The notes under the pieces are model-generated. The model was not told the DNA's origin. It saw only the letters and a program-made list of their open reading frames with translations, and ran no database searches. From contig CASFVA010000066.1 in NCBI GenBank assembly GCA_949298075.1, positions 1 to 64,000 of the forward strand: a stretch of DNA of 64,000 nt. The letters run 5' to 3'. Shown in pieces: positions 1 to 64,000 of the stretch. Source of the DNA: an uncultured Lentisphaeria bacterium (GTDB taxonomy: Bacteria > Verrucomicrobiota > Lentisphaeria > Victivallales > Victivallaceae). A program made the translations under genes and the position numbers. Numbering within the stretch: position 1 is the stretch's first letter; every line of letters starts with the position of its first letter.

Positions 1-614
1 CTGCCATACCTGTGAATATATCACCGTAATCCGGGAAAAGCAACCCAGACGAAGCAAATTGCCGGAACAATTCCAGCCCGCGGAATTTGCGGCGGCGCCC
101 CCATCCGGTCTGCGAAGCTTGAGCTTTTGCCCTGGGACCCGGGTAAATCGCCCGCTGCGGCAAAACAGATCGGTGTTTTCAGTTGCCCGGACAGGAAATT
201 ACGATAAATCAACCGGTATGCCGCATCACGGACTGCGGAAATGCCTTATGCAGGACCGGAGCGGACGCAGCGCAAAACCGATGCCCGGACCGGGGCAGCG
301 CCTCAGAAGGCAATGACCGCCTGGAGAAAGCAGCTTAAACAACTGAAAAACGTTGATCCCGTTCTGTCGGCTCCCGGCAGGCCGATCCGAAAAGAGTGCC
401 GGTGACGCACCAATGGGATGAATTTCCGCCGCTCCGACTGGTCGGCTTCATGGCTTGCAATTTCTTGGATTCCATGCCATTTTATTACATATTCACGTCA
501 GCCGCCCTCGATGACAATGCGGCTGACACGGCCGTTCCGGACTCCGCCGCCCGGAACGGAATTTTCGATGCCAAGCCCGCAGACGGTCAACTTTTACAGG
601 AGAATCAATCCGAA
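1..614. other. Non-coding or unassigned window edge
   Basis: I see no convincing gene here. Short open frames occur on both strands, but none has a good ribosome binding site or a recognisable protein. The right part holds a possible promoter and the 5' untranslated leader of the M20 amidohydrolase. The left part could contain the tail of a gene that lies outside the window. Confidence 0.4.
465..493 (+). promoter_or_regulatory. Possible promoter of the M20 amidohydrolase
   Basis: TTGGAT (465-470) and CATATT (488-493) are separated by 17 bp. The -10 differs by one base from the TATATT seen at most other promoters in this window. It would give a leader of about 115 nt before the start codon at 615. 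Confidence 0.4.
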
Positions 615-1928
615 ATGACGTGCAATCAACTCAAACGCGAAATTCACGCCGCCATTGACCATCGTGCTCCGGAAATCCTGGCGCTGGCCGAGGACCTTTG
701 GCATCACCCTGAGACGGGGTTCCGCGAATTCCGGACCTCCCGGCTGATCCGGGAAAAACTGACGGTGCTCGGTCTGCCGGTCCGCGAATACGCGCTGACC
801 GGATTCCGGGCCGATCTCGACACCGGACGGGAAGGACCGGTCTGCGGACTGCTCGGTGAAATGGATGCCCTGCTCAATCCCAATCATCCGGAAGCGGACC
901 CGGAAACCGACGCCGTCCACGCCTGCGGTCATCACACCCACATCGCAGCCATGACCGCGGCGGCCATGGGATTGTGCGACGCCGGCGCGGCCGCTCACCT
1001 CTGCGGAAAAATCGCTTTTATCGGCTGTCCGGCTGAAGAGAGCATTGAGCTGGACTACCGTACCGGACTGCAGACATCCGGCCAAATTGCCGCCACCTCC
1101 GGCAAGGCGGCTCTGATCCTCGCCGGAGCGTTTGACGATGTGGATACCGCCGTGATGCTCCACGTCGGAGAGGACCGCCGGGCAATGGATTCTTCCGGGG
1201 TGGTGCTGAAATGCGTAACCTTCCGCGGTCAAAGCTGTCATGCCGCCTCACCTCAGAACGGAGTCAACGCAACCGACGCCCTCGCGCTCGCCCGGCATGC
1301 GATTGCGCTGCTGCGCGAACGCTACAGCAATGAAAGCATGGTGCGGATTCATGGCATTATCACCCGTTCCGGCGAGGCGGTCAACATCATTCCCGGCAGC
1401 GCCTCAATGGAATACATGCTGCGGGCTGACCGTTTTGAACTGCTGGCGGACCTTTCCCGGCGCTTTGATCGGGCAATGCGGGGGGCGGCGCTGGCCGCCG
1501 GCTGCGGTCTGGAACTGCGGAGCCTGCCGGGGGCGCAACCCATGCGCAACGATCCGGAACTTTATCGGATGTGTTGTGACGCCTGCGGAGAATTGTATCC
1601 CGGACTGGATTTCGTCAGAGAAATTTACCGGAATCCGGGATCCACCGACATGGGGGATGTCGGCTGCATTCTGCCGGCGGTACATGGCGGAGTACCCGGA
1701 GTGGAAGGCACCTGTCATGGTGCGGATTTCCGGATTGCCGACCTGAAGACCGCCTGTCTGGAATCGGCCAAGGTACTGGCCTCGGTTGCGGTCGATCTGC
1801 TTTACGGCAACGGGGAAACCGGGCGCCGCTTCGCCCGTAAAAAACAGGAAGAGCACATGTCGGTCGAACGCTACCGGCAGCTCCGGGAGCGTCTGACCAG
1901 TCTGATACGGGAAAACGCGGAGGACTGA
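615..1928 (+). CDS. M20 family metallo-amidohydrolase / peptidase
   Basis: A 437-residue cytosolic protein of the M20 family (amidohydrolases and carboxypeptidases that use a pair of metal ions to cleave acylated amino acids or aminobenzoyl-glutamate-like substrates). Visible signatures are HPETGF near the N-terminus, the metal-binding CGHHTH around residue 105, GCPAEE around residue 137, HVGED, and a C-terminal GSTDMGD and CHGADF. The frame is open further upstream to 396, but ATG 615 is preceded by AGGAGA (598-603) and starts just before the conserved domain, so I chose it. The substrate cannot be told from sequence. It stands alone and is followed by a convergent tRNA gene. Confidence 0.85.
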   Translation: MTCNQLKREIHAAIDHRAPEILALAEDLWHHPETGFREFRTSRLIREKLTVLGLPVREYALTGFRADLDTGREGPVCGLLGEMDALLNPNHPEADPETDAVHACGHHTHIAAMTAAAMGLCDAGAAAHLCGKIAFIGCPAEESIELDYRTGLQTSGQIAATSGKAALILAGAFDDVDTAVMLHVGEDRRAMDSSGVVLKCVTFRGQSCHAASPQNGVNATDALALARHAIALLRERYSNESMVRIHGIITRSGEAVNIIPGSASMEYMLRADRFELLADLSRRFDRAMRGAALAAGCGLELRSLPGAQPMRNDPELYRMCCDACGELYPGLDFVREIYRNPGSTDMGDVGCILPAVHGGVPGVEGTCHGADFRIADLKTACLESAKVLASVAVDLLYGNGETGRRFARKKQEEHMSVERYRQLRERLTSLIRENAED

Positions 1929-1973
1929 TTTCCATTTTCCACAGCCGAACCAGGACGCGGCCGGGGCATAAAA

Positions 1974-2050
<77 letters not shown>

Positions 2051-2067
2051 GGATCAGCTGCGGATAT

Positions 2068-2096
2068 AATATATCGCCGCAGTCAGCACAAATCAA
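2068..2096 (-). promoter_or_regulatory. Promoter of tRNA-Val
   Basis: On the minus strand, TTGATT (2096-2091), a 17 bp spacer and TATATT (2073-2068). Transcription would begin near 2061, about 11 nt before the mature tRNA. The -35 box overlaps the last codons of the small gene at 2093-2389. Confidence 0.75.
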
Positions 2097-2389
2097 GCCG
2101 TAACACAACGGTAGGCACGCAACTTCCCGCCGGCGTCCCGGCACTCCTGCAGCGCGGCCAGCGCCGATTCGCACCCGGCATAGCGCAGACGATCGGCCGG
2201 CTGCGGCGCCGCCGACGGCGGCAGCAGAAAGGTCCGGCTCAGCGCCAGGTCGGAAGTCGGACGCTCCGGCGCCATCGCCGCTGTCGTCCGGACCAGCCGG
2301 GCCCGGACCGGAATTTCACGGTACAAAAAAACTCCGTTCGCCACGCCTTCCCGGCGCAGCAGAATGACTTCAACAGTGGATCCTGGCAT
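2093..2389 (-). CDS. Small hypothetical protein (98 aa)
   Basis: Unrecognised 98-residue protein with no evident signal peptide or membrane segment. It is rich in Ala and Arg, with two cysteines in its C-terminal third (GCESA and QECRDAGG). ATG 2389 has a good ribosome binding site (GGAGA with about 6 nt spacing), which is the main reason to accept it. It lies 75 bp downstream of ligA on the same strand and is probably cotranscribed with hppA and ligA. No function can be suggested; with so short a frame in GC-rich DNA, a spurious ORF is possible. Confidence 0.45.
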   Translation of the reverse strand: MPGSTVEVILLRREGVANGVFLYREIPVRARLVRTTAAMAPERPTSDLALSRTFLLPPSAAPQPADRLRYAGCESALAALQECRDAGGKLRAYRCVTA

Positions 2390-2464
2390 GGCATGTCTCC
2401 CGGTTTCCGGTTTGTCAACTCTCCGTCTCTGCCGGGGAACGTCAAAAAAAATTCCGGCTGCCGC

Positions 2465-4405
2465 TCAGAATCCCGGAAAAAGATCGTCCGGTTCCGGCGG
2501 CCGCTCTCCGGCGGAGGGCAAACTGAAAAGGTCCGGCTGCTCAGCTGCCTCAGCCTTCACGTCGCCGGCCCCGGCGCCGCCCAGTCCGGCCAGAAAGTCC
2601 GCCAGCGCCACAACTTTCACACCATGGCGGTGCGCCTCGGCCAGTTTTCCTCCCGACGCCGCCGGATCAGCCGCCACCAGCAGGGTGAGATCGCGCCGTA
2701 CCGTATCCGTCACCCGGTAGCCGTGCGCAACTGCCAGTTTTTCATACCAGGAGCGCTTGTTCGGCATCTTACCGGTGAAGCAGACCGTCGGCAATTCCGC
2801 CGTCTCCGTCTCGTGCACCAGCGTCACCGCACCCAGCAGTTCATCCAGATAGGAGCGCTGCTCCGCAAACGCCCGCACCAGCGCGGCTGCCCGTTCCGGA
2901 CCGATGCCGGAAACCGCCGCCAGTGCGGTTTCATCCATCCCCCGCAGTTCGTCCAGTGTGCGTCCGGTCAGCAGACTCCGCGCCACGTTGACGCCGATGT
3001 GAGGAATATTGAGCGCGGCCAGCAGCTGGTAGTCGCGCACCACCCGGGCACCGCGAATTTCCGCCAGCAGATTTTCCGTCGACTTCTTGGCAAATTTGTC
3101 GAGTTTCAGAACATCCGCCGCCCGCAGCTCAAACAGATCTCCGAGATGACGCACCGCGCACTTGGTCATGAGCTGCCGCAGCGTCGGCTCCCCCAGGTGT
3201 TCGATGCCGAGGCTGCGCACCGCCGCCAGCAACCGCTGCAGCGCCGTCTCAAAGCACTCCGGATTGGGACAGGCCAGCTCCGGCCCCCGCCGCACCAGCC
3301 GGGTACCGCAGGAGGGACAGTCCTCAATCAGCGCCGGCCGCCGTTCCCGGCCCGGCGTCGAACTGACAATGTAGGGTATCACGTCGCCGGCACGTTCCAC
3401 CTCGACCCCGTCACCGATCATGATTCCCATGTCGATGATGTTCTGGGCGTTGTGCAGCGTGGCCCGCCGGATGGTGGTGCCGGAGATTTCCACCGGATCC
3501 AGCAGCGCCACCGGCGTCAGTGAATCCTTGCCGAAGCTCCACTCCACGCCCAGCAGCCGGGAACTCCGCCGGATGTTGCTGAATTTGAACGCAATCTCGC
3601 CCCGCGGATGGTGAACGGTATTGCCCAGGGAATTACGGAACTCCGCGTCGGCAAACTTCAGCACCACTCCATCCTGAGGATACGGCAGTCGCCCGAGTTG
3701 TGCCAGCAGTTCCGGCCAGCGCGCCTCCAGCTCGCTGAGCGGCACCCGGATTGACACCAGATTGTAATCCGCCAGCGTGAGTTTGGCCCCCTGCCGGAGC
3801 AGATCGTCGATTTCCTTGAGCCCCATAATGCCGGCGACTGCGTTCCGGGAATTTTTATACAGCCCGCCATCCTTCTTGCGGATGCGGGAATAAATACTCC
3901 GAAAATCATCGTCACGGATGACGATTTCGCCCCGGGCCGGCCGGTTCAGCGGTCCGGTGTAACCCGGCGCTTCCAGCTCCAGCAGCGGCAGCTTGGCGGT
4001 GATGTTCTCTCCCTCCTCGCCGTCGCCCCGGGTGGAGAGCACCTTGCCGTCGTAACGGGCGGAAATGCCGTCATACTTGGGTTCGACCAGCAACGGCTCG
4101 TCCGGAGTGCGGGCAAACTTGCGCGCCCATTCCAGCACCGCCGTCAGCGAATAGGCCTTGTCCAGCGACAGCATCGGTTCCGGGTGCCGCACTTTGTCGG
4201 CGGAATCCACCGTTACCCGGCCGATCCGCTCAAGCAAAGAATGCCGGGGATCCCGCCGGCGCAGCGCTTCAACCAGCGCGTCATAAACGTCGTCGGGGAT
4301 CTCCGGCTCGTTGAGTTCCCAGTAACGGCGATTGTGGTACGCAATCAACTCGGCCAGCTCATCGCGACTGAGTTCCGGGATGTTGAACCTGGTGCGCTCC
4401 ATCAT
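2465..4405 (-). CDS. ligA: NAD-dependent DNA ligase LigA
   Basis: Seals nicks during replication and repair, using NAD+ to adenylate itself. The 646-residue protein is near the family length of about 670. Visible in order: the Ia/adenylation domain with catalytic Lys110 in EPKYDG, the OB fold (TLHNAQN, GDGVEVERAGDVIPYI), a Cys4 zinc finger (CPSCGTRL then CPNPEC), helix-hairpin-helix repeats (LNIPHIG, VSGIGPERAA) and a C-terminal BRCT domain (VCFTGKM). The tail is acidic and proline-rich. Two ATGs stand side by side at 4405 and 4402; the second sits at the better distance from GGAAGG. The gene starts 18 nt after the end of hppA, so the two probably share one transcript. Confidence 0.97.
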   Translation of the reverse strand: MMERTRFNIPELSRDELAELIAYHNRRYWELNEPEIPDDVYDALVEALRRRDPRHSLLERIGRVTVDSADKVRHPEPMLSLDKAYSLTAVLEWARKFARTPDEPLLVEPKYDGISARYDGKVLSTRGDGEEGENITAKLPLLELEAPGYTGPLNRPARGEIVIRDDDFRSIYSRIRKKDGGLYKNSRNAVAGIMGLKEIDDLLRQGAKLTLADYNLVSIRVPLSELEARWPELLAQLGRLPYPQDGVVLKFADAEFRNSLGNTVHHPRGEIAFKFSNIRRSSRLLGVEWSFGKDSLTPVALLDPVEISGTTIRRATLHNAQNIIDMGIMIGDGVEVERAGDVIPYIVSSTPGRERRPALIEDCPSCGTRLVRRGPELACPNPECFETALQRLLAAVRSLGIEHLGEPTLRQLMTKCAVRHLGDLFELRAADVLKLDKFAKKSTENLLAEIRGARVVRDYQLLAALNIPHIGVNVARSLLTGRTLDELRGMDETALAAVSGIGPERAAALVRAFAEQRSYLDELLGAVTLVHETETAELPTVCFTGKMPNKRSWYEKLAVAHGYRVTDTVRRDLTLLVAADPAASGGKLAEAHRHGVKVVALADFLAGLGGAGAGDVKAEAAEQPDLFSLPSAGERPPEPDDLFPGF

Positions 4406-4423
4406 CGCCTTCCGGTCGGGCCG

Positions 4424-6832
4424 TTACTGCAGAATGCCGCCGATGCCCAGAAACTTCTGAATGATCGGCGAGAACTTGATTATGACCGGGGCAAACACAA
4501 TGCAGACCATGCTCATGAGCTTGATCAGAATGTTGAGCGACGGACCGCTGGTATCCTTGCAGGGGTCGCCGACCGTGTCGCCGATCACCGCCGCTCCGTG
4601 GGTCGGATTCTTGCTGCCGTCGGCAAGCTTTTTGCCGCCGAACGCGCCGTTTTCAATATATTTTTTGGCGTTGTCCCAGGCGCCGCCGGCGTTGTTGAGC
4701 ATGGTGGCCAGCACAAAACCGGTCGCCAGTCCGCCGGCCAGCAGTCCCATGACGCCGGGAATACCCAGTACCAGACCGGTCGCCACCGGAATGACGATCG
4801 CCAGCAGCGACGGAATCAGCATTTCCCGCTGGGCGCCCGCGGTCGAGATGGCCACGCAGCGCGCATAGTCAGGCTTTTCGGTGCCATCCATGATGCCGGG
4901 TTTGGCCTTGAACTGACGGCGGACTTCCTCGACCATCGAACCGGCGGCCCGGCCGACCGCCTTCATGGTCATGGCGCAGAAGATGAACGCCGCCATGCCG
5001 CCGATGAAAATACCGCACAGCAGCATCGGATTCATGATGACCAGCTGGTTGGCGTCTACAAACTCCAGAATTGAAATTTTGGCCGCTTCAACCGCGTCAG
5101 CGCCGGTATTGAATTTACCGTTCCAGAGTTTGCACTCCTCGATGAAACTGGCCAGCAGCGCCAGCGCGGTCAGGGCCGCCGATCCGATTGCGAATCCCTT
5201 GCCGGTGGCGGCGGTGGTGTTGCCCAGTGCGTCGAGCGCATCGGTGCGCTGGCGAACTTCCGGCGGCAGTCCGGCCATTTCGGCATTGCCGCCGGCGTTG
5301 TCGGCAATCGGTCCGTAGGCGTCGGTGGCCAGAGTAATGCCCAGCGTGGAGAGCATGCCAACCGCCGCGAAGCCGACGCCGTAAAGGCCCATGGCGAACG
5401 CGCCGGGCTCACCCGAAAACCCGCCGGCAAAGCCGAACGCGCAGAGAATGCCGAGCACAATGGTCACCACCGGAATTCCGGCGGAAAACATGCCTGTGGC
5501 CAGGCCGTCGATGATCGTGGTGGCCGGCCCCATCTGCGCCTGGAAAGCAATACCGCGGGTCGGCTTGTATTCACTGCTGGTGTAGTATTCGGTCGCCTGG
5601 CCGATGATGACACCGGCAACCAGTCCGGAAACCACCGAACCGAAAACGCCCCAGTCAATGATTTCCATGAAAATCAGGAACAGCAGAGCCAGCAGAATCA
5701 GCACAGAACTGCCCAGCGTTCCGGTCAGCAGACTGCGCAGCAGCTGCTTCTGGCCGGCGCCCTCCTTGCAGCGGACCATGCCGATTCCGACCAGCGACAG
5801 CAGAATGCCGAATCCGGCCACCATGGTCGGCGCCAGCACCAGATGAAAGGCCTGTTCAGTATGCAGGGAGTTCTGGGCCGCAACCGCCGCGCCCAGAGCG
5901 CTGGTCGCCAGAATCGAGCCGCAGTAGGATTCGTAAAGGTCGGCGCCCATGCCGGCCACGTCTCCGACATTGTCTCCGACGTTGTCAGCGATGGTCGCGG
6001 GATTGCGGGGATCGTCCTCGGGAATGCCGGCCTCCACCTTGCCGACGAGGTCGGCGCCGACGTCGGCCGCCTTGGTATAGATGCCGCCGCCCACCCTGGC
6101 GAACAGCGCCTGGGTTGAAGCGCCCATGCCAAAGGTCAGCATCGTGGTCGTAATGCTGACCAGTTTTTCCGTCGCGGTGCAGTTGGCCGGCACCAGCTCC
6201 ATACCCCAGAGCGTCAGACCGGAAACCATATGGGCATCAGTGTACACCAGCTTGTCCAGAATGAGGAACCACAGGCAGATGTCCAGCAGACCGAAGCCGA
6301 CCACCACCAGTCCCATGACCGCTCCGGAGCGGAACGCCACCTGCAGGCCGCGGTTCAGTCCCTCGCTGGCCGCCTGGGCGGTCCGGTTCGAGGCCCGGGT
6401 CGCGGTTTTCATGCCGATGTAGCCGCAGAGTCCGGAGAAGAAGCCGCCAGTCAGAAACGCCACCGGGACAAACGGATTCTGGACCTTGTAATAGGCCAGC
6501 GCGGCAAAAATCAGAAACAGCACCGCGAAAACCACGCCCACCACCTTGTACTGCCGATACAAATAAGCCATGGCGCCTTCGCGCACATAGCCGGCGATCT
6601 CCTTCATGCGGTCGGTGCCTTCGGAAGCGGCCATCATCTTGCAGTAGAAATTGGCCGCCATCATCAGCGCCACCAGCGCGGCCGCCGGAGTAATCCACCA
6701 CAATTCCGGCAATCCGGCCAGGCTTTCAGAGTTGTTCAGCGAGCCGATGGCCCGGGTCGTCTCGGCTGCTCCGGCGGTCAGCGCCGCGGCACACCCCAGC
6801 GCAATCAACACCACTCGTGATTTCAGCGACAT
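4424..6832 (-). CDS. hppA: Membrane-bound ion-pumping pyrophosphatase, probably K+-dependent and Na+-pumping
   Basis: Couples hydrolysis of cytosolic pyrophosphate to ion export across the membrane. The 802-residue protein is polytopic with about 16 hydrophobic segments and the family substrate motif DNVGDNVGD followed by [11 protein letters not shown]. Two residues bear on type. Ala541 in GNTTA replaces the Lys of K+-independent enzymes, so K+ dependence is expected. Glu301 in ADLYESY sits at the helix-6 position typical of Na+-pumping pyrophosphatases, one turn earlier than in plant H+ pumps. These are family rules applied to the sequence and not proof of the ion. ATG 6832 follows a GGAGG site. 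Upstream is a dedicated promoter; ligA follows directly. Confidence 0.95.
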
Positions 6833-6890
6833 GGCATCCTCCCTAAAAAAACTGAATGTTTACCCGAATCCGGGATACGAACATGGCAAT

Positions 6891-6918
6891 AATATACCGT
6901 TCCCATTTTTTTTTGCAA
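6891..6918 (-). promoter_or_regulatory. hppA promoter, sharing its -35 box with lysS
   Basis: Minus strand TTGCAA (6918-6913), 16 bp spacer, TATATT (6896-6891). Because TTGCAA is its own reverse complement, the same six bases serve as -35 of the divergent lysS promoter. Confidence 0.65.
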
Positions 6919-6941
6919 GATATCCGGGATTGTGATATATT
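6913..6941 (+). promoter_or_regulatory. lysS promoter with extended -10
   Basis: TTGCAA (6913-6918), 17 bp spacer, TATATT (6936-6941) preceded by TGA, which makes an extended -10. It lies 47 bp upstream of the lysS start codon. Confidence 0.75.
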
Positions 6942-6987
6942 AACTAAACAGCATTTTTCTTGGATTATTATATGGAGTATTCACAAA

Positions 6988-8490
6988 ATGAGCAACTCAC
7001 CTGAAGCCGGTACGCCTGAAACCGGCGCTTCCGATATTTTCGCCCAGCGGGTCGCCAAACTGGCGGAGTGGGAAAAGGCGGGAATCTACCCTTACGGATC
7101 CGCCTATCCCGGAGTGATCTCCACCGCCGCCGCCCGCGATGGTTTCCGGGAGCCCGCCGAGGGGCAGACCGGACCGGAAGTGATCCTCGCCGGCCGTCTG
7201 ACCGCCAAACGCGGCATGGGCAAGTCTGTTTTCTGCGACCTGCGGGACAGTTCCGGCAAAATGCAGCTGTTCGCCGGCAAAAGCGACCTGGGCGACGACA
7301 CTTTCGCGCTCTTCAAGAAACTTGACATCGGCGACATCATCGGAGTCAAGGGACACTTATTCACCACCCGGATGGGGGAACTCACACTGCGGATCGCCGA
7401 ATTTACGCTGCTTTCCAAATCCCTGCGGCCGCTGCCGGAAAAATTCCACGGTCTGGTCGACGTGGAGCAGCGTTACCGTCAGCGCTATGTCGATCTGATC
7501 GCCAATCCCGAGGTAATGCGGGTGTTCAAAATGCGCAGCGCCATCATCCACGAGATCCGCTCCTTTCTGGAAGGGCGCGGCTTCATTGAGGTGGAAACGC
7601 CGATGCTTCAATCCATCGCCGGCGGCGCGTCAGCCAATCCGTTCAAGACTTATTTCGAAGCGCTCAGCGCCACGATGTACATGCGGATTGCTCCCGAACT
7701 CTACCTCAAGCGTCTGCTGGTCGGCGGTTTTGAGCGGGTGTTCGAACTCAACCGCAACTTCCGCAACGAGGGCATGGACCGCCGCCACAATCCGGAATTC
7801 ACCATGCTCGAACTCTATCAGGCCTACGGCGACTGCCGCTCGATGATGGAGCTGATCGAAACCATGATCGTCACCATTGCGCAGAAAGTGGCCGGAACTC
7901 TGAAAATCGACCACGGCAACGGCAAGATCATTGACCTCACCCCCCCCTGGCGGCGGGTGACCTACCACGAGCTCGTCCGGGAAAAGGGCGGCGCCGACTG
8001 GTTCGACATCACTCCGGAGGAGCGCGTGGCCCGCGGCCGCGAACTCGGTCTGGATGTCCATCCCGGCATGCCTGATCTCGAAGTGACCAATGAACTTTAT
8101 GAAAAACTGGTCGAACCCAACAACATCCAGCCCACGTTCGTAACCCGGCTTCCCGCCGAGCTGCTGCCGCTGGCCAATCCGTGCCCGGACCAGCCCGAGC
8201 TGGTTGACGTGTTTGAACTGGGAATCAACGGAGTGGAGGTGGCGCCGGCCTACAGTGAACTCAACCATCCCATCATTCAGCGCCGCCGGTTCATGGAGCA
8301 GTTTGAAAAGAACCGCCAGGAGGGCGACCGCCTGGCCGACAAGGTGGACGAGGACTTCCTCACCGCGCTTGAATACGGCATGCCCCCGGCCGGCGGCATG
8401 GGAGTCGGCATCGACCGGCTGGTGATGATTCTGACCGGAGCCGAAGCGATCCGGGACGTGATCCTCTTCCCGCAGATGCGTCTCAAGTAG
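6988..8490 (+). CDS. lysS: Lysyl-tRNA synthetase, class II
   Basis: Charges tRNA-Lys with lysine. The 500-residue length matches the class II family. An N-terminal OB-fold anticodon-binding domain (around residues 65-160, with [17 protein letters not shown]) precedes the class II catalytic core: motif 1 at [12 protein letters not shown], motif 2 at [15 protein letters not shown] with MLELYQAY, and motif 3 at [15 protein letters not shown]. The frame is open back to 6856, but the ATG at 6988 has GGAG 10 nt upstream and lies after the promoter's -10, so upstream starts are excluded. Transcribed divergently from hppA. Confidence 0.97.
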
Positions 8491-8583
8491 GGACGTCAGT
8501 CGGTGACTCCCGGGATATCGGCGCACCGGACGGACCGGACTGTCCCGACGGGACCGTCCGGAATTTTCACTCCGGGAGCCGGA

Positions 8584-9930
8584 ATGCTGTGCGCGATCAC
8601 TCTGCTCATCCTGTGGCTGGCGGCGGCGCTTCCCGCAGCGGAACTGCGTCTGGTATTCACCGGCGATCTGCATGGCAACCTCGACGGCCTCGCCGCGCTG
8701 GCTCCGGTGATCCGGCAGGTTCCGGAACCGGTGCTGCGTCTTGACCTGGGCGACACGACCCAGGGCGGCTTTGCCGCGTCCCTGGCCGGCGGGCAGCCGA
8801 TGTTCACGGCACTTAATGCCCTCGGTTTCGACCTCTGGGTGCCGGGCAACCACGACTTTGACGCCGGCGCGGAATCCCTGTCGAAATCGGTCCGCCGGTT
8901 TTCCGGCGCCACTCTCGGCGCGGACTGGAGTGCGCCCGGCATTCCGAACCGGCCCTGGATTCTGCTCGAACGCGGCGGCGTACGCTGTGCGATCATCGGA
9001 CTCACGGATCCCCGCGAACCCGAACGCCTGCTGCCGGATTCCGGCGTGGCCTTCACCGATCCGGATTCCGCCGTGGCGGATGCAATGCCGGAAATTCTCG
9101 CGGCCCGCCCCGATCTCATCGTGCTGGCCTGGCACTGCGGTCCGTACTACCGGGGCGGCACGCTGGCCGGATTCCTGCGGCGCCACCCTGAAATTGATCT
9201 GGTGCTGGGCGCTCACACTCACGAGGAACGACCGGGTGAACGCATCGGCCGCGCCCTGCTGGTGCAGACCGGACACCGGGCGGCCGCCGCCGGAGTGATT
9301 ACCGTCCGGATCGACGATGACACCCGGAAAATCGTCCGGATTGAATCCGAACTGCGCCGGCCGTTTCCCGGCCGGCCGGATCCGGAACTTGCCCTGCTGG
9401 CTGACACCCTGCGCCGCTCCGGTGCCGCCGACCGGATTGTCGGACGCCATCCCGGCGGTCTCGCCGCCCCGGCCGAACCCGGATACGGCGCCCCGCTGGC
9501 GGTGTTCGCGGCGGAAGCCCTGCGGGACGCCGCCGGCACTCCGGCGGCGCTGGCGGCGGTGAACTGCGGCGGGGGTAAAACCGGAGAAAACATCACCGCC
9601 GCCGAACTCTTCCGGCTGTTTCCGTATGAAAACCGGCTGGCTGCGGTCCGGCTCCGGAACGACGAGCTGCGACAGGCGGTCATGGAACTCAGCCGCCGCC
9701 GGCGGACCGCGGCGGCGCTGACCGGTCCGGGAATCATCTGCCGGTTTGACCGGCGCGGACGGCTGACCGGATTCGAATGTCCGCCGATAACCGAGGTCGC
9801 CATCAGCGAATATCTGCTCACCTCGCTGCCCTGTCTGCGCCCGGCGATTGATTCCGGACGCTTCCGCCGGATACCGCAGACAGAACGCTCTGCCGTTGCC
9901 AGCCGGCTCGCCGCCGCTCTGCCGCGTTGA
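8584..9930 (+). CDS. Exported 5'-nucleotidase-like metallophosphoesterase
   Basis: Related to the UshA/5'-nucleotidase family, which hydrolyses nucleotides or similar phosphoesters outside the cytoplasm. ATG 8584 follows GGGAG by 5 nt and gives an N-terminal hydrophobic segment (LLILWLAAALPA) followed by AAELRL, a likely signal peptide. The calcineurin-like metal site is visible: FTGDLHGN, GDTTQGG, GNHDFD and GAHTHE. The C-terminal half resembles the 5'-nucleotidase C domain (NCGGGKTGENIT, LFPYENRL). At 448 residues it is shorter than UshA. The frame is open up to 8503, but that start would bury the signal peptide. It follows lysS by 93 bp and may be read from the same promoter. Substrate unknown. 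Confidence 0.8.
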   Translation: MLCAITLLILWLAAALPAAELRLVFTGDLHGNLDGLAALAPVIRQVPEPVLRLDLGDTTQGGFAASLAGGQPMFTALNALGFDLWVPGNHDFDAGAESLSKSVRRFSGATLGADWSAPGIPNRPWILLERGGVRCAIIGLTDPREPERLLPDSGVAFTDPDSAVADAMPEILAARPDLIVLAWHCGPYYRGGTLAGFLRRHPEIDLVLGAHTHEERPGERIGRALLVQTGHRAAAAGVITVRIDDDTRKIVRIESELRRPFPGRPDPELALLADTLRRSGAADRIVGRHPGGLAAPAEPGYGAPLAVFAAEALRDAAGTPAALAAVNCGGGKTGENITAAELFRLFPYENRLAAVRLRNDELRQAVMELSRRRRTAAALTGPGIICRFDRRGRLTGFECPPITEVAISEYLLTSLPCLRPAIDSGRFRRIPQTERSAVASRLAAALPR

Positions 9931-9991
9931 CGGCGTATTCTGCCAACGGCTGAAAACTGTTTTGCCCCTGCGCTTCCGGCGGCTCCGGTGA

Positions 9992-12037
9992 TCAGGATGG
10001 ATCCGGAACCGCGGCCGGCCGCCAGTTCAAACGCCGGTCCCCCACGGTGACGCCGTCGGAATCCACCCGAAGCCTGACGCCGCCGACCTCGACCCCGCCC
10101 CGGCCGTCAAAACTCACCGGAACGGCGGCAGCCTCCCGGCGACGCGGACTCAGCACGGTGACGGCGGTGAAGTCGGCGCGGGGCGACTCGGGAAAGATTT
10201 TCAGCTCAACCGCCCCTTTGTTGCGGCCGTCCCTCAAGTTGTAAATCGCCATGTAGGCATCGGAAACCCGGTGCCGGAAACCGTCGGGAACCCAGCAGGC
10301 GATGTCAAGTATCGTCCGCCGGCGCCGAAGCTGAAAACGTCCGTTGCCGAGTTCGTCGAACACGTCGTTCTTCTCCCGCCGGCACAGGTGCCAGCGCAGA
10401 TCGAACCGGTGCGGCCCGCCATCGCCGGAAAAACGGTCGATCACCACCAGCGCGTTGCTCTTCTTCAGCCGGATCAGCGCCCGAACCGCCAGTTCCTGAT
10501 TGATTGCATAGGCGGCGGCGGAGTTGCGCACCACCGCCGCGAACTCAGGATTATCCTCGACCGTCACTGTCGAACTGCCCGGTCGCCCCCTGACCGCCCG
10601 GGGGTTGGCTTTCGGAGCCGACGGGCTCTTCTGGTCACGGTCGTCAATCATCACGGTGTTGGCGCTGACGGTGGAATAATTGTAGGTTTCATGCGACTTT
10701 CTGCCATAAGCCGTCCCCGGCGGCATCACCAGAAATTCACCGAATGCCGCCAGCGCCACCGAGTTGCTCTCCGGAGCCCGGTTGAAATTGCCGCGGAATT
10801 CCGCCGCTCCCGCCATGGCGGCCAAAACGGCCTCATTGTCCCAGCCGGACCGCAGCACACTCTCACCGTTGTCGAACACCACAGTTTCCGGCAGCATCAA
10901 GTCGTCGCCGTTCCGGGCGGCCGGAATCTCCGGAAATCCGGATTCCGCCAGCAGCAGCAGATCAATCAGCCGGTTGCAATACCAGTCCGTCCCCCAGAAT
11001 GCGGCGCCCAGCGTGGATGCCGCCGGATCACCCCGGAGTCCGGCGGACACCAGAAACGCCAGCGCCGGCGGATCCGATACCGAACTCAGGTTGAAGTTCA
11101 ACCGGCTGCCCTCATGGAGTCCATCCCGGTTTCTCAGATGAAAATCGGTAATCAGCAGATAGCGTGAAACCGTCCGGAACGGTTCCGAGTCAAACGCCTC
11201 GCGTTCCGCCGGAGTCAGCGCCAGAAAAAACTCGGTGAATCCCAGGGTGGCCTCCCGCAGCGCGGAACAGCCGTTGACCAGACTGCCGTCCGGAAACGCC
11301 AGACCGGACCATTCCCGCTTCACCTCGGTCAGCATCCGGGCCGCCGCCGCTTCGTCGCCCAATGCACGGGCCACCGTCAATGCGGAGGCGGCAACGCAGA
11401 AGCGCTGCGGCGAATGGTCATTCCGCCGGAGCCGCCGCGCCGAGGTGCTCAGAAACATTTCGCGCAGAAACGCTTCGAATTCAGCGCGTTCCGCTTCGGA
11501 CATCAACTCGCGACCGGCCAAATCATATGCCAGCGCCAGCGACCGGCCGGCCGTGGCGGAAACGGTATTGGCCTGCGGATGCTTGCGGTCATACCATTTG
11601 AGATAAAAGGCTTTCGACTGTTTCGCACAGTACAGCAGGTGATCCCGGATAAACTGCCCCAGCTCCGGCAGCCCGCACAGACGATAGAACACCGCCGCCT
11701 CCGCCAGTTCCGGTATCGAGTCAAGGTAGGAACGGCCTTTGCGGGGTGCCGTCCGCCAGTCCTTCAGCTGCCGGGCGACAACCTGACGCCGCCGGTCCCA
11801 GGCGTTGCGCAACTGGGGATCCCGGACCATCAGCTCCGCCAAATCCGCCAGCGCCCGCCGCCGCCCCGGAGCAAGCCCCGGGCTGCGGCGAATCCAGTCC
11901 GCATCCGGACGCAGAGTTTCCGAATCCACCGCCGCCGGCGGCGGATCCGGCAGCGGCGGCCCCTCCGCTTCTGCTGCGTCCGCTCCCGCTGCCAGCACAA
12001 CGAACAGCATCGCTGTCATCGCCGCCATACGTTTCAT
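9992..12037 (-). CDS. Secreted heparinase II/III-like protein
   Basis: A 681-residue exported protein with an N-terminal signal peptide (hydrophobic residues 3-18, then ADAAEA). It has the two-part layout of polysaccharide lyases of the heparinase II/III group. An alpha-helical toroid fills roughly residues 60-380. It is followed by a beta-sandwich with SANTVMIDDRDQ, comparable to the conserved HNT-type motif, and RFDLRWHLCR. A role in breaking down acidic polysaccharides is plausible and fits Lentisphaerae, but activity is not assured because the usual His of that motif appears as Ser/Ala here. ATG 12037 has an excellent AGGAGG (12044-12049). It has its own promoter and ends opposite the convergent phosphoesterase gene. 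Confidence 0.75.
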   Translation of the reverse strand: MKRMAAMTAMLFVVLAAGADAAEAEGPPLPDPPPAAVDSETLRPDADWIRRSPGLAPGRRRALADLAELMVRDPQLRNAWDRRRQVVARQLKDWRTAPRKGRSYLDSIPELAEAAVFYRLCGLPELGQFIRDHLLYCAKQSKAFYLKWYDRKHPQANTVSATAGRSLALAYDLAGRELMSEAERAEFEAFLREMFLSTSARRLRRNDHSPQRFCVAASALTVARALGDEAAAARMLTEVKREWSGLAFPDGSLVNGCSALREATLGFTEFFLALTPAEREAFDSEPFRTVSRYLLITDFHLRNRDGLHEGSRLNFNLSSVSDPPALAFLVSAGLRGDPAASTLGAAFWGTDWYCNRLIDLLLLAESGFPEIPAARNGDDLMLPETVVFDNGESVLRSGWDNEAVLAAMAGAAEFRGNFNRAPESNSVALAAFGEFLVMPPGTAYGRKSHETYNYSTVSANTVMIDDRDQKSPSAPKANPRAVRGRPGSSTVTVEDNPEFAAVVRNSAAAYAINQELAVRALIRLKKSNALVVIDRFSGDGGPHRFDLRWHLCRREKNDVFDELGNGRFQLRRRRTILDIACWVPDGFRHRVSDAYMAIYNLRDGRNKGAVELKIFPESPRADFTAVTVLSPRRREAAAVPVSFDGRGGVEVGGVRLRVDSDGVTVGDRRLNWRPAAVPDPS

Positions 12038-12202
12038 GATCGTCCTCCTTTCAGACGTCAAAAGAGAATGCAGCCGGCGGCAGGAAAATCCGCCGCCGGA
12101 GCCGGAACGGTTGCCACCGCTCCGGCTGGACACCACTCCAACCGGAATACCGGACCGCACCGGATCCGCTTCCGGTACGCGTCACGAACCGGGTCCGGGG
12201 TT

Positions 12203-12231
12203 AAGATAGGACGATTGCGCCGAAAAGTCAA
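12203..12231 (-). promoter_or_regulatory. Promoter of the heparinase-like gene
   Basis: Minus strand TTGACT (12231-12226), 17 bp spacer, TATCTT (12208-12203). It leaves a leader of about 160 nt in which CCGGCGGC and GCCGCCGG (12071-12096) can pair around a 10 nt loop. Confidence 0.6.
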
Positions 12232-12246
12232 GCTGCCGGCAGTATT

Positions 12247-13806
12247 TTATCCGGCCGCCGGAACCGGCGCAAGGCAGAGATTGAGCATTTTTTCCGTGGC
12301 CTGGATGGCGGCCACCAGCTGATCGGAATCGACTCCGGTGGTCACCAGCGTGCGCCCGTTGCCCAGCGCCCAGGTGATCGTGCTCTCAACCAGGGCGTCG
12401 GTCCGGCCACCCGGCGGAATCCGCACCTGATAGTCAATCAGACGCGGCATCGACAGCCGGAAGTGCCGCAGACATTTGCGCAGCGCCTTGACGAAGGCGT
12501 CGTAACTGCCGTCGCCGGACGCGGTGGCCTCGGTGCGCACACCGTCGAACTCCAGCACCACCCGGGCCCGGGGCGTCGATTGCAGCCGGCTGACCGCTTC
12601 CACATCCACCACCTGCAGCCGCGACTTGATCGGAGTACGCAGCACCCCGGCCAGAATGAACGGCAAATCCGCCGGAGTCACCACCTTTTTCTTGTCTCCA
12701 AGCCGGATCACCTCGGTCAGCACCCGCTGCCGGACTTCCGGATCCAGATCAGTGGACAGTCCGAGCTGTTCGAGGTTCTGGTCAATCGACGCCTTGCCGG
12801 AAAGCTTGCCCAGCGCATAGTCGCGGTTGCGGCCGAACCGCTCCGGCATGAGCTTGTTCATGTAGAGCGATCCCTTCTTGTCGCCGTCGGCATGCACGCC
12901 GCAGGTCTGCGTATAGACATCGGCCCCGATTACCGGCGCATTCCAGGCGCAGCGCTTGCCCGAAATGCTCTGGATCAGATCCGATGCGTGCTGCAGCTCC
13001 TTTTCCGGCACATGAATCCGGCGGCCGGAAAGGTCGTTGACCGCCACCACCAGCTGCGAAAGCACCTGATTGCCGGCCCGCTCTCCCAGTCCGTTGATCG
13101 TGGCGTGGATTCCGGCGGCGCCGCCCCGGAGCGCGGCCAGGCTGTTGGCGGTCGCCAGTCCATAGTCGTTGTGCCCGTGAAAATCAAAATGAACTCCGGG
13201 GAAAGCGGTGGTCATCCACTCCATGGCCCGGGTCGTTTCCTCCGGCGACAGCACGCCGAGCGTATCGGCGAGCATCATCCGGCGCACCGGCAGTTCCCGG
13301 AGCCGCGCCGCCAGTTCGTAGACGTAGCCGAAATTGTCCCGTACTCCGTTGGACCAGTCCTCAAAATAGACGTTCACTCCCAGTCCGGCGGCCGCTGCCA
13401 GTTCAATTTCCCGGGAAATGTCGTCGAAATGGCGCTGCGGTGTCCGCCTGAGCTGCGTACGGCAGTGGTGTTCGGATCCTTTGACCAGCAGATTGAGCAC
13501 CCGTCCGCCGACCCCCCGGATCCATTCGACGGACTTGCCGCCATCAACAAATCCGAGAATTTCCAGCCGGTCGGCCAGCTCGCGGGGTTCCGCCCATTCG
13601 ATGATGGCGCGCACGGAGTCGCGCTCACCTTCGGAAACCCGGGCGGAACCGATCTCCACCCGGTCCACCCGCAGATGCTGCAACAGCAGGCGGGCAATTT
13701 CCAGTTTCTCCGCCGGAGTGAAAGCCACTCCCGGCGTCTGTTCACCGTCGCGCAGGGTGGTATCCATGACTTCGACGGACAAATCGTTGCGGTTACGGTT
13801 TTTCAT
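12247..13806 (-). CDS. cimA: (R)-citramalate synthase, Leptospira type
   Basis: Condenses pyruvate with acetyl-CoA to citramalate, the entry to a threonine-independent isoleucine pathway. The 519-residue protein carries the isopropylmalate-synthase-family signature DTTLRDGEQT near residues 15-24, FDFHGHND near 205-213, NGLGERAGN, and the LeuA regulatory domain at the C-terminus. From memory it follows the Leptospira citramalate synthase closely along its whole length (VDRVEI.SARVS, LGFVDG, EDWSNG, GVHADGDKKG, LIDYEVRIPPGG, ATEKMLN). That is why I call citramalate and not 2-isopropylmalate synthase. It lies 112 bp after the V-ATPase D gene with no promoter seen between them, so cotranscription is possible. 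A weakly placed GAGG precedes ATG 13806. Confidence 0.8.
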   Translation of the reverse strand: MKNRNRNDLSVEVMDTTLRDGEQTPGVAFTPAEKLEIARLLLQHLRVDRVEIGSARVSEGERDSVRAIIEWAEPRELADRLEILGFVDGGKSVEWIRGVGGRVLNLLVKGSEHHCRTQLRRTPQRHFDDISREIELAAAAGLGVNVYFEDWSNGVRDNFGYVYELAARLRELPVRRMMLADTLGVLSPEETTRAMEWMTTAFPGVHFDFHGHNDYGLATANSLAALRGGAAGIHATINGLGERAGNQVLSQLVVAVNDLSGRRIHVPEKELQHASDLIQSISGKRCAWNAPVIGADVYTQTCGVHADGDKKGSLYMNKLMPERFGRNRDYALGKLSGKASIDQNLEQLGLSTDLDPEVRQRVLTEVIRLGDKKKVVTPADLPFILAGVLRTPIKSRLQVVDVEAVSRLQSTPRARVVLEFDGVRTEATASGDGSYDAFVKALRKCLRHFRLSMPRLIDYQVRIPPGGRTDALVESTITWALGNGRTLVTTGVDSDQLVAAIQATEKMLNLCLAPVPAAG

Positions 13807-13918
13807 GTTGCGGTATCCTCAAATTGACTGGTTCCGCAACAGCCGGGCCGTTCAGGGACTCTGTCGCGGAAGGTGAAAACTTCTAACACCGGCCGCGGCA
13901 TGCCCTCCGGATTGCTCC

Positions 13919-14524
13919 TCAGGCCGAAGCCGCGACTTTGCGCTTGGCGATTTTGCTGCGGGCGACCGCGCTGGTCTCGAGGTCGCCCAACATAATTCGG
14001 ATGCGGCGGATGTTTTCCCGGCACTCCGGAATTTTGACTTTCTCAAACAGATTGACCCGCTGGCTCGTGGTGCGCAGCTCGGCTGAGAGCAGGTCGTACT
14101 GCTCCTTCAGAATCTTATAGGCTTCCCGCAGCTCCACTTCCTCCTTCAACGCCCGGACCGCATCATCCACAAACCAGTCGGTTGCAAACAGATCCCAGGT
14201 CAGCGGCTCAAAATCCACCCCCTCGAAAATCGGTATCGCAATGCCGGCGATGTTGCCGCTGCCGCGCCGCACCGCCCGGATTTTCACCAGTCCGGAAATC
14301 ATCTCGGCATCGCGCTCCGGACCGAAAAACGCCAGCAGTCCGGCCAACCGCACAGTCAGCGCCCGACGCGCCGCCAGATTGGCTTCCAGCTGCTCGCCGC
14401 TCTGGCGCACCTCAAACTGCAGCTGCTGCTTCTTGAGCTGAAGCGTCGGCAGAAAACGCTCAAACTGCTTTTGCGCATCCTGCTGTTTCTTCAGTTCAGT
14501 TTTGGTGAATTTGATCTTGCCCAT
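13919..14524 (-). CDS. ntpD: V-type ATPase subunit D
   Basis: Central-stalk rotor subunit that transmits rotation between the A/B catalytic head and the membrane ring. The 201-residue protein is mostly long charged helices with a coiled-coil character, and its N-terminus (KFTKTELKKQQ) is typical of the family. ATG 14524 gives the canonical N-terminus; upstream in-frame codons run back into the end of the B gene. It is the last ATPase gene of the operon here. No I or K membrane subunit follows; the next gene is cimA. Confidence 0.9.
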   Translation of the reverse strand: MGKIKFTKTELKKQQDAQKQFERFLPTLQLKKQQLQFEVRQSGEQLEANLAARRALTVRLAGLLAFFGPERDAEMISGLVKIRAVRRGSGNIAGIAIPIFEGVDFEPLTWDLFATDWFVDDAVRALKEEVELREAYKILKEQYDLLSAELRTTSQRVNLFEKVKIPECRENIRRIRIMLGDLETSAVARSKIAKRKVAASA

Positions 14525-14552
14525 GATGACAATTTCCGCAATGCTCCGGACT

Positions 14553-15866
14553 TCACTCCGCCGCCGGAGCCTTTTCCCCCGGCCAGAATTTGTCGCACAG
14601 ATCGGTTTTGATGCCGACTTCGGCACGTTCAAAGCAGTCGGCCAGAATCCGCCAGCCGAGATTGAGCGCCGCCTCCAGCGGAATGTTCACCGAAAGATCC
14701 ATCATTTCGTTTTCAAAACGTTTGCCGTATTTGAGCAGCTTGTTGTCCCAGGCGGTCATCTTGAACCCCATCGACTGCTTTTCCAGCGTACTCTTGTAAT
14801 CCGAATAGAGCCGGATCATCGCGTCCATAATGGCGCGGTGGTCCTCGCGGGTGCGCCCGTTGACCTGCTGCTTGAGCCGCGACAGCGAACCGAAAGGCTC
14901 AATGCGGCCGTTGCGCAGGTAGAACTGCCCCTCGGTGATGTATCCGGTATTGTCCGGCACCGGGTGCGTCACATCGTCTCCCGGCATCGTGGTGACCGCC
15001 AGAATCGTGATCGAACCGGCGCCGTCAAAGTCAACCGCCTTCTCATAGCGGCTGGCCAGCTGGCTGTAAAGATCGCCCGGATAGCCGCGGGTCGCCGGAA
15101 TCTGCTCCATGGTGATCGCAATTTCCTTGAGCGCGTCGGCGTAGTTGGTCATGTCGGTGAGCAGACAGAGCACCCGCTTGCCGCGCAAGGCGTAGGCCTC
15201 GGCCACCGCCAGCGCCATGTCCGGAACCATCAGACACTCCACCGTCGGATCGCTCGCGGTATGAATGAACATCACCGTGCGCGACAGAGCGCCGTGTTCG
15301 TCCAAAGTCCGCTTGAAGATCAGATAGTCGTCGTATTTCAGCCCCATGCCGCCGAGCACGATCACGTCGACCTCGGCCTGCAGCGCAATCCGCGCCAGCA
15401 GCTCGTTGTATGGCTCGCCCGCCACCGAGAAAATCGGCAGCTTCTGCGATTCGACCAGCGTGTTGAACACGTCGATCATCGGAATGTTGGTCCGGATCAT
15501 GTGACGCGGAATAATCCGCTTGGCCGGATTGACCGACGGAGCCCCGATCTCAATAAGTTCGGAATCGACGTCCGGACGGTGGTCGCGCGGCGCCCCCCGC
15601 CCGTTGAAAATCCGTCCCAGCAGGTCGTCGGAACCGGAAACCTGCATTTCCCGGCCGAGAAAGCGGACCTGATCCCCGGTGCTCACTCCGCGGCTGCCGG
15701 CAAACACCTGCAGCGACACCCGGGAACCGTCAAGCCGGATCACCTGCGCCAGGGAGACCCCGCGGGCGCTGGTCACCTCGGCCAGTTCGTTGTAGGCGAC
15801 GCCGTCGGCTTCGACGGTAATGACGTTTCCGGAGATGTGAATGATTTTATGATAGACTTTACGCAT
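14553..15866 (-). CDS. ntpB: V-type ATPase subunit B
   Basis: Non-catalytic nucleotide-binding subunit of the hexameric head, 437 residues as expected. Family features include the N-terminal beta barrel (residues 1-75), [20 protein letters not shown], the degenerate nucleotide region [15 protein letters not shown], and [13 protein letters not shown] with [11 protein letters not shown]. It lacks a true GKT P-loop, as B subunits do. The start overlaps the 3' end of the A gene by 8 nt, indicating coupled translation. The D gene follows 28 nt downstream. Confidence 0.96.
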
Positions 15867-17601
15867 TTTGCTTGCCCTCGGCGATTTTGGCCTCGATGGC
15901 GGATTCCTGACTCTTGAATTCGACGCTGTCGAGCTTCAGATAGTTGCTGTCGATGAAAAGCTGGCGCAACTCCAGGAAATAGGTCCGCGCCGCATCCTTG
16001 CCGTCAAAACCGAAAGTCTCGTGCAGCACCCGGCAGACCATGTCGAACATGTAACGCTGCCGTTCGGCATCGGTGGCGCCGTCGACCGAATCAAACGTGT
16101 TCTGCTGCAGATAGACGTAGTCGAGAAATTCACTCTTGAGGTAGATCAGGAAGTCGTCCAGGCTGGTGCCCTCCTCGCCGATGACCTTCATCATCTGGGC
16201 GACCTCGCTGCCGCGCCGCAGGATTCCGCGGGCGAACTCCAGCTCTTTCTCGTTGACAAGACTGTGGTATTTGCTCCAGCTTTCCAGCGGATGGATCGCC
16301 GGATAGCGCCGGGCGTCGGAACGCTCGCGCGACAGCCCGAGAAACGCACCCACCACCTTGAGCGTGGCCTGAGTCACGGGCTCTTCAAAGTTGCCGCCGG
16401 CGGGCGACACCGCGCCGCCGATGGTCACCGAACCGGTCTCACCGGTCCGCAGCCGCACCAGTCCGGCCCGCTCATAGAAGCCGGCGATCAGGGATTCGAG
16501 ATAGGCGGGGAACGCCTCTTCGCCCGGAATTTCCTCCAGGCGTCCGGACATTTCCCGCAGCGCCTGCGCCCAGCGCGAAGTGGAATCGGCCAGCAGCAGG
16601 GTGTTCAATCCCATCTGACGGTAGTATTCGGCCATGGTCACCGCGGTGTAAACCGAGGCTTCCCGGGCCGCCACCGGCATCGAGCTGGTGTTGCAGATGA
16701 TGATGGAGCGGTCCATCAGCGACCGCCCGGTCCGGGGATCCTCAAGTTCAGGATATTCCCGGAGAATTTCCACCACTTCACCGGCCCGCTCGCCGCAGGC
16801 CGCCACCACCACCACGTCGGCTTCGGCATAACGGCTGATCGCGTGCTGCAGCACTGTCTTGCCGGCGCCGAACGGTCCCGGCGTACAGAACGTGCCGCCG
16901 ACGGCGACCGGGAAAAAGGTGTCGATGGTGCGCTGCTGGGTGACCAGAGTCTTTTCCGGCAGCAGTTTTTCACTGTAATCGGCGATCGGAACTTTCACCG
17001 GCCAGAACTGGGTCATGGTGATCCGGCGTTTTTCGCCCTGATCGCTGACCGCCACGGCCACGGCATCGTCAATCGTGTAATCGCCCTCGGCGACCACGCT
17101 TTCCAGCCGCCACCGCCCGCGCCAGGCCAGGGGAACCATGATGTAATGAGTGATGGTGCCCTCCGGCACCGAGCCGACCCGGTCGCCCGGCCCGACTTCG
17201 TCCCCGGCCGCGGCCAGCGGCGTGAAGTGCCACTGGCGCTCGCGGTCCAGGGCGCGCAGATAGACGCCGCGCTTGAGGAAAAATCCCTCCTGTTCAGCCA
17301 GCAGATTCAGCGGATTCTGAAGCCCGTCGTAGACCTGCGAAAGCAGTCCGGGACCAAGTTCGACGCTGAGCAGCTCACCGGTGAACTCCACCGCGTCACC
17401 GACCTTGAGGCCGTTGGTGCTTTCAAAAACCTGCAGATCGGCACGGTTGCCGCGCACCCGGATGACTTCGCTCTTGAGCCGGGCATCCCCGACATGCGCG
17501 AACGCCACCTCGTTCTGCATCACCTGATCGGTGAATTCGATGGTGATCATATTGCCGTTGACGCCGACCACCTTTTCGAGAGTTTTGTTTTGTTCCGCCA
17601 T
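15859..17601 (-). CDS. ntpA: V-type ATPase catalytic subunit A
   Basis: Catalytic subunit that binds and hydrolyses (or makes) ATP in the V/A-type head. The 580-residue protein has the barrel domain, the A-subunit insertion, the Walker [20 protein letters not shown] and the [12 protein letters not shown] region. A TTG at 17613 could also start the frame, but ATG 17601 (MAEQNK) is the better codon; neither has a strong Shine-Dalgarno. It follows the DUF2764 gene by 21 nt and overlaps subunit B. Confidence 0.97.
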
Positions 17602-17622
17602 TTTAACAACCAATCCGAAAAA

Positions 17623-18150
17623 TTATTGATTTGTCACATTTCCGCAGATCCGCTCGGCGGCGGCGGCAAAATTCCGCCGGCCGTCCTCCCTGTCGCGTCC
17701 CCGATATTTGTTGACTATCGTCAGACGGAGACGGTATATGCACAGCGCATCAAAATCGAAATCATGCATCAGCGCCAGATCGTCAAGGAATTCCCAGCGC
17801 ATCCGGTCGAGCACCTGCTCACGGGCCGCGGGATCCGGCGCCGCCAGCGCCGCAGTCATGCCGTAGTCGACCGCGCCGAAATATTCCGCCGGATCAGGCA
17901 ATTCCACCGCGCCGCGCCGCCGGGCAATCTGGGTGCGCAGGTACTGTTCGAACCGCGCCATCCGTCCGTAAACTCCGGCCGCGAACTCCTCCGGATCGCC
18001 GGGCCGGGGGATTCCGTTGAAAGCGGTCAGAGCGGCATACTGCTCCTCCGGCAGCTCTCCGGCCGCCAGTTCATCAAAGCCGACAACCGTAAGCGGAGCC
18101 GGAGCATTCAGCTCCAGAACCGGCAGCGATGCGCAGAAAAAATAGTACAT
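17623..18150 (-). CDS. DUF2764 protein of the V-ATPase operon
   Basis: A 175-residue helical protein beginning MYYFFCASLP, matching by position and N-terminus the DUF2764 family that sits between E and A in V-ATPase operons of Chlamydiae, Bacteroidetes and relatives. Those operons lack subunit C, and it has been supposed that DUF2764 takes its place; that is inference. The gene starts 16 nt after subunit E ends and is surely in the operon. Confidence 0.75.
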   Translation of the reverse strand: MYYFFCASLPVLELNAPAPLTVVGFDELAAGELPEEQYAALTAFNGIPRPGDPEEFAAGVYGRMARFEQYLRTQIARRRGAVELPDPAEYFGAVDYGMTAALAAPDPAAREQVLDRMRWEFLDDLALMHDFDFDALCIYRLRLTIVNKYRGRDREDGRRNFAAAAERICGNVTNQ

Positions 18151-18166
18151 GAGAAACCGCTCTCGG

Positions 18167-18772
18167 TCATTGTTGGTCCCGGATTAAACCGGCGATCATG
18201 GATCCGGCGTAAGCGGCCACCAGTTCGGTGACAGCCTCCAGCGTAAAGTCAAAATACAGTTCGCCGTCCTTGAAACTTACTTCCATGCCGCCCGCAATCC
18301 CAGGTTCGGCGAGCACGCGCGGCGCGGTCTTGAAGCTGTCGGCCAGAGCGCTGCGCAGGGCGGATTCCAGGGCGGCGGCGTCTTTGACCGCCGCCAGCAC
18401 CGTCAGTTCGGAATCGGGTGAAGCCGCAAATTTCGCCGCCAGCTCGCGAATCAGACCGGCCATGAAATCGACCGTGAGCGCCGCTCCGGCCGCGCCGGAC
18501 ACCGCCCGGACAATACGGTCCTTGAGTTCATTTTCAAGCTTGAGCAAAATGTCCCGGGAGGCCTGCCGGATCGCGCTTTCCGCCCGCAGCCGGAGCGCGG
18601 CGGACTCATCGGCGGCCAGTTTGCGTTCGGCTTCCGCCTCGGCCCGGGCCGCGCTCACAATTCTTTCCGCCTCCTGTTTGGCGGCGGCAATGATGGCATC
18701 GCGCTCGGCTTGGGCTTTTTTGACGCCTTCGACATTGATCTTTTCCAAAAGACTTTGCAGTTCTTCGGCCAT
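18167..18772 (-). CDS. ntpE: V-type ATPase subunit E
   Basis: Peripheral-stalk subunit, 201 residues. The N-terminal half is a long Ala/Glu/Arg-rich helix (residues 10-85) that would form the stalk coiled coil. The C-terminal half (KDGELYFDFTLEAVTELV) is the globular part that touches subunit B. The frame is open to 18793, but ATG 18772 has GGAGG (18781-18785) 8 nt upstream. First gene of the operon, with a promoter just upstream. Confidence 0.85.
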   Translation of the reverse strand: MAEELQSLLEKINVEGVKKAQAERDAIIAAAKQEAERIVSAARAEAEAERKLAADESAALRLRAESAIRQASRDILLKLENELKDRIVRAVSGAAGAALTVDFMAGLIRELAAKFAASPDSELTVLAAVKDAAALESALRSALADSFKTAPRVLAEPGIAGGMEVSFKDGELYFDFTLEAVTELVAAYAGSMIAGLIRDQQ

Positions 18773-18828
18773 TTTTCTCTCCTCCGACGGCAAGCGGATT
18801 TTTGAATCGTACTTAATCTAATCTATAT

Positions 18829-18857
18829 AAAATAGACCGGAAAGCCTTTTTTTTCAA
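18829..18857 (-). promoter_or_regulatory. V-ATPase operon promoter
   Basis: Minus strand TTGAAA (18857-18852), 17 bp spacer, TATTTT (18834-18829). It gives a leader of about 50 nt before subunit E. Confidence 0.65.
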
Positions 18858-18942
18858 GTTGGATGCCGGATTTTCCCGCCACGCAGACCGGCGAAGTCCC
18901 GGACAGGATGCTGTTTTTTCTGTGAATTTCATGCCTTCAGGC

Positions 18943-18971
18943 TTGACACCGGGAGGTTTCGGAGATATTTT
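18943..18971 (+). promoter_or_regulatory. Promoter of the Cys-repeat envelope cluster
   Basis: A perfect TTGACA -35 (18943-18948), 17 bp spacer and TATTTT (18966-18971). A second -10-like TATAAT lies at 18971-18976 but is 22 bp from the -35. The predicted start point near 18978 falls inside the first palindrome. Confidence 0.65.
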
Positions 18972-18972
18972 A

Positions 18973-18992
18973 TAATTAGACGAGACTAATTA
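18973..18992. promoter_or_regulatory. Palindromic operator-like site 1
   Basis: TAATTAG-N6-CTAATTA, a perfect 7 bp inverted repeat with spacer ACGAGA, lying on the predicted transcription start. It recurs as site 2 at 19061-19080, 88 bp away, in the same orientation and with 17 of 20 bases the same. This suggests binding of a dimeric regulator at two places. Confidence 0.55.
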
Positions 18993-19026
18993 ATGTCCTG
19001 AACCCTCGCTCTGCCGGCTTTCATTG

Positions 19027-19040
19027 CTGAATATATTCAG
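19027..19040. repeat. Perfect 14 bp palindrome in the leader
   Basis: CTGAATATATTCAG equals its own reverse complement. It lies between the two TAATTAG sites in the leader and could be a third protein-binding site; it has no loop, so an RNA hairpin is less likely. Confidence 0.45.
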
Positions 19041-19060
19041 GCGAGACGAAGTTCAGCAGT

Positions 19061-19080
19061 TAATTAGAGAAGACTAATTT
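19061..19080. promoter_or_regulatory. Palindromic operator-like site 2
   Basis: TAATTAG-AGAAGA-CTAATTT, a 6 bp perfect inverted repeat (AATTAG/CTAATT) matching site 1. It is immediately followed by a strong Shine-Dalgarno-like AAGGAGGTG (19085-19093) that has no ATG behind it. Confidence 0.5.
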
Positions 19081-19203
19081 AAAAAAGGAGGTGCCCATTT
19101 AAATTTCAAACCGGTTCCGTTCAAGGGCCGCCGGAGTTCCTCCCGGACCGGCGGGTCAGCCCAGCATCCCGGGAATCAAGATTCGTAAAAAAAAGAGGTT
19201 ATT

Positions 19204-19602
19204 ATGTTGAAAAGCAGTATCATCGCCGCCGCCATGTTCGGCAGTCTGATCACCTTCGGAGCAGCGCCTGCCGGTCCGGCGGCCGCGCCATCGGCTCCTT
19301 CCGCCCCCATGTCCTGCCAGAGCAAGGCCGGCAAATGCGCACAAAAGGGCGAAACCCCGTCCTGTGACGGCAAGGCCGGAAAATGCGCCAAAAAGGCCGC
19401 CGCGTCCTCCTGTGACGGCAAGGCCGGAAAATGCGCCAAAAAGGCTGCGGTCTCCTCCTGTGACGGCAAGGCCGGAAAATGCGCCAAAAAAGCTGCGGTC
19501 TCCTCCTGTGACGGCAAGGCCGGAAAATGCGCCAAAAAAGCCGCTCCCGCGAACCAGGGCGGCACGTCCGGGACCGGAACTTCCATACCGGTCAAAAAGT
19601 AA
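19204..19602 (+). CDS. Secreted cysteine-repeat protein, possible metal-binding peptide
   Basis: A 132-residue exported protein. Residues 1-20 form a signal peptide (KSSIIAAAMFGSLITFGAA). An Ala/Pro linker follows, then five 16-residue repeats from Cys38, of the type CDGKAGKCAKKAAVSS, and a Gly/Thr/Ser tail. Each repeat has two cysteines six residues apart, ten in all, with many lysines. I do not recognise the family by name. Signal peptide plus repeated GKC recalls small secreted metallophore precursors of the HvfA type (repeated EGKCG), but no modifying MNIO enzyme lies in this window, so that is only an analogy. AGAGG precedes ATG 19204. The long palindrome-rich leader suggests tight regulation. 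Confidence 0.75.
   Translation: MLKSSIIAAAMFGSLITFGAAPAGPAAAPSAPSAPMSCQSKAGKCAQKGETPSCDGKAGKCAKKAAASSCDGKAGKCAKKAAVSSCDGKAGKCAKKAAVSSCDGKAGKCAKKAAPANQGGTSGTGTSIPVKK
19315..19554 (+). repeat. Five 48 bp tandem repeats coding for the Cys motif
   Basis: The array encodes 16-residue units starting at Cys38, 54, 70, 86 and 102. The last four units are almost identical in DNA, which points to recent duplication or ongoing copy-number change. The first unit is diverged (CQSKAGKCAQKGETPS). Confidence 0.85.
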
Positions 19603-19612
19603 CTGAAATCCG

Positions 19613-19637
19613 GCGTGTCCGCCGCGGGCGGACACGC
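19613..19637 (+). terminator. Strong hairpin after the Cys-repeat gene
   Basis: GCGTGTCCGCC and GGCGGACACGC pair perfectly around a 3 nt loop, 10 bp after the stop codon. There is no immediate T-run (the first T-rich stretch is about 20 nt later), so it may be a partial terminator or an mRNA-stabilising hairpin that sets the expression of the Cys-repeat gene above that of the next gene. Confidence 0.5.
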
Positions 19638-19665
19638 TGCTCAACCTGATTTACAACTTTTAATT

Positions 19666-20532
19666 ATGCCGAAAACCTGTTTCAAACTCCACCGGCCGGC
19701 GACAGCGAAATCCGGACTTCGGTCTGCATTCACGCTGATTGAACTGCTGGTGGTGATCGCGATCATCTCCATTCTCGCCGGCATGCTGATGCCGGCCCTC
19801 AACAAGGCCCGGGCCGCTTCAATGAAAAGCGCCTGCATCAACAATCTCAAGCAGCTTGGCAACGCGGCGGCACTCTACAGCGCCGATCACTCCGGCTGGA
19901 TGTCCGGAACCACCGGCGGCTGGTGCTGCAGCGCCGGAACCTGGGTGGGGAAGAATGTCAATCAGCGCCGGGTCGATCTGCGCACGTCCGGAACTATCGC
20001 CTCCTATACCGGCGCGGCCGCCCGGGTCAAATGCTGTCCGGCAGTGGCCGACCTCGCGTTCGCCCAGCTCGGAGAAGCCGCCGGCAACGCCGCCACCTCC
20101 ACCTCGGTCGGAACCTGCCGGGGCGGAGGCTACGGCATGAATGTCATGTTCGGGTTCCGCAATCGGGGCTCCTACGCCAGAGTCAAAATGTCGGCCGTCA
20201 TCAACCCCGCCCGGGCTGTCATGTTCAGCGACACCGCGCTCGACTGGAGCAGCGACCTGATTGTCTACCCCTATTATCTCATGCCGCGAACCATGGTTGA
20301 GAGCGTCGGCGGCGGCAACTGGGGGGCCACCCAGCAGTTCCGGCACGGCGGCACGGCCGGGGTGGCCTGGTGCGACGGGCACGTCAGTTCTGAGGTCCCC
20401 GGCGAATTCGACACGGGCGATTTCGCGCTGAACGAAAACGTCGGCTGGCTGGGCACAAACGACTCCTGGTACTGCCTGCTCAAAAGCGATTTTGAGGAAT
20501 TGGGCATCCCCCGGAGCAAATGGTACAAATAG
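19666..20532 (+). CDS. Type II pseudopilin-like protein (DUF1559, H-X9-DG)
   Basis: A 288-residue envelope protein with a type IV/II prepilin N-terminus: a basic leader of about 20 residues, then [19 protein letters not shown], with prepilin peptidase expected to cut before Phe. The C-terminal domain ends with the H-X9-DG signature ([16 protein letters not shown]). This family is present in dozens of copies in Planctomycetes and Lentisphaerae and is thought to form pseudopili or surface structures; the exact role is unknown. ATG 19666 is chosen because it gives a short basic leader. No clear Shine-Dalgarno is seen, and an upstream in-frame codon at 19615 is a less likely start. Confidence 0.85.
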
Positions 20533-20545
20533 GAATCCCGCCGCC

Positions 20546-20989
20546 ATGCGCTACTCCAAACGTTCAATCTGTTACGGAGCGATTCTGATTGCGGCCGCCG
20601 GGCTGGCCGTCTGGCTGAATTACGAACCGCCCTACCTGGCCGAACTCAAGCGGATGGAACCGGTAAACGACAACCTGGAGCCGCCGCTGGCTGTGGTCGG
20701 CGAGGCGCTGAAAGCGATCGGGGAGCGGGACCGGAACCGGCTGTTCAAACTGATGCTGTCCCGGGACAGCACCGAATTTCAGCGTTACACCGCCGACCTT
20801 CTCGCCGGCGCCGACTTTCTGCCGGCGGAACCGGTCCGCTGCGCCCGGCTGGTGCACTGCTACCGGGCCGACAACCTGTCGGTGTTCGTCCGGAGTCATC
20901 CGCGAAACCGGGACTATCAGTTCGTGCTGCTGAAGGACGCCGCGGGCAATTATAAAATCCGCAGCATATCGCTCACGCGCCCGGACTGA
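20546..20989 (+). CDS. Membrane-anchored hypothetical protein, paralogue of the next gene
   Basis: A 147-residue protein with one N-terminal membrane segment (GAILIAAAGLAVWL) and a soluble domain facing the periplasm. No family recognised. It aligns along most of its length with the product of 21014-21424. Shared features are an RLFKLMLSRD/RLFRLLSSRD block, a Y-x3-L/M-FA/LAGADF segment and an R-x-R-DYQF/VYQF strand near the end, so the two are a tandem duplication. It begins 13 nt after the pseudopilin gene (AGGAA precedes ATG 20546) and is likely in the same operon. Confidence 0.7.
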   Translation: MRYSKRSICYGAILIAAAGLAVWLNYEPPYLAELKRMEPVNDNLEPPLAVVGEALKAIGERDRNRLFKLMLSRDSTEFQRYTADLLAGADFLPAEPVRCARLVHCYRADNLSVFVRSHPRNRDYQFVLLKDAAGNYKIRSISLTRPD

Positions 20990-21013
20990 AAACAGAACCC
21001 TGAAGTCTGCATC

Positions 21014-21424
21014 ATGAAAATACTGCTGCCGCTTCTGATTGCCGCCGCCGTCGCAACCGGCTGGCTGCTGTGGCCGGTCCGGGAGGACCAGCCGCTGAAA
21101 CAGCTGGAGTCCGTTCCGGTGACGCCGGAAATCCAGACGTTCATGACCGGCGCCCTGGACGCCGTTCGGACAAAGGACGCCCGGCGGCTGTTCCGGCTGC
21201 TGAGCTCCCGGGACGAAGTCCGCTTTGAAGAATACCGGAAAATGCTTTTCGCCGCTCCCGATTTCGGGCCGGCCGATCTCATAGGGGCACGTCGCCTGAA
21301 GGCAAGTGCCGGGAAAGCCGTTTCCGTGCTGGTGAAAAGCCGGCCGCGGGACAAGGTTTACCAGTTCAATCTGATTCCGGTGCGGAAAAGCTTTGCCATC
21401 GTATCGATCACCGCCGTCCGCTGA
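21014..21424 (+). CDS. Membrane-anchored hypothetical protein, paralogue of the previous gene
   Basis: A 136-residue protein with an N-terminal hydrophobic anchor (LLPLLIAAAVATGWLLW) and an exported domain that begins in the same way as the previous gene's (GALDAVRTKDARRLFRLLSSRD). The similarity is moderate and covers the full soluble part, as expected for an old tandem duplicate. Function unknown. It starts 24 bp after its paralogue and is followed by the FMN-binding protein 72 bp on. Confidence 0.7.
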   Translation: MKILLPLLIAAAVATGWLLWPVREDQPLKQLESVPVTPEIQTFMTGALDAVRTKDARRLFRLLSSRDEVRFEEYRKMLFAAPDFGPADLIGARRLKASAGKAVSVLVKSRPRDKVYQFNLIPVRKSFAIVSITAVR

Positions 21425-21496
21425 TCCGCATCGCCGACGGAACGCCGGAACCGGAATCTGCCATCCGACAAACATCAACCGATCAGGAATTTTTTC

Positions 21497-22006
21497 ATGC
21501 CTCCGTTACGCAAACTATCGTCTGCCGTGCTGACGGCCGCCGGAATCGCGGCGGCTGCCGCCTCCGAACTCCCGGAAGCCTTCCACACCGAACTCAAGAC
21601 CCTGTTCCCGGAATACGGCAGTGTGACCCGGACCGGGCGCGGCGTCTGCAGCATCCGGTCCGCCGACGGCCGGGAGCTGGGACGCCTCTACCTCGAACTG
21701 GCCCCCGAAAGCGAAAAAACCACCGGCTACAACGGCCCCATTGAAGTGGCGCTCGCCGTCCGGGGAGACCGTACGGTCGGGGTGCTGATCGGCAAAAATC
21801 GGGAGACGCCGGGCTTTATGCGCCACGTGGTCCGACGCGGTCTGCTCAAACAGTGGAACGGCGCCACCCTTTCCGAAGTCGGCGACCGTCCGGTCGACGC
21901 CGTCACCGGAGCCACCATGAGTTCAAACGCCATCATCACCGATGTCCGCCGGCTGGCCGCCGATCATCAGAAGTCCGCTTCCGGAACAGTCCCGGAGCCT
22001 CGCTGA
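21497..22006 (+). CDS. Exported FMN-binding domain protein
   Basis: A 169-residue protein with a signal peptide (residues 1-22, LSSAVLTAAGIAAAAAS) and an FMN_bind domain of the NqrC/RnfG kind. DAVTGATMSS (residues 134-143) fits the site where ApbE attaches FMN through phosphoester to threonine; Thr140 would be the acceptor. TGYNGPIEVALAV is the usual beta core. In other bacteria such proteins carry electrons outside the cytoplasm. No Nqr, Rnf or ApbE gene lies nearby, so its partner is unknown. The position suggests a shared envelope role with the upstream cluster. Confidence 0.75.
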   Translation: MPPLRKLSSAVLTAAGIAAAAASELPEAFHTELKTLFPEYGSVTRTGRGVCSIRSADGRELGRLYLELAPESEKTTGYNGPIEVALAVRGDRTVGVLIGKNRETPGFMRHVVRRGLLKQWNGATLSEVGDRPVDAVTGATMSSNAIITDVRRLAADHQKSASGTVPEPR

Positions 22007-22089
22007 CCGGCCCTCCGGAACGTCCGGACAGCAGAAAGTCCGGCAGCCGCAGCTTTTGTTGCAAGTTCATGAACGGCGGTCGCTTAAAT

Positions 22090-22118
22090 TTGACAAACTA
22101 TTTTCAAAGCACTATATT
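22090..22118 (+). promoter_or_regulatory. Glycogen operon promoter
   Basis: TTGACA (22090-22095), 17 bp spacer, TATATT (22113-22118): one of the closest matches to consensus in the window. Transcription would begin near 22125, leaving a leader of about 265 nt. Confidence 0.8.
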
Positions 22119-22125
22119 ATAAGAA

Positions 22126-22391
22126 GGAAGGAGTGAGAATTGCCGCCGACTCATCACCGGCTTCGTTCCTCCTGCCGTCCGGCATGAAAGTCCGGGGCAC
22201 GACGCGGTTGACCGCGGACCCGTCCCAGGCTCTCCGGAGAGCGGCACGCCGCCCGGAGCGGTGCCGGCCGGAAAAAAAAGAAATAGTTTGCAGAAACTGA
22301 ACAACGTCTGATTCACGGCGTCTTTCGTGACGGGAGAATTGTCCGTCTCTTTCGCGCTGCGGGATCCGGTTCAAAAAGGGAGAAGGTCATC
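22126..22391 (+). other. Long 5' leader of the glycogen operon
   Basis: About 265 nt between the promoter and the CBM48 gene, GC-rich and full of short complementary blocks (for example GCGGTTGACCGC and GCCGGCCGG). It starts with AAGGAAGGAG next to possible GTG (22133) and TTG (22139) starts; the GTG frame runs 55 codons but looks like nothing known. The region may hold a regulatory RNA or a leader peptide. No known riboswitch was recognised. Confidence 0.4.
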
Positions 22392-22691
22392 ATGAAAAAA
22401 GCTGCAAAAACTGATCGCCCGGCGCGGCGCTCAATTACGTTGGTCTACGAGGACGCCCCGGGCAAGAACGTCATGGTCGCCGGCTGTTTCAACAACTGGC
22501 AGCCGACCAAGGCCCTCATCGACAAGGACGGCTGCGGCGTCTACAGCTGCCGCCTGCTGCTCGAACCCGGCGAATACCAGTACAAATTCGTGATTGACGG
22601 CGAATGGCGCCTCGACAACGCCAATCCCAATTTCGTCCCCAATGAATTCGGTTCGCTCAACAGCGTGCTGGTGGTCGACGCAAAAAAGTAA
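22392..22691 (+). CDS. Stand-alone CBM48 glycogen-binding domain protein
   Basis: The 99-residue protein is a single isoamylase-N/AMPK-beta-type carbohydrate-binding module: a short basic tail, then VMVAGCFNNWQPTKAL, GVYSCRLLLEPGEYQYKFVIDGEW and DNANPNFVPNEFG. The W and K positions of the glycogen-binding surface are present. It has no catalytic part. As first gene of the glycogen operon it may tether an enzyme to the granule or sense glycogen. A ribosome site, GGGAGAAGG, precedes ATG 22392. glgP follows 161 bp later. Confidence 0.85.
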   Translation: MKKAAKTDRPARRSITLVYEDAPGKNVMVAGCFNNWQPTKALIDKDGCGVYSCRLLLEPGEYQYKFVIDGEWRLDNANPNFVPNEFGSLNSVLVVDAKK

Positions 22692-22852
22692 CCGGCCCCG
22701 GCCGGAACCGGCTGAACGACGGCGGCATACCCGGACAGCGCGGCGCCGTAATCAGCCCTCCGCCGGGATCTCTTCGCTTCCGGTGCCGCTCCGGTGACTC
22801 CGGAAGCGTTTCCGCAGCCCGGACTCAACTTCCCGCGCTCTCAGTCACAACC

Positions 22853-25396
22853 ATGTCTATCAAACTTTACAACGTCGCGCCGAGGATCCCGGCCGAACTG
22901 AAATTCCTCGAAACCCTCGCCAACAACATCTGGTGGTGCTGGCACCCGATGGCCATCGAGCTTTTCATGCGCATCAACCCCGGACTCTGGGGAGAAGTCG
23001 ACGGCAGCGCCAAAACTTTTCTGCGCCGCATTCCCCAGCACCGGCTCGAAGAGCTCGCGGCCGATCCGGTCTATCTGCGCCAGCTCGAGGCGGTTGAAAC
23101 CGAATTCCATCGTCAGGTTCCCGAAAACACCTCCGTGACCGGGCGGCCGCTGGCATATTTTTCCCTGGAGTTCGGAATTCATGAGAGCATCCGGATTTTC
23201 TCCGGCGGACTCGGAGTGCTTGCCGGCGACCACCTCAAAGCCGCCAGCGACATGAAACTGCCCATGATCGCGGTGGGACTGCTCTACCGTCAGGGCTATT
23301 TCCGTCAGGTGCTCGACCGCAACGGCTGGCAGATCGAACACTATCCGGTGGCGGAAATCCAGGACCTGCCGGTCGTCCGCGCCCGCGATCCCCAGGGCCG
23401 GGAAGTCACGATCTCCATGCGTCTGGGCGACCGCGACATCTACGCCGCCGCCTGGATTCTCTGGGTCGGCAATGTTCCGCTGGTGCTGCTCGACGCTGAA
23501 CTGCCTCAGAATCCGCCCGATTTGCGCGAAGTCACCTGGCGGCTCTACGGCGGTGACAAGCGCATGCGCCTGCATCAGGAGCTTCTGCTGGGCATCGGCG
23601 GCGTCAAGGCTCTCGCCGCCATGGGCTGTTTCCCGGCGGCCTGCCACATGAATGAAGGACACGCCGGCTTCCTGTCGCTGGCCCGCATCTCCCATCTGGT
23701 CAATCAGATGGGTTACGATCCCGATGTCGCACTCGAAATCGTCTGGCGCTCCAACATTTTCACCACTCACACTCCGGTGCCGGCCGGCAACGAGGTCTTC
23801 GACATCAATCTGCTGCGGCCCTACCTCAAACCCTTCGCCGACGAGGCGCGGGTTGACCTGGAACGGGTGATCCGCTGGGGCATTCCGATCAATGAACGCG
23901 ACCACGCCACCGAAATGTCCATGACCGTGTTCGGACTGCGTCTGGCCGCCAACTACTGCAACGGCGTCAGCAAGCTTCACGGCGAAGTCGCCCGCGACAT
24001 GTGGCGGCATCTCTGGCCCCGGCGTTCAGTCCGGGAAATCCCGATCCGTCACATCACCAACGGTGTGCACATCAATTCATGGGTGTCCACCCGGATCGCG
24101 GTGCTTTTTGAGCGCTATCTGCCGGCCAGATGGCCGTTCAATCCCTCTTACGACCAGCTGACCGACGGTCTGGCCGCGCTGCCGGACGATGAGCTGTGGA
24201 TGACCCATGAACTCTGCCGCCAGTCCCTGATCCGCAAGGTCAGGCGGATGGCCCAGAACAATTTCCGCTACCTCAACGACAACGTGGATGTTTCCGTCAA
24301 GCACGGCATGCTCCAGTCCGAGGTGCTGACCATCGGCTTCGCCCGCCGCTTCGCCACCTACAAACGCGGCACGCTGCTGCTGCGCGACGAGCAGCGGCTG
24401 CTCCGGCTGCTCCGCGACACCAACCGTCCGATTCAGTTCATTTTCGCCGGCAAGGCCCATCCCGCCGATGACGGCGGCAAGCAGCTGATCAAGGATCTGA
24501 TCCAGTTCGCCCAGCGCGAGAACGTGCAGGACAAGCTGGTCTTCCTCGAAAACTACGACATCGGCATGGCCCGGGCGCTGGTCCAGGGGGTCGACGTCTG
24601 GCTCAACACGCCGCGCCGTCCCCAGGAGGCCAGCGGCACCAGCGGCATGAAAGCCGCAATCAACGGTGTCATCAACTGCAGCATTCTCGACGGCTGGTGG
24701 GCCGAGGCCTACAACGGCGAAAACGGCTGGGCCATCGACAGTAACAATTATTACACCGAGGATGAGGACCGCGACAACTACGAATCCCAGCAGCTGTTCA
24801 ATCTGCTGGAAAACGAGATCATCCCCTGTTTCTACGAACGGATGCACAACGACCTGCCCGTGCGCTGGATCAGGCGCATGAAGGAGTCGATCGCCACCGG
24901 ACTGGGTCATTTCTCCAGCACCCGGATGGTCGAGGATTACGACATCACCTTCTACCAGCCGGCAATCAAGTCCTATGAGAAACTCACCGCCGACGATGCC
25001 GCGCTGGCCAGGAGGCTGGTTGAGGAAAAAACCGTCCTGGTCAAGTACTTCGACGGACGGCTGATCTCGCTGTCGCAGCCGGAGGTGGAGGGCGATCTCT
25101 CGGACATCCACGTCGGCGACACGTTCAAAGTGAACGTCGAGGTCAACCTTGCCGATCTTGATCCGGCGATGGTGGAAGTGGACGCCTACTTCGGCACGGT
25201 CGACGCGCACAACGAAATCATCAAAAGCTATTCGCGCCCGATGAAAATCATCGAGAATCATGGCAACGGCTGTTACCGCTACGGCTGCGAGGTGGCCTGC
25301 GGCATGTCTGGCCGCTTCGGATTGACCGCCCGGATCAAGGCGGCCGGAAAACAATGGGACAACAGCGTCCCCGGATTCATGTGCTGGCCGGATTGA
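22853..25396 (+). CDS. glgP: Alpha-glucan (glycogen) phosphorylase
   Basis: Releases glucose-1-phosphate from the non-reducing ends of glycogen. At 847 residues it is the bacterial short-type phosphorylase with the N-terminal DUF3417 region (LANNIWWCWHP). Further features are EFGIHESIRIFSGGLGVLAGDH, HMNEGHAGFL, TNGVHINSW and the pyridoxal-phosphate lysine in EASGTSGMKAAINGV. An additional beta domain fills the last 100 or so residues (HVGDTFKVNVEVNLADLDP). It lies upstream of glgA, which starts 70 bp later, and both are on the same transcript. Confidence 0.95.
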   Translation: MSIKLYNVAPRIPAELKFLETLANNIWWCWHPMAIELFMRINPGLWGEVDGSAKTFLRRIPQHRLEELAADPVYLRQLEAVETEFHRQVPENTSVTGRPLAYFSLEFGIHESIRIFSGGLGVLAGDHLKAASDMKLPMIAVGLLYRQGYFRQVLDRNGWQIEHYPVAEIQDLPVVRARDPQGREVTISMRLGDRDIYAAAWILWVGNVPLVLLDAELPQNPPDLREVTWRLYGGDKRMRLHQELLLGIGGVKALAAMGCFPAACHMNEGHAGFLSLARISHLVNQMGYDPDVALEIVWRSNIFTTHTPVPAGNEVFDINLLRPYLKPFADEARVDLERVIRWGIPINERDHATEMSMTVFGLRLAANYCNGVSKLHGEVARDMWRHLWPRRSVREIPIRHITNGVHINSWVSTRIAVLFERYLPARWPFNPSYDQLTDGLAALPDDELWMTHELCRQSLIRKVRRMAQNNFRYLNDNVDVSVKHGMLQSEVLTIGFARRFATYKRGTLLLRDEQRLLRLLRDTNRPIQFIFAGKAHPADDGGKQLIKDLIQFAQRENVQDKLVFLENYDIGMARALVQGVDVWLNTPRRPQEASGTSGMKAAINGVINCSILDGWWAEAYNGENGWAIDSNNYYTEDEDRDNYESQQLFNLLENEIIPCFYERMHNDLPVRWIRRMKESIATGLGHFSSTRMVEDYDITFYQPAIKSYEKLTADDAALARRLVEEKTVLVKYFDGRLISLSQPEVEGDLSDIHVGDTFKVNVEVNLADLDPAMVEVDAYFGTVDAHNEIIKSYSRPMKIIENHGNGCYRYGCEVACGMSGRFGLTARIKAAGKQWDNSVPGFMCWPD

Positions 25397-25466
25397 CCGC
25401 CCCGGAGCATTCCGGGAAGTACGGCTCACCGACTGCCGAAACTGATTTGCTTGGAGGATTTTGACA

Positions 25467-26999
25467 ATGCGCAGTTCCAGACGCGCCAAACCGCGGATTC
25501 TGATCGTCACGCCGGAAATCACCTATCTGCCGGACGGCATGGGCAACATGGCCAACCAGTTGCACGCCAAGGCCGGCGGCCTGGCGGACGTGTCCGCTTC
25601 GCTGGTCGGCGCGCTGTTCCATCACGGCGCCGACGTACACGTCGCCCTGCCGCATTACCGCAAAATGTTTCACGTCGACGTCGGCAAACTCATCAGCGAC
25701 GAACTGCGCGTCTACATGAACCACCTCAGCAACAGCCGGATTCATCTGGCCGAGGACCGTATTTTCTATTACCGCGATTCGGTTTACAGCAATTATTCCG
25801 AGGACAGTTTCCGGCAGGCCATGGCGTTCCAGCGCGAGGTCATCAACAATATCATTCCATCGGTCAAGCCCGATCTGATCCACTGCAACGACTGGATGAC
25901 CGGACTGATCCCGGCGGCGGCCCGCCGCATGGGTATTCCCTGTTTGTTCACGGTTCATAACATCCACACTCAGAAAGCCACGCTGGAAGCGATCGAGGAC
26001 CGCGGAATCGACGCCGCCCCCTTCTGGCAGAACCTCTATTTTGAACGTCCGCCGATCAACTACGAAGAGACCCGCTCCACCAATCCGGTCGACATGCTGG
26101 CCAGCGGCATTTTCGCAGCGCATTTCATCAACACGGTAAGCCCGACTTTTCTCCGGGAAATCGTCGAGGGCAGACACAGCTTCATTCCCGACAACATCCA
26201 CCGCGAAATTGCGGCCAAATACTACGCCGGCTGTGCCCGCGGCATTCTGAACTCCCCCGATGAGGAGTGCACACCGGAGCGGGATCCGGCGCTGGCCGTC
26301 AATTACGACGCCGCCACCCACGCCACCGCCAAGAAGGTGAACAAGATCGCCTTCCAGAGCCGCACCGGACTGCGGGTGGATCAGAATGCGCCGCTCTTCT
26401 TCTGGCCCAACCGGCTCGATCCGGTGCAGAAAGGCTGCCAGCTGCTGGCGGAAAAAACCTATGACATCATCCACAAATACTACCAGCAGGGGCTGCAGAT
26501 TGCGATTGTCGCCAACGGCAGTTACCAGGAGGTGTTCCGCAATATCGTGCGGTTCCACGATTTCTACGACCGCATGCTGGTCTGCGACTTCGACGAGAAT
26601 CTTTCGCACCTGGCCTTCGCGGCCTCCGACTTTGTGATGGTGCCGTCGCTGTTCGAACCCTGCGGACTGCCGCAGATGACCAGTCAGTATTACGGCAGCC
26701 TGCCGGTGGTTCACGATACCGGCGGACTTCACGACACTGTCGAGAACATTTCCGAGGATGGCTCAACCGGCAGCGGTTTCTGTTTCCGCGACTACGACGC
26801 CAATGCGTTCATGTGGGGCATTGACCAGGCGATGAAATTCTACAACCGTCCGGAAGAGTTCCGCGACCGGGTGGTGGCCCGGGTCATGACCGAGGCCAAA
26901 CAGCGTTTCAATCACGATGTGACGGCCCAGGCCTACATTGACATTTACGAATCGATGCTGGAGCGTCCGCTGGTCAATCCGGTCTGCCACAACCTTTGA
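25467..26999 (+). CDS. glgA: Glycogen synthase
   Basis: Extends glycogen from nucleotide-glucose (GT5 family). The 510-residue protein has the substrate-binding AKAGGLADVSASL near residue 30, after an insertion of about ten residues (DGMGNMANQL) relative to the Escherichia coli enzyme. HCNDWMTGLIP, FTVHNIHTQ and the C-terminal SLFEPCGLPQM with GGLHDTVE are also present. ATG 25467 has GGAGG 9 nt upstream; the TTG six bases earlier is too close to it. No glgC is seen in the window, so the glucose donor supply must be encoded elsewhere. Confidence 0.95.
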   Translation: MRSSRRAKPRILIVTPEITYLPDGMGNMANQLHAKAGGLADVSASLVGALFHHGADVHVALPHYRKMFHVDVGKLISDELRVYMNHLSNSRIHLAEDRIFYYRDSVYSNYSEDSFRQAMAFQREVINNIIPSVKPDLIHCNDWMTGLIPAAARRMGIPCLFTVHNIHTQKATLEAIEDRGIDAAPFWQNLYFERPPINYEETRSTNPVDMLASGIFAAHFINTVSPTFLREIVEGRHSFIPDNIHREIAAKYYAGCARGILNSPDEECTPERDPALAVNYDAATHATAKKVNKIAFQSRTGLRVDQNAPLFFWPNRLDPVQKGCQLLAEKTYDIIHKYYQQGLQIAIVANGSYQEVFRNIVRFHDFYDRMLVCDFDENLSHLAFAASDFVMVPSLFEPCGLPQMTSQYYGSLPVVHDTGGLHDTVENISEDGSTGSGFCFRDYDANAFMWGIDQAMKFYNRPEEFRDRVVARVMTEAKQRFNHDVTAQAYIDIYESMLERPLVNPVCHNL

Positions 27000-27021
27000 A
27001 CGGATCCGGAGCCTGACGGAA

Positions 27022-29022
27022 ATGAGCGCAGTCCTCTACACCCGACGACCCAACCTGCCCGAACCGCTGGGGGGTGATCCCTGGCTGGCGCCTTATCTTG
27101 CGGAACTGGCGGCCCGCCAGCGGCGGGTCGAGGCGATGGAAAGCCGGTTGACGTCCGGGCCGGCCCGGACTTTGGCCGACTTTGCATCGGCGCATGAATT
27201 TTTCGGACTGCACCGCACCGCCGACGGCTGGGTGTTCCGGGAATGGGCGCCGGCCGCCACCGGGATCGTCCTGATCGGGGATTTTTCCGACTGGAAACCG
27301 GAACGCCGTTTCCGGCTCCGGAAGATCGGCAACGGGGCCTGGGAGCTCCGCCTGGCGCCGGAAGTGCTCCGTCCTGGCATGCATTATCTGATCCAGGTGA
27401 GCTGGCCGGGCGGCGGCGGCAACCGGGTGCCGGTTTACGCCCGGATCGTCGATCAGGATGAGCGAACGAAACTCTTCAGCGCAGTGGTGCCTCCGGAGGG
27501 GGGATACCGTTTCATTCATCCGAGTCCGGCGCGTCCGGAGGCGCCGCTGATCTACGAGGCCCACATCGGCATGGCGCAGGAGGAGCCGAAGGTCGGAACC
27601 TTCAACGAATTCCGAGCACGGATTCTGCCGCGGATCGCTGCGTCCGGCTATAATACTCTGCAGTTGATGGCGATCATGGGGCATCCCTATTACGGCAGTT
27701 TCGGCTATCACGTCGCCAATTTTTTCGCGGTGTCCTCACGCTTCGGGACTCCGGACGAATTCAAGGAGCTGGTGGATGAGGCGCACCGGCTCGGCCTGCG
27801 GGTCATCATTGACCTGATTCATTCGCACGCAGTCAAAAACGAGGTGGAGGGTCCGGCCCGGATCGACGGCACCCGTTACGCCTATTTCCATGACGGGGAA
27901 CGCGGTCTGCACTCCGGCTGGGATTCGCTCTGCTTTGATTACGGCAAGATCGAAGTGCTGCATTTTCTGCTTTCCAACTGCCGTTACTGGCTGGACGAGT
28001 TTCATCTGGACGGCTTCCGGTTTGACGGCGTGACCAGCATGCTTTATCTGCATCACGGCCTCAACCGGGTATTTTCCGGTTACGATGACTATTTCAGCGA
28101 AGCGGTGGATAACGACGCCGTCACCTATCTGAGTCTGGCCAATCGCCTGATCCACACCCTGCGGCCCGACGCGGTCACGATCGCCGAGGACGTCAGCGGC
28201 ATGCCGGGGCTGGCCGCCGCCGACGGCATCGGATTTGACTACCGGCTGGCGATGGGGGTGTCGGACATGTGGTTCAAGCTGTTCGACCTGCCGGACGAAA
28301 GCTGGAACATGTTCTATCTGTACGGGGAATTGATCAACCGCCGCCGGGACGAGCGTTCCATAAGCTATGTTGAGTGCCACGATCAGGCCATCGTCGGCGG
28401 CAAGACCGCCATGTTCACCCTGGCTGACGCGGCGATGTACGACGCCATGGATATATACTCCGGCAATCCGGCAATCGACCGGGCAATGGCGCTGCACAAG
28501 ATGATCCGGCTGGCGACGGCGGCGACGGCCGGGAACGGTTACCTGAACTTCATGGGCAACGAGTTCGGACATCCGGAATGGATCGACTTTCCGCGGGAAG
28601 GCAACCACTGGTCGCTGTGGCACGCCCGACGGCAGTGGTCGCTGGCTGAGGCGCCCGGACTGCGTTACCGCTTCCTGAATCAGTTCGACCGGGCCATGAT
28701 CGAATTGGCGGGCCGGCCGGGTTTCTACCTGGCCGTGCCGCAGACCGTGCGGGTGGACAACGAGAAAAAGGTGTTGATTTTTGAACGTGCCGGCTATTGG
28801 TTCTGCTTTAATTTTCATCCCACCGTCAGCTGCGTGGACTACGAGTTTGAAGTTCCCGAGGGCAGCTTTGAAACGGTGTTGGACAGCGATTCCCCCGATT
28901 TCGGCGGCTTTTCACTGCGCCGTCCCGACCAGCATTATTTCTCACGGCGCCTGAAATCCGGCAGCGTCATCAGCTGTTACCTGCCCTGCCGCACCGCGCT
29001 GGTGCTTCGCAAGACGGACTGA
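27022..29022 (+). CDS. glgB: 1,4-alpha-glucan branching enzyme, eukaryotic-like
   Basis: Makes the alpha-1,6 branches of glycogen (GH13). The 666-residue protein has an N-terminal CBM48 (EFFGLHRTADGWVFREWAP) and the TIM barrel with DGFRFDGVTS (nucleophile Asp), TIAEDVSGMPG (acid Glu) and YVECHDQAIVG (third Asp). From memory it follows animal and fungal GBE1 closely: EAHIGMAQEE, YNTLQLMAIM, YYGSFGYHV, SMLYLHHG, GYLNFMGNEFGHPEW. This marks the eukaryote-like GH13_8 group and not the usual bacterial GlgB. It starts 22 bp after glgA and is the last gene of the operon. Confidence 0.93.
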   Translation: MSAVLYTRRPNLPEPLGGDPWLAPYLAELAARQRRVEAMESRLTSGPARTLADFASAHEFFGLHRTADGWVFREWAPAATGIVLIGDFSDWKPERRFRLRKIGNGAWELRLAPEVLRPGMHYLIQVSWPGGGGNRVPVYARIVDQDERTKLFSAVVPPEGGYRFIHPSPARPEAPLIYEAHIGMAQEEPKVGTFNEFRARILPRIAASGYNTLQLMAIMGHPYYGSFGYHVANFFAVSSRFGTPDEFKELVDEAHRLGLRVIIDLIHSHAVKNEVEGPARIDGTRYAYFHDGERGLHSGWDSLCFDYGKIEVLHFLLSNCRYWLDEFHLDGFRFDGVTSMLYLHHGLNRVFSGYDDYFSEAVDNDAVTYLSLANRLIHTLRPDAVTIAEDVSGMPGLAAADGIGFDYRLAMGVSDMWFKLFDLPDESWNMFYLYGELINRRRDERSISYVECHDQAIVGGKTAMFTLADAAMYDAMDIYSGNPAIDRAMALHKMIRLATAATAGNGYLNFMGNEFGHPEWIDFPREGNHWSLWHARRQWSLAEAPGLRYRFLNQFDRAMIELAGRPGFYLAVPQTVRVDNEKKVLIFERAGYWFCFNFHPTVSCVDYEFEVPEGSFETVLDSDSPDFGGFSLRRPDQHYFSRRLKSGSVISCYLPCRTALVLRKTD

Positions 29023-29093
29023 CCGGTACACCGCCGGCCCCGGGGATTGAGATCCGGCGGCGTCCGGTCCGGGCGACCGTCAAAGCGACGAGC

Positions 29094-29127
29094 CGGGTCC
29101 GGGGTTCAAATCCTCTCACCCCGACCA
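29094..29127 (+). tRNA. 3' fragment of a tRNA-Pro gene (likely attachment-site remnant)
   Basis: GGGGTTCAAATCCTCTC followed by ACCCCGACCA is a T arm, the 3' acceptor strand, discriminator A and encoded CCA of a tRNA whose acceptor fits tRNA-Pro (CGGGGTG 5' strand expected). No D arm or anticodon arm can be folded upstream. Duplicated tRNA 3' ends are left where integrases insert elements, and AT-richer DNA follows. Confidence 0.65.
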
Positions 29128-29143
29128 TTTTTTGCGTAAATCC

Positions 29144-29175
29144 CCCTCAAAACTCTAATCTTGAGGAGTTCTTTT
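29144..29175 (+). terminator. Possible terminator downstream of the glycogen operon
   Basis: CCTCAA and TTGAGG (29145-29165) pair across a 9-10 nt loop and are followed by AGTTCTTTTT. The hairpin is AT-rich and modest. Confidence 0.4.
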
Positions 29176-29296
29176 TCGCCTTTGCTGTATGTAATGCTGT
29201 ATGCAATCGGAAATGCATACTACGTTCAAACGACTCCGGGTCTAACTCAATCAGATCATCGATAAAATGCCGCTTGTACGCCTCAAGCTCCGCCAC
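29147..29296 (-). pseudogene. C-terminal remnant of an unknown gene
   Basis: On the minus strand a frame reads VAELEAYKRHFIDDLIELDP, continues with ESFERSMHF and RLHTALHTAKAKKN, and ends at a TGA at 29147. It has no start codon of its own and upstream runs out of frame into the kinase gene. It looks like a real protein tail: it is amphipathic and uses codons such as TTA, CGA and AGA that are rare in neighbouring genes. It sits between the tRNA-Pro fragment and the kinase, so it may be what is left of an integrated element, possibly the integrase; the family was not recognised. Confidence 0.5.
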
Positions 29297-29300
29297 CGGC

Positions 29301-30425
29301 TCAGTCCGCCAGCCAAAGCCGCCGGTAGCGCATCGCCAGCAGCACCAGCGCCATAACCAGAATCAGGAGGGACAGAATCAGCAGCACGGTGTATTGCCGC
29401 CGGATGAACAATCCGATCCGGCGCAGGAACGAAGCGTGTTCCGCCTCGGGAGCAAATCCGGCCTGGAAAGCCTTGATGTCGGCGCGCAGTTCATCGACGC
29501 TGCGGTACCGTTCAACCGGATTGAACGCCATCGCCTTGAGACAGATCGCCTCCAGTGCCGGCGGCACCTTGCGCCATTCGGGAGCCACCCGGGAGGGCGG
29601 CGGCAGGTCGCCCTGGGCGGAACGGGCCAGCACCGCCTTGACCGGCTGCCCGGCGAAGGGGGACTCCAGCGCCAGCATGGCGTAGAGCAATGCGCCCATT
29701 GAATAAATGTCACTGGTTACACCGGGCGGCAGATCGGGATCGCGCCGGATCAGCTCGGGCGCCATGTAGCCCGGAGTTCCCTTCAGCACACCGACGCCGG
29801 CTCCCCGGGCCACTCCGTTGCGGTCGGTTTCACAGGCCAACCCCCAGTCCAGCACCAGCACTTCTCCGAAGCTGCCGAGATTGACGTTGTCAGGCTTGAG
29901 ATCAAGATGGCAGATATGCTGGGAATGAGCAAAGCGTATGGCATTGCAGATGCGCAGATAAATCTGCAGCAGCCGCTCCAGCGGATAAGCCTCCACCGCC
30001 TCGGCGTCCATGCGGCGGATTCGTTTGAGCAGCACCGAAAGCGGAGCTCCGCGCAGGTACTTCATAGTGAAATACGGCGATCCCGAACTGTCCTTGCCGA
30101 TGTCGTGCACCGGAACGATGTTGGGGTGTTCCAGCCGGGCGGTGATCCTGGCCTCGCGGACAAAGCGCTCCAGGTCGGCCCGCGGCCGCTCCCGGAAATC
30201 CGGCATGATGGCCATGGCGATGTCACGGCCGGTGTCCTGGTCGCGAACCAGCAGCACCCCCTTCATGCCTCCGAACCCGATACTGCGGATAAACTTGTAA
30301 CGGGTCTGAGGTTTGACCGGCAGCGAATCAAAACCCGCCGAATTCTCCGGTTCCCCGGTGCCGGAATCAACGGAAATGATCCGGGTTTTATCCCCGACCG
30401 CGGCGGCGGCATTCACTCTGTTCAT
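29301..30425 (-). CDS. Ser/Thr protein kinase-like membrane protein without the beta3 lysine
   Basis: A 374-residue protein: kinase domain (about residues 43-310) and a C-terminal membrane helix ([18 protein letters not shown]), with the kinase on the cytoplasmic side. Catalytic-loop residues are present as HLDLKPDN (Asp175, Lys177, Asn180) and DWG (Asp193), followed by GTPGYMAPE. The VAxK motif reads IAMA, so Ala72 replaces the ATP-anchoring lysine. Lys55 sits at the third glycine position of the glycine loop (GFGGMKGV), the place used by WNK kinases. It could therefore be active by the WNK solution; a pseudokinase is the alternative. ATG 30425 overlaps the clpX stop by 4 nt, so translation is coupled to clpX. 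Confidence 0.85.
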
Positions 30426-31699
30426 TTGAGTTCGGCTTTGGCTTTCCCGAGCACCACGTCAGCGGTGATTACACACCGGCTGCCCCGGCGGGAAGGAGCT
30501 TCGAACATCACATCAAGCATCAGATTTTCCAAAATCGCCCGCAAACCGCGCGCTCCGGTGCCCCGGGCGGCGGCGCGATCGGCGATCGCCTCCAACGCCT
30601 CGCGAGTGAATTCCAGCTTGACGCCTTCCATGGCCAGCAGCGCCTGATACTGCTTGATCTGAGCATTGCGGGGCTCACTCATGACCCGGATCAGGTCGTC
30701 CCGCTCCAGCGGCCGCAAAGCGGTCAGCACCGGCAGCCGGCCGACCAGCTCCGGAATCAATCCGAAATGAATGAGATCCTCGGGTTCGCAATACTCGAAG
30801 GGATTTTTCGCCAGCGACTCGGACTCACGATCCGAGAGTTCTCCGGAGCCATCCACCAGCCGCTTGAAGCCCAGCACCTGCCGGCCGCACCGCCGCTGGA
30901 TGATTTTATCCAGTCCGACGAAGGCGCCGCCGCAGATGAAGAGGATATTTGAAGTGTCGATGTGCAGAAATTCCTGCTGAGGGTGCTTGCGACCGCCCTG
31001 AGGAGGCACATTGGCCACAGTTCCTTCCAGGATCTTCAGCAGCGCCTGCTGCACCCCTTCGCCGGAAACATCCCGGGTGATCGAGACATTTTCACTTTTG
31101 CGGGCGATCTTGTCGATTTCGTCGATGTAGATGATGCCGATCTGGGCGCGTTCCAAATTGCCGTCGGCGGCCTGATAAAGCCGGAGCAGAATGTTTTCGA
31201 CATCCTCGCCGACGTAGCCGGCCTCGGTCAGCGTGGTGGCGTCGGAAATCGCCAGCGGAACATCGAGCAGTTTGGCCAGAGTCCGGGCGAGCAGGGTCTT
31301 GCCGCTGCCGGTGGGACCGATGAGCAGTACGTTGCTTTTATCCAGCTCCACAGCCTCACCGTCCGACTCCTTGCCCCCGCCGAGGGTCTGAATCCGGCGA
31401 TAGTGATTATGCACCGCCACCGCCAGGACTTTTTTGGCCTGCTCCTGACCGATCACATAGCGGTCGAGTTCACTTTTGATGGCCGCCGGATCCGGGACTT
31501 TCAACCGGGCGACCGCATCAGCTTTGGAATCTGATTTTTCACGGGCTGCGGCCTCCCGAACCACTTCGCCGGCCTTCTCCAGACAGCCCGAACAAATGCC
31601 GACGCCCTCAAACATGCTCGGCAGAAACAATTCACCGGAAGCCTCTTCCGGAGTTCTTCCGCAGAATCCGCAGGTAATTTTATTGCGTTTGTTAGCCAT
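30422..31699 (-). CDS. clpX: ClpX, ATP-dependent Clp protease ATPase subunit
   Basis: AAA+ unfoldase that feeds proteins to ClpP. The 425-residue protein has the N-terminal Cys4 zinc-binding domain ([12 protein letters not shown]), Walker A GPTGSGKT, the pore loop GYVGEDVE, Walker [11 protein letters not shown], and [11 protein letters not shown] (sensor region). An ATG at 31729 is possible, but ATG 31699 (MANKRNK) gives the normal N-terminus, with GGGA upstream. It follows clpP by 26 bp, in the classical order tig-clpP-clpX. Confidence 0.97.
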
Positions 31700-31725
31700 T
31701 TTCCCTGACCAGTGCGCGGGGAGCC

Positions 31726-32331
31726 TCAACTCCGGACCGCGTTTTTGCTGACCACCTGATCGACGAGGTGGTATTTAACCGCCTCTTCGGCGCTCATGAA
31801 GAAGTCGCGCTCAGTGTCTTTTTCGATTTTCCGGATCGACTGCCGACAGTGCCGGGCCAGGATACCGTTGAGCATTGCCTTGAGCCGGAGAATCTCCCGC
31901 ACCTGGATGTCCATATCGGCGGCGGTGCCTTCGCTGCCGCCCCAGGGCTGGTGAATCATAATCCGGCTGTTGGGCAGCGCAAACCGCTTGCCCTCGGCTC
32001 CGGCGGCGAGCAGCACCGCCCCCATGGAAGCACACTGACCGACGCAATAGGTTTTGACGTCGCACGACAGCACCTGCATGGTGTCATAAATGGCCAGCCC
32101 GGCGGTAACCGATCCGCCTGGACTGTTGATGTAAAGATCAATATCCTTTTTGGGATCCTCGGACTGCAGGAAGAGCAGCTGGGCGACAATCAGAGAGGCG
32201 ACGCTGTCGTCAATCGGTGTACTGAGCATGATGATGCGCTCTTTGAGCAGCCGGCTGAAAATGTCGAACGAACGCTCGCCCTGACCGGTTTGTTCTATCA
32301 CCATCGGAACCAGATAAGAATTGCTCTTCAT
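31726..32331 (-). CDS. clpP: ClpP, ATP-dependent Clp protease proteolytic subunit
   Basis: Serine protease subunit that forms the tetradecameric chamber. The 201-residue protein has the N-terminal [16 protein letters not shown], the hydrophobic [12 protein letters not shown] cleft, and the catalytic triad Ser102 (GQCASMG), His127 (MIHQPWGG) and Asp176 (KDTERDFF). Length and motif spacing match Escherichia coli ClpP, with each catalytic residue shifted by 5. It lies between tig and clpX in the same direction; no promoter was found directly upstream. Confidence 0.98.
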
Positions 32332-32466
32332 AACGCTTTCTTCCCCTATATTCTCCTCAAACCCGACGCCGGGACACCGCCGCCGGGCGCTCCGGCACTC
32401 CGCCGCGGCTTACCTCAGCGCCTTACGTCCGGGCCGGGCAATCCGGCGGAGCACTCGAAGGCTCAC

Positions 32467-32545
32467 GCCGGAACCATCCTCCGACCGGAACCATCCTCCG
32501 ACCGAACCATCGTCCGACCGGTCCCCGTCGTCCGACCGGAACCCG
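32467..32545. repeat. Degenerate 17 bp tandem repeat between tig and clpP
   Basis: Four to five copies of a unit close to CCGGAACCATCCTCCGA; the last copies are diverged (GAACCATCGTCCGA, GTCCCCGTCGTCCGA). It lies in the 224 bp between tig and clpP. It is non-coding and may be a slippage product or a site repeated for binding. Confidence 0.6.
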
Positions 32546-32555
32546 GCCCCCCGGA

Positions 32556-33866
32556 TTACGCTTCAAGCGCGGCAGCCACCAGCTTGTCAATGACCTTGGC
32601 GTTGGCCATATCAAGCTTAAGCTCTTCCATGGCTCCGTTCTTTTCCATGATTTCGCGCAGCTGCTTGGTCGTGCAGCCGTAATGCCGGCTCATGCTGTTC
32701 ATCTGAGCCTCGAGCTCGCCGGATTCGACGGCGATCTTCTCCAGCCGGGCGATCTTGCGCAGCACCAGGGTGCGGCGCAGTTTGGCCGCCGCGGCGGTCT
32801 CGGCGGTCTTGCGGTGCTCATCCAGCCCGGCCTTGAACTTCTCGGCATCCTCCTCGCTCTTGACCGTTTCGCGGGCCATGCGCTGCAGCTCGGACTGGAT
32901 CTCAGACTCCAGCAGCGGCTTGGGCAGTTCGAAATCCCCGGCGGTCTCCAGCAGGCGCTTGCAGACCGCCTCGCCGGCGGCCTCGCGCCGGCGCGCCGCA
33001 TGTTCCATCTCGCAGGACTGACGGATGGTCTGCCTGAAAGCCTCGATGGACTCGGCGCCTGACTTCGCAACCAGTTCCTCATCCGAGAGTTTGGCCCGCC
33101 GCTGGATCGCCGCCACCTTGACTGTGTAGTTGACGGTCTTGCCGGCCAGCGCGGCCTCGCGGTAGTCGGCGGGATAAGCTGCGGCGAAATGATATTCTCC
33201 GCCCTTTTCAGCGCCGGTGAGCGCGGCGATCACGCCGGGGATCATTTCCGGCTCGCTCAGCCAGATGAAGGTATCCTCGGCGGTGACCTGACGGCGCAGC
33301 ACGGCCGAAGCGCCTTCCGGAAGCTCAAAGTCGCTGGTATAGCTGACCTTGAGCATATCGTCGGCCTGGGCGGGACCGTCGACTTCGGCATAGCCGCCGT
33401 ACATCGAGCGGAACATGTCGAGCCGTTTTTCGATTTCCTCGTCAGTCACGGCGTCGAGCGGAACATCCACCTTGATGTGATTGTAGTCGCCAACTTCGAT
33501 TTCGGGGGCGACGGTAAGCTCAAAGGTGAATTTGAACTCCTCGCCGGTTTTGAATTCCGGCAGTTCCTTGAAATTGGCATTGAGCAGATCGATGGACTCA
33601 TCCCGGCTGATTTTGTCGAAAGCGGCCGCAAAGAAGCGGTTGCGCAGTTCCTCGTCGATTTCGGCGGCATACTTGGAGCGGATCAGCGCCGCCGGAGCCC
33701 GTCCGGGCCGGAAGCCGGGCAGCTGGGCGACTCCGCCGATATAATTGAGAACTCTGGCGGTCTCAGCCTTCACCGTCTCCTGGGGGACAGTGAAAGCAAC
33801 TTCAAGACTGCAGGGCTGGGCATTCTGCTTTTCCATCACAATGGACTCTGTCAGATTTTTGGCCAT
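32556..33866 (-). CDS. tig: Trigger factor
   Basis: Ribosome-bound chaperone and prolyl isomerase that meets nascent chains. The 436-residue protein has the N-terminal ribosome-binding domain with the signature GFRPGRAP (Escherichia coli GFRxGK), a central FKBP-like domain (about residues 165-255, SEPEMIPGVIAALTGAEKGG) and a long helical C-terminal domain. A second ATG at residue 11 (MEKQNAQ) is also preceded by plausible upstream sequence. First gene of the clp cluster, with its own promoter and a palindrome on the start point. Confidence 0.93.
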   Translation of the reverse strand: MAKNLTESIVMEKQNAQPCSLEVAFTVPQETVKAETARVLNYIGGVAQLPGFRPGRAPAALIRSKYAAEIDEELRNRFFAAAFDKISRDESIDLLNANFKELPEFKTGEEFKFTFELTVAPEIEVGDYNHIKVDVPLDAVTDEEIEKRLDMFRSMYGGYAEVDGPAQADDMLKVSYTSDFELPEGASAVLRRQVTAEDTFIWLSEPEMIPGVIAALTGAEKGGEYHFAAAYPADYREAALAGKTVNYTVKVAAIQRRAKLSDEELVAKSGAESIEAFRQTIRQSCEMEHAARRREAAGEAVCKRLLETAGDFELPKPLLESEIQSELQRMARETVKSEEDAEKFKAGLDEHRKTAETAAAAKLRRTLVLRKIARLEKIAVESGELEAQMNSMSRHYGCTTKQLREIMEKNGAMEELKLDMANAKVIDKLVAAALEA

Positions 33867-33940
33867 CGGGACACCGAATCCTTTCTAAACTTCAGATTGT
33901 TACAGCTTCCGATCCGGTGAACGGAAGCGATTTTTGCCAT

Positions 33941-33966
33941 AAACTTGTGAATTGAATTACAAGTTT
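33941..33966. promoter_or_regulatory. 26 bp inverted repeat at the tig transcription start
   Basis: AAACTTGT (33941-33948) and ACAAGTTT (33959-33966) form a perfect inverted repeat around a 10 bp spacer. It begins immediately downstream of the tig -10 box, where a bound repressor would block transcription; it does not match the CIRCE heat-shock operator. It could instead form a hairpin at the mRNA 5' end. Confidence 0.55.
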
Positions 33967-33969
33967 ACT

Positions 33970-33998
33970 AATATAGCACGAAACCGCTGAAAATACAA
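33970..33998 (-). promoter_or_regulatory. tig-clpP-clpX promoter
   Basis: Minus strand TTGTAT (33998-33993), 17 bp spacer, TATATT (33975-33970). The predicted start is near 33963, about 97 nt upstream of tig. Confidence 0.7.
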
Positions 33999-34030
33999 TG
34001 CGACGGGACAGTTATTCCGCCCCGGGCGGC

Positions 34031-34070
34031 AAAAAAAACGCCGGAGCGGTCCAAAGCGGACCGCTCCGGC
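34031..34070 (-). terminator. Terminator of the trp operon
   Basis: A perfect 13 bp stem (GCCGGAGCGGTCC with GGACCGCTCCGGC) around a 5 nt loop, followed on the minus strand by eight T. It lies just after trpA. Confidence 0.93.
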
Positions 34071-34083
34071 AGCGGCGCGCTTC

Positions 34084-34923
34084 TCAGCTGCCGGAACCGG
34101 CGGCCCCATGCTCATCCGCCGGTCCCCGGCGGCAGCCCCGCCGCAACTCCCGGATCACCCCGACGGCCCGCTCCTGCGCGGCGGCATTGTCATCCTGATC
34201 CAGAAACGGTGCCAGCACCGCCGATCCCGCCACCACGCCATCCGCGACGGCAGCGACACTTTGAGCGGCGGCGCGGTCGCCGATCCCGAAACCGACCGCC
34301 ACCGGCACCGGCGAAATGCTCCGCAGACCGGCCAGCCGTTCGCCCAGATCCGGCGGCAGACCGCGGCGCCGGCCGGTGACGCCGCGCACGCTCACACAGT
34401 AGACAAAGCCGGTGGCGTCGGCGACGATGGCGCGGGCGCGCTCCGGCGGAGTTTCCGGCGACACCAGCGGAATCAGGCTCAGACCGGTCCGATGGCAGTC
34501 GCCAAGCAGTTCACCGCGCTCCTCGAACGGCAGATCGACCGCGAGAATTCCGGAAACACCGGATGCGGCCAGTTCATCACACAGCCGCGCGACACCGAAA
34601 TTGAGCATGACGTTGAAATATCCGAAAAGCACAAACGCGGTGTCCGGATGGCGATGCGCCGCATTCCGGGCCAGGTCCAGAACCTTGGACAGGGTGACTC
34701 CCTGCCGGAGCGCGACCTGAGAAGCCAGCTGGATGACCCGTCCGTCCGCAATGGGATCCGAGAATGGCATACCCAGCTCGACAATGTCGGCGCCGGCCGC
34801 CACGGCGGCATCGATCAGCGCCTCGGAATCCGCGAGCGAAGGAAAACCGCAGCTCACGAAAATGACCAGCGCAGCACGGTTTTCCCGACGGCAGCGCTCG
34901 AAAACGGTGGAAAGGTTGTTCAT
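34084..34923 (-). CDS. trpA: Tryptophan synthase alpha chain
   Basis: Cleaves indole-3-glycerol phosphate to indole, which is channelled to TrpB. The 279-residue TIM barrel has VELGMPFSDPIADG with catalytic Glu, and LAVDLPFEE with the Asp of the second catalytic position. VGFGIGD and GVVAGSAVL form the phosphate site. The first strand reads FVSCGFPS where most homologues have an LTAGDP-like sequence, a mild oddity. Last gene of the operon, 3 bp after trpB, followed by a strong terminator. Confidence 0.95.
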   Translation of the reverse strand: MNNLSTVFERCRRENRAALVIFVSCGFPSLADSEALIDAAVAAGADIVELGMPFSDPIADGRVIQLASQVALRQGVTLSKVLDLARNAAHRHPDTAFVLFGYFNVMLNFGVARLCDELAASGVSGILAVDLPFEERGELLGDCHRTGLSLIPLVSPETPPERARAIVADATGFVYCVSVRGVTGRRRGLPPDLGERLAGLRSISPVPVAVGFGIGDRAAAQSVAAVADGVVAGSAVLAPFLDQDDNAAAQERAVGVIRELRRGCRRGPADEHGAAGSGS

Positions 34924-34926
34924 GGT

Positions 34927-36138
34927 TTACTTCTCCTGAAAACTGCGGCCGGCGGCGTCATCAGGCGCGGAATCGGCCAGATACTGTTTGAGGTTGTCCA
35001 TATCCTTGTCGCCCCGGCCGGATAAACAGACAATGATGCTGTCCTCCGGACGGAGCCGCGGCGCGGCTTTAATCGCCTGGGCGACGGCATGGGCGCTCTC
35101 CAGGGCCGGAATGATACCTTCGAGCCGGGCGAGCAGCCGAAAGGCCGCCACCGCCTCGTCATCGTCAACGGCGGTGTAGGAGGCGACGCCGGAGTCCGCA
35201 AAATAACTGTGCTCGGGACCGACACCGGGATAGTCCAGACCGGCCGACACCGAATAAGCCTCTCTGACCTGACCGTCAGGCGTCTGGAGCACATAGGTTT
35301 TGCAGCCGTGCAGCACTCCGACCCGTCCGCCGCAGATGCTGGCCGCGTGCAGCTGGCTGCCCAGTCCGCGGCCGCCGGCTTCGACGCCGACCAGCCGGAC
35401 GCCGGGATCCTTCAGAAAACCCGAAAAAATGCCCATCGCGTTGCTGCCGCCGCCGACGCAGGCGATGACCTCCGCCGGGAGTTTCCCGGTCTTGTCCAGA
35501 ATCTGGCGGCGCGCCTCGACGCCGATGACCGATTGAAAGTCGCGCACCATGGCCGGATAGGGATGCGGACCGGCCACCGTGCCGATCACATAAAAGGTGT
35601 CGCGGGGCCGGGCGGTCCAGTCGCGGATCGCCTCGTTCATGGCGTCCTTGAGCGTGGCGGAGCCATCGCTCACCGGGTGGACGGCGGCTCCCAGCGCCAG
35701 CATACGTTCGACGTTGGGAGCCTGGCGCCGGACATCAAGCTCGCCCATGAACACCTCGCACTCCAGACCGAAGCGGGCGGCCACTGTGGCCGTGGCGACA
35801 CCGTGCATGCCGGCCCCGGTTTCGGCAATCAGCCGGGTTTTGCCCATCCGGCGGGCCAGCAGAGCCTGTCCGATCGTGTTGTTGATCTTGTGAGCGCCGG
35901 TGTGGTTGAGGTCCTCGCGTTTGAGATAGATCCGGGCTCCCTTGCAGTGGGCGGTGAGGCGTTCGGCAAAATAAAGCGGTGATTCGCGACCGACGTAATC
36001 GGCCAGCAGGCCGGCGAGTTCGGCGTTGAATTCCGGATCGTTCCGGGCCGCGAGATAAGCGTTTTCGAGTTCGTGCAGGGCGAACATCAGAGTCTCGGCC
36101 ACATACTGGCCGCCGTAAATACCGTAATGCGAATTCAT
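34927..36138 (-). CDS. trpB: Tryptophan synthase beta chain
   Basis: Pyridoxal-phosphate enzyme that joins indole and serine to tryptophan. The 403-residue length is standard for the TrpB1 class that works with TrpA. The cofactor lysine is in HKINNTIGQ, followed by [12 protein letters not shown], and the phosphate-binding loop is GGGSNAMG. It overlaps trpF by 4 nt (ATGA), so translation is coupled. Confidence 0.97.
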
Positions 36139-36746
36139 AGGACAACTCCTTCGAGGTTGTTGAACAATTTCTGAACAAGTCCGGGGTCTTTACACCCGGG
36201 AGCACTTTCCAGCGAACTGGAGAGATCCACGCCCCGCGCCGCGGTCTCCGCCAGGGCCCGGACCGCGTTATCCGGCGAAATGCCGCCGGCGATCAGGACA
36301 GGATGCCGGAGCGCGAACTGCCGGGCCAGCCGCCAGTCGCACGTCCGGCCCGATCCGCCCCGGGCCGCATCAATCACAAACCGGACCGCCGGATAACCGT
36401 CAAAACGGTCGAGGTCGGCGGCTTCCGCGAGGTGAACGGCTTTCCATACCGCCGCGAAATCGATGGCGGCGGCGAACTCCGACGGTTCCGTTCCATGCAG
36501 CTGAACGGCATCCAGTTTTCCCGCCGCCACGGCCGCCAGCAGAAAATCCCGGCTCTGCCCGGCGAAAACGCCGACCCGGAGCACTCCGGCCGGCACCAGG
36601 GCGGCCAGATCGCGGAGCTGAGCGATGGTCACGCGGCGCGACGACGACTCCGCCAGCACAAAGCCGACGGCATCGGCCCCGGCGGCGACGACGGCCCGGA
36701 TGTCGCCTGGCCGGGTCAGTCCGCAGATTTTGATGAATGGCTTCAT
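36135..36746 (-). CDS. trpF: Phosphoribosylanthranilate isomerase
   Basis: Converts phosphoribosylanthranilate to the carboxyphenylamino-deoxyribulose intermediate. The 203-residue TIM barrel has the catalytic Cys in KICGLTR, VQLHGTE, the catalytic Asp in [16 protein letters not shown], and [10 protein letters not shown] for phosphate binding. It is separate from TrpC, unlike in enteric bacteria. 4 nt overlaps join it to trpC and trpB. Confidence 0.94.
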
Positions 36747-37525
36747 GACAAAAGCTCCCGGAGCCGGAGACCGGGATCGGCGGCCCGCATCAGCGTTTCG
36801 CCGATCAGAAAGCCACGGGCGCCGGACTCCGCCAGTCGCTCAAGATCGGCACGGTCCCGGATGGCGCTCTCGGCCACGGCAATCCGGTCGGCCGGCACAG
36901 CGGCCAGCAGCCGGGACATCCGGTCGCGGTCGATGCTGAAATCGCGCAGGTTGCGGGCGTTCACTCCGATCAGAGCGATGCTGTCAATCGCGGCCAGCCG
37001 GCTGATTTCCGCCTCGTCATGCGCCTCACCCAGCACGTCAAGACCGAATCCGGCGGCGACCGCGGCCAGTTCGCGCAGACGCCCGTCCGGAAGCAGGGCG
37101 GCGATCAGCAGCACCGCCGACGCCCCGTCCCGCCGGGCCTCGGCAATCTGATAGGGGTCAAAAATGAAATCCTTGCGCAGCAGCGGCAGCTTCACGGTCG
37201 CAGCCGTCAGCCGCAGATATTCCGGGCTGCCGTGAAAATAATGGGGTTCGGTCAGCACCGAGAGTGCGGCCGCTCCATTGGCCTCCAACCCGGCGGCAAG
37301 CCGGTCCGGATGAAAATCAGCCCGGATGACTCCCCGCGATGGCGAGGCCGCTTTCAATTCAGCGATGATATGCCGCCCCGGTCTGCGGAAAACCGCCGCA
37401 AAAGACATCCGGCGCGGGGATCGGCGCGCCGCCACCGCCAGGTCGGCGAATGGGAGCCGGGAACGCGCCGCCTCCAGATCCGGCTTCAGCCGGTCGACAA
37501 TGGCATGCAGGATCGAAGCACTCAT
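36743..37525 (-). CDS. trpC: Indole-3-glycerol phosphate synthase
   Basis: Closes the indole ring by decarboxylation. The 260-residue barrel has AELKAASPSRG, LLRKDFIFDPYQI (two catalytic lysines in this stretch), IGVNARNLRDFSID and AVAESAIRDRAD. Phosphate is bound by GFLIGETLMRA. ATG 37525 overlaps the trpD stop and the gene's end overlaps trpF, each by 4 nt. Confidence 0.96.
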   Translation of the reverse strand: MSASILHAIVDRLKPDLEAARSRLPFADLAVAARRSPRRMSFAAVFRRPGRHIIAELKAASPSRGVIRADFHPDRLAAGLEANGAAALSVLTEPHYFHGSPEYLRLTAATVKLPLLRKDFIFDPYQIAEARRDGASAVLLIAALLPDGRLRELAAVAAGFGLDVLGEAHDEAEISRLAAIDSIALIGVNARNLRDFSIDRDRMSRLLAAVPADRIAVAESAIRDRADLERLAESGARGFLIGETLMRAADPGLRLRELLS

Positions 37526-38538
37526 GGCCGGCTCTCCCGGATCAGCGCCTCCAGGCGTCCCAACGCCCGGCCGGAGTCGATCGAGCGCGCCGCCAGCGGC
37601 AGCGCCGTTTCGATGGATTCGGCCAATCCGGCGACCTGAATCGCCGCCGCCGCGTTGAGCAGTACCGCAGCTCGCGGCGTGCCGCGCTCCGAACCATCCA
37701 GCACCGCCCGCAACTTGCCGGCATTGCAGCGGGCGTCGCCACCGCGCAGCCCGGCCGGATCGCAGACTCCGATGCCCGGCAGACCGTCCGGCGAAAACAA
37801 CCGCGCCGTGATGACGCCGTCGCGCAGTTCAGCCATCCGGGTGGGAGCACAGCAGCTCAACTCATCCAGACCGTCGCACCCGCAGACGACCAGCGCCCGT
37901 TCCACGCCGAGTTCGCGCAGCACGGCGGCAAAGGGTTCCACCAGTTCTTCCGAACAGACCCCTACGACCAGCCGCCGGACTCCGGCCGGATTGCAGAGCG
38001 GTCCGAGCAAATTGAATATGCTCCTGACCCCGAGCTCGCGGCGCAGTCCGGCCACCCGTCCCAGCACCGGATGCAGCCGGGGCGCAAACAGAAAGCCGAT
38101 GCCATGCCGGACCAGGGTTCCGGTCATGACCTCAGGAGCGACGTCGAGGTTGAATCCAAGCTCGGCCAGCACGTCGGCGGCTCCGCACCGACCGGAAACC
38201 GCCCGGTTGCCGTGCTTGGCCACCACCGCGCCGGCCCCGGCGGCCACCAGCGCCGCCGCCGTCGAAATGTTGAAGGAGCGCCCGCCGTCCCCGCCGGTTC
38301 CGACCACGTCGACCGCCCCCGGATGCGGACACCTGACCGCGACGGCATGGCGGCGCAGCATCCGGGCCGCGCCCACCAGTTCGGAAACACTTTCGCCCTT
38401 GCCCCGGAGCGCCGCCAGCACGGCTCCGGCCTGCACCGGAGAGGTGGTCGGGGCCACCAGCTCCTCCATCAGCGCGGCCGCCTCGGAACTGGTGAGATCC
38501 CGATGGTTCAGCAGTTTTTCCAGACAGGCGGTCAGCAT
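37522..38538 (-). CDS. trpD: Anthranilate phosphoribosyltransferase
   Basis: Transfers phosphoribose to anthranilate. The 338-residue protein has the diphosphate-binding VGTGGDGGRSFNIST, KHGNRAVSGRCGAADVL and IFNLLGPLCNPAG. It is not fused to TrpG. The frame opens at 38562, but ATG 38538 has GGAGG (38546-38550) 7 nt upstream and gives the normal length; it overlaps the end of trpG by 7 nt. Confidence 0.95.
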   Translation of the reverse strand: MLTACLEKLLNHRDLTSSEAAALMEELVAPTTSPVQAGAVLAALRGKGESVSELVGAARMLRRHAVAVRCPHPGAVDVVGTGGDGGRSFNISTAAALVAAGAGAVVAKHGNRAVSGRCGAADVLAELGFNLDVAPEVMTGTLVRHGIGFLFAPRLHPVLGRVAGLRRELGVRSIFNLLGPLCNPAGVRRLVVGVCSEELVEPFAAVLRELGVERALVVCGCDGLDELSCCAPTRMAELRDGVITARLFSPDGLPGIGVCDPAGLRGGDARCNAGKLRAVLDGSERGTPRAAVLLNAAAAIQVAGLAESIETALPLAARSIDSGRALGRLEALIRESRP

Positions 38539-39128
38539 CGGACCACCTCCCCGGCGGAACACCGGATCACGGCCATGAAATTTGCAAGCTGCCGCTGGCC
38601 GCAGGCCGACAGAATCGATTCCGGATGGTACTGGACCCCCTCGATCGGCAGCGTCCGGTGGCGGATGCCCATGATTTCGCCGTCGTCGGAACGGGCTGAA
38701 ATTTCGAGCTCCTCCGGCAAAGTGGCCTCGTCAACCGCCAGAGAATGGTACCGCACCGCAGGGAATTCCGGATCCAGACCGGCAAAACTTCCCCGGCCGT
38801 CGTGCCGGATCCGGGAGGTCTTGCCGTGCACCAGCCGCCGGGCCCGGATGATTCCGGCTCCGAAGCTCTGCGCGATGGCCTGATGACCAAGGCAGACGCC
38901 GAACAGCGGAATCGTCGTCCGGACCGCCCGGATCAGTTCCGGCATCACCCCGGCCTCCTCCGGACGTCCGGGTCCCGGCGAAAGCACGATGAGTTCGGGC
39001 CGCATCGCCAGCACTTCCGGAACGGTGATTTCCCGGTTGCGCCTCACCACGAGCTTTGGAGTGATCCGGTAAAGCAGGTGGGCCAGATTGTAGGTGAAGG
39101 AATCGTAGTTGTCAAGCAGTAAAATCAT
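38532..39128 (-). CDS. trpG: Anthranilate synthase glutamine amidotransferase subunit
   Basis: Supplies ammonia from glutamine to TrpE. The 198-residue class I amidotransferase has the nucleophile Cys in FGVCLGHQAIA and the His-Glu pair in VQYHPESIL, after LLDNYDSFTYNLAHLL at the start. An ATG at 39152 overlaps trpE by 4 nt, but ATG 39128 has GGAGG (39134-39138) at the right distance and directly begins the conserved domain, so I prefer it. Confidence 0.94.
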   Translation of the reverse strand: MILLLDNYDSFTYNLAHLLYRITPKLVVRRNREITVPEVLAMRPELIVLSPGPGRPEEAGVMPELIRAVRTTIPLFGVCLGHQAIAQSFGAGIIRARRLVHGKTSRIRHDGRGSFAGLDPEFPAVRYHSLAVDEATLPEELEISARSDDGEIMGIRHRTLPIEGVQYHPESILSACGQRQLANFMAVIRCSAGEVVRC

Positions 39129-39148
39129 CTTTCCCTCCGATTGTTCGT

Positions 39149-40639
39149 TCATTCGGCCTGAAAATCCAGACCGCGTGCGGCCAGTTCGACGCCCTGGAAC
39201 AGCGCGGCGGCCTTGTTCAACGTTTCCTCGTACTCCCGGTCAGGATCGGAATCGCTGACAATTCCGGCTCCCGCCTGAACCGTCAGCCGGCCGCCGGCAA
39301 TTTCCACCGTGCGGATGGTGATCGCAAAGTCCAGGTCCCCGCCGTAGGCAACATAACCGACTGCGCCTCCGTAGGCGCCGCGGGCCCCGGGTTCCAGCTC
39401 GTTGATCAGCTCCATCGCCCGGATCTTGGGAGCTCCCGACAGCGTTCCGGCCGGAAAGACCGCCTTCAGCAGATCCAGTCCATCGCGTCCGGCAGCCAGT
39501 TCCGCCGTGACGTCGCTGACCAGATGCATGACGTGCGAGTATTTTTCGACATGCATGAAATTATCGACCCTGACACTGCCCGGCTCCGCCACCCGCCCGA
39601 GATCATTACGCCCGAGATCGACCAGCATCAGGTGTTCGGCCCGCTCCTTGACGTCGTCAAGCAGTTCGGCAGCCAGCACCCGGTCGGATTCCGGAGTGCC
39701 GCCCCGCCGCCGGGTGCCTGCGATCGGCCGCACCAGCGCCCGGCGGCCGCTGAGCCGGACCAGCGTTTCCGGCGAGGAACCGGCCAGCACTGTGCCGCCG
39801 AGTTTGAGAAAGAAATTATAGGGCGAGGGATTCACCACCCGGAGCGCCCGGTAGATGTCCAGCGGCGCCGCCGGAACCGGAGCCGCAAACCGCTGCGACA
39901 GCACAATCTGAATCACGTCCCCCGCCTCGATGTGCTGTTTGGCCCGGAGCACCAGGGCGGTGAATTGCTCCCGGGTCAGATTGCTGCTGAATGAAAAAGC
40001 CCGGGGGGCCGCCGGAACGGCCGGCCGGCGGGAAGGCAGCCGGAGCCGTTCCTCGATTTCGGCGGTACGCCGGAGCGCGGCGGCGTAGGCCCGTTCGGGG
40101 GATGGAAACCGCTCCGGATGGCTGGTCACCACGATTTTAAGCGTGTGCCGGACGTTGTCGAAGACAATCATGGCATCGGTGAGCATCATGGCGCACTGAG
40201 GTGTCGCCGCGGCGGTTTTCGGCGGCGGCAGCTCTTCAAAGAGGTTTACCGCCTCATATCCGAGAAAACCGATGGCGCCGCCGAAGAGCGGCGGCAGTTC
40301 CGGCGTCGGCGCCACCCGGGGGGTTCCGACCAGTTCCCGCAACGCCTCGAACGGAGAAACCTCAAACGGCAGTTCACGCCGGACCCGGCCGGATTCGGTG
40401 AAATACGGTCGGCCGTTTTCAATGGTGAAAATGCCCTCCGGATCAATGCCGATGAAACTGTAACGGCCCACAGTCTCACCGCCCTCGACGCTCTCCAGCA
40501 GAAAGACGTCGGGGTCGTCGGCGAAACGGCTCAGCACGGAAACCGGCGTTTCAAAGTCGGCGGCCAGTTCAGTCACCACCGGCACCAGATCGGCGGCGGC
40601 GGCCAGACAGCGGAACTCTTCCAGTGATAGTTTTGTCAT
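39149..40639 (-). CDS. trpE: Anthranilate synthase component I
   Basis: First committed step to tryptophan, making anthranilate from chorismate. The 496-residue protein has the allosteric motif LLES (FLLESVEGGETVGRYSFIG), so feedback inhibition by tryptophan is expected. It also has the chorismate-binding core: FLKLGGTVLAGSSPETLV, RPIAGTRRRGG, DLGRNDLGRV, PAGTLSGAPKIRAME. AAGGAG (40647-40652) precedes ATG 40639. First structural gene, behind a Trp leader with two terminators. Confidence 0.97.
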   Translation of the reverse strand: MTKLSLEEFRCLAAAADLVPVVTELAADFETPVSVLSRFADDPDVFLLESVEGGETVGRYSFIGIDPEGIFTIENGRPYFTESGRVRRELPFEVSPFEALRELVGTPRVAPTPELPPLFGGAIGFLGYEAVNLFEELPPPKTAAATPQCAMMLTDAMIVFDNVRHTLKIVVTSHPERFPSPERAYAAALRRTAEIEERLRLPSRRPAVPAAPRAFSFSSNLTREQFTALVLRAKQHIEAGDVIQIVLSQRFAAPVPAAPLDIYRALRVVNPSPYNFFLKLGGTVLAGSSPETLVRLSGRRALVRPIAGTRRRGGTPESDRVLAAELLDDVKERAEHLMLVDLGRNDLGRVAEPGSVRVDNFMHVEKYSHVMHLVSDVTAELAAGRDGLDLLKAVFPAGTLSGAPKIRAMELINELEPGARGAYGGAVGYVAYGGDLDFAITIRTVEIAGGRLTVQAGAGIVSDSDPDREYEETLNKAAALFQGVELAARGLDFQAE

Positions 40640-40710
40640 AGTTGTTCTCCTTTATATTGTTTGTGGTTTAAACAGGTTTGAATCCAGTGGCGGCAGGGGG
40701 ACGGACCGGC

Positions 40711-40750
40711 GAAAAAAACAAACCGCGCCGGAGTTCACACTCCGACGCGG
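40711..40750 (-). terminator. Second terminator in the trp leader
   Basis: Minus strand hairpin CCGCGTCGGAGT-GTGA-ACTCCGGCGCGG (one mismatch) followed by TTTGTTTTTTT. It stands between the attenuator and trpE. The first arm contains CGGAGTG (40744-40738), complementary to CACTCCG (40847-40841) just after the leader peptide, so this terminator too could be opened by an alternative pairing. Confidence 0.75.
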
Positions 40751-40777
40751 CCTGAAAAACCGGTTTCCCGGCTGCAG

Positions 40778-40811
40778 AAAAAAAGCGGATTGAATTAAAA
40801 ACTCAATCCGC
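40778..40811 (-). terminator. trp attenuator (terminator hairpin)
   Basis: GCGGATTGA and TCAATCCGC pair over 9 bp around a 9 nt loop and are followed by seven T on the minus strand. The first arm's CGGATT can instead pair with AATCCG at the end of the leader peptide region (40852-40857), forming the antiterminator. That is the usual 2:3 versus 3:4 arrangement. Confidence 0.85.
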
Positions 40812-40855
40812 CGACTGCTGATTCAAAAACAAAAACGTTCCGGAGTGCTGACGGA

Positions 40856-40903
40856 TTAACGCCAGCACCACCAAACCAGACAATTGTGAAACGTTTTTTG
40901 CAT
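40856..40903 (-). CDS. trpL: trp operon leader peptide
   Basis: A 15-codon peptide, MQKTFHNCLVWWCWR, with three Trp codons among its last five (W11, W12, W14). Ribosome stalling at these codons when charged tRNA-Trp is scarce would favour the antiterminator. GTGCTG over the Trp codons pairs with CAGCAC just beyond the stop (pause hairpin 1:2). The predicted transcription start is only about 2 nt before the ATG, so the peptide would be read from an almost leaderless mRNA. Confidence 0.88.
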   Translation of the reverse strand: MQKTFHNCLVWWCWR

Positions 40904-40911
40904 AATGCTGT

Positions 40912-40940
40912 AATATACCACATCCCGGGCCGTTCGTCAA
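40912..40940 (-). promoter_or_regulatory. trp operon promoter
   Basis: Minus strand TTGACG (40940-40935), 17 bp spacer, TATATT (40917-40912). The start point is expected near 40905. No obvious TrpR-like palindrome overlaps it, so attenuation is probably the main control. Confidence 0.8.
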
Positions 40941-40984
40941 GGGGGATGGGGTCAGAAAAACTGTTTTTTACGGTCTCCGGCGGC

Positions 40985-41680
40985 TCAATCCAGCCGCCGG
41001 CAGGCGGAAGGCGTCACAATCAGGTGGTCGTAAAGGGGGATCGCCAGGCTGGCCAATCCCTGGCGGACGGCCCGAGTCAGAGCAATGTCCTCCGGCGAAG
41101 GTTCGCAGACACCGCTGGGATGGTTGTGAGCAAGAATCACCCCGCTGGCCCCCCGCAGCAACGCCCGTTCGACCACTTCGCGCGTGAAAATCGCCGCCCG
41201 GTCCACCGTTCCGGGATAGCAGTCAAAAGCAATCAGCTGATGCCGGGAATCCAGATAGATCACCATCAGCGTTTCCTTGCGACCGCCGCCCAGCTTCATC
41301 CGGATGAAATCCGTCACCCGCGCCGGTGAGTCAAGCAGATCTACCCCGCGGGCCCGCTGTTCAAGATACTTGGCGCACAGGGATTTTATCAGCAGAATCA
41401 ACACCCCGGACGCCGCACCGACGCCCTCCACCTCAGCCAGTTCGGCTCCGGAGGCGTCCAGCAGTTTTTCCACTGATCCGAAGCGGTCCAGCAGCGTTTT
41501 GGCCAGCGGTTTGACATCCCGCCGGGCAATGGCATAGGTCAGCAGCAGTTCGATCGCCTCGTGATCGGCGAGCGCATCGAGACCGCCGCGCAGAAAACGC
41601 TCCCGCAGCCGCCGGCGGTGTCCGGCTCCGGATACCGCAGCCGGACGGCCGGTGCGGCTGCCGCCTGAACTGGAACTCAT
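40985..41680 (-). CDS. radC: RadC family JAMM-domain protein
   Basis: A 231-residue protein with N-terminal helix-hairpin-helix region (EVEGVGAASGVLIL) and a C-terminal JAB1/MPN/Mov34-type metal site HNHPSG-x7-D (AHNHPSGVCEPSPED). RadC was once thought to be a repair protein; its true role is unsettled. The frame is open far upstream to 41893, where it would overlap the AraC gene; ATG 41680 gives the normal N-terminus and lies after a good promoter. The ribosome site is weak. Confidence 0.9.
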   Translation of the reverse strand: MSSSSGGSRTGRPAAVSGAGHRRRLRERFLRGGLDALADHEAIELLLTYAIARRDVKPLAKTLLDRFGSVEKLLDASGAELAEVEGVGAASGVLILLIKSLCAKYLEQRARGVDLLDSPARVTDFIRMKLGGGRKETLMVIYLDSRHQLIAFDCYPGTVDRAAIFTREVVERALLRGASGVILAHNHPSGVCEPSPEDIALTRAVRQGLASLAIPLYDHLIVTPSACRRLD

Positions 41681-41765
41681 ATTTCTGACCTGCTGTTCAC
41701 CAACGCTCCCCCCTGCGACAACCCGCCGCCGGCCGGAAGTGACCGCTTTTCCTTTAAATATAAAT

Positions 41766-41794
41766 AATATATCTTGCCCGGCCGCCCAAATCAA
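41766..41794 (-). promoter_or_regulatory. radC promoter
   Basis: Minus strand TTGATT (41794-41789), 17 bp spacer, TATATT (41771-41766). It lies immediately after the AraC gene on the same strand and gives a leader of about 79 nt. Confidence 0.7.
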
Positions 41795-41814
41795 CCCCCC
41801 GACCGCCGCCTGGG

Positions 41815-42732
41815 TCAGCGCACCGCCGAAGGGGACCGGCCGAAACGTTTCCGAAACACCCGCGCAAAATAGCCGGGATCGGCAAATCCGCACCGCGCCG
41901 CAATCTCTGAAATGTTGAAATCGCTGTCTTCGAGCATCCGGTGAGCGTATCGGAGTTTGAGTCCGGTCACATAGTTTTTGACAGTCTCCCCGTGTTCACG
42001 GTGAAATACCATCGACAGGTGGTTGGGCGAACACCCCAACCGGGCCGCGATTTCCGGCAGTCCGGGAAAATGCTCTGGCGCTGCGGCGTCGATCAGCTGC
42101 CGCGCCCGGCGGGCCAGCGGACTGCCTGACGCCGTCACCGGCTGAAAAGAACGTCTTTCAGTGGCCGCTTCGACATCCTGCCGCAGCTTGAGCAGCAGAG
42201 TCCGCAGCAAAAGACTTCTGATCTCGTTTTCCGTCCGTGACAAATGGGCCGGCCAATGGGACAGCGCACCGGCCAGCGCCAGATAAAATCCGGGATCGCC
42301 AAGTTTCACTCCGTCAAATATTTCCGGCTTCCGGGAGTGCCCGCGGCTCACTCCAAGGTGCACCGCCGCCACGCTCTCGCCGGCGCTGAGCACCAGATTG
42401 GCAAACGGTCGTCCCCGGAAGTTATTGCTCAGCTCCCGGTGCGGCATGCCGTTGGGGATCAGCAGAATATCACCCGGATGCAATTCGATGTTCTGAGTCG
42501 GCAGTGCAAAACCGCAGCCGCCCTGAAGCTGAAAAAACATTTCCGTAAGAAACGGATGCACACTGCCGTAATGATATTCCCAGCGCCCCTCCGGCATCGG
42601 CAGAATCAGCCGGGGCGCGGCGGATTCATTCAATGCCTTCAGGAAGCACTCCACTGCCTCCGCCAGCACCGTTTTGATATCCAGAGCACCCAATTCGGTA
42701 AGATCAACCGCGGAATCGGCCTCAAACATCAT
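41815..42732 (-). CDS. AraC family transcriptional regulator
   Basis: A 305-residue regulator with an N-terminal cupin-like sensor (about residues 50-130: GGCGFALPTQNIELHPGDILLIPNGMPHREL) and a C-terminal AraC double helix-turn-helix (LGCSPNHLSMVFHREHGETV, then FNISEIAARCGFADPGYFARVFRKRFG). Divergent from thuA and the two oxidoreductase genes, which it probably controls in response to a sugar or derivative. Several in-frame ATGs exist between 42810 and 42729. I chose 42732 because AGG is 6 nt upstream and the likely promoter start lies near 42776; ATG 42756 is an alternative. Confidence 0.88.
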   Translation of the reverse strand: MMFEADSAVDLTELGALDIKTVLAEAVECFLKALNESAAPRLILPMPEGRWEYHYGSVHPFLTEMFFQLQGGCGFALPTQNIELHPGDILLIPNGMPHRELSNNFRGRPFANLVLSAGESVAAVHLGVSRGHSRKPEIFDGVKLGDPGFYLALAGALSHWPAHLSRTENEIRSLLLRTLLLKLRQDVEAATERRSFQPVTASGSPLARRARQLIDAAAPEHFPGLPEIAARLGCSPNHLSMVFHREHGETVKNYVTGLKLRYAHRMLEDSDFNISEIAARCGFADPGYFARVFRKRFGRSPSAVR

Positions 42733-42771
42733 ATCCAACCTCACAAGCAATTCCATGGCGTATATTTTTAC

Positions 42772-42799
42772 CATAAAATCATAAAATAATCCCATAAAA
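42772..42799. promoter_or_regulatory. Three CATAAAA direct repeats between araC-type gene and thuA
   Basis: CATAAAA occurs at 42772-42778, 42780-42786 and 42793-42799, in the divergent control region. Direct repeats of this kind are typical of AraC-family binding half-sites; the third ends 5 bp before the shared -35 box, where an activator could touch RNA polymerase. Confidence 0.45.
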
Positions 42800-42810
42800 A
42801 GAAATTGCAA
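42783..42810 (-). promoter_or_regulatory. AraC regulator promoter, sharing its -35 box with thuA
   Basis: Minus strand TTGCAA (42810-42805), 16 bp spacer, TATTTT (42788-42783). The palindromic -35 is the same hexamer used on the other strand by thuA. Confidence 0.5.
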
Positions 42811-42832
42811 ACCGTTGGTCTGATTTTATATT
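42805..42832 (+). promoter_or_regulatory. thuA promoter
   Basis: TTGCAA (42805-42810), 16 bp spacer, TATATT (42827-42832). The leader to thuA is about 77 nt. Confidence 0.6.
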
Positions 42833-42915
42833 AAATGACAGGAGCAAAGCTTCCGCACCGGAATTTCCGGCCGGAGCACGGTTTAAAATCCAGCCAGTCA
42901 AAGGAGAATTTCATT

Positions 42916-43698
42916 ATGGAGAAAATCCGCGTCACCATATGGAATGAATTTGTCCACGAAAAAACCAATCCCGGGGTCGCCGCCATCTACCCGGACGGCC
43001 TGCACCGGACCATCGGCCGGGGCATCGCCGCCGACGACCTGGAAATCCGTTACGCCTCACTGGAAGAACCGGAAAACGGTCTGTCCCGTGAAGTCGTCGA
43101 AACCACCGACGTGCTGATCTGGTGGGGGCACTGCGCCCACGACAAGGTCGACGACGACGTGGTGAAACGGGTTCACGCCCGGGTGCTGGAAGGCATGGGA
43201 CTGATCGTGCTGCACTCCGGACACTTTTCCAAAATCTTCAAGGCGGTGACCGGCACCACCTGCTCGCTCAAATGGCGCGAGGCCGGCGAAAAGGAGAGGC
43301 TGTGGACGGTTGATCCCACCCACCCGATCGCGCAGGGCATCGGGGAATATTTCGAGCTGCCCCATGAGGAAATGTACGGCGAACGGTTTGATATTCCGCC
43401 CGACGCCAAAACCGTTTTCATCGGCTGGTTCGAGGGCGGCAACGTCTTCCGCAGCGGCGTGACTCTGGAACGCGGCTACGGCAAGGTTTTCTATTTCCAG
43501 CCCGGCCATGAAAGCTATCCGAACTTCCGGAATCCCGACGTGCTGCGGGTCATCGGCAATGCGGTCCGCTGGGCCCGCCCGGTGTTCTTCCGCAGTCTCT
43601 CCGCCATCAAGTATCCGGCGCTGGAGGAGATCCGCTCGGCTGATCCCAACGCGGCCTCCACCGGCATTGAGCAGAACCTCGACGGCTCGGCCCGCTGA
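42916..43698 (+). CDS. ThuA-like domain protein (trehalose utilisation type)
   Basis: A 260-residue protein of the ThuA family, which has a class I glutamine-amidotransferase-like fold and occurs with Gfo/Idh/MocA enzymes in sugar catabolism. Visible: [11 protein letters not shown] at the start, [28 protein letters not shown] and [29 protein letters not shown] near the end. AAGGAG (42901-42906) lies 9 nt before ATG 42916, which excludes the upstream in-frame codon at 42835. Divergent from an AraC regulator; two oxidoreductase genes follow. The substrate is unknown; trehalose is only the family's historic name. Confidence 0.88.
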
Positions 43699-43774
43699 AC
43701 CGGAGCGGCAGCGGCCGCCGACTCCGACAGCCGCTGCGCTTGCGCCGCCGTCAAGAAATAATAGTTTAAGTCAA

Positions 43775-43802
43775 TTGCAATTACCGGCTGCCGGCTTAAT
43801 TT
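43775..43802 (+). promoter_or_regulatory. Possible promoter of the first oxidoreductase gene
   Basis: TTGCAA (43775-43780), 16 bp spacer, TAATTT (43797-43802). The -35 equals that of thuA, but the -10 is weak; readthrough from thuA is equally possible. Confidence 0.35.
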
Positions 43803-43850
43803 AAAGTCGGATTTCCGGAACCAGTCACCCCAACCGAAAGGATTTGCACC

Positions 43851-44963
43851 ATGGCAGACGTCTCCACCAAAATGGCCGGCAAGGCCAAGAAATTCCGCGG
43901 CAAAAAATTCCGGGTCGCCATTATCGGCTGCGGCGGCATCGCCCAAACCCACCTCAAGGCCTACCAGAGCATTCCCGAAGTCGAAATCGTCGCCGGCGTC
44001 GACATCCTGCCGGAGCGGCTCGATGTCATGCACGACACCTGGGGTGTGCCCCGCGAAGCGCTCTTCACCGACTGGAAAGAGATGCTCGCCAGGATCAAAC
44101 CCGACGCCGTCGACGTCTGCACCCCCAACGGTGTTCACTGCGCCCCGGTGGTTGACGCCTGCAACGCCGGCTGCCACGCCATGGTCGAAAAGCCGATGGC
44201 GATGAATCCGGCCGAATGTGAAAAGATGATCGAGGCCGCCAAACGCAATAACGTGAAGCTCGCGGTCGGTTTCCAGCACCGCTACCGGCCGCAGACCCAA
44301 CTGCTCGTCGAAGCCCGCGACGACGGACGGTTCGGCAAAATCATGTTCATAAAATGTCAGGCGCTGCGCCGCCGCGGCATTCCCAACTGGGGAGTGTTCG
44401 GTCAGAAAGCGCTGCAGGGCGGCGGTCCCATGATCGACATCGGCGTGCACGTGCTGGAAGCCGCCTATTATTTTCTCGGCTCGCCCCGTCCGGTGGCGGC
44501 CAGCGGCAACACCTGGACCTACATCGGCAACGACCGCAAGAAACTCAACGTCCGCAGCCAGTGGCCGAACTGGGATTACAAGACCTACACCGTCGAAGAC
44601 CTCGCCATCGGACAGATCCGGTTCGACAATGGCGCGATACTGCAGATCGAGGCCAGTTTTGCCGCGCATATCAAGGAAAACAGCATCTTGAACTTCTCGG
44701 CGATGGGCGAGAAAGCGGGCTGTGCTTGGACCGAAGCGGAAATTTATACCGATGAAAACAACACCATGTTCAATCTGACTCCGGCCTACATTCCGCCGGA
44801 CGAATGGGAAAAATGGTTCATCGCCAAACTTCAGAACTGGGTGGACGGCTGCCGGAAAGGCACTCTGCTGGCCGCTCCGGGCGAAGCCGGACTGGCGGTA
44901 CAGAAAATGCTCGACGGCATCTACCGTTCGGCCGAAGCCGGACGCGAGGTCGTCATCGACTGA
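43851..44963 (+). CDS. Gfo/Idh/MocA family oxidoreductase
   Basis: A 370-residue NAD(P)-dependent dehydrogenase likely acting on a sugar or cyclitol. The N-terminal Rossmann fold shows AIIGCGGIAQTHLKAY, preceded by a basic tail of about 18 residues (KMAGKAKKFRGKKF). The family motif is EKPMAMN (catalytic Lys), and GGGPMIDIGVHVLEAAYYFLG lies in the C-terminal substrate domain. GAAAGGA precedes the ATG. It lies between thuA and a second, unlike member of the same family, so the three genes probably act in one pathway. Confidence 0.9.
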   Translation: MADVSTKMAGKAKKFRGKKFRVAIIGCGGIAQTHLKAYQSIPEVEIVAGVDILPERLDVMHDTWGVPREALFTDWKEMLARIKPDAVDVCTPNGVHCAPVVDACNAGCHAMVEKPMAMNPAECEKMIEAAKRNNVKLAVGFQHRYRPQTQLLVEARDDGRFGKIMFIKCQALRRRGIPNWGVFGQKALQGGGPMIDIGVHVLEAAYYFLGSPRPVAASGNTWTYIGNDRKKLNVRSQWPNWDYKTYTVEDLAIGQIRFDNGAILQIEASFAAHIKENSILNFSAMGEKAGCAWTEAEIYTDENNTMFNLTPAYIPPDEWEKWFIAKLQNWVDGCRKGTLLAAPGEAGLAVQKMLDGIYRSAEAGREVVID

Positions 44964-45043
44964 TTCTGCTGCGGGGAGGCCGTCGGCGTTGCCGGCGGCT
45001 TTTCCCTGCTCCGATCTGACACCAACCCGGTCCCGAGTCAACC

Positions 45044-46045
45044 ATGAAAAAAATAGCCATCACCGGATGTGCCCACATCCACACTCCGAATTTCGTCAAA
45101 CTCATTCTGACCCATCCCGGCATTTCCGCTGCGGGAGTATGGGATCCGGATCCCGAGCGGGCGGCCGGAACCGCGGCGGCGCTCGGCTGCCCGGTCGTAC
45201 CTGCCGCAGAGCAGATCTGGAACGATCCGGCCATTGACGCAGTGGTGGTCTGTTCTGAGACCTGCCGCCACGCCGAGCTGATCCGGGCGGCGGCCGCCGC
45301 CGGCAAACATATTTTCGCGGAAAAACCGCTGGGCTTCGACACGGCATCGGCCTACGCGACCGCACGGGAGGTCACGGCCGCCGGAGTGATTTTTCAGACC
45401 GGCTACTTCAACCGGGGACGGGCGGTGCACCGCTGGATCAAAGCCCAGGTGGAAGCCGGAACTTTCGGCCGGATTACCCGGGTCCGCCATTCCAACTGCC
45501 ACAGCGGTTCCCTGGGAGGATGGTTCGACACCCAATGGCGCTGGCTGACCGATCCAGCGCAGGCCGGCTGCGGCGCTTTCGGCGACATGGGCACGCATTC
45601 GCTGGATATTCTGATGTGGATTTTCGGGCGGCCGGACCGGGTTTCGGCGGAAATCACTCCGGTAACCGGCCGTTACGGCGAATGTGACGAAACCGGCGAG
45701 GCGCTGCTGCGCTTTCCCGGCGGCGTGATCGGTTCACTGGCCGCCGGCTGGGTGGATGTCGCCAATCCGCAGAGCATGATGGTCAGCGGAACCGAAGGCT
45801 GCGCCTGGATCAACGCCGGGGAACTGTTCGTGAAGTCGGAAAAACTCGGCTCCGACGGCCGGACCCCGTGGCGCGATCTTCCCGAAGATCTGCCTCACGC
45901 CTTCGTCCTCTTTCTGGACGCGCTGTGCGGCCGTGCCGTGCCGCTGGTGTCGCCGGGCGAAGCCGCCGACCGCAATGCGGTCATGGAAGCGGCCTACCGT
46001 TCAGCGCGGTCGGGACGGCGGGAAACCCCGCTCTACTGCGACTGA
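45044..46045 (+). CDS. Gfo/Idh/MocA family oxidoreductase, second copy
   Basis: A 333-residue member of the same family as the preceding gene but clearly distinct in sequence. The Rossmann start is changed (AITGCAHIHTPNF in place of G-x-G-x-x-G), EKPLGFD carries the catalytic Lys and GCGAFGDMGTHSLDILMWIFG follows. The altered dinucleotide loop may weaken or change cofactor binding. It starts 80 bp after its neighbour with a weak ribosome site. Last gene of the thuA group; the next gene converges on it. Confidence 0.85.
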   Translation: MKKIAITGCAHIHTPNFVKLILTHPGISAAGVWDPDPERAAGTAAALGCPVVPAAEQIWNDPAIDAVVVCSETCRHAELIRAAAAAGKHIFAEKPLGFDTASAYATAREVTAAGVIFQTGYFNRGRAVHRWIKAQVEAGTFGRITRVRHSNCHSGSLGGWFDTQWRWLTDPAQAGCGAFGDMGTHSLDILMWIFGRPDRVSAEITPVTGRYGECDETGEALLRFPGGVIGSLAAGWVDVANPQSMMVSGTEGCAWINAGELFVKSEKLGSDGRTPWRDLPEDLPHAFVLFLDALCGRAVPLVSPGEAADRNAVMEAAYRSARSGRRETPLYCD

Positions 46046-46114
46046 CCGCCCCGGAGGCGCCGCTTCCGGCCGGAAACGGCGGAACAGGACGCCCGGACGG
46101 CAGCAAACGGCGCG

Positions 46115-46651
46115 TCACGCCAGACAGGGCGCGGCGGCAGTGGTGCAGACCGTCAGGCGCAGCGGCAGCACGGCCTGGGCCATCAGACTGCCGCTGTCGG
46201 AGACCATTTCGATCTGCAGGGCGCCAGCCGGGGCCAGGGTGGTGAACACAACCGGGGTGCTCAGACCGCAACCGGATACCGTTGTCCAGTGGCTGAGCGG
46301 CAGCTCTCCGGCCAGCCGGGACACCGCCGCGGTCAGACGGTCGCGGTCGCCGCGGCCGATAAAGCTGGCGGTGAAGCGGCGCCGGTCGGCGCCGGATTCC
46401 GGAAGTTCCCCGGTCAGCACCACCCCGCAGGCCGGTTCAGGACCGCCCGGCAATCCGCCCCGGAAGATTTCGGAGTCCGCCGCAAGTCCGGCCAGCTCCC
46501 CGCACAGCCGGGTGAGCGCGCGTTCGACGTCAAGCAGAAGCAGAGCGGTGCGATTCCGCCGGCGGGCGGCGGAGTCCGCCGGATCCGGCCCCGGATACCC
46601 CTGAACCACGCCGTCGGCTCCGGCGGCGGCCGTCATAATATCACTGGTCAT
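46115..46651 (-). CDS. Hypothetical protein (178 aa)
   Basis: Unrecognised soluble protein. An Ala/Arg-rich N-terminal part leads into a helix (LLLLDVERALTRLCGELAGLA) and then several beta-strand-like stretches (GVVLTGELP, RRFTASFIGRGDRDRL, TPVVFTTLAPAGALQIEMVSD). No signal peptide or membrane segment. ATG 46651 has GGGAGG about 11 nt upstream; a start at 46681 is possible. The reverse frame is also open, so this is a moderate call made from the ribosome site and residue composition. It is divergent from the MFS-like transporter gene. Confidence 0.5.
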   Translation of the reverse strand: MTSDIMTAAAGADGVVQGYPGPDPADSAARRRNRTALLLLDVERALTRLCGELAGLAADSEIFRGGLPGGPEPACGVVLTGELPESGADRRRFTASFIGRGDRDRLTAAVSRLAGELPLSHWTTVSGCGLSTPVVFTTLAPAGALQIEMVSDSGSLMAQAVLPLRLTVCTTAAAPCLA

Positions 46652-46705
46652 TTCCGAATTCACCTCCCTTTTCGGTTTCACTGCTGCGGCAAAACGTCAA
46701 CAAAA

Positions 46706-46721
46706 CAGTCGGAACCGACTG
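46706..46721. promoter_or_regulatory. Inverted repeat upstream of the MFS-like gene
   Basis: CAGTCGG-AA-CCGACTG, a perfect 7 bp inverted repeat whose last bases overlap the possible -35 box at 46720. A regulator bound here would affect the transporter gene, and perhaps the divergent hypothetical gene. Confidence 0.45.
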
Positions 46722-46747
46722 GAAAAGCAACCGGTACGGTATATATT
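46720..46747 (+). promoter_or_regulatory. Promoter of the MFS-like gene
   Basis: TGGAAA (46720-46725), 16 bp spacer, TATATT (46742-46747). The same unusual -35, TGGAAA, is seen at gdhA. Confidence 0.5.
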
Positions 46748-46815
46748 ATATAAGATGACAGGTTTCAGAAACATCATAATCCAGATACGCCAGAACTCCG
46801 GAGAAACCGGATATC

Positions 46816-48132
46816 ATGATTTTTAATGGTCCGCTGCCGCCGGAGCGGATGCGTTCATCGCAGCGCAGCTATTACGCATTCAGTCTGCTCAACGGACTTT
46901 CCTACATGTGCGTAGGCGAAGGCATGATCGTGCTGCTCGCCGTCAAGGTGAATTTTCCGGACTGGGTGGTCTCCGTGCTCGGCGCCATGACCTATGTCGG
47001 CTACACGATGCTGCCGCTGGGGCGCCGGGTCTGCGCCCGCCTCGGAGCCGCCTCCAGTCAGGCGTTTTTCTGGGTGGCCCGCAACGTCTCGGCGATCATG
47101 GTGGCGCTGGCCGGACTTGCAGCCTACAGCGGCGCCCGCACGTTGGGACTGATCATGCTGATCGGCGGAGCCTTTCTCTTTTACGGATTCCGGGCAGCCG
47201 GACTGGTGATGTCCCAGCCGCTGATCGGCAGCATCACCGACGACCGGAGCCGCGGGCGGGTGCTCGGCTTCAGCACCGGAATCTTCTGCGCCGCCAGCAC
47301 CATGTCGCTTAGTCTGCTGAGTCTGCTGCTGCGGCTGGATTCCTCCATCTGGATGCTGACCGGGATCATGGCGGCCGGCTCCTGTACCGGAATCGGCTCC
47401 TCCCGTTTCCTGCGCCGGATCGACGAAAACGCCATTCTGCACCGCTCGGCCCGGCGACCGATCCTGGGCGAGCTGCGCACCGCACTCCAATCCTCCACTC
47501 TGCGCAAGCAGGTGCTGGCGGTGTTCTCGGTAAACACCGCCATCATCATGACAGTCTCCATCTCCCTTCTGACCGTCAAGCGCGGCTACGGTGTCAGCGA
47601 TACCGGGGCGCTGCTGTTCACCCTGATTCAGACCGTTTCATCCATTCCGGTTTCCTTTGGCTCCGGCTGGATCAGCACCACGATCGGCCCCCGTAAAACC
47701 CTGCTGATCGGCTACGCGATGCTGCTGGGCGTTTCCCTGCTCTGGCTGACTGCCGGAGCGACGTTCAATCCGGTGCTGGTGACGACCATCTTCATTCTGC
47801 AGGGGGCCAGCAGCACCATTATGCTCAACGCCAACGCGCATTACTTTCTGCAGAGTTTCAGTCCCGATCAGCAGGTCAGCTATTCAATTCTGCTGCAGGT
47901 GGCCGCCTCGGTCGGCGCCGGACTCTTCGGTATGAGCTGTTCCGCGCTGCTGATCAATTACTGCTCGGCATCCGCCGGCGCCGAGATCATCTCCGGTTTT
48001 CAACACTACTTCATGCTGACTCTGATCCTGCTGGCTCCCGGCTACCGGCTGATCTCCCGCCTGGTGCCGCTGCCGATCGACAAGCGCCATCTGAATACGC
48101 CGCTCTGGAAGGTCGTCAACCACATTGTCTGA
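46816..48132 (+). CDS. MFS-like transporter
   Basis: A 438-residue polytopic membrane protein with about 12 hydrophobic helices in two groups of six, parted by a basic cytoplasmic loop near residues 195-240 (RFLRRIDENAILHRSARRPILGELRTAL). Features suit the major facilitator fold: a charged turn ITDDRSRGRVLGFSTGI between helices 4 and 5 and GYGVSDTGALLF in the second half. No substrate-specific motif was recognised. ATG 46816 is close to an upstream palindrome and TATATT promoter. It is followed by dnaK after 164 bp but is probably a separate unit. Confidence 0.75.
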   Translation: MIFNGPLPPERMRSSQRSYYAFSLLNGLSYMCVGEGMIVLLAVKVNFPDWVVSVLGAMTYVGYTMLPLGRRVCARLGAASSQAFFWVARNVSAIMVALAGLAAYSGARTLGLIMLIGGAFLFYGFRAAGLVMSQPLIGSITDDRSRGRVLGFSTGIFCAASTMSLSLLSLLLRLDSSIWMLTGIMAAGSCTGIGSSRFLRRIDENAILHRSARRPILGELRTALQSSTLRKQVLAVFSVNTAIIMTVSISLLTVKRGYGVSDTGALLFTLIQTVSSIPVSFGSGWISTTIGPRKTLLIGYAMLLGVSLLWLTAGATFNPVLVTTIFILQGASSTIMLNANAHYFLQSFSPDQQVSYSILLQVAASVGAGLFGMSCSALLINYCSASAGAEIISGFQHYFMLTLILLAPGYRLISRLVPLPIDKRHLNTPLWKVVNHIV

Positions 48133-48296
48133 GCGTCACGTCCGGTGTGCGCCGGCACAATCTGGCGCAGTGACCGGGTCAGAATGGCACACTCCACCCC
48201 CAAAAAAACGCCGCCGCCCCGGTCGAGACCGCTTGGCACGCCTCCTGCTGAGGAAAGGGCGTAACGATTTAAAAATTTTTCAAGGAGGATTCAATC

Positions 48297-50201
<1,905 letters not shown>

Positions 50202-50257
50202 GCCGGACAGACCGTGAACCGGGACATCCCGGTTCGCAGCGGAGTAATTGTGAAGAG

Positions 50258-50289
50258 CCCCGTCCGGGGGATTGAGCCTCCGGGCGGGG
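50258..50289 (+). terminator. Hairpin after dnaK
   Basis: CCCCGTCCGGGGG and CCTCCGGGCGGGG can pair around ATTGAG. Only ATTTATAA follows, so termination may be partial. It separates dnaK from groES. Confidence 0.5.
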
Positions 50290-50365
50290 ATTTATAACTG
50301 GGGCAAACCTTAATAATAACAGGCACATCGGTGCTGAATAAAACCAAAAAAGGAGTTGGTAAAAA

Positions 50366-50662
50366 ATGGCAAACGTCAACATCAAACCGCTTGGTGACCG
50401 CGTTCTGCTGGAGATCTGCGAAAACGCCGAGGAAATGAAGGGCGGCATTCTCATTCCGGACACCGCCAAGGAGAAACCGCAGGAGTTCAAGGTTATCGCG
50501 CTGGGCACCGGCAAGACCGATGACAACGGCAAAAAGGTTCCGTTCGACGTCAAGGTCGGCGACATCGTGCTCACCAGCCGTTACGGCGGCACCGAGGTCA
50601 AAGTTGACGGCAAGGAATACAAAGTCGTCAACCAGGACGACATCCTCGCGATTGTCGGCTGA
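50366..50662 (+). CDS. groES: Co-chaperonin GroES
   Basis: Lid of the GroEL folding chamber. The 98-residue length, [11 protein letters not shown] at the start, the mobile loop ([22 protein letters not shown]) and [16 protein letters not shown] are standard. AAAAAAGGAG lies upstream of ATG 50366. groEL follows after 55 bp on the same transcript. Confidence 0.98.
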
Positions 50663-50717
50663 GCCGCGACCCAGCAATTAACGCTAAATCCCAACATCAT
50701 TAAGGAATTTTTTTATT

Positions 50718-52349
<1,632 letters not shown>

Positions 52350-52383
52350 TCCGTACCGCAAAGGCTGCAAAGCTGTGACTGGA

Positions 52384-52419
52384 ACTCTCCGGAGGAAGTT
52401 TCCTCCGGGGAGTTTTTTT
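52384..52419 (+). terminator. Terminator of the groES-groEL operon
   Basis: ACTCTCCGGAGGA and TCCTCCGGGGAGT pair with one mismatch around a 4 nt loop and run straight into seven T. Confidence 0.93.
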
Positions 52420-52471
52420 ATTCCGCCGTCGCGTCCCGGGACGGGCAATGGGTTCCGGGGGCGGCGGCGCC

Positions 52472-52500
52472 TTGCGTAAAAGCGGTAACCGTGCTATATT
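52472..52500 (+). promoter_or_regulatory. truB promoter
   Basis: TTGCGT (52472-52477), 17 bp spacer, TATATT (52495-52500). The sequence GTGC before the -10 is also found at the tig promoter. Confidence 0.7.
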
Positions 52501-52538
52501 ATGAATTTAATAAACAGCACGGAAAAACTCAATCGCAA

Positions 52539-53288
52539 ATGCGCTACAATCCCCGAAAACATCATCTGCCGCCCTGCAACGCCTCCGGCATTCTGCTGGT
52601 GGACAAGCCCCGAGATTGGACCAGTTTCGACGTGGTCAATTTTGTCCGGAGCCGGTTCAACGTGCCGAAAGTAGGACACTGCGGCACCCTGGATCCGGCC
52701 GCGACCGGTCTGCTGGTGCTGGTGCTGGGCAAATTCACCTCGTACAGCGGCCGGCTCAGCGGTGAAGACAAATGCTACGAGGCACGACTTCAAATCGGCT
52801 TGGAGACCGACTCCGGCGACCTGGAGGGGGCGACCGTAGCCACCGGCGACTGGTCGGGGATTTCCGCCGATCGGCTGCGGGAGACGGTTCAGAGCTTTGT
52901 CGGCGAGCAGTGGCAGACCCCGCCGATGGTTTCGGCGGCAAAGGTCGGGGGCCGGAAGCTGTACGAACTGGCCCGCAAGGGGGTGGAAATCGAGCGGGAG
53001 CCGCGGCGGATTACGATTTCGCGCATTGACATCACCGAATGTGCGCCGCCATTCTGTGATTTCACGCTGGAGTGCTCCAAGGGCACCTACGTGCGGACGC
53101 TCTGCTCGGACATCGGCCGCAAACTCGGCTGCGGCGGAGTGCTGGCGGCGCTGCGCCGGATCCGGAGCGGCCGGTTCAGACTGGAGGATGCCGTTACCGT
53201 CGATCAGCTCAAGGCCATGGATCAGGAGGAACTGGTCCGCCACCTGACCGGACGGACCGCGGCGCTGCTGGAGGAGGCGGCCAGATGA
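52539..53288 (+). CDS. truB: tRNA pseudouridine-55 synthase
   Basis: Makes pseudouridine 55 in the T loop of tRNAs. The 249-residue protein has GILLVDKPRDWTSFDVVNFVR, the catalytic motif VGHCGTLDPAATG with Asp52, and the Y-containing MVSAAKVGGRKLYELARKG. Its C-terminal part is short, without a long PUA domain. ATG 52539 lies 32 bp after the expected transcription start; the upstream codon at 52491 overlaps the promoter and is excluded. Its stop overlaps the next gene by 4 nt. Confidence 0.95.
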   Translation: MRYNPRKHHLPPCNASGILLVDKPRDWTSFDVVNFVRSRFNVPKVGHCGTLDPAATGLLVLVLGKFTSYSGRLSGEDKCYEARLQIGLETDSGDLEGATVATGDWSGISADRLRETVQSFVGEQWQTPPMVSAAKVGGRKLYELARKGVEIEREPRRITISRIDITECAPPFCDFTLECSKGTYVRTLCSDIGRKLGCGGVLAALRRIRSGRFRLEDAVTVDQLKAMDQEELVRHLTGRTAALLEEAAR

Positions 53289-54733
53289 AAATCAGAACCG
53301 ATATCAATTCAGGTGATTTGGACCGGACCCTTGCCGGCATGCCGGCACAATTCACGCTGGAACAGTTTCTCCGCCGGCTCGGGGGCGGAACTTCCGCTGC
53401 GATGCGCCAGCGGGCCGAACGCTGGCTGGAAAGCGAGGAGGAATGGTTCCGGGATGCGGCCGGAGTCTACCGCCGCCGGACGGATTTTTTCACCGGCCGG
53501 GAGTTTGCGGTGACTCCGGACGACTGGGAAATCGCCTCCGGAGTGCTGCTGCCGGGACACCGCTTTGCTCCGTTCGTCAGTCCGGAAATCTTTCCCTCCG
53601 AAGTGGAGCTGTTTCAGAAATCCGGCGCCGCGGCACCGCGGCGTGAACTCACCGCTCCGCTGGGGCAGGTGTTCCGCTATCATACGCTGCTGGGATCCGA
53701 ACAGGTGTTCGATTACCTCATCGCCGAATCTCCCGCCAATGCCGGTCTGCGGAATTCAGTGCGTTCCGGAGATCCGGTCACGCTCACGGTGTTCGATCTG
53801 GCGGGTTTCTATGCCGAACACGATTTCAAGGTCGGTGATGCGCTGATCTGCCGGGTCGCCGACTACCGGACGGGCCGGGTGGAGTTTGAGTTCCGGGGCG
53901 GGGACCGGAGGAGCACCGCCGCGCTTCGGGAATATGTCGGGGCGCTGGACGACGCGGTGGAACGGGTTTGCGCCGCCGGCGGAGATTATCTTGAAATTCC
54001 CGAACAGCTGGTCCGGGCCTTTCTCACCGGCGGCGACCGGCTGTTTCAGCCGGATGCCTCGCTGGATGAGTACATTGCGACCACGCTGCGCGTTGAAATC
54101 CGGACCGACGGCGATCATGCCGTGCTGGCGCCGCGCGGAACGGAAACCGCCGGAGATTCCGCCGCCGCACTGCCGGAAGAAGTACGGATTTCCGGCGGCA
54201 CCACTGATGACATCGGCGTGCTGCTCCGGGAAATCGGCTCGGTCCTGACTCCGACCGAGGTGGAAAGCTACATCCTTGACCAGTGCTATGCCCGGGATCC
54301 GGACTTCGATTCCTTTTTCAACCGGGCGTTTTCCCGCGGCGAGCTTCATTACACCGATGCCGCGCAGCAGGCGGTTTTTCAGAATTACCTGGAGGAACGC
54401 TTCGAGGAGCTGAGCGCCAACTACAACCGGGCCGACGACGAGCCCAAAGCTCCGCTGCGGGCGCAGATTCTGGAATTGCTCGGTGACCGGCTCGACTGGT
54501 TCGACCAGCTGGCCGGACGCGCCGCGCCGCCGGGTGAGGACGAGCGGCATCTGATTCATCATCTGGCGCAGATCGCCATGCAGCTCAATGAAATCCTGCG
54601 GATTCTGAACGATCCGGGCTTCACGCCCGGACCCGATGAATTGAACCGCCTCGCCGATCAGGTCGACCGCCGCGCCGGAGAGCAGGATGGTTATATCGAT
54701 CAACTTCAGGAAATCTGGGAAGGGAAACCGTAA
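53285..54733 (+). CDS. Conserved hypothetical protein coupled to truB (482 aa)
   Basis: Not recognised. A 482-residue acidic, soluble protein with no signal or membrane segment. The middle (about residues 150-215: GDPVTLTVFDLAGFYAEHDFK, GDALICRVADYRTGRVEFEF) looks like a small beta-barrel. The C-terminal half is helical and rich in Glu, Asp and Leu, with a run such as QILELLGDRLDWFDQLAG that suggests protein-protein contact. ATG 53285 shares an ATGA with the truB stop and iorA begins 3 bp after its end, so it is firmly within this operon. The company of an RNA-modifying enzyme and indolepyruvate oxidoreductase does not define its role. Confidence 0.8.
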   Translation: MKIRTDINSGDLDRTLAGMPAQFTLEQFLRRLGGGTSAAMRQRAERWLESEEEWFRDAAGVYRRRTDFFTGREFAVTPDDWEIASGVLLPGHRFAPFVSPEIFPSEVELFQKSGAAAPRRELTAPLGQVFRYHTLLGSEQVFDYLIAESPANAGLRNSVRSGDPVTLTVFDLAGFYAEHDFKVGDALICRVADYRTGRVEFEFRGGDRRSTAALREYVGALDDAVERVCAAGGDYLEIPEQLVRAFLTGGDRLFQPDASLDEYIATTLRVEIRTDGDHAVLAPRGTETAGDSAAALPEEVRISGGTTDDIGVLLREIGSVLTPTEVESYILDQCYARDPDFDSFFNRAFSRGELHYTDAAQQAVFQNYLEERFEELSANYNRADDEPKAPLRAQILELLGDRLDWFDQLAGRAAPPGEDERHLIHHLAQIAMQLNEILRILNDPGFTPGPDELNRLADQVDRRAGEQDGYIDQLQEIWEGKP

Positions 54734-54736
54734 ATC

Positions 54737-56317
54737 ATGGAGAAGAAAATTCTGGTCAGCGGCAACGAAGCCATCGCAATGGCCGCGATAGACTGCGCCG
54801 TCGATCTCGGCTGCGGCTATCCCGGCACGCCGTCGTCGGAAATACTCGAAGAGTTCAGCCGCCTGGGCGGAGCCGCCGAGTGGGATCCCAACGAAAAATG
54901 CGCACTGGAAACCGGCATCGGCGTCGCCATGGCCAACGGACGGGCGCTGGTGACCATGAAGCACGTCGGACTCAATGTGGCGGCCGACCCGCTGTTCACC
55001 ATTGCCTACAGCGGCACTCCCGGCGGACTGGTGGTGGTCAGCGCCGACGATCCCGGCATGGCGTCCAGCCAGAATGAACAGGACAACCGCCGTTACGCCG
55101 CGGCGGCCGGCGTACCGATGTTTGAACCATCCGACAGCCAGGAATGCTATGACCTGACGGTTGCGGCATTCCGGCTGGCCGACCGCTTCCGGGCGCCGGT
55201 GCTGCTGAGGGTGACGACCCGGGTCTGCCACTCCAAATGCGTGATGGTCAGGCGCGGAGCGGCACTGGAACCGCGTCCGGCTCATTTTGACAAAAATCCT
55301 CAACTGCAGGTGATGGTTCCGGCCTTCGCCCGACAGGCGCACGTACGCATGAGGGCCGACCTCGCCGCCATGCAGCAGTTCAACGAAGAGGGAGCTTACA
55401 CCACGGTGCTCAAAAAATCTCCGAAGCTCGGCATCATCGCCAACGGCATCGCGTTCCAGCATGTGCTGGACGCCGCTCCCGACGCCTCGGTGTTCCATCC
55501 CGGCATGACCTGGCCGCTGCCGCTGGCGGCGATCCGGGAATTCGCCGCCGGAGTCGAGCGGTGCCTTGTGGTCGAAGAGGGCGACGATTTCATGGGTGAG
55601 GCCATCCGGGCGGCGGGAATACCGGTCGAGAGCAAGGCGGAAGTTTTCCGTTTCGGCGAACTGAACGTGGGCCGGGTCCGCAGACTGATCGCCGGCGACG
55701 CGGCGCCGGAACCGGCCGCCGCGCCGGGCAAACCGCCGCAGCTCTGTGTGGGGTGTCCGCACCGCAAGTCGTTTGAAGTGCTGCGCGATCTGGGGTGCAT
55801 TGTTTCCGGAGACATCGGCTGTTACACGCTCGGTGTCATGCCGCCCTTTGGCGCGCTTCACTGCTGTGTCTGCATGGGGGCCAGCGTCACCGTCGGACTC
55901 GGACTGCGCAGGAAACTGCCCGAATCCGAAGCCCGAAAAGTGGTCAGCGTCATCGGCGACAGCACGTTCCTGCACACCGGCATCAACGGGATCGTTGAAA
56001 TGGTCTACAACCGGCCGGCGACCGGCCACGTGGTGGTGATTCTGGACAATTCAACCACGGCCATGACCGGGCTTCAGGAGCATCCCGGCACCGGACGCCG
56101 CCTGGATCATTCGCCGGCGTTCGCGGTTTCGCTGGAAAAAATCGTCACCGGCATCGGCGTCGATCATGTCGACGTGATCGACACCACCGCCGAACCGGAA
56201 CGTTTCAAAGCGCTGCTTCAGGAGCGTCTCGCCTCCAACGACTGCAGTGTAATCATTGCCCGGCGGCCCTGTATTCTGGCGCTGGCCAAGGCCAAAACCT
56301 ATGCGGAGAAACACTAA
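54737..56317 (+). CDS. iorA: Indolepyruvate:ferredoxin oxidoreductase alpha subunit, lacking the ferredoxin domain
   Basis: Thiamine-diphosphate enzyme that oxidatively decarboxylates aryl pyruvates, passing electrons to ferredoxin, usually in anaerobes. At 526 residues it lacks the final 60-100 residues with two CxxCxxCxxxC clusters of typical IorA; it ends at IIARRPCILALAKAKTYAEKH. Core features are GNEAIAMAAIDCAVDLGCGYPGTPSSEI, LCVGCPHRK, SGDIGCYTLG and the thiamine-diphosphate motif GDSTFLHTGINGI with LDNSTTAMTG. The ferredoxin role must be filled elsewhere or by the remaining core cysteines. iorB follows 1 bp later. Confidence 0.9.
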   Translation: MEKKILVSGNEAIAMAAIDCAVDLGCGYPGTPSSEILEEFSRLGGAAEWDPNEKCALETGIGVAMANGRALVTMKHVGLNVAADPLFTIAYSGTPGGLVVVSADDPGMASSQNEQDNRRYAAAAGVPMFEPSDSQECYDLTVAAFRLADRFRAPVLLRVTTRVCHSKCVMVRRGAALEPRPAHFDKNPQLQVMVPAFARQAHVRMRADLAAMQQFNEEGAYTTVLKKSPKLGIIANGIAFQHVLDAAPDASVFHPGMTWPLPLAAIREFAAGVERCLVVEEGDDFMGEAIRAAGIPVESKAEVFRFGELNVGRVRRLIAGDAAPEPAAAPGKPPQLCVGCPHRKSFEVLRDLGCIVSGDIGCYTLGVMPPFGALHCCVCMGASVTVGLGLRRKLPESEARKVVSVIGDSTFLHTGINGIVEMVYNRPATGHVVVILDNSTTAMTGLQEHPGTGRRLDHSPAFAVSLEKIVTGIGVDHVDVIDTTAEPERFKALLQERLASNDCSVIIARRPCILALAKAKTYAEKH

Positions 56318-56318
56318 A

Positions 56319-56792
56319 ATGGCTGTCACCAACATCATTGTCGCCGGACTCGGCGGCCAGGGCGTGCTCAAAGTCACCGACATTCTGGCCGAAGCGCTGT
56401 TTGAGTCCGGATTTGACGTCAAAAAAAGCGAAGTGCACGGCATGAGCCAGCGCGGCGGTTCCGTTTCCAGCGAGGTGCGGTTCGGCGCCCGGGTCGCCAG
56501 TCCGATGGTTCCGGCCGGAGAATGCGACCTGCTCGCCGTGCTGGATTCCACCCAGATCGAAGTGGTGCTCAACCAGCTCAGAACCGGCGGGGTGCTGATC
56601 ACCCCGGACGACGTTCCCAAAGACCGGCTGGCCCACCCCAAAGCGCTCAACACCATGATTCTCGGCGCACTTTCGCGGCACCTGCCGGTTGCCGATGAAG
56701 TCTGGAACCGGGTGCTCACCGCGGCGTTCCCGGAAAAGCTGCGCGATCTCAACCTCGCGATGTTCGCACTGGGCCGCGGCTCCGGCAACTGA
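56319..56792 (+). CDS. iorB: Indolepyruvate:ferredoxin oxidoreductase beta subunit
   Basis: Partner of IorA, corresponding to the gamma domain of pyruvate:ferredoxin oxidoreductases. The 157-residue protein is somewhat shorter than the usual 190 or so. It has IIVAGLGGQGVLKVTDILAEA, HGMSQRGGSVSSEVRFG and SRHLPVADEVW. ATG 56319 sits next to the iorA stop, indicating coupled translation; the in-frame codon at 56256 lies inside iorA. A terminator follows 34 bp after the end. Confidence 0.92.
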   Translation: MAVTNIIVAGLGGQGVLKVTDILAEALFESGFDVKKSEVHGMSQRGGSVSSEVRFGARVASPMVPAGECDLLAVLDSTQIEVVLNQLRTGGVLITPDDVPKDRLAHPKALNTMILGALSRHLPVADEVWNRVLTAAFPEKLRDLNLAMFALGRGSGN

Positions 56793-56826
56793 CGCCGCCG
56801 GACCGGCACGGCAACTTGACTACACC

Positions 56827-56862
56827 CGGCGGGCGGTGAAATTTCATCGCCCGCCGTTTTTT
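56827..56862 (+). terminator. Terminator of the truB-iorAB operon
   Basis: CGGCGGGCGGTGAAA and TTTCATCGCCCGCCG form a 15 bp hairpin with one G-T pair, immediately followed by six T. Confidence 0.92.
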
Positions 56863-56991
56863 CCCGGACAGGAGGCGATGCCGCAGCCGGCCGAAACCGC
56901 CAATGACACCGGAGTCAGGCGGCAGCCTCCCCGCCGCCGCGGCAATTTTCCGGATTCCGGAATCCATCCTGTATCCAACCGCGTTTCGAAA

Positions 56992-57026
56992 AAGAAAAAA
57001 CCGCGGCGAAGCTTACTTCGCCGCGG
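56992..57026 (-). terminator. Terminator of gdhA
   Basis: Perfect 11 bp stem CCGCGGCGAAG/CTTCGCCGCGG with a 4 nt loop, followed on the minus strand by six T and further T-rich sequence. Confidence 0.93.
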
Positions 57027-57062
57027 CTGGTCTCTCCCGCTGAGCGTGATTCAATCCGGACT

Positions 57063-58484
<1,422 letters not shown>

Positions 58485-58615
58485 TTACCACGGGATTTTT
58501 CAAAAAAAAGCAATCGGAAACCACCGTTTCAGAAGAAGAAAATGCCCGGATCAGGGGCTGCCGGAACCGTCGCCGGCCGGAACCAGGCCGCACTCCGGCC
58601 GGCGGAAAACCGCCG

Positions 58616-60643
58616 TCAGCGCCGGCCGGACGCCGGCGGCTTCACCCGATAGAAACGCAGTCCGTCCCGCCCGTACCAGAAGCTAAGCGTGGGGTTGCGG
58701 TCGAGAAAAGCTCCGGCGGCTTCCGGGACCGCCAGAACATCGACCGGCAGTTGCGAAAAATCGTAGGCCGCCCCGTTGAAGCGCAGCACAATCCGGTCAA
58801 GAAAAGGAATTTCCGCCGTAAACAGCGGCGACTCCGGCGGAGTGATCTCCGCATCAAGGTGATTCATCCGCCAGAAGCTGCCAGCGTCGGGCCGACCGGC
58901 AAAGAAGAGATCGAACAATTTCCGGTCCTGATACATGAAGTAGCCGTTGAGAGCGCGTCCGCCGGAGAGCAGATGGGCAACCGCGAGAAAATCGTTTCCG
59001 GTGGCGAACAGCACCCGGCCCTGATCATGCAGATTTTCCGCCGCCGCGAGCCGGCGTGAAAGGTCGTTCTCGATCCGTTCGGGGGCAATGCAGACCGGAT
59101 TGAACACCGCTCCCAGCATAATATTGAATGCCGAAAACAGCACGATGAACCAGCCGGTCTTACAGAAAAGCAGAATGACACACGCCCCGTAGACCGCCGC
59201 TGTCACGACGCCGCCAATGATGATGACCGCCGGTGGAAACCAGACCCGCAGCCCCTGCCACAATTCCGCCGGAGCCGTCAGAAACAGCAGCGCCGGAACC
59301 GCCAGCGACCACAGCAGGATCGCCGCCAGCGCCCCTGCTCCCGGACGCCGCCAGTTTTCACGCAGCGAATAAATCAGCCCAATCATGAGAAACTGGGCCA
59401 GAGTCAGCGCCACGCCGCAGCGCGGCGGATTGCAGCGGTCGAAGAGCGTGATTGCCGCCAGCCAGTCCGGAAAGCCGATGTGCTGATACCAGAGTATGAA
59501 GCCGCACACCCCGGCCAGCGCCCAGAACAGCGCCTGCCTTTTCAGAATCCGGAAGCCGGCGGCAATGAAGACCGCCAAGGGAAACAGGAGCGAAAGCGCC
59601 GCCTGCATCTCGCTCTGGTTGCGGAAATCGATTTTGCAGATGGTGAACGGCGCCAGCCATCCGATCATGAGCTCCCACCATGACATGACGCCGCCGGAAA
59701 TCCGGCGCTGTCCGGGATAGACCAACCGGCTGACGGCCTCCACGGCCTCGGCCGCCGCGCTGTACCAGCCGCCGACGATCACCAGAAAAAGCACCCCCCC
59801 AAGTCCGGCCGCCAGCCAACACCGGGGATTTGTCAGCAGGTACCGCTGCGACCGGACGGAACTCCGGGCAATCACGACCGCTCCAAGCAGCACGGCGGCC
59901 GGCCAGAGGCGCGGAAAATAAATGGTGAGCGCACTCACAGCTCCGCCCCAGCCGGCGAACAATCCCCAGCCGCACTGCCGGAGCCGACTTCCGGCGGCGG
60001 GCAGGCGCAGCAGTGCGGCGGCGGCGGCGCAGAGTCCGCCGATGTTGTTGACCGGCCAGAACGACCACGCGGCGCAATAGGGTGAAAAAACCACGGCCGT
60101 GGCCAGCAGAAAATTGACCCGGCGCTGTTCCGGAAACAGTGTATTGAAGAGAAAAATCACGCTCCACCAGCCGAAAAAAAGCGGAAACAGCCAGTACCAG
60201 GCCAGCGCCTGCCGCAGGCTGAACAGAAAAAATCCCCAGGTGGCCGGCCGGGCGATCATGCTGAAATGCCGGACCGGCGCTCCGGTGTCGTGCAGCACCA
60301 GATCATTGCGTCCGGCCAGCCCGGCCCGGAGATTCAGCCGCGGGAACGGCGGATCGTGAAAAAACTGACGCAAGGCATTGGGAGTGCCATGAGCAATGAA
60401 CTCATCGCCGCGGATGCCCCGGTAAACTCCGAAAAGCTTGCGTTCTCCGACCAGTTCGATCACCGCCGGACTGCCGGGCAGCTGGCGGTACCAGCCCAGC
60501 GACGAGCCGGTGAATCCGGCCGCCACCGCCAGCAGAAAAACGCCCCAGAACCAGACGTTCCAGTTGAAGCTCCGGACGGCTCGCGCCGCTGGCGCCGCAA
60601 ACGCGCCGATCACCTTCATTACTTCACCCGATCCGATAATCAT
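58616..60643 (-). CDS. Large polytopic membrane protein, possibly a GT-C-like glycosyltransferase
   Basis: A 675-residue membrane protein. It has an N-terminal hydrophobic segment, an extracytoplasmic loop (about residues 55-125), about ten further helices, and a C-terminal soluble domain of about 165 residues (from RIENDLSRRLAAAEN) probably outside the membrane. This layout recalls GT-C-type lipid-linked-sugar transferases or YfhO-like proteins, but I found no defining motif and name no family. ATG 60643 and ATG 60619 are both possible starts; the second has GGTGAAG just upstream. It has its own promoter, divergent from mreC. Confidence 0.7.
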   Translation of the reverse strand: MIIGSGEVMKVIGAFAAPAARAVRSFNWNVWFWGVFLLAVAAGFTGSSLGWYRQLPGSPAVIELVGERKLFGVYRGIRGDEFIAHGTPNALRQFFHDPPFPRLNLRAGLAGRNDLVLHDTGAPVRHFSMIARPATWGFFLFSLRQALAWYWLFPLFFGWWSVIFLFNTLFPEQRRVNFLLATAVVFSPYCAAWSFWPVNNIGGLCAAAAALLRLPAAGSRLRQCGWGLFAGWGGAVSALTIYFPRLWPAAVLLGAVVIARSSVRSQRYLLTNPRCWLAAGLGGVLFLVIVGGWYSAAAEAVEAVSRLVYPGQRRISGGVMSWWELMIGWLAPFTICKIDFRNQSEMQAALSLLFPLAVFIAAGFRILKRQALFWALAGVCGFILWYQHIGFPDWLAAITLFDRCNPPRCGVALTLAQFLMIGLIYSLRENWRRPGAGALAAILLWSLAVPALLFLTAPAELWQGLRVWFPPAVIIIGGVVTAAVYGACVILLFCKTGWFIVLFSAFNIMLGAVFNPVCIAPERIENDLSRRLAAAENLHDQGRVLFATGNDFLAVAHLLSGGRALNGYFMYQDRKLFDLFFAGRPDAGSFWRMNHLDAEITPPESPLFTAEIPFLDRIVLRFNGAAYDFSQLPVDVLAVPEAAGAFLDRNPTLSFWYGRDGLRFYRVKPPASGRR

Positions 60644-60653
60644 GATGGATTGG

Positions 60654-60681
60654 AATATAGCACAGAAGAGTTTTTTTTCAA
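60654..60681 (-). promoter_or_regulatory. Promoter of the polytopic membrane protein gene
   Basis: Minus strand TTGAAA (60681-60676), 16 bp spacer, TATATT (60659-60654). The start point is only about 4 bp from ATG 60643, which favours the downstream start at 60619. Confidence 0.65.
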
Positions 60682-60695
60682 ACCCGGCGACACTG

Positions 60696-60724
60696 TTGAT
60701 TTTACCGGATTGCGGTGGTATATT
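60696..60724 (+). promoter_or_regulatory. mreC-mreD-mrdA promoter
   Basis: TTGATT (60696-60701), 17 bp spacer, TATATT (60719-60724). It gives a leader of about 130 nt before mreC. Confidence 0.7.
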
Positions 60725-60863
60725 ATCCGGACCGCCGGGGAGCGCCGGCTCCCGGACGGATCCGGCGGCGGCGATTCCGGAGTTTGCGCTTCAGGGAGCG
60801 TCGCGCGGGCCGGAGCGCCGCTTTGTCGTTCGGAACCGCAAACCGTTTCATTCGAGGCCGACC

Positions 60864-61727
60864 ATGCCGAAGTTCAGTCATAACGGAATGCCCCGCCGCC
60901 TGCTGCTGATCGGCGGCGGCATCGCCGTTGCCGTCGTTCTGCTGGCGGGATTCCGGGTGCTGCGCTTCTGTCTGGACCGGATCGCGGGCGACTTTTTCTA
61001 CCCCTATCTTGAACTGGCGCGCCGCGGCACCGACCGGCTTTCGGATCTGACGCTGCTGGGTTACAGCCGGCGTGAACTGGCCGCCAAAGTCGAAGAACTT
61101 CAGCAGTCCAGCCGGCAGCTGGCGCTGCAATCCGCCAACGCGGCCGAACTGCTCAGGGAGAATCAGCAGCTGCGCCGGCTGGTCCGGCTGGAGCCGCCGG
61201 AAGGCTGGAATCAGGTGGTCGGGGAAATCATTCTGCGCGATCCGCTGCTGTGGGGTCAGCGTTTCACCGTCAACCGGGGCACCGAACACGGGGTGCAGCC
61301 CGGTTCGGCGGTGCTGGATGTGTCACCTGACGGCCGACCGCTGCTGGTGGGGATTGTCGACGAGGCCGGACGCCATTCCAGCCGGGTGATCACCCTGTTC
61401 GATCCCGAGCTGCGCATTTCAGGACGCCTGACCACCGCCGGAACGGTCGGAATCATCAATTTCAGCGAACGCCGTCCGACCTCCGGACGCATCACCATCG
61501 GACTGCTGCCGGCCCACCTGCACTACCTGCCGGGCGAAGCTGTTGTCTCGACCGGATTTGAGCGCAACCTGCCCCCCGGGATTCTGATCGGCACGCTGAA
61601 TCAGGCCGACGTGCCCGGTTCGATTTATTCCAACGTGCTTCAGGTGTCGGGAACTCTGACGCCGGCAGCCGATCCGTCCCGACTCCGTTTTCCCGTCATT
61701 CTGACCGCCACCCGGGACACGCCATGA
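60864..61727 (+). CDS. mreC: Rod shape-determining protein MreC
   Basis: Bitopic elongasome scaffold in the inner membrane. The 287-residue protein has a basic N-terminus, one membrane helix (GGGIAVAVVLLAGFRVL), and a coiled coil over about residues 70-110 (ELAAKVEELQQSSRQLALQSANAAELLRENQQL, given here only as an Ala/Glu/Gln-rich stretch). Two beta domains follow, with GEIILRDPLLWGQRFTVNRG and GEAVVSTGFERNLPPGILIG. ATG 60864 follows GAGG; an upstream in-frame opening from 60438 overlaps the divergent gene and is rejected. Its stop overlaps mreD by 4 nt. No mreB is in the window. Confidence 0.9.
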   Translation: MPKFSHNGMPRRLLLIGGGIAVAVVLLAGFRVLRFCLDRIAGDFFYPYLELARRGTDRLSDLTLLGYSRRELAAKVEELQQSSRQLALQSANAAELLRENQQLRRLVRLEPPEGWNQVVGEIILRDPLLWGQRFTVNRGTEHGVQPGSAVLDVSPDGRPLLVGIVDEAGRHSSRVITLFDPELRISGRLTTAGTVGIINFSERRPTSGRITIGLLPAHLHYLPGEAVVSTGFERNLPPGILIGTLNQADVPGSIYSNVLQVSGTLTPAADPSRLRFPVILTATRDTP

Positions 61728-62299
61728 TTTACGGCTTCGAAGCAGTGGTGCTGGGAGTGTCGCTGATGCTGGAGCTGTGGATCGGCAACAGCGGGCTGGC
61801 GGTATTCTGCACCGGTTATGCGCTGGCCTACTTCGCGGTCACCATTTCGCCTTTGCACGCACTCGCGGCGGCGCTGTTCTGCGGCGGCGTACTGGACGTC
61901 GTCTACGGCCGCCCGGGAGTGTTCGCACTGGCGGTGCTGCCGGCCATGCTCGGAGTCCGGCAGCTGCTTTTCGGGCTGACCCGGCGCGACGCGGTCTGGA
62001 GTTCGGCCCTGATCGGCGGCGGACTCGGCCTGACCGCCGCGCTGTCCGTTCTGGCGGCGACCGCGTTCCGGAATCCGGCGGTCCTCTCCGCAATGCCGGC
62101 CGCAGCGCTGCTGGTGTGTTACCTGACGGCGGGAGCGCTGTGGTTTCCCATCCAGCTGCTGATGCTGGACTTCTTCGCCGACCAGATCGGAGTCGGGTGC
62201 TACCGTGAGCGCCCGCACTCCCGCCTGAGCGCCAGTCGGCCGGCCGGCCGGAACCGCCGGCTCAAACGGCGTGCAACCGCCGGCGGGAGGCGGGAATGA
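61724..62299 (+). CDS. mreD: MreD-like rod shape protein
   Basis: A 191-residue hydrophobic protein with about five membrane helices and a strongly basic tail (residues 160-191, RERPHSRLSASRPAGRNRR). Sequence alone is weakly conserved in this family. The call rests on size, helices (for example GFEAVVLGVSLMLEL and HALAAALFCGGVLDVVYG) and its place between mreC and a class B penicillin-binding protein, with 4 nt overlaps on both sides. Confidence 0.75.
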   Translation: MIYGFEAVVLGVSLMLELWIGNSGLAVFCTGYALAYFAVTISPLHALAAALFCGGVLDVVYGRPGVFALAVLPAMLGVRQLLFGLTRRDAVWSSALIGGGLGLTAALSVLAATAFRNPAVLSAMPAAALLVCYLTAGALWFPIQLLMLDFFADQIGVGCYRERPHSRLSASRPAGRNRRLKRRATAGGRRE

Positions 62300-64000
62300 A
62301 TCGGAGGAACTTCGCCGCCGCCTCTCCGGCGATTCTGGGTCTGCCCCGGCTGCGGGTGATCGTACTTTTCGGCGTGATGCTGGTCGCGTTCGGCGTCATT
62401 GCGGTCACCCTGTTCATGGAACAGATTCAAACCGGCGAAACCCATCGGTCCAAAATTCTCCGTCAGTCAGTCCGCCGCATCCGGATTCCGGCCCGGCGCG
62501 GCAGCATCTTCACCCGGGACCAGCAGCTGCTGGCCGGCAACCGGCCGGTTTACAACCTGTTGTTCTACCCCGAGGAAATGCGGCAGCGGCGGCTGCGGCT
62601 AACCATCGACTACATCATGTCCGCCGCCGACCGGATCGCCGCCGCAACCGGCCGCCGGCACGACCTCGACCGGGATCAGGTGCTGCGCCATCTCAACACC
62701 CGGCCCGGATTGCCGCTGGAGGCATTCACCGACCTCACGCCTGCGGAAATCGCCAAGGCGCTGGAATGCATGCGGGAATTGCGGGGCACCGGAATTCAGG
62801 TGGACAGCGTGCGCAGTTATCCCGGCGGCCCCCTGGCGGCTCATCTGATCGGCTACACCCGGCTGGACAGTCCCCGAGAAGCCGAGGACCGGGCCGATTT
62901 CTTCTATTACGTGCCGGACCAGACCGGCTGCTCCGGAGTTGAAAAGGCTTTCGACACCCTGCCGGAAAGCCTCGGACTGCCCGAAACTCTGCCCGGACTG
63001 CGAGGTCGCCCCGGCTATTCCCTGGCCCAGGTCGACCATCTCGGATTCATCCACCGCCATCTGATTGAAAAAATCGAACCGATTCACGGCAACAATGTCA
63101 TTCTGACTATCGACAGCCAGGCTCAGCGCACCGCCGAGGCGCTGCTCGCCGGACGCCGGGGAGCGCTGGTCGCTCTGGATGCCGACACCGGCGACATTCT
63201 GGCGGCAGCGTCAACGCCCGGTTTCGATCTGAGCCGTTTTTCACCCCGGATTCCGGCCTCCTACTACAAGGAACTGCTCGCCAATCCCGGCCGGCCGCTG
63301 GTCAACCGGGCTTTTTCCGGAGTGTACACGCCCGGATCGATTTTCAAAGTGCTGAGCGCAATGGCCTTTTACGATGCCGGAGTGGACCCCGCCGCCACCG
63401 TGCGCTGTGACGGCTCCGTGACCGTCGGCAATGCCGCGATCCGCTGCGCCGCCTACCGGCGGGGAGGTCACGGCGAAGTGAATTTTGTCAACGCACTGGC
63501 CTGGTCCTGCAATTCCTACATGATTGAGAACGCGCTGAAAACCGGTCCGGACCCCATCCGACAGGCGGCGGAATCGGCCGGAATCGGACGCAAAACCGGG
63601 GTGGAACTCTCCGAATCCGCCGGAGTGTTTCCGTCCGACGCCGCCAAGCGCCGGCGTTTCGGCACCCGGTGGAACCGTTACGACACCGCGCTGCTCTCAA
63701 TGGGCCAGGGCATCATCGCGCTGACGCCGCTTCAGGCGGCGCTTTACTGCGCCGCCATTGCCAACGGCGGAACCATGTACCGGCCGCACCTGGTCGACAG
63801 CGTGGTGGATGGCTTCGGCACGACGCTCTACCGGCGCGTTCCGGTTGAAACCGGCCGGCTGGCAGTATCCGAAGCGGCACTGGAACAGGTGCGCCGCGGC
63901 ATGTCGGACGTGGTCAATACGCCCGAAGGTTCCGGCCGCCGGGCCGCAGTCGAAGGACTGACCGTCTACGGCAAAACCGGTTCAGCTGAAGTGGGTTCGC
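62296..64000 (+). CDS. mrdA: Penicillin-binding protein 2 (partial at the window end)
   Basis: Class B transpeptidase of the elongasome that cross-links peptidoglycan. The reading frame is open from ATG 62296, which overlaps the mreD stop, to the end of the window, where it is cut after 568 codons. An N-terminal membrane helix (LRVIVLFGVMLVAFGVIAVTLF) is followed by the dimerisation domain (RIPARRGSIFTRDQQLLAGNR) and the transpeptidase domain. Active-site motifs are Ser348-I-F-Lys351, Ser404-C-Asn406 and Lys560-T-Gly562. Only the last part of the protein is missing. Confidence 0.95.
   Translation, partial: MNRRNFAAASPAILGLPRLRVIVLFGVMLVAFGVIAVTLFMEQIQTGETHRSKILRQSVRRIRIPARRGSIFTRDQQLLAGNRPVYNLLFYPEEMRQRRLRLTIDYIMSAADRIAAATGRRHDLDRDQVLRHLNTRPGLPLEAFTDLTPAEIAKALECMRELRGTGIQVDSVRSYPGGPLAAHLIGYTRLDSPREAEDRADFFYYVPDQTGCSGVEKAFDTLPESLGLPETLPGLRGRPGYSLAQVDHLGFIHRHLIEKIEPIHGNNVILTIDSQAQRTAEALLAGRRGALVALDADTGDILAAASTPGFDLSRFSPRIPASYYKELLANPGRPLVNRAFSGVYTPGSIFKVLSAMAFYDAGVDPAATVRCDGSVTVGNAAIRCAAYRRGGHGEVNFVNALAWSCNSYMIENALKTGPDPIRQAAESAGIGRKTGVELSESAGVFPSDAAKRRRFGTRWNRYDTALLSMGQGIIALTPLQAALYCAAIANGGTMYRPHLVDSVVDGFGTTLYRRVPVETGRLAVSEAALEQVRRGMSDVVNTPEGSGRRAAVEGLTVYGKTGSAEVGS

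Follow-up and report, generated by a model that had tools for sequence, protein, structure and literature searches.

The window, the whole 64,000-nucleotide stretch of DNA analysed here, encodes on its minus strand a protein kinase of 374 amino acids (29301..30425), recognised from its open reading frame, its translation, a Pfam match and an AlphaFold2 model, which bears a lysine in the glycine loop and an alanine at the site of the β3 lysine. The gene stands last in a presumed tig-clpP-clpX-kinase operon. The first gene, tig (32556..33866, minus strand), encodes trigger factor and is preceded by a strong terminator-like hairpin; none comparable was found from tig to the kinase. Next come clpP (31726..32331, minus strand), assigned from its open reading frame and from a clpP-clpX-kinase order that is also seen in relatives, and clpX (30422..31729, minus strand), whose TGA stop codon overlaps the kinase ATG as ATGA (bases 30425-30422 of the minus strand). 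Within the clpX coding sequence, ARAGORN called a tRNA-Leu (caa) at 30810..30899 on the minus strand, a call that is probably false, since Rfam at E 0.1 gives no hit at that place. The two genes that converge on the kinase (25461..29022, plus strand) resemble, from their translations, those for glycogen synthase and branching enzyme, glgA and glgB. Between glgB and the kinase, at about 29098..29127 on the plus strand, GGGGTTCAAATCCTCTCACCCCGACCA followed by a run of T resembles a tRNA 3′ end with its CCA. Neither ARAGORN nor Rfam called a tRNA at this place, and the element is possibly a tRNA remnant or an attachment site.

The kinase belongs to Pfam family PF00069: it matches the profile with an E-value of 4.5e-35 and 121.8 bits against a cut-off of 31.7, adopts the bilobal fold and retains E91, D175, K177, N180 and D193. 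Modelling of the structure by AlphaFold2, which the initial annotation had proposed as a check, gave a complete kinase fold with a mean pLDDT of 89. The nearest solved fold is that of PknB (1mru), with a Z score of 31.4, 35% identity and an rmsd of 1.9 over 262 residues, and PknB is also the closest solved protein by sequence. The protein resembles PknB-type Hanks kinases in its fold, its motifs and its C-terminal transmembrane helix; PknB, however, has a lysine in β3 and a serine in the loop, where the present protein and the clade described below have alanine and lysine.

The glycine loop reads GFGGMKGV (G50, F51, G52, G53, M54, K55), with Lys55 (codon AAG, 30261..30263, minus strand) at the third-glycine position and, in the model, at the start of strand β2. 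Strand β3 reads IAMA (I69, A70, M71, A72), and Ala72 (codon GCC, 30210..30212, minus strand) occupies the site of the VAxK lysine that is canonical for Hanks-type kinases. In helix C, residue Glu91 (30153..30155, minus strand) is the presumed salt-bridge partner of Lys55. The catalytic loop (29886..29909, minus strand) runs H173-L174-D175-L176-K177-P178-D179-N180, with HLD in place of HRD, and the metal-binding motif D193-W194-G195 (29841..29849, minus strand) has DWG in place of DFG. Read directly from the translation, the two substitutions reported in the initial annotation, and the positions it gave for Lys55, Ala72, Asp175, Lys177, Asn180 and Asp193, are all correct; its account leaves out Leu174 at the HRD arginine and the DWG reading. 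Its proposal that the protein is membrane-anchored is borne out by hydropathy (Kyte-Doolittle peak 3.15, in a stretch at about residues 346-364) and by a helix in the model (residues 345-373), which place a C-terminal transmembrane segment at about residues 346-366 (29328..29390, minus strand). Only 8 residues follow the transmembrane helix, and the protein has no PASTA domain. The window's own genome yielded four other kinases, all with the β3 lysine and none with a loop lysine.

Exchange of the glycine-loop and β3 lysines

Homologues came from protein-similarity searches of 60 related genomes, from fetched regions, from DNA patterns run against 145 genomes of the phylum and against named genomes, and from searches that started from a sister kinase. 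Of the 145 kinase domains of the phylum that were aligned, 89 combine a loop lysine with a β3 alanine (hereafter Lys/Ala kinases), and 56 combine a β3 lysine with glycine, alanine, serine or threonine in the loop; not one of the 145 has both lysines or neither. The initial annotation had asked whether loss of the β3 lysine always accompanies gain of a loop lysine, and had held that homologues lacking both would mark the protein as a pseudokinase. The exchange is exact, and homologues lacking both lysines, sought by alignment and by DNA pattern, were not found. Because part of the alignment set had been found by the motif itself, the subset drawn by protein similarity was counted separately; it holds 48 Lys55/Ala72 domains and 53 with the β3 lysine, again with no exception. 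At the DNA level, the pattern GGMK(14)AMA occurs 39 times in the 145 genomes of the phylum and never when read backwards. The pattern with both lysines (GGMK..xAxK) is absent from these genomes, that with neither (GGMG..AMA) occurs twice in them, neither time in a kinase-like sequence, and the positive control (GGMG..xAxK) gave 50 occurrences in 29 genomes. From the scan of named genomes, the Lys/Ala kinases among the matches listed come from Lentisphaerota, Kiritimatiellota and Verrucomicrobiota, and at least 102 matches, many of them from Rhodobacteraceae, are not kinases. One clade member, L172, sits in a record labelled Akkermansia muciniphila; this is an assembled-genome name, and the record may be mislabelled or the contig misbinned.

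A careful tree was built from 64 domains after removal of columns 54, 55, 70-72 and 173-175. Without these trait columns, the Lys/Ala kinases form one clade, supported at 99/91 and recovered in every bootstrap tree (100%), and the window kinase, itself with the loop lysine and the β3 alanine, is placed inside it. The nearest relatives of the clade are GGMG..VAMK kinases of the ordinary type, from the same phylum. The nearest of these, L213, L215, L216, L276 and L278, have HRD and would serve well as controls in experiments that return the lysine to β3. In a quick tree, the ordinary kinase L213 had fallen within the Lys/Ala clade, a placement that was removed by adding nearest relatives and by a careful search.

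Since the Lys/Ala kinases are monophyletic and their closest ordinary relatives belong to the same phylum, the change from Gly55/Lys72 to Lys55/Ala72 was probably a single event, one that would predate the split between the Lentisphaeria and Kiritimatiellales members or would have been followed by later transfer between them. The switch would have arisen in one of the phylum's ordinary PknB-like lineages and been retained since; among the sequences examined, there is no reversal. As the outcome of one event, the perfect correlation would represent one change kept by descent and not many changes, and we take its weight to come from conservation rather than from repeated change.

Relationship to WNK kinases

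In 2007, WNK was termed the sole functional family of eukaryotic-type kinases without the β3 lysine, Lys72 (PMC1821047). Catalysis by WNK needs the loop lysine, which contacts ATP in the manner of Lys72 in PKA (PMC1821047; PMC4718504). A comparable displacement, with the positive charge now at position 55 instead of 72, has been proposed for the CAK-chloro kinase-like family (PMC1821047). That family has Arg55 with Met72 and has lost Glu91, whereas Glu91 is invariant in the Lys/Ala clade.

The kinase domain of WNK1, checked against the Protein Data Bank, aligns with the window kinase without a gap from the loop to β3. The alignment pairs Lys233 with Lys55 and Cys250 with Ala72, at 27% identity over 275 columns, and thereby upholds the claim of the initial annotation that the loop lysine occupies the same position as in WNK. 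The likeness extends to loss of the β3 lysine and to retention of the helix-C glutamate, the catalytic aspartate, the asparagine and the DFG aspartate. In contrast, WNK1 has the HRD arginine and DLG, where the window kinase has HLD and DWG and the clade as a whole HLD or HFD with DWG. The β3 residue is cysteine in WNK1 and alanine in the clade, and the clade kinases are bacterial, membrane-tethered and far closer to PknB in both sequence and fold. Given the lost HRD arginine, the DWG motif and a fold nearest to PknB, the window kinase would not be an orthologue of WNK.

The lysine position and spacing are nonetheless identical to those of WNK1, as would be expected if the Lys/Ala family went back to a WNK kinase gained from eukaryotes and owed its lysine to no independent change. 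When WNK1 and PknB were added to the tree, WNK1 fell outside the Lys/Ala clade (94/92) on a very long branch; an AU test of joining WNK1 to the clade gave p = 0.17, which does not reject the grouping. WNK is absent among the best 60 sequence matches of the kinase, and also among the Foldseek and VIA-align matches listed, a scope that leaves room for a likeness. The closest solved sequences and folds are those of PknB, and the HRD and DLG of WNK1 are absent from the clade, whose nearest relatives are, as stated above, ordinary GGMG..VAMK kinases of the same phylum. We regard descent from a eukaryotic WNK as extremely improbable. Because the AU test does not reject joining, an independent, convergent origin of the WNK-like lysine is favoured, but not proven.

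Trp194 is invariant at the column of the DLG leucine of WNK1, a residue that presumably lines the chloride site. Since tryptophan replaces this leucine, chloride binding of the WNK kind is not expected in the clade kinases.

Catalytic residues and the case for activity

Beyond the two exchanged positions, most of the active site is fixed across the clade. Residues D175, N180, D193, W194, G195, E91, H173, G52, A70 and A72 are invariant in the 88 other members, Lys55 is present in 89 of 89, and Lys177 is kept in 87 of the 88, the exception being a single K177T. Residue 174, at the position of the HRD arginine, is leucine, phenylalanine or tyrosine in 88 of 88. The columns that best separate Lys/Ala from ordinary kinases are 72, 55 and 174, and after them Pro117. 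Whether the HRD arginine is always lost together with the lysine exchange was considered, and such a rule was rejected: L290, an ordinary kinase, has HLD alongside an intact β3 lysine, so this loss does not need the lysine shift. Conservation of the motif in tens of relatives rules out a mis-called reading frame or a chance motif, and the invariance of the catalytic residues likewise rules out a decaying gene. Elsewhere in the collection, two kinase-like sequences of genome G039, L226 and L244, have degraded catalytic loops (NLNIEPSN and NLDLNTSS) and degraded metal motifs; they keep the β3 lysine and are probably true pseudokinases.

We consider the window protein to be quite probably an active Hanks-type Ser/Thr kinase that uses Lys55 in place of the β3 lysine. 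From the third-glycine position, Lys55 would take over the job of the missing residue, contacting the phosphates of ATP and pairing with helix-C Glu91, as expected from WNK1 Lys233. Since the remaining catalytic machinery is kept, transfer of phosphate to proteins would be the most likely activity. Retention of all the catalytic residues across the Lys/Ala family argues for phosphotransfer. Binding of ATP, without any phosphotransfer, may also be enough to keep motifs invariant. The lost HRD arginine and the DWG motif set the Lys/Ala kinases apart from WNK, and we count these differences against an active kinase.

The same residues could belong to an ATP-binding pseudokinase, in which Lys55 restores nucleotide binding and the protein transfers no phosphate but works as a scaffold or switch that depends on ATP. 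The β3 lysine is absent and the HRD arginine lost in every member of the clade, and a recent review takes loss of the β3 lysine as grounds for the pseudokinase label unless activity is shown (PMC12599244). That review surveys seven bacterial pseudokinase families, ActPs1-3, GLW, CP1, DYD and DLHK, some of which are proposed to bind ATP by another route (PMC12599244). Like the Lys/Ala kinases, these are bacterial Hanks-type domains without the normal β3 lysine; a loop lysine, by contrast, is reported for none of the seven, and the majority, as described, have lost additional motifs or carry arginine in place of the lysine (PMC12599244). With its β3 alanine, its HLD with an intact aspartate and its DWG, the window kinase fits the motifs of none of the seven families, as judged by the motif wording of the review (GLW, DYD, β3 arginine, HRD aspartate changed to asparagine, and others) and not by family profiles. 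Asp175, Lys177, Asn180 and Asp193 are kept in essentially all clade members, which span several classes, and this retention speaks against a scaffold because a non-catalytic scaffold would not need them. A pseudokinase therefore seems to us distinctly unlikely.

Verrucomicrobia, Lentisphaerae and Planctomycetes are not mentioned in the review (PMC12599244), and a search of the open-access literature for WNK-like bacterial kinases, or for kinases of these phyla, yielded no relevant report. The Lys/Ala clade is apparently a variant of Hanks-type kinases that has not been described so far.

Linkage to clpX and its implications

In 44 genomes of the window's family, at the loci that were read, the gene immediately downstream of clpX, on its strand, is the kinase. 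Outside this count, the arrangement recurs in three named records, L112, L160 and L201, from Lentisphaeria or Victivallales; four more named records that show it are probably copies of genomes already counted. Where flanks were read, the full tig-clpP-clpX-kinase order is kept in L116, L121, L175, L177, L112, L160 and L201. The spacing between clpX and the kinase, measured with the start codon nearest the clpX stop, ranges from a 41-base overlap to a 118-base gap, and throughout much of the genus to which the window belongs the two genes overlap. The clpX-adjacent kinases, which range down to about 50% identity, form one clade of tail-anchored proteins, with open frames of 363-461 amino acids where complete. 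Clade members without this linkage are mostly long, with open frames of up to 1174 amino acids and, in several, LRR or TPR repeats past the transmembrane helix; the exceptions are one 368-residue protein and loci cut near the gene. No kinase stands behind clpX in genome G035 (L295) of the same family, where other genes follow, or in three genomes from a different family within the order. The link to clpX put forward in the initial annotation is thus supported by the ATGA overlap and by its conservation in 44 genomes, but it is confined to the short tail-anchored branch and does not extend to the whole family.

The conserved adjacency makes co-expression of the kinase with ClpXP likely in this branch, whose product would be a short membrane-tethered kinase, with no domain past the transmembrane helix, encoded together with ClpXP. 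An addition to the active-kinase explanation, and not exclusive with it, is that the branch is a dedicated regulator of ClpXP that works at the membrane and phosphorylates ClpX or ClpP themselves, an adaptor or a substrate. The number of genomes with the kinase behind clpX, often with overlaps of 1 to 41 bases, the grouping of the linked kinases in one clade and the four-gene order where flanks were read all point this way. Gene order may, however, persist without common function; G035 and the three genomes of the other family have clpX with no adjoining kinase, and most other Lys/Ala clade members are not near clpX. A search for a Hanks-type kinase coupled to ClpX in the open-access literature found none. 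We hold a dedicated regulator as a tentative possibility, and ClpXP as the target of the clpX-linked kinase is speculative.

In its fullest form, the proposal would be that a large and ancient clade of active bacterial Ser/Thr kinases reached the WNK solution independently, and that one branch of it, incorporated in the tig-clpP-clpX operon, is a membrane-tethered kinase acting on ClpXP or its substrates; we think it rather doubtful that all of this holds. The relocated lysine is fixed over tens of genera that have ordinary sister kinases, which makes movement of the lysine testable by a two-residue swap. If the Lys/Ala kinases are active, the practice of annotating kinases without a β3 lysine as dead may err for a whole bacterial family, and the kinases encoded beside clpX would offer a candidate connection from Ser/Thr phosphorylation to regulated proteolysis.
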